Source: Negativicutes bacterium (GTDB taxonomy: Bacteria > Bacillota_C > Negativicutes > Sporomusales_B > JARLHX01). From it: DNA of 12,873 nt. The DNA lies in NCBI GenBank assembly GCA_031292015.1, contig JARLHY010000096.1:1-12873 (forward strand), read 5' to 3'. Shown one piece after another: positions 1-12,873 of this stretch. Made by a program: the position numbers and the translations under genes. The notes beneath the pieces were generated by a model. The model saw only the letters and a list, made by a program, of their open reading frames with translations. It did no database searches and was not told the origin of the DNA. Numbering within the stretch: position 1 is the first letter of the stretch; each line of letters begins with the position of its first letter.

Positions 1-259
1 CTTGTCCTCTACGCCGCCGGACACCTTTGCTGGCCTTGTTATGAAAAAAGGTTGCGAAGAGAAGAAAACCCGGCAGATGACACGCGGAAAGGGATTTCCG
101 CAACGGAACTCTTATCCGCATCCGGGCAGCTTTGCTGCCGAAAACGGCGTAGGCTATCGTCCGTAGCGAAGGAAATCCCCTCCCGGTTCCGTCTACTTGT
201 CTACAACCTGGGAGAACGGACTTCGCAGTCCGTTCTCCTTCATCCTGGTTCGGGATCTG
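1..259. other. Non-coding edge region with nested inverted repeats
   Basis: I see no supported gene here. GGGATTTCC (91-99) is the exact inverse of GGAAATCCC (171-179). Inside this pair, ACGGA (103-107) can pair with TCCGT (160-164), and GGCAGC (125-130) with GCTGCC (134-139) around a TTT loop. Together they form an imperfect nested structure of about 89 nt. A competing 7-bp hairpin, GCGGAAA (84-90) with TTTCCGC (95-101), shares bases with the outer stem, so the two folds exclude each other. I do not recognise a riboswitch class. It could be a leader RNA of a gene beyond the left edge, a small RNA, or a REP-like palindrome. One frame on the plus strand is open from base 1 to 273, but it runs through these repeats and a terminator-like hairpin and has no recognisable protein content. 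Confidence 0.4.
211..238 (-). terminator. Hairpin, likely terminator of the secreted-repeat gene
   Basis: Perfect 12-bp stem, GGAGAACGGACT with AGTCCGTTCTCC, around a TCGC loop. It begins about 20 nt beyond the stop codon of the minus-strand secreted protein. The poly-U tract is poor on both strands, so it may work as a factor-assisted terminator or as an RNA-stabilising 3' hairpin. Confidence 0.55.
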
Positions 260-676
260 TCAATTTACATTGACGACAAACCAGACACTGTTCACATTTT
301 GGCCTTTGACGTCGCCGTCAGCCATGTCTTTGACGAAATAGTAGAGCGGCCAGCCTTTGAACGTGGTTTGTTTCATGCCGTCCGCCCGGGTAATCATGCC
401 GAAGTCGGTGGCGTCCAGATTGGAGGGAACTACTATTTGCCCGGCATAAAACGCCGGCCAGTTAGCTGCGACCTGACCCATGGTGGTGCTGGCTCCGGGG
501 ACATCCTTGGTAAAATAGTAGAGGGTTCTGCCCTGACTGTCGACAAGGTAGTTGCCCAAGCCGGGGGTTTGGGCGGTCATGACGGTGTAATCCGGCTGGG
601 CCAATCCAGTCGAGGCCGTCGCCACCAGGAACAGGCAGATAAGGAAAAAGGTAATCGCCAGCATTTTCTTTGTCAT
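260..676 (-). CDS. Secreted Lipoprotein_15 / YxxxxD-repeat protein (COG4315-like)
   Basis: Small exported protein of 138 residues; its biochemical role is not known. A basic start (MTKK) and hydrophobic stretch (5-22) end in a GLA|Q signal peptidase I site near residue 26. The only Cys lies in the signal peptide (residue 14), so this is a soluble or surface secreted form and not a lipoprotein. The mature part shows the two repeats typical of the family: TLYYFTKD (51-58) in the context VDSQGR, and LYYFVKD (111-117) after KGWP. It also has the conserved Trp residues of NWPAFY and VWFVVN. Members are often annotated 'secreted repeat of unknown function' or 'lipoprotein with Yx(FWY)xxD motif'. 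The ATG is supported by GGGAGG (685-690) with an 8-nt spacer. A sigma-54-type promoter and a possible 35-residue ORF lie upstream. Family assignment is firm; function is unknown. Confidence 0.85.
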   Translation of the reverse strand: MTKKMLAITFFLICLFLVATASTGLAQPDYTVMTAQTPGLGNYLVDSQGRTLYYFTKDVPGASTTMGQVAANWPAFYAGQIVVPSNLDATDFGMITRADGMKQTTFKGWPLYYFVKDMADGDVKGQNVNSVWFVVNVN

Positions 677-748
677 AGAAATAACCTCCCTATTTTTATT
701 GATCGCTCGCCTAGCGCATTTGTTGACCAGTCGGCGCTGTCGTCAGCT

Positions 749-856
749 TTATACCGAAAAGTCCGGTTGTACCTTTTCGCACACCCTGACGTGCACCCTG
801 GCCTTGAGCCGTTTTTGCTCCTGAAAGTCATCCGGGACCGCATTCCCCCGTGCCAC
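749..856 (-). CDS. Possible 35-residue small protein upstream of the secreted-repeat gene
   Basis: Short ORF with a GTG start preceded by AAAGGAG (864-870) at a 7-nt spacing, a better ribosome site than chance usually gives. The product begins MARGNAVPDDFQEQ, is basic in the middle (KRLKARVHVRV) and ends CEKVQPDFSV. I recognise no domain; the tail loosely recalls valine-rich repeats of larger envelope or spore proteins, but that is weak. It starts about 54 nt after the expected start point of the sigma-54-like promoter and ends about 70 nt before the secreted protein, so the two could be co-transcribed. It could instead be a remnant or a leader peptide. Confidence 0.35.
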   Translation of the reverse strand: MARGNAVPDDFQEQKRLKARVHVRVCEKVQPDFSV

Positions 857-919
857 GGCAACACTCCTTTATCCTTTGCTGCTCTCTTTCGTTCAAACAG
901 CTGGTTTCAGATTTTATTA

Positions 920-937
920 ATGCAAGAAAAGTGCCAG
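920..937 (-). promoter_or_regulatory. Sigma-54 (-24/-12) promoter match
   Basis: On the minus strand the sequence reads CTGGCAC, five bases TTTTC, then TTGCAT. This puts GG and GC exactly 10 bp apart, as in the RpoN consensus TGGCAC-N5-TTGCA. Transcription would start near 910 and run through the small ORF and the secreted-repeat gene. RpoN promoters need an enhancer-binding activator, and none is visible in the window. Confidence 0.5.
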
Positions 938-1000
938 CTAGTCTAGAATCCGCTTTATTGTACCCTTAGAGGCAATTTTCGAACAGGGGCTCTGTCAGCA

Positions 1001-1038
1001 CAAAAAAATGGCCGCCTGATACAGGCGACCATTTTTTG
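1001..1038 (-). terminator. Rho-independent terminator of the Cache-HTH regulator gene
   Basis: A-rich/T-rich flanks enclose the stem ATGG-C-CGCCT / AGGCG-A-CCAT with a tiny loop and one internal mismatch, followed by six U on either strand. It lies about 24 nt after the stop of the minus-strand regulator gene. The symmetry would also let it stop plus-strand readthrough. Confidence 0.85.
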
Positions 1039-1061
1039 CTTCAACACCCCAGACCTTAGAC

Positions 1062-2117
1062 TCATTTCTTCAGTCTGTAAATTTTCAACGGTCTTCCGAC
1101 TGAGCCGTATTTCTGTTCCATGTCAACCAAGCCGCTCTCGTGTAGGTAGTCAAAATAGTTTCGCACCGTAACCTTTGAAAAACTCAGTGCCATGGATACT
1201 TCCTGAATAGTGATCTCATTGCCTGCCTGTCGTTTTAAAAAGGATACGATCTGGTTCAGGGTACCCCGATTCAAGCCTTTCGGCAAATCCTGCAGCAGGT
1301 CAATAGAGGCATCGGGCCAGCCGTTTTCGTCTTCTTTAGGACAATCCTGATTCTCTTCCGGCTTAGAACGTCCCGCCTGTTCCCGTTCCGCCGGCTGCAG
1401 CGGCTCACCCACCGGGTCAGGAGCCTGTTGCCGGACCTCCGGCGCGCGATCGGGGTCCGAAGTGAGGGCCGCGGGAGTCTCCCGCCTGGGTCCACCGACG
1501 GACCGGGCGACGAAAACCCGGGTAATCAGCCCTGCCAGCATGATCAGCCCAAGCCCCGACCAACCTAATGTTTTAAAGGAATCATAAAAAACGGTGTCAT
1601 AAACCAGCGTCGGCACACCTACGTACAATACGCCGATGATCTCGCCGTATTCGCTTTTTATCGGTTTGTAGGCGGTCCGATAAACCGTGCCTGCCAATTC
1701 GGCCCGGCCGGTATGGTAACCGCCGAATTCCAGGGATTTGCTTATCACTTCATAAGGCGCGTAAACGCCGATCGCCCTGCTGCACTCACCCTCCGGCACG
1801 GTGGTTGCCACGCAGATGTTCCTCAGGAATATGACACAGGCATCCCCGGTCAGGCCTTTGATGTCATCGACCACCGAATGGTTATTGCTTATCTGGGTCT
1901 GTCCCTTATAAAGCTCCCCGTCTTTGACATTCCAGTGACCCGGATATCTCAGATCAAGAATTGCCTGGGTTACCTCAAGATCGGTGATTGCTTTGACTTC
2001 CTCAGCTTTCCAGGCCGCAGTTTCCACCCGGAAATAAAAAACAAGCATAAAACTCACGGCCAAAAAGACCGCTATCCCCATCACCAGAAATGAAACCCGC
2101 TGTTTTAGTGAAAGCAT
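1062..2117 (-). CDS. One-component transmembrane regulator: single-Cache sensor fused to CitB/DcuR-type HTH
   Basis: A 351-residue membrane protein that appears to sense outside the cytoplasm and bind DNA inside. TM1 spans about 7-28; a single Cache (sCache_3-like) domain spans about 33-175, with the diagnostic core GDACVIFL, RAIGVYA and YKPIKSEYGEIIGVLYVGVP; TM2 is about 184-204. A Pro/Glu/Arg-rich, probably disordered linker (206-275) leads to a C-terminal winged HTH (279-351). That HTH closely matches the effector domain of the citrate response regulator in this window: LPKGLNRGTL against LPKGLDRQTL, VTVRNYFDYL against VTLRKYIDYL, and YGSVGRPLKIY against YGAVGRPVNIY. There is no receiver, kinase or HAMP domain. 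Cys94, Cys102 and Cys112 cluster in the Cache domain. The gene is divergent from the MauE-selenoprotein operon, its probable target. The start has AGGGG a few bases upstream. Domain calls are firm; ligand and target are inferred. Confidence 0.85.
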   Translation of the reverse strand: MLSLKQRVSFLVMGIAVFLAVSFMLVFYFRVETAAWKAEEVKAITDLEVTQAILDLRYPGHWNVKDGELYKGQTQISNNHSVVDDIKGLTGDACVIFLRNICVATTVPEGECSRAIGVYAPYEVISKSLEFGGYHTGRAELAGTVYRTAYKPIKSEYGEIIGVLYVGVPTLVYDTVFYDSFKTLGWSGLGLIMLAGLITRVFVARSVGGPRRETPAALTSDPDRAPEVRQQAPDPVGEPLQPAEREQAGRSKPEENQDCPKEDENGWPDASIDLLQDLPKGLNRGTLNQIVSFLKRQAGNEITIQEVSMALSFSKVTVRNYFDYLHESGLVDMEQKYGSVGRPLKIYRLKK

Positions 2118-2203
2118 TATATCATCCCCTAGCCGGTGAAAGTCCTGCTTACCTTATCATTACCGGGTCCCTGCTTCTTTGCATAAACTTCACGTTATGT
2201 TAC

Positions 2204-2212
2204 ATTATACCA
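2204..2212 (-). promoter_or_regulatory. Extended -10 promoter for the Cache-HTH regulator
   Basis: The minus strand reads TGGTATAAT: a perfect TATAAT (2204-2209) with the extended TGN (2210-2212). The -35 position about 17 bp upstream is A/T-rich but not consensus, as is common for extended -10 promoters. The leader to the ATG would be about 80 nt. Confidence 0.55.
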
Positions 2213-2397
2213 CGAATCCTATTTTCAATATATTCCGCTTTATTATTATAATCGGACCAAAACTTGACTGATTTTTACGAATCGTCGCTTTTGGCGTTTT
2301 TGCTTTTCTTTTCTCCTGATCGATGCGGTTCCGCCCCGGTTAAATTAGTAAACCGAATAAAATTAATAAAAAAAGTTGTTTTTAAATTTTCCTTTTA

Positions 2398-2426
2398 TTG
2401 CCGATCAACCGCCCAGAGGCTAAGAT
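2398..2426 (+). promoter_or_regulatory. Sigma-A-type promoter of the MauE-selenoprotein operon
   Basis: TTGCCG (2398-2403), a 17-bp spacer and TAAGAT (2421-2426) match sigma-A boxes at 4 of 6 positions each. A very A/T-rich tract (2341-2400) lies upstream like an UP element. The expected start is near 2433, leaving about 90 nt of leader. The weak boxes fit an activated promoter. Confidence 0.4.
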
Positions 2427-2491
2427 ACGATTAAGACATTGTGAATAAATGTACTTTGTCTTTTAGCGCCAAATCACCCCTGAAGTGGTGA
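2421..2491 (+). promoter_or_regulatory. Candidate operator and leader hairpin before the MauE gene
   Basis: TAAGA occurs twice 11 bp apart (2421 and 2432), one helical turn. ACATT (2436-2440) and AATGT (2448-2452) form a dyad over the expected transcription start. Further down, TCACC (2474-2478) and GGTGA (2487-2491) can form a small hairpin in the leader. Any of these could be the site of the divergent Cache-HTH regulator; the assignment is inference. Confidence 0.3.
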
Positions 2492-2525
2492 GCACTATTA
2501 ATTAAGGAAAGGAGGACCATAAAGG

Positions 2526-3095
2526 ATGAACCAAGTTACGAACATGCCGGCTTCGGAACAGGAAGGGAAATCGCCCGGCGGGTTGGCCCGATTTCTGGCA
2601 ATCATTCACAGCAAAGGGATCACACTGTTCTGCCGCTTATTCGTCGGCGCTTTGTTTGCCATCGGAGCCGTAGCCAAGCTGCAGGATATCAGGCAATATT
2701 CCGTCAACGCAGTTTATGAGTACGGACTCCTCCCGGTCGAACCAGTCGATATTGCCGCAGCTTTCGGGTATGTATTGCCCTTCCTGGAGCTCGGCGTGGG
2801 TCTGGCATTGCTGTTTGGCCTGCTTACGAGGCTGGCGTCGCTGGGCGGAGCGCTCCTCGGCCTGTCATTTGCCGCGGGAGAGGGGATTGTGCTGCTTCAG
2901 GGCAGGGACATCAACTGCGGCTGTTTCGGCGGGCTCGTCGGCACAATGATGTCGGTAACCATCTACCTGAGTGCGTTTATGGTGATATTCGGGCTGTTGG
3001 TCTACACATCGCCGAACCGCAATTTCTGTTCCTTAACCAATGTCTTTTTTAAAGACCGTCCAAACATTCCTAAAATACTTCGTTCCTTATCCTAA
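2526..3095 (+). CDS. MauE/DoxX-family membrane redox protein with CGC motif
   Basis: A 189-residue integral membrane protein with about four helices: roughly 32-52, 74-98, 100-123 and 140-160. The conserved acidic/hydrophobic pattern FLELGVGLALLFG before helix 3 and the signature INCGCFGG (Cys131, Cys133) between helices 3 and 4 identify the MauE branch of the DoxX/MauE family. MauE of methylamine utilisation is linked to disulfide formation and maturation of an exported enzyme, and the CGC pair is its likely redox site. Further Cys residues are at 36 and 168. The start has AAAGGAGG (2508-2515) and a 10-nt spacer. The gene ends 26 nt before the selenoprotein gene, so the two form an operon; it probably passes electrons through the membrane to or from the exported Sec/Cys pair. 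Family call is good; the partner role is inferred from context. Confidence 0.85.
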   Translation: MNQVTNMPASEQEGKSPGGLARFLAIIHSKGITLFCRLFVGALFAIGAVAKLQDIRQYSVNAVYEYGLLPVEPVDIAAAFGYVLPFLELGVGLALLFGLLTRLASLGGALLGLSFAAGEGIVLLQGRDINCGCFGGLVGTMMSVTIYLSAFMVIFGLLVYTSPNRNFCSLTNVFFKDRPNIPKILRSLS

Positions 3096-3121
3096 TCCAC
3101 AAAAAAGGAGGCATACGCTTG

Positions 3122-4882
3122 ATGCGTAAAACAGAGCACCGACAGTTTTTGGCGTTTATCATGATTGCAGTGTTCATGGTCGCAACGTTTCCGCTCTACG
3201 GTTGCGGATCATCGAAGGTGGAAACAGCCAGAGAATGGACGCTGGTCAATCCTCTGGGCGTTGTCCAATCGCAAATCATCAAAATAAACGCCCATCCCAC
3301 GACCCTTGAGGGCAAAACGGTTGTCCTGCGCTGGAATGGCAAGGAGAACGGCAACAATTTCCTTGATGAGGTGGCTGTTCAGCTGCAGCAGAATGTGAAA
3401 GATGTCCGCATTGTCAAGGTATACGAGACAATGCCCGAATCGGTAGGCTATAGTCCTGCCGCGGTGACGCCGGAAGTGGTGGCAAAGATCAAGGCTCTTA
3501 AGCCTGATATCATCATTTCCGGCCAGGCCGATTGAGGGAGCTGCACAGCACAGCTGGTAGTTGACCAGCTTAAATTCGAGGCAGCAGGCCTTCCCACGGT
3601 CACGATTGCAACAACGGATTTCATCAAGCTTGCGGAGCAAGCATCCATGGATTTCTCCGGTTCCAAAATCAGTTTTGTAGTTGTCAAGCATCCCATGGGC
3701 GGTATTGGCAAAGAATCGGTAGCCGCCAAAGCCAAAGCTGCTTTCCCGGAAATTCTCGAAGCAGCTACCAAGTGGGCGCCCACGGCGGTGGATGAATCGG
3801 CCCTGAAACAAGCGCCGTCTTATCCTGCTCCCACTTTCACCTTCAAAGGCACCTCCGCCGAATTAAATCAGATGTTTATCGACAAAGGTTGGTCCAACGG
3901 GATTCCGATCATTCCCCCGACTCCGGAGAAGGTTGCCACAATGCTGAAAGGCACGACGCGCCAACCGGATGAAGTGGTATGGATAGTTCCACCGCGCAAA
4001 GGTGTTGTGACGGTGGAGCTGGTGGCGACCTACGCCGTTATGGCAGGCTGCAAACCTGCTTACATGCCGGTCATCCTCTCAGCCCTGGACGCCATGAAGG
4101 ACCAGGCCTTTAACTGGCAGGCCCTGACGACGACTACTCACCCGAACGCCCCCCTGATTATGGTGAACGGACCGATAGCGAAAGAAATCGGTCTTGCCTC
4201 CGGCAGAGGAGCGATGGGCGGAGGTTACCAGGCCAATACATCGATTGGATATGCGATAGCCCTGATCACCGACGTCGTCGGCGATTCCAGGCCGCAGACC
4301 AACGACAACACGGCCCAGGGATGGGCTGGCAATGCCATCGCCACGGTTGTGGCGGAAAACATTGACGAAAGTCCCTGGAAGCCGTTCAGCATCGATAAGG
4401 GTTTTGGTCCGGAAGACAGTACGGTTACTGTTTTCTCCGGCGGCCCTCCCCTGAATATCGCCGATCATACCAGCAAGACGATTGACGGCGTGCTGCGGGC
4501 CTTTGCCGATACGGTGACTTATGCCGGGCAAAACACGGCCTGCGGTGTCGACCGGGATGTGATCCTGGTGATCAACCCCGAGTTCGCGAATCTGTTTAAT
4601 GATGCCGGCTTTACCAAAGAAAAACTTCAGGTTTGGCTGTGGGAGAATGCCCGCAAACCTGCCGGCGCTTATCCCGATCTGTGCGGGGTCAACGCGGCAA
4701 AGACGCTGGGCATCCCGGTGGACGACAGTACACCGGTGCCGACGGTCAGCAAGCCGGAACACTACAAGATATTTGTCGCCGGCGGTCAAGGTAAACACTC
4801 ACAGTACTGGCCTGGCTTCACCCTTTTCAACAATCCGAACTCACAGGCCCAAACAGTCGTTACTGTCAAAGTGCAGAAGTAA
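3122..4882 (+). CDS. UGSC-motif selenoprotein, predicted exported lipoprotein (UGA = Sec138)
   Basis: I read this as one 586-residue protein, with the in-frame TGA at 3533-3535 decoded as selenocysteine. The frame is open on both sides of the TGA and the protein sense continues: IIISGQAD-U-GSCTAQLVVDQL. Sec138 and Cys141 form a U-x-x-C redox motif, as in the UGSC family. A signal peptide with lipobox LYGC (Cys28) predicts a membrane-anchored lipoprotein. A UGSC alpha/beta domain spans about 35-215. It is followed by a large domain with GWSNGIPIIPPT (256-267), YAVMAGC (Cys310), VNGP (348-351) and a Gly-rich GGQGKHS (554-560), of the type often annotated 'selenoprotein B-like'. Other Cys are at 474 and 521. 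AGGAGG (3106-3111) lies 10 nt before this ATG; a TTG one codon earlier is also possible. The SECIS hairpin after the TGA and the adjacent selC support Sec decoding. Substrate unknown. Confidence 0.88.
3533..3571 (+). promoter_or_regulatory. Sec-coding UGA and bacterial SECIS hairpin
   Basis: TGA (3533-3535) is followed after a 16-nt gap by a perfect 7-bp stem, AGCTGGT (3552-3558) with ACCAGCT (3564-3570). The 5-nt apical loop AGTTG has a G in its first two positions. The loop begins 23 nt after the UGA. Loop size, the early G and this distance all fit the rules for SelB-bound bacterial SECIS elements. An alternative upstream pairing AGCTG/CAGCT (3539-3543 with 3551-3555) is possible but weaker. 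Confidence 0.82.
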
Positions 4883-4890
4883 CTGGAAAG

Positions 4891-4926
4891 AACTCAAGGA
4901 GGGAGACGGTTCTCCTTCCTTGAGTT
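4891..4926 (+). terminator. Terminator hairpin after the selenoprotein gene
   Basis: A 16-bp stem with one G-U pair, AACTCAAGGAGGGAGA with TCTCCTTCCTTGAGTT, around loop CGGT. It begins 8 nt after the stop codon. The U tract after it is short (TTT), yet the stem is very stable. It separates the operon from selC. Confidence 0.7.
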
Positions 4927-5013
4927 TCTGCACTGAATGCCGGATATTCCCTGGCTGGGCGAAAGGTGTCCATTTCCTTTCCCTGGTAATGAAATAACAG
5001 ACTATCTCTATTC

Positions 5014-5110
5014 GGGGGTGGATGGGGCCTGGTGGCTCCTGCGGTCTTCAAAACCGTTCGCGCGGTGCTAACACATCGTGGGTGGGTTCGATTCCTACAC
5101 ACTCCCGCCA
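5014..5110 (+). tRNA. selC: tRNA-Sec (UCA), selC
   Basis: A 97-nt tRNA including an encoded CCA (5108-5110) and discriminator G. The anticodon loop CTTCAAA (5046-5052) carries UCA (5048-5050) on a 5-bp stem. The D arm has a 6-bp stem, GGGGCC (5024-5029) with GGCTCC (5034-5039), and a 4-nt loop TGGT, which is diagnostic for Sec tRNA. A long variable arm follows (about 5058-5080), then a T arm GTGGG-TTCGATT-CCTAC. The acceptor stem pairs GGGGGTG (5014-5020) with CACTCCC (5100-5106), with an eighth position that is not Watson-Crick. It charges with Ser, is converted to Sec by SelA with SelD-made selenophosphate, and is delivered by SelB. It sits about 130 nt after the selenoprotein gene; selA, selB and selD are not in the window. 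Confidence 0.95.
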
Positions 5111-5139
5111 ATAAAACCAAGGTTTTGCAAAGTCGGAGC

Positions 5140-5171
5140 AGAAGCGTAAATGGCTATTTATGCTTCTTTTA
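5140..5171 (+). terminator. Rho-independent terminator of selC
   Basis: A 12-bp stem with one G-U pair, AGAAGCGTAAAT (5140-5151) with ATTTATGCTTCT (5156-5167), loop GGCT, then a run of T. It lies 30 nt after the tRNA 3' end, so selC is probably its own transcription unit. Confidence 0.8.
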
Positions 5172-5268
5172 GTAAAACCGGCGCCTGATACGGTACAGTC
5201 CCTGAAACTAAGGGCACCATGCTGATCTTTGCAACACACCAAGGTTATTTGCCAAGGAGGGAACCTTG

Positions 5269-7314
5269 ATGAGCGGTATTGCTTCAAAGGTATCAAGTAT
5301 TCGCGTGCACCTGCTGGCTATTATCCTGTCGCTGATGATCGTCTCCCTGGGAGCGATGTTCGGCCTGAGCTATTATTTTGCCAAACAGGCTCTGTCGGCC
5401 AGTGTCAATCAGACGGCAGAGACTTTGAGCAACGATTACGCCACCCGGGTTTCTGCCGATATCCGGGAACGGATAACCCAGCTGGAGGACCTGGCCAACG
5501 ACCCGCGGATCCGTACCGCCAGCGACAGACAGCAGATCATCGAAGCAATGGCGGAAACCCGCAGTCGGCTTAATTTCTCTGTCATCAGTTTCACTTTCCC
5601 GGATTTTAACTCGCTGCGGGATGACGGAGCACCTTCGAATGTGGCTGACCGGGCTTATGTCCAACAGGCTTTCAAGACACAGAAACCGGTTGTATCCGAT
5701 CCCCTGATCGCCAAAGCCACCGGGAAGTGGTCGGTTCCGATCGCCGTACCGGTATTCGATCATGGAAAAATCACCGGTTTATTGACCGGAACGATTTCGC
5801 TGGAGGGTCTGAACGAGCTTGTCAAGGACATCAAGTTCAAAGACACCGGCTACGGTTTGATTATCGACGACTCCGGCACAGTGATCGCGCATGGCAAAAG
5901 GCCGGAGCTTGTCGGGAAGATAAACTTTAAAGAGAAAAAGATTAATCCTGATCTGAAACTGGGAGCAGCGGAACTTGACGCCAGCCTCATGTCGCTTTTC
6001 AAGACTGCCGCCGAAGGCAAGAAACAGATTCATGGGACCTATGCCTTTCTTGACGATGTGCCCCGGCACGGTGTTCTGACACCAATCAGCCTGCCTGGCG
6101 ATCAGAACTGGATCATTATGGTGACGGCGCCGGAGAGCGAGGTCGTCCGGGAAGTGGGGCAGCTTACCAAGGCCATGCTTGCCATCGTTTTTGCCTGTCT
6201 CGTCCTGGGAATCATTGTGGTGGTTTTCATCAGTTCCAGAATCGCCCGGCCTATCATTACCATCCGGGACGAAGCCCTGCTGCTGGCCGGGGGCGACCTG
6301 CGGCAGCGGACAACCGGCGTTCGCTCCAACAATGAAATCGGCCAATTGGCGGCTACCTTCGGGCAAATGGCTGACAATCTGCGTGGTCTGATCATGAAAG
6401 TGCAGCTCAAGGCCGAAACCGTCGCCTCTTCCAGTGAGGAACTTACGGCAAGTTCCCAGCAGTCGGCTCATGCCGCCAACCAGGTGGCATCTTCGATCAC
6501 CGAGATCGCCGCCGGTTCGGAACGGCAGACGGAGGCGATCGACAAAATGTCGGTGGTAGTGGAGGAAATCACGACAAGTATCGGGCAGATTTCTACGACA
6601 AGCAAACAGATCGAGGAAATCGCCGCCGGCACTTCCCACTCTACCGAAGACGGTCGTCAAGCCATCGCCACGGCGATGGAACAGATGAAAAATATCGGTG
6701 AGATGTCGCAGGAGGTCCAAAAGACGATCGGCAAACTGGCGAACGGGTCAAGGGAAATCGGTGAAATCGTCACTCTTATTTCCTCGATAGCCGGCCAAAC
6801 CAATCTGCTGGCCCTCAACGCCGCCATCGAGGCGGCCCGGGCCGGAGAAGCAGGCCGGGGCTTTGCCGTTGTCGCCGAAGAAGTGCGGAAGCTGGCGGAA
6901 GAATCCAATCGCGCCGCCCAGAAGATCGCGGCTCTCATCCAAACGAACGAAACCGATATGCATCAGGCCATCACCGTCACCCAGACCAGCAGCGAGACCG
7001 TGAATACAGGCATCAACCTTGTGGCGTCGGCGGGAGATACCTTCCGGGCCATAGCGGATTCTGTTGACCGGCTGTCGGCCCGGATCGGCGAAGTCACAGG
7101 ATCTATCGGCCAAATTGCCCAAGGCAGCCAGAATCTTGTCGCATCGGTGCAGAACATCGATCACGCGAGCCGGGAGAACGCCGCCGAGGCCCAAAACGTT
7201 TCAGCCGCAACCCAGGAACAATCGGCCTCCATGGAGGAAATCGCGTCTGCCAGTCAGGCGTTGGCTCAGACGTCGGCCGAGCTCCAGGCGGCAGTGGCGA
7301 ATTTCAAGGTATAA
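5269..7314 (+). CDS. Methyl-accepting chemotaxis protein with dCache sensor
   Basis: A 681-residue chemoreceptor. TM1 (about 13-36) and TM2 (about 301-322) bracket an extracytoplasmic dCache domain (about 40-295), with DRAYVQQAF, the [10 protein letters not shown] strand and [16 protein letters not shown] typical of the family. HAMP follows (about 323-376), then a long coiled-coil signalling domain whose hairpin tip has [20 protein letters not shown] and [13 protein letters not shown] (about 512-545), the CheA/CheW contact region. It lacks the C-terminal CheR/CheB tether pentapeptide and ends ANFKV, as in many Firmicute receptors. The ATG is preferred because AAGGAGG (5254-5260) is 8 nt away; a TTG one codon earlier is possible. 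It lies between selC and citAB and is convergent with citB. Ligand unknown; citrate or another carboxylate is a guess from context. Confidence 0.95.
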
Positions 7315-7337
7315 CCGGCAGGTTTCGCCGGGAATTA

Positions 7338-7376
7338 AAAGAGGCTTCTGTTGAATAACAGAAGCCTCTTTGTTTT
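7338..7376. terminator. Bidirectional terminator between the MCP and citB
   Basis: A 15-bp perfect stem, AAAGAGGCTTCTGTT with AACAGAAGCCTCTTT, and loop GAAT. T-rich sequence (TTTGTTTT) follows on the plus strand and A-rich sequence sits on the other side. It lies 24 nt past the MCP stop and a few bases past the citB stop on the other strand, so it serves both convergent genes. Confidence 0.9.
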
Positions 7377-7379
7377 GCC

Positions 7380-8045
7380 TCATTCCCAGCGCTTGTAGAT
7401 GTTTACCGGCCGGCCCACGGCGCCGTAGGTCAGCTTTGAGGTCAACGAGCCTGAGGCGACAAGGTAATCGATATACTTCCTGAGGGTGACCCGGGAAATG
7501 CCGAGTTGTTTGGACAGCTCCTCGGTGGTGAAGGACTCGCTGCGGGCAGCCACCGCCGAGGTTACGACCTGCAGCGTCTGGCGGTCGAGGCCTTTGGGCA
7601 GCAGGCCACTGGAGTGCCTTTCCAGGATCTTGGTATCGATGTCCTCCTGACTCAGTTGCTCCTGGCCGGCGATGGTTTCCCGCCTGGCCCGGTAGTTGGC
7701 CAGAGCCAGGCTGAGACGATCGAAGTCGAAGGGTTTGATGAGATAGTCCACCGCCCCAAGCCGCAGGGCCTGATTGATGCTGGTCGCGTCACGGGCCGCG
7801 GTGACCATGATGACGTCGACCCCCAGCCCGACGGAGCGGATGTCCGCCAACAGTTTGAGACCGCTGGCTCCGGGCATGAATATGTCGGCAAGCACCAGAT
7901 CGGTCCGGGTTTCCCGCAAGTGCTGCAGGGCCTTGGCGGCGTCGCCCGCAATGGCCTCAACGGTGAAACCGTCGCATTTTTCGATATAGCGCCGGCTCAG
8001 CTCGGCCACCATCGGGTCGTCTTCCACAATGAGCACCTTGATCAT
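7380..8045 (-). CDS. citB: CitB/DcuR-family response regulator
   Basis: A 221-residue two-component response regulator. The receiver domain (1-120) shows acidic pocket Asp9/Asp10, phospho-acceptor Asp54 in LADIFMP, Thr82 and Lys104 (LIKPFD). The C-terminal winged HTH (about 147-221) has FTTEELSKQLGISRVTLRKYIDYL and the family tail YGAVGRPVNIY. When phosphorylated by its kinase it should bind DNA and activate citrate uptake and lyase genes. Its start overlaps the kinase stop by ATGA, so translation is coupled. The nearby divergent citS-citDEF operon is the obvious target. In this family the same architecture is also called DcuR or CitT; cit naming rests on the neighbouring lyase genes. Confidence 0.92.
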   Translation of the reverse strand: MIKVLIVEDDPMVAELSRRYIEKCDGFTVEAIAGDAAKALQHLRETRTDLVLADIFMPGASGLKLLADIRSVGLGVDVIMVTAARDATSINQALRLGAVDYLIKPFDFDRLSLALANYRARRETIAGQEQLSQEDIDTKILERHSSGLLPKGLDRQTLQVVTSAVAARSESFTTEELSKQLGISRVTLRKYIDYLVASGSLTSKLTYGAVGRPVNIYKRWE

Positions 8046-9616
8046 TCCGCCACTCCTTCCGCCTGGTACGGGATGGTGACAATCGCTTCCGTGCCGCCGG
8101 CGACGGAGGCGATGCTTACCGCACCTCCCAGTCTGGCTACCGCCGTTTTCACAAGATACAGGCCAAAACCCCGCCCGTCGCCCTTAGTCGAATAGCCGAG
8201 CCGGAAAACCTCTTCGCCGGCAATCCCCGGCCCGTTGTCGGTCACCTCGATGGCAAGCTCGTCCTGGTCGCAGTAGATGCCGACAGACACCGCTCTTTCA
8301 GGCTGCTGCTGAATCGCCTCCAGGGCGTTGTCCACAAGGTTGCCGAGGATGGTGACAATGTCGTGGGACAGGCTGTCAACAGCCGGCAGAAAGGAATCTT
8401 CGGTGAGGGTCATCGTAACGCCGATTTCACGGGACCGGCTGAGTTTGCTGAGGATAAGGCCGGCGACCACCGTGTCCCTTATTCTTTGGCCGACAAAGCT
8501 CACTTCGGCCTGCTGGTCGTCGGCGACCTGACGGACATAGCGGATGAGTTCGTCGTAGGATTCCAGCCGGACCATCCCCAAGATGACATGGAGCTTGTTC
8601 ATGAATTCGTGGGCCTGGGAGCGGAGGGCTTCGGCGTAGCTCCGGACACCGGTGAGTTCCTCGGCCAGCTGGTTTATTTCTGTTTTGTCGCGGAAAGTGG
8701 CGATGGCGCCGACGATGGTTCCGCCGACATAGAGCGGCACCCGGTTGGTTATGATCTGGACGCCGACAAGGTCCTGCTCCTGATTCAGTTCAGCCTGGCC
8801 TGACGCCATAACTCTCACCAGACAGGTGTTGGGAACATACTCGTCGACATGCCGGCCCACCGGATCGCCCTGCAGTCCGCCGATGGCGAACAGCCGCCGG
8901 GCCTCGTCGCTTACCAGGTTGATGATCCCGCTGCGGTCGACGGCCAGCACCCCTTCCCGGACCGACTGGAGCATGGCGTTTCGCTCTTCCAGCAGCCGGG
9001 CGATGCCGGCAGGCTCGAAGCCGAACAGGGTGCGTTTGACGCTTCTGGCGAGCATCAGCGCCCCGGCGGTTCCGACCGCCAGGCCGAACAGCGTGGCGAT
9101 AACGATGTTGTTGCGACTGGATGCGACTGCTTTATTTACGTCGTCGAGCAGTACGCCGACAACCACCGCCCCGACCTGCCGCCCGCCGTCGTAAATCGGC
9201 ACAAAGGCCCGCAGCTGCGGGCCGAGGGTACCGCTGGCATAGGATATATACTCCTGGCCGGACAGGGCCGCCGCTTCGTCGCCGCCGACAACATGCTTGC
9301 CGATGCGTGCTTCGTTGGGGTGGGACATGCGGATGCTGTTCATGTCGAACACCACCACCAGGGCGACATCAGTCAGCCGGCGGATCTGATCGGCGTACTG
9401 CTGGACTTTGGCTGACTCGCTGCGGCCGGCAAGGCCATCGATCACAACCGGCGACTGGGCGACGATGCGGGCGACGTTCATGGCGCTGCGGCCGATGCCG
9501 TCGCTGATATCGTCGCCGAGCTGGGAGGAAATCAGGGCGTTGGTCACAACCAGGGCCAACAGCACAACTCCACAGACCAGCAGGATTATTTTTTTTTGCA
9601 GGCTCATGTTTTTCAT
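8042..9616 (-). CDS. citA: CitA/DcuS-family sensor histidine kinase
   Basis: A 524-residue membrane kinase. TM1 (about 9-31) and TM2 (about 169-191) enclose a periplasmic-type PAS (sCache) domain (40-165). Its binding features match CitA: SHPNEARIGK (His99, Lys107) and SGTLGPQLRAFVPIYD. A cytoplasmic PAS follows (about 205-310). The dimerisation/phosphotransfer helix has LRSQAHEFMNKLH with His336. The ATPase domain has an N box NLVDNALEA (426-434), DNGPGI (460-465) and GRGFGLYLV (481-489). It should detect external citrate, or possibly a C4-dicarboxylate, and phosphorylate the downstream regulator. The first ATG is favoured by GGGAG 7 nt upstream; an ATG three codons later is less well placed. 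The gene is divergent from citS. Confidence 0.92.
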   Translation of the reverse strand: MKNMSLQKKIILLVCGVVLLALVVTNALISSQLGDDISDGIGRSAMNVARIVAQSPVVIDGLAGRSESAKVQQYADQIRRLTDVALVVVFDMNSIRMSHPNEARIGKHVVGGDEAAALSGQEYISYASGTLGPQLRAFVPIYDGGRQVGAVVVGVLLDDVNKAVASSRNNIVIATLFGLAVGTAGALMLARSVKRTLFGFEPAGIARLLEERNAMLQSVREGVLAVDRSGIINLVSDEARRLFAIGGLQGDPVGRHVDEYVPNTCLVRVMASGQAELNQEQDLVGVQIITNRVPLYVGGTIVGAIATFRDKTEINQLAEELTGVRSYAEALRSQAHEFMNKLHVILGMVRLESYDELIRYVRQVADDQQAEVSFVGQRIRDTVVAGLILSKLSRSREIGVTMTLTEDSFLPAVDSLSHDIVTILGNLVDNALEAIQQQPERAVSVGIYCDQDELAIEVTDNGPGIAGEEVFRLGYSTKGDGRGFGLYLVKTAVARLGGAVSIASVAGGTEAIVTIPYQAEGVAE

Positions 9617-9658
9617 AACGTCACTCCCAGGGTGAATGATATATCTATTTGACCGACT

Positions 9659-9725
9659 GGCAGGTTATCCCTGCCAAAAACCACTCACTTACTTTATTTA
9701 CATATCTCTTAGATAACTTAGATAA
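9659..9725. promoter_or_regulatory. citA-citS intergenic operator region with tandem 9-bp repeat
   Basis: The divergent citA-citS gap is about 160 bp and A/T-rich. CTTAGATAA occurs twice back to back (9708-9716 and 9717-9725), and a small dyad GGCAGG/CCTGCC (9659-9664 with 9670-9675) lies on the citA side. CitB/DcuR proteins are known to bind A/T-rich tandem sites, so the repeat, about 50 bp upstream of the citS start, is the best candidate CitB site. A sigma-A promoter for citS is not clear (TTTACA at 9697-9702 has no good -10). Confidence 0.45.
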
Positions 9726-9776
9726 CCTCTTACCGTAGTTGGATTATTGTAACATCAGGGTAGGAGGTGTATGAAA

Positions 9777-11096
9777 ATGAGTGAACCCCAAGTTAGCCCC
9801 CCCGGAGCCGAGCCTGGCGCTTTTTCGCTTATGAAGCTCAAGGTCGGTCCTATTCCCCTGCCCCTTTATGTCATACTGGCAGCGGTCATCTATGCGGCAT
9901 CCTACTATAATAAGCTGCCCACCGACATGATCGGCGGCTTCGCCGTGATGATGATCATGGGTGTCCTGCTGGGCGACATCGGGCTGCGGGTCCCGGTACT
10001 GAGAGATATCGGCGGCCCGGCGATTCTTTCGATCTTTATCCCCAGCGTCATGGTCTTTTACAACATGATCAATCCGGCTTCCCTGAAAACCATCACGTCT
10101 TTCATGAAAGTCAGCAACTTCCTGTATTTCTACATATCCTGCCTGATTACCGGCAGTATTCTCGGCATGCAGCGGGTTATCCTGGTCCAGGGTTTCCTGC
10201 GGATGTTCATTCCCCTCTTTGTCGGCACGGTCGGTGCGGTGGTCGCCGGCACCGCTGTCGGCACGATCTGCGGAATGGGCTGGGACAAAAGCTTCTTTTA
10301 TGTCGTGATTCCGATTCTGTCCGGCGGCGTCGGGGAAGGCGTTCTGCCCCTTTCGCTGGCCTACGCCGAGCTGACCCATATGCCGTATGAAAAGCTGATC
10401 CCGATGCTGATCCCGGCAGCAACCCTCGGCAACGTCGTGGCCATCATGTGTGCCGGTTACCTGCGTAAGCTGGGCCAAAGAAAACCCCAGTACGACGGCG
10501 GCGGACTGCTGGTAAAAAGCGGTGACGAGGAATTTCTGCGGGCCGCCCAATCCACCGAGAAACCGGTGGACTTTCCGATCATGGGCGCAGGCCTCCTGAT
10601 GGCCATGACCTTCTTCCTGTTCGGCACAGTGGCAAGTCTGTTCATCCCTATTCCGGCTCCGATTATCATGATCTTTACCGCCGCGGCGGTTAAAGTACTG
10701 AATATCATGCCGCCGATCATGGAACAGGGCGCGTACCACATGTACCGCTTTGCCGCGTCTTCCATGACCTGGCCTCTGCTCATCGGGGTCGGCGTGGTCT
10801 ACACCCCGTGGAAAGACGTCATGGCGGCTCTGACCCCGGCCTATATCGCCACCGTTGTCGCCACCGTGTCGGCGATGATTGCCAGCGGCTTCTTCATCGC
10901 CAAGTATGTCAATATGTACCCCATCGAGGCGGCGATCGTGACAAGCTGCCACAGCGGCCTCGGCGGCACCGGCGATGTTGCTATCCTGTCGGCCTCCAAC
11001 CGCATGCAGCTGATGCCGTTCGCCCAAGTTTCCACCCGGCTGGGCGGAGCATGCATGGTTGTCCTGGCCGCAATACTGATGAGACTCACCTTATAG
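9777..11096 (+). CDS. citS: Na+/citrate symporter CitS, 2-hydroxycarboxylate transporter family
   Basis: A 439-residue inner-membrane transporter of the 2HCT family (CitS/CitP/MalP), which takes up citrate with Na+. The two re-entrant-loop GGxG motifs of the family are present: SGGVGEG (182-188) and GLGGTGDVAIL (394-404). The arginine of STRLGG (Arg421) corresponds to the substrate-binding Arg near the C-terminus of Klebsiella CitS. The length is close to the usual 440-450 residues, and there are about eleven hydrophobic segments. The start is set by AGGAGG (9762-9767): the ATG given here is 9 nt away, while an ATG two codons earlier is only 3 nt away, too close for good initiation. It is the first gene of the citS-citDEF operon and divergent from citA. 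It might carry malate as well. Confidence 0.93.
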   Translation: MSEPQVSPPGAEPGAFSLMKLKVGPIPLPLYVILAAVIYAASYYNKLPTDMIGGFAVMMIMGVLLGDIGLRVPVLRDIGGPAILSIFIPSVMVFYNMINPASLKTITSFMKVSNFLYFYISCLITGSILGMQRVILVQGFLRMFIPLFVGTVGAVVAGTAVGTICGMGWDKSFFYVVIPILSGGVGEGVLPLSLAYAELTHMPYEKLIPMLIPAATLGNVVAIMCAGYLRKLGQRKPQYDGGGLLVKSGDEEFLRAAQSTEKPVDFPIMGAGLLMAMTFFLFGTVASLFIPIPAPIIMIFTAAAVKVLNIMPPIMEQGAYHMYRFAASSMTWPLLIGVGVVYTPWKDVMAALTPAYIATVVATVSAMIASGFFIAKYVNMYPIEAAIVTSCHSGLGGTGDVAILSASNRMQLMPFAQVSTRLGGACMVVLAAILMRLTL

Positions 11097-11106
11097 GAGG
11101 AAAACC

Positions 11107-11400
11107 ATGAACGAAGTAACGAAGCCGGCCCAGGCCGGAACCCTGGAATCCAACGACGTTGTCGTCACTGTCGCGCCTGTCGGCAAAGGAAGCGGGATCA
11201 CCATTGAGATGACCAGCATCGTTATGGCCCAGTTTGGCGCCCAGATCAAAAAAGTCGTCGAAGATACGGTGAAGGAACAAGGCCTCGCCGACGCTTTCGT
11301 CAAAATCAACGACCGCGGCGCGCTGGACTGCACCATCCGGGCCCGGGTGCTGACCGCCCTGTCCCGCGGCGGCGCCGCTGTGAAGGAGGCGATGGCATGA
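11107..11400 (+). CDS. citD: Citrate lyase acyl carrier protein (gamma subunit) CitD
   Basis: A 97-residue acyl carrier subunit of citrate lyase. AGTLESNDV (10-18) holds the conserved serine (Ser15) that carries the phosphoribosyl-dephospho-CoA prosthetic group, whose acetyl thioester is exchanged for citryl. The conserved middle block KGSGITIEMTSIV and the region LADAFVKINDRGALDCTIRARV match the family, and the length is typical. AGGAGG immediately after the citS stop gives a 6-nt spacing. Its stop overlaps the citE start (ATGA). The prosthetic group and its activation need CitX, CitG and CitC, none of which lies in this window. Confidence 0.95.
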   Translation: MNEVTKPAQAGTLESNDVVVTVAPVGKGSGITIEMTSIVMAQFGAQIKKVVEDTVKEQGLADAFVKINDRGALDCTIRARVLTALSRGGAAVKEAMA

Positions 11401-12266
11401 GCCTGAGAAGAACATTGCTCTTCATCCCTGGCAACAACCCGGGAATGCTGCAAAACGGCGGAGTCCTGGGAGCCGATTCCCTGGCCTTCGATCTGGAGGA
11501 CGCCGTCGCCCCGCGGGAAAAAGACGCGGCCCGCTTCCTGGTCGGGCACGCCCTGCGGACCGTCGATTACGGGACATCGGAAAAAGTGGTCCGGATCAAC
11601 GCCCTGGATACTTACGCGGATATCGATATCGCGGCGATCGTTCCCTGCCGCCCGGACGCCCTTCTGGTTCCCAAAGTCAATTCGGCTGAAGATATCCGCC
11701 AGGTAGTGGCGATGATCAAAGCGGCCGAAAAACCCGGCCAGAAAAAAGTCAAGATTTTCGCCCTGATCGAGACCCCGCTGGGGATCGAGAACGCCTTTCA
11801 GATCGCCGGCGCCGACAGCCGGGTTGTCGCCATCTGCCTCGGGGCCGAGGACTACACTGCCGGTATCGGCGCTGAGCGGACCAAAGGCGGCCAGGAGATC
11901 TTCAGCGCCCGCTCCAGGATCGTCAACGCCGCCATGGCCGCCGGCGTCCATCCCCTTGATACTCCCTGGACCGACGTCACCGATGAAGCCGGTCTGGTGG
12001 AAGACACCCTCTTTGCCAAAAAACTCGGCTTCAAAGGAAAGCTTTCCATCAACCCCCGCCATGTCGACGCCATCCACAAAGTCTTCAACCCGACGCCGAA
12101 GGAAGTTGCCTGGGCCGAACGGGTGGTGGAAGTCATCAAGGAAGCGGAAGCCCAGGGAGCCGGCGCCATCTCCCTGGACGGAAAAATGATTGACAAGCCG
12201 ATCGTCGATCGGGCCGAAAGAGTGCTCGCCCTGGCGAAACTCCTCGGCATCGAAGGGGGCAACTAA
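11397..12266 (+). CDS. citE: Citrate lyase beta subunit (citryl-ACP lyase) CitE
   Basis: A 289-residue beta subunit, which cleaves citryl-ACP to oxaloacetate and acetyl-ACP. It has a CitE/HpcH-type TIM barrel with LRRTLLFIPGNNP (3-15), the metal/substrate motif FDLEDAV (31-37), VRIN (65-68), ALIETPLGI (122-130), GAEDY (149-153) and GFKGKLSINPRHV (211-223). The length is normal (about 290). Its ATG overlaps the citD stop by 4 nt and is preceded by GAAGGAGG inside citD, so translation is coupled. The context leaves little doubt that this is the true lyase subunit and not a stand-alone CitE-like enzyme. Confidence 0.95.
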   Translation: MSLRRTLLFIPGNNPGMLQNGGVLGADSLAFDLEDAVAPREKDAARFLVGHALRTVDYGTSEKVVRINALDTYADIDIAAIVPCRPDALLVPKVNSAEDIRQVVAMIKAAEKPGQKKVKIFALIETPLGIENAFQIAGADSRVVAICLGAEDYTAGIGAERTKGGQEIFSARSRIVNAAMAAGVHPLDTPWTDVTDEAGLVEDTLFAKKLGFKGKLSINPRHVDAIHKVFNPTPKEVAWAERVVEVIKEAEAQGAGAISLDGKMIDKPIVDRAERVLALAKLLGIEGGN

Positions 12267-12268
12267 CT

Positions 12269-12873
12269 ATGCTGAACAAAGTAAACAGACAAGTGCCGGA
12301 GCAACTGGACGGCTACGGCCAGGTCCGCCCTTTCGCCGGAGCTTTTCAGACGCTGCCGGATATGTGCCGCTACGCACCCAAGGTTAAGGCAGCCTGGCCC
12401 GGCAACAGCAAACTCCTCGCCAGTATCGAGGATGTTTTCGCCAAAATCGGCATTAAGGACGGCATGACGCTGTCTTTCCATCATCACTTCCGGGACGGCG
12501 ACTATGTCCTGAATATGGTGCTCGCCGTCGCAGCCAAACTGGGCCTGAAAAACCTAAAAGTGGCCTCAAGCTCGATTTTCCCTGTTCATGCGCCGCTGGT
12601 GGACCACATCAAAAATGGCGTGGTCTCGCAGATCGACTGCAACTATATGGGGGGACCGGTGGGCACCGCCGTCGCCAAAGGCCTGATGGAAAAGCCGGTC
12701 ATTCTCAGGACCCACGGCGGCAGAGCCAGGGCGCTGGAATGCGGCCAGCTCAGAGTAGATGTCGCTTTCATCGCCGCCCCGGCGGCCGACGACTACGGCA
12801 ACCTGAACGGCGTGTCGGGCCCGGCAGCCTGCGGCTCTCTCGGCTATGCCATGCCGGACAGCGAATACGCCGA
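12269..12873 (+). CDS. citF: Citrate lyase alpha subunit (citrate:acetyl-ACP transferase) CitF, 3' truncated by window
   Basis: First 201 residues of the alpha subunit, which swaps acetate for citrate on the acyl carrier before cleavage. The protein opens MLNKVNRQVPEQLDGYGQV, close to CitF N-termini, and continues with SFHHHFRDGDYVLNMV (about 71-86), SSSIFPVHAPLVDHI and AAPAADDYGNLNG, all family hallmarks. The full protein is usually about 510 residues, so the rest runs past the right edge. The ATG comes 2 nt after the citE stop; the purine-rich GAAGGGGG (12251-12258) inside citE can act as the ribosome site. The frame is intact to the last base. citC, citX and citG may follow. Confidence 0.95.
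   Translation, partial: MLNKVNRQVPEQLDGYGQVRPFAGAFQTLPDMCRYAPKVKAAWPGNSKLLASIEDVFAKIGIKDGMTLSFHHHFRDGDYVLNMVLAVAAKLGLKNLKVASSSIFPVHAPLVDHIKNGVVSQIDCNYMGGPVGTAVAKGLMEKPVILRTHGGRARALECGQLRVDVAFIAAPAADDYGNLNGVSGPAACGSLGYAMPDSEYA

What the first reader, a model, noticed from the sequence alone, without database searches (positions are those of the whole stretch)
3122..4882. A selenoprotein split by a Sec-coding UGA
Seen: two ORFs in the same frame are separated by a single TGA, and the codons between the TGA and the next ATG are open and protein-like. The motif becomes U-G-S-C, a U-x-x-C redox pair. A SECIS-like hairpin follows and selC is the next gene downstream. Known: UGSC-type selenoproteins and Cys versions of them exist. 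Inference: this is a single 586-residue selenoenzyme; automated annotation would give two wrong genes.
Basis: partly seen in the sequence, partly recalled or inferred. Interest (0 to 1): 0.9.

Follow-up and report, generated by a model that had tools for sequence, protein, structure and literature searches.

The report
Exported selenoenzyme read through a UGA
What software calls two bacterial genes is almost certainly one enzyme carrying selenocysteine, probably anchored outside the cell membrane; it belongs to a known but functionally unstudied selenoprotein family that looks related to the glycine reductase enzymes of anaerobic bacteria.

Summary
ATG 3122 to TAA 4882 is one frame, broken only by TGA 3533-3535 (U138-G-S-C). 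I counted 22 non-redundant UGA loci, the window included: the UGA sits at this place in a U-x-x-C motif, and 19 of 22 have a SECIS-like hairpin after it, against 2.9% of other codons in those genes. Homologs without Sec span both halves, and the 37 codons after the UGA are under purifying selection. The domain is the known UGSC family (PF24696), and a UGSC fusion was reported in 2008, so the selenoprotein as such is not new. Three points I did not find in the papers searched: (1) by profile, the Sec domain matches the Sec-bearing end of glycine reductase GrdB (hhalign 97.3%; thioredoxin 0.2-2.6%); (2) the window's branch is predicted exported, beside a MauE membrane protein and a sensor-regulator in 8 of 8 contigs, three of them also with thioredoxin and CcdA genes; (3) 172 of 179 listed database relatives begin after the UGA position. 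Best reading: an extracytoplasmic selenoreductase with GrdB-like chemistry, fed reducing power across the membrane. Substrate unknown; selenium insertion and export are predicted, not shown.

The parts
3122..4882 (+). Selenoprotein gene: UGSC domain plus C-terminal domain, 586 residues with U138 (TTG 3119 is an alternative start)
3533..3535 (+). In-frame UGA read as selenocysteine (U138 of U-G-S-C)
   Evidence: 22 non-redundant UGA loci, window included, with U-x-x-C at this place
3552..3570 (+). SECIS-like hairpin AGCTGGT-AGTTG-ACCAGCT, loop starting 23 nt after the UGA
3203..3205 (+). Cys28, probable lipid-anchored cysteine after a hydrophobic signal sequence (PLYGC)
   Evidence: Two strict lipoprotein patterns: failed by the window, matched by 8 of 8 other close genes
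3242..3769 (+). UGSC domain, residues 41-216; alternating strand/helix model with U138 just before a helix
   Evidence: PF24696 108.7 bits, cut-off 25; model pLDDT 90.8; profile match to the GrdB Sec domain
3815..4879 (+). C-terminal domain (residues 232-586 as modelled), no Pfam family; residue C310 (4049-4051) kept in 64 of 65 rows
2526..3095 (+). MauE/DoxX-family membrane protein with C-G-C-F motif, 23 nt before TTG 3119 (26 before ATG 3122); likely redox partner
   Evidence: PF07291 75.8 bits; present in 8 of 8 close contigs, window included, CGCF in 8 of 8
1062..2117 (-). Membrane sensor-regulator: sCache_3_3 sensor domain plus DpiA/DcuR-like HTH; two conserved Cys in the sensor
   Evidence: present in 8 of 8 close contigs, window included. 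The HTH_64 match is just below its cut-off (26.9 against 27)
5014..5110 (+). selC, selenocysteine tRNA (anticodon TCA)

Best explanation
Window 3122-4882 encodes one selenoprotein. UGA 3533-3535 is decoded as Sec with the hairpin 3552-3570 and the selC tRNA encoded next door (strongly supported by comparison; insertion itself not shown). The product is translocated and tethered outside the membrane by a lipid on Cys28 (predicted). Its UGSC domain is a relative of the Sec-bearing C-terminal domain of glycine reductase GrdB (profile evidence), fused to a C-terminal domain of unknown function that probably helps form the substrate site (inference). The Sec and its partner Cys are kept reduced from across the membrane by MauE and, in some relatives, by a CcdA/DsbD-type conduit with a thioredoxin (genomic context). 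It reduces a small substrate outside the cell, whose presence or redox state the adjacent sCache regulator senses (inference).
For: Frame and UGA. In 22 non-redundant UGA loci (window included) the motif is U-x-x-C; 19 of 22 have a hairpin score of 14 or more against 2.9% of 7,357 other codons, and 0 of 10 non-Sec homologs do. SelB above cut-off in 11 of 12 genomes with UGA homologs against 1 of 9 with only non-UGA homologs (Fisher p 0.0004). Purifying selection across the 37 codons between UGA and ATG 3647. GrdB relation: hhalign 97.3%, E 2.6e-11, Sec aligned to Sec; reversed 14%, thioredoxin 0.2% (first profile) and 2.6% (cleaner profile), B12-binding 0.4%. A UGSC selenoprotein gene of genome G317 lies in line with PF09338, GRDB, GRDA, thioredoxin and thioredoxin-reductase-like genes. 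Export: strict lipobox in 8 of 8 close genes other than the window's. Redox context: MauE and regulator in 8 of 8 close contigs, window included; CcdA/DsbD and thioredoxin in three of these; two Cys-type homologs with hydrophobic N-termini are followed by a redoxin-family gene and a CcdA/DsbD-cluster gene.
Against: No selenium, export or activity data. The window's own lipobox (PLYGC) fails the two strict patterns. The protein misses the NF041046 curated cut-off (115.8 against 125) and gives no PF07355 hit up to E 10. The third Cys of the GrdB motif UxxCxxC is absent, and the second Cys (C141) is Ser in 6 of 16 aligned relatives, so a U-x-x-C pair is not kept in many non-Sec forms; some forms have Met at the Sec place. 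The GrdB N-terminal part (69.9%) and GrdE (49.5%) also score above the controls, so part of the signal may be a wider alpha/beta similarity. The C-terminal domain shows no profile similarity to GrdE (0.1%), so a pyruvoyl partner in the same chain is not supported. Three of 22 UGA loci fail my hairpin criterion. No tRNA gene was found in the four relatives' loci (L003 holds no downstream DNA), though tRNA-Sec-like genes are elsewhere in their genomes. GrdB was found in only 5 of 12 genomes with UGA homologs.
Confidence: 0.6

Rival explanations
1. Selenoprotein, but a general thiol-disulfide oxidoreductase of the Trx-like kind (the published guess): an exported reductase of protein or small-molecule disulfides, with MauE/CcdA/Trx as its usual partners.
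For: Several database relatives are named thiol-disulfide oxidoreductase; [quoted passage not shown] U-x-x-C at a helix start; thioredoxin/CcdA neighbours.
Against: Profile similarity to thioredoxin is 0.2-2.6%, to the GrdB Sec domain 97.3%. The model alternates five strands and helices with U138 after the third strand. A large conserved second domain suggests a specific substrate (inference).
Confidence: 0.25
2. Two separate genes: a 137-residue lipoprotein ending at TGA 3533 and a 411-residue protein starting at ATG 3647.
For: Gene prediction does this; 172 of 179 listed relatives start after the UGA position. 16 of these start beyond residue 225 and could be real stand-alone C-terminal-domain proteins; in L019 the two halves lie in separate overlapping frames.
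Against: UGA conserved in the relatives read, conserved coding sequence in between, fused homologs with no stop, and PF24696 spanning both sides of the UGA (108.7 bits joined, 31.0 for the N half, none for the C half). Even in L019 the UGA itself is inside the UGSC frame.
Confidence: 0.02
3. Sequencing error or decayed gene.
For: A single in-frame stop in one contig would look like this.
Against: UGA at the same place in assemblies of 12 genomes, with nonsynonymous change well below synonymous.
Confidence: 0.01

Closest known systems
UGSC family (seleno)protein, PF24696 / NF041046
   Same: Same domain and same Sec/Cys position; one of the larger selenoprotein families of the GOS set (255 Sec, 21 Cys in PMC2398784, passages)
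   Different: Below the NF041046 cut-off; here with an N-terminal export signal, a large C-terminal domain and a MauE neighbour
UGSC/Unknown_1 fusion (PMC2398784, Figure S1A)
   Same: A UGSC selenoprotein fused to an unknown domain was already reported in 2008 (passages)
   Different: I could not see the supplement, so whether Unknown_1 is the same domain is untested
Glycine/D-proline reductase selenoprotein B (GrdB/PrdB)
   Same: Sec domain matches by profile across the Sec: UG(S/T)CT, then GIPxV and a P-H-P segment
   Different: No third Cys of UxxCxxC, no PF07355 hit, different partner domain, predicted extracytoplasmic. PrdB itself was not tested; the profile holds GrdB-type sequences only
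Exported thiol pathways (CcdA/DsbD, redoxin/TlpA type, MauE)
   Same: Neighbour genes are of these families
   Different: The presumed terminal enzyme is a Sec-containing UGSC protein

Membership tests
Bacterial selenoprotein | In-frame UGA conserved, or replaced by Cys, in homologs | tested here: met
   22 non-redundant UGA loci, window included, U-x-x-C at this place; CGSC/CGLC homologs. Four loci have Met instead (MGTS)
Bacterial selenoprotein | SECIS hairpin immediately downstream of UGA | tested here: met
   3552-3570; 19 of 22 loci against 2.9% background. Criterion partly set after seeing the window's hairpin
Bacterial selenoprotein | Sec machinery in the genome | tested here: met
   selC in the window; selB above cut-off in 11 of 12 genomes with UGA homologs. 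The window's own genome is not held
Bacterial selenoprotein | Selenium in the protein | not testable with these tools
   Needs 75Se labelling or mass spectrometry
UGSC family PF24696 | Pfam gathering score | tested here: met
   108.7 against 25 bits
NF041046 equivalog | Curated cut-off 125 bits | tested here: not met
   115.8 bits
GrdB (PF07355) | Pfam gathering score | tested here: not met
   No hit up to E 10; that model appears to stop before the Sec
GrdB (PF07355) | Homology in the Sec-bearing C-terminal domain | tested here: met
   hhalign 97.3%, reversed control 14%
GrdB (PF07355) | UxxCxxC motif | tested here: not met
   UGSCTAQ here
GrdB (PF07355) | Partner pyruvoyl subunit (PF09338) and GrdA | tested here: inconclusive
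   Not among the window's genes scanned; in line with the UGSC gene in G317; PF09338 in 17 of 19 genomes searched, not all of them with UGSC genes; window genome not held
Thioredoxin-like protein | Thioredoxin profile or fold | tested here: inconclusive
   Profile 0.2% and 2.6%; predicted model has another strand/helix order; absence from the VIA-align rows proves nothing
Bacterial lipoprotein | Signal peptide with lipobox Cys | tested here: inconclusive
   Window PLYGC fails two strict patterns; 8 of 8 other close genes pass

The most novel reading that the evidence does not exclude
An extracytoplasmic counterpart of the Stickland reductases: a membrane-tethered GrdB-like selenoenzyme that reductively cleaves a small molecule outside the cell, using reducing power passed across the membrane by MauE/CcdA/thioredoxin and controlled by a dedicated redox- or substrate-sensing regulator. 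UGSC proteins in general would then be substrate-specific reductases of the GrdB superfamily.
Probability: 0.35. Interest if true: 0.8.

Novelty: new variant of a known kind. Interest (0 to 1): 0.55.

Why it matters
UGSC proteins are among the more abundant predicted selenoproteins in the GOS aquatic samples (PMC2398784 and PMC9402790, passages), and I found no assigned function. Linking them to GrdB gives a testable reaction type, and the exported branch suggests selenium chemistry on the outside of anaerobes. It also shows that most of the listed database relatives of this gene are cut at the UGA, which hides the active site.

Tried and rejected

Controls: my first thioredoxin profile (15 sequences, 6 with CGPC) was poor, so I rebuilt it on checking (21 sequences, all with W-C/S-x-x-C); the match to UGSC rose from 0.2% to 2.6%, which changes nothing in the reading. 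Of the 32 UGSC rows, 29 are distinct and hhalign kept 25.

Counts: the locus-picking script asked for U-x-x-C, so 'all U-x-x-C' is not an independent finding of that script; but each search row that reported an inside TGA (18, 2 more) was printed and shows it. The window and L019 (two frames) make 22. Hairpin criterion: loop start, loop length and a G in the first two loop positions were chosen after seeing the window's hairpin, so 19 of 22 is partly post hoc; two failing loci (G320) have a 7-bp stem with another loop. Dropped before the count: duplicate fetches of one place (L005, L006, L007, L009, L010, L036, L038) and the weak, broken L032/L037 (G351); G351 is also left out of the SelB tally.

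Full report
Observation. The window carries one frame from ATG 3122 to TAA 4882, broken only by TGA 3533-3535. Nine other genes checked have no in-frame TGA, and five of these nine end with TGA, so the code is standard. A 7-bp hairpin lies at 3552-3570. Judged alone it is weak evidence (z -1.2 and -1.3, with another fold preferred for the shorter piece; 1.3% of shuffles). selC follows at 5014-5110.

Conservation. A scan of genome contigs gave four loci with the TGA at the same place; best segments match at 63-67% identity, over the whole protein in three and up to residue 435 in L003, which its contig cuts. Among 20 genomes of the class 5 had a match, and among 398 of the phylum 20. After dropping duplicates I counted 22 UGA loci, the window included. 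They show UGSC, UDGC, UTAC or UIGC. Nineteen of 22 have a hairpin score of 14 or more, against 2.9% of 7,357 other codons of the same genes and 0 of 10 non-Sec homologs. Non-Sec homologs show CGSC, CGLC or MGTS. Seven of 179 listed database relatives are at least 500 residues long; six of these show C-G-x-C or C-G-x-S at the matching place, and for the seventh (P0120) that script printed no motif, though the segment printed reads CGVS. Only two of the seven keep the second Cys. Across the 37 codons between the UGA and ATG 3647, pN is 0.13-0.31 and pS 0.53-0.80 against eight relatives. SelB is above cut-off in 11 of 12 genomes with UGA homologs and in 1 of 9 with only non-UGA homologs, p 0.0004. 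The missing one, G221, has a SelB C-terminal piece at the edge of the contig that holds its UGA homolog. tRNA-Sec models score above cut-off in 3 of 3 relatives' genomes searched, though the same search passes the cut-off in 5 of 14 control genomes. This leaves a sequencing error, a pseudogene or two independent genes very unlikely. One locus, L019, has the UGSC half (with UGA) and the C-terminal half in two overlapping frames, so the fusion is not universal, or that copy is frameshifted.

Annotation. 172 of 179 listed relatives begin downstream of residue 138: 127 at residues 139-180, 29 at 181-225 and 16 beyond 225 (ungapped estimate). The last 16 may be real stand-alone C-terminal proteins. 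The lists hold the best 120 of 521 and of 673 hits and exclude proteins under 0.55 of the query length, so short N-terminal pieces could not appear.

Family. PF24696 scores 108.7 bits (cut-off 25) and NF041046 115.8 (cut-off 125, not met). The UGSC family and a UGSC/Unknown_1 fusion were in print in 2008 (PMC2398784, passages). A 2026 review lists UGSC among selenoproteins whose functions remain largely uncharacterised (PMC13188914, passages). A 2017 paper mentions UGSC selenoproteins in genomes whose Sec tRNA has anticodon CUA (PMC5330540, passage). The search for UGSC with selenoprotein found 8 papers; I read passages of all 8, and none of their UGSC passages links UGSC with GrdB or mentions export. 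Five of them also hold the words glycine reductase.

Relation to GrdB. I built profiles from 32 UGSC rows (29 distinct, 25 used by hhalign) and 25 GrdB proteins. hhalign gave 97.0% against whole GrdB and 97.3%, E 2.6e-11, against its C-terminal Sec domain, with Sec aligned to Sec. Controls: reversed UGSC 9 and 14%, thioredoxin 0.2 and 2.6%, B12-binding 0.4%, fumarase 0.3%, but GrdE 49.5% and the GrdB N-terminal part 69.9%. The last two may reflect related alpha/beta units. Pfam's GRDB model gives no hit, but that model appears to end where the frame reaches the UGA. In genome G317 a UGSC selenoprotein gene lies on the same strand as PF09338, PF07355, thioredoxin-reductase-like, thioredoxin, GRDA, DUF5940 and FA_synthesis genes, a glycine-reductase-type cluster. 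This is one genome; GrdB was found in 5 of 12 genomes with UGA homologs.

Structure. The model of the whole protein has pLDDT 90.8. Residues 61-222 alternate five strands and helices, with U138 just before helix 139-154. The C-terminal domain (pLDDT 93.5) has no convincing PDB match. C310 is kept in 64 of 65 rows; C141 in 10 of the 16 rows that cover it.

Export and partners. The window's N-terminus is hydrophobic and ends in PLYGC. It fails two strict lipoprotein patterns, which I wrote from memory; the other 8 of 8 close genes pass. Other UGA homologs (G320, G125, G211) and several Cys-type ones also have hydrophobic N-termini, while further homologs have none (by eye). The close branch sits in 8 contigs, the window's included. 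All 8 have a MauE gene with a CGCF motif and a sCache-HTH regulator with two conserved Cys in its sensor part. Three of the 8 (L085, L086, L087) also have CcdA/DsbD and thioredoxin genes; the CcdA/DsbD family was assigned by Pfam in L085 and L086 and by clustering in L087. Two Cys-type homologs with hydrophobic N-termini (L095, L096) are followed by a redoxin-family gene (Pfam on L096) and a gene of the CcdA/DsbD cluster, apparently an independent association.

Mechanism. Shown by comparison: one Sec protein. Predicted: export and lipid anchoring. Inferred: reduction of the Sec from across the membrane, and GrdB-like reductive chemistry on an extracellular small molecule. The rival of a plain disulfide reductase remains open.

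Verdict. What looks like an ordinary annotation error hides a real selenoenzyme of a known family. Its likely export, its neighbours and the GrdB link make it a new variant worth testing.

Noticed in passing
L090:6140-7204 (-): Pfam's GRDB model PF07355 (347 positions) appears to end where the GrdB frame reaches its UGA, so the model may omit the Sec domain; possibly a product of truncated annotation.
   Followed up: partly
L019:842-2487: UGSC half with UGA and C-terminal half lie in two overlapping frames: an unfused pair or a frameshift.
   Followed up: partly
window 7380-12873: Citrate/dicarboxylate cluster: DcuS-like sensor kinase, DcuR/DpiA-like regulator, CitS-like 2HCT transporter, citD, citE and the start of citF.
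   Followed up: partly
window 260-676 (-): Small protein with two Lipoprotein_15 stretches (PF03640) and a hydrophobic N-terminus, next to the regulator.
   Followed up: no
window 1062-2117 (-): One-chain membrane regulator, sCache_3_3 sensor joined to a DpiA-like HTH, with two Cys in the sensor part kept in 8 of 8 contigs (window included): possibly a redox sensor.
   Followed up: partly
L088 (G320) 12499-14460: selB lies between UGSC selenoprotein genes in a 3,817,036-base contig, the same length as the contig of proteins named Limnochorda pilosa; three UGA homologs in that genome.
   Followed up: partly
L022, L028, L030, L031: Homologs with Met in the Sec place (MGTS); in L099, L100 and L101, from three of these four genomes, URO-D, aldehyde ferredoxin oxidoreductase, TRAP-transporter or LysR-cluster genes lie near.
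   Followed up: no
L020, L035, L093, L094: Tandem pairs of UDGC-type selenoprotein genes; genes of MgtE, short-chain dehydrogenase and YheC/D ATP-grasp type lie near.
   Followed up: no
window 5266-7314: Methyl-accepting chemotaxis protein with dCache domain directly after selC.
   Followed up: no
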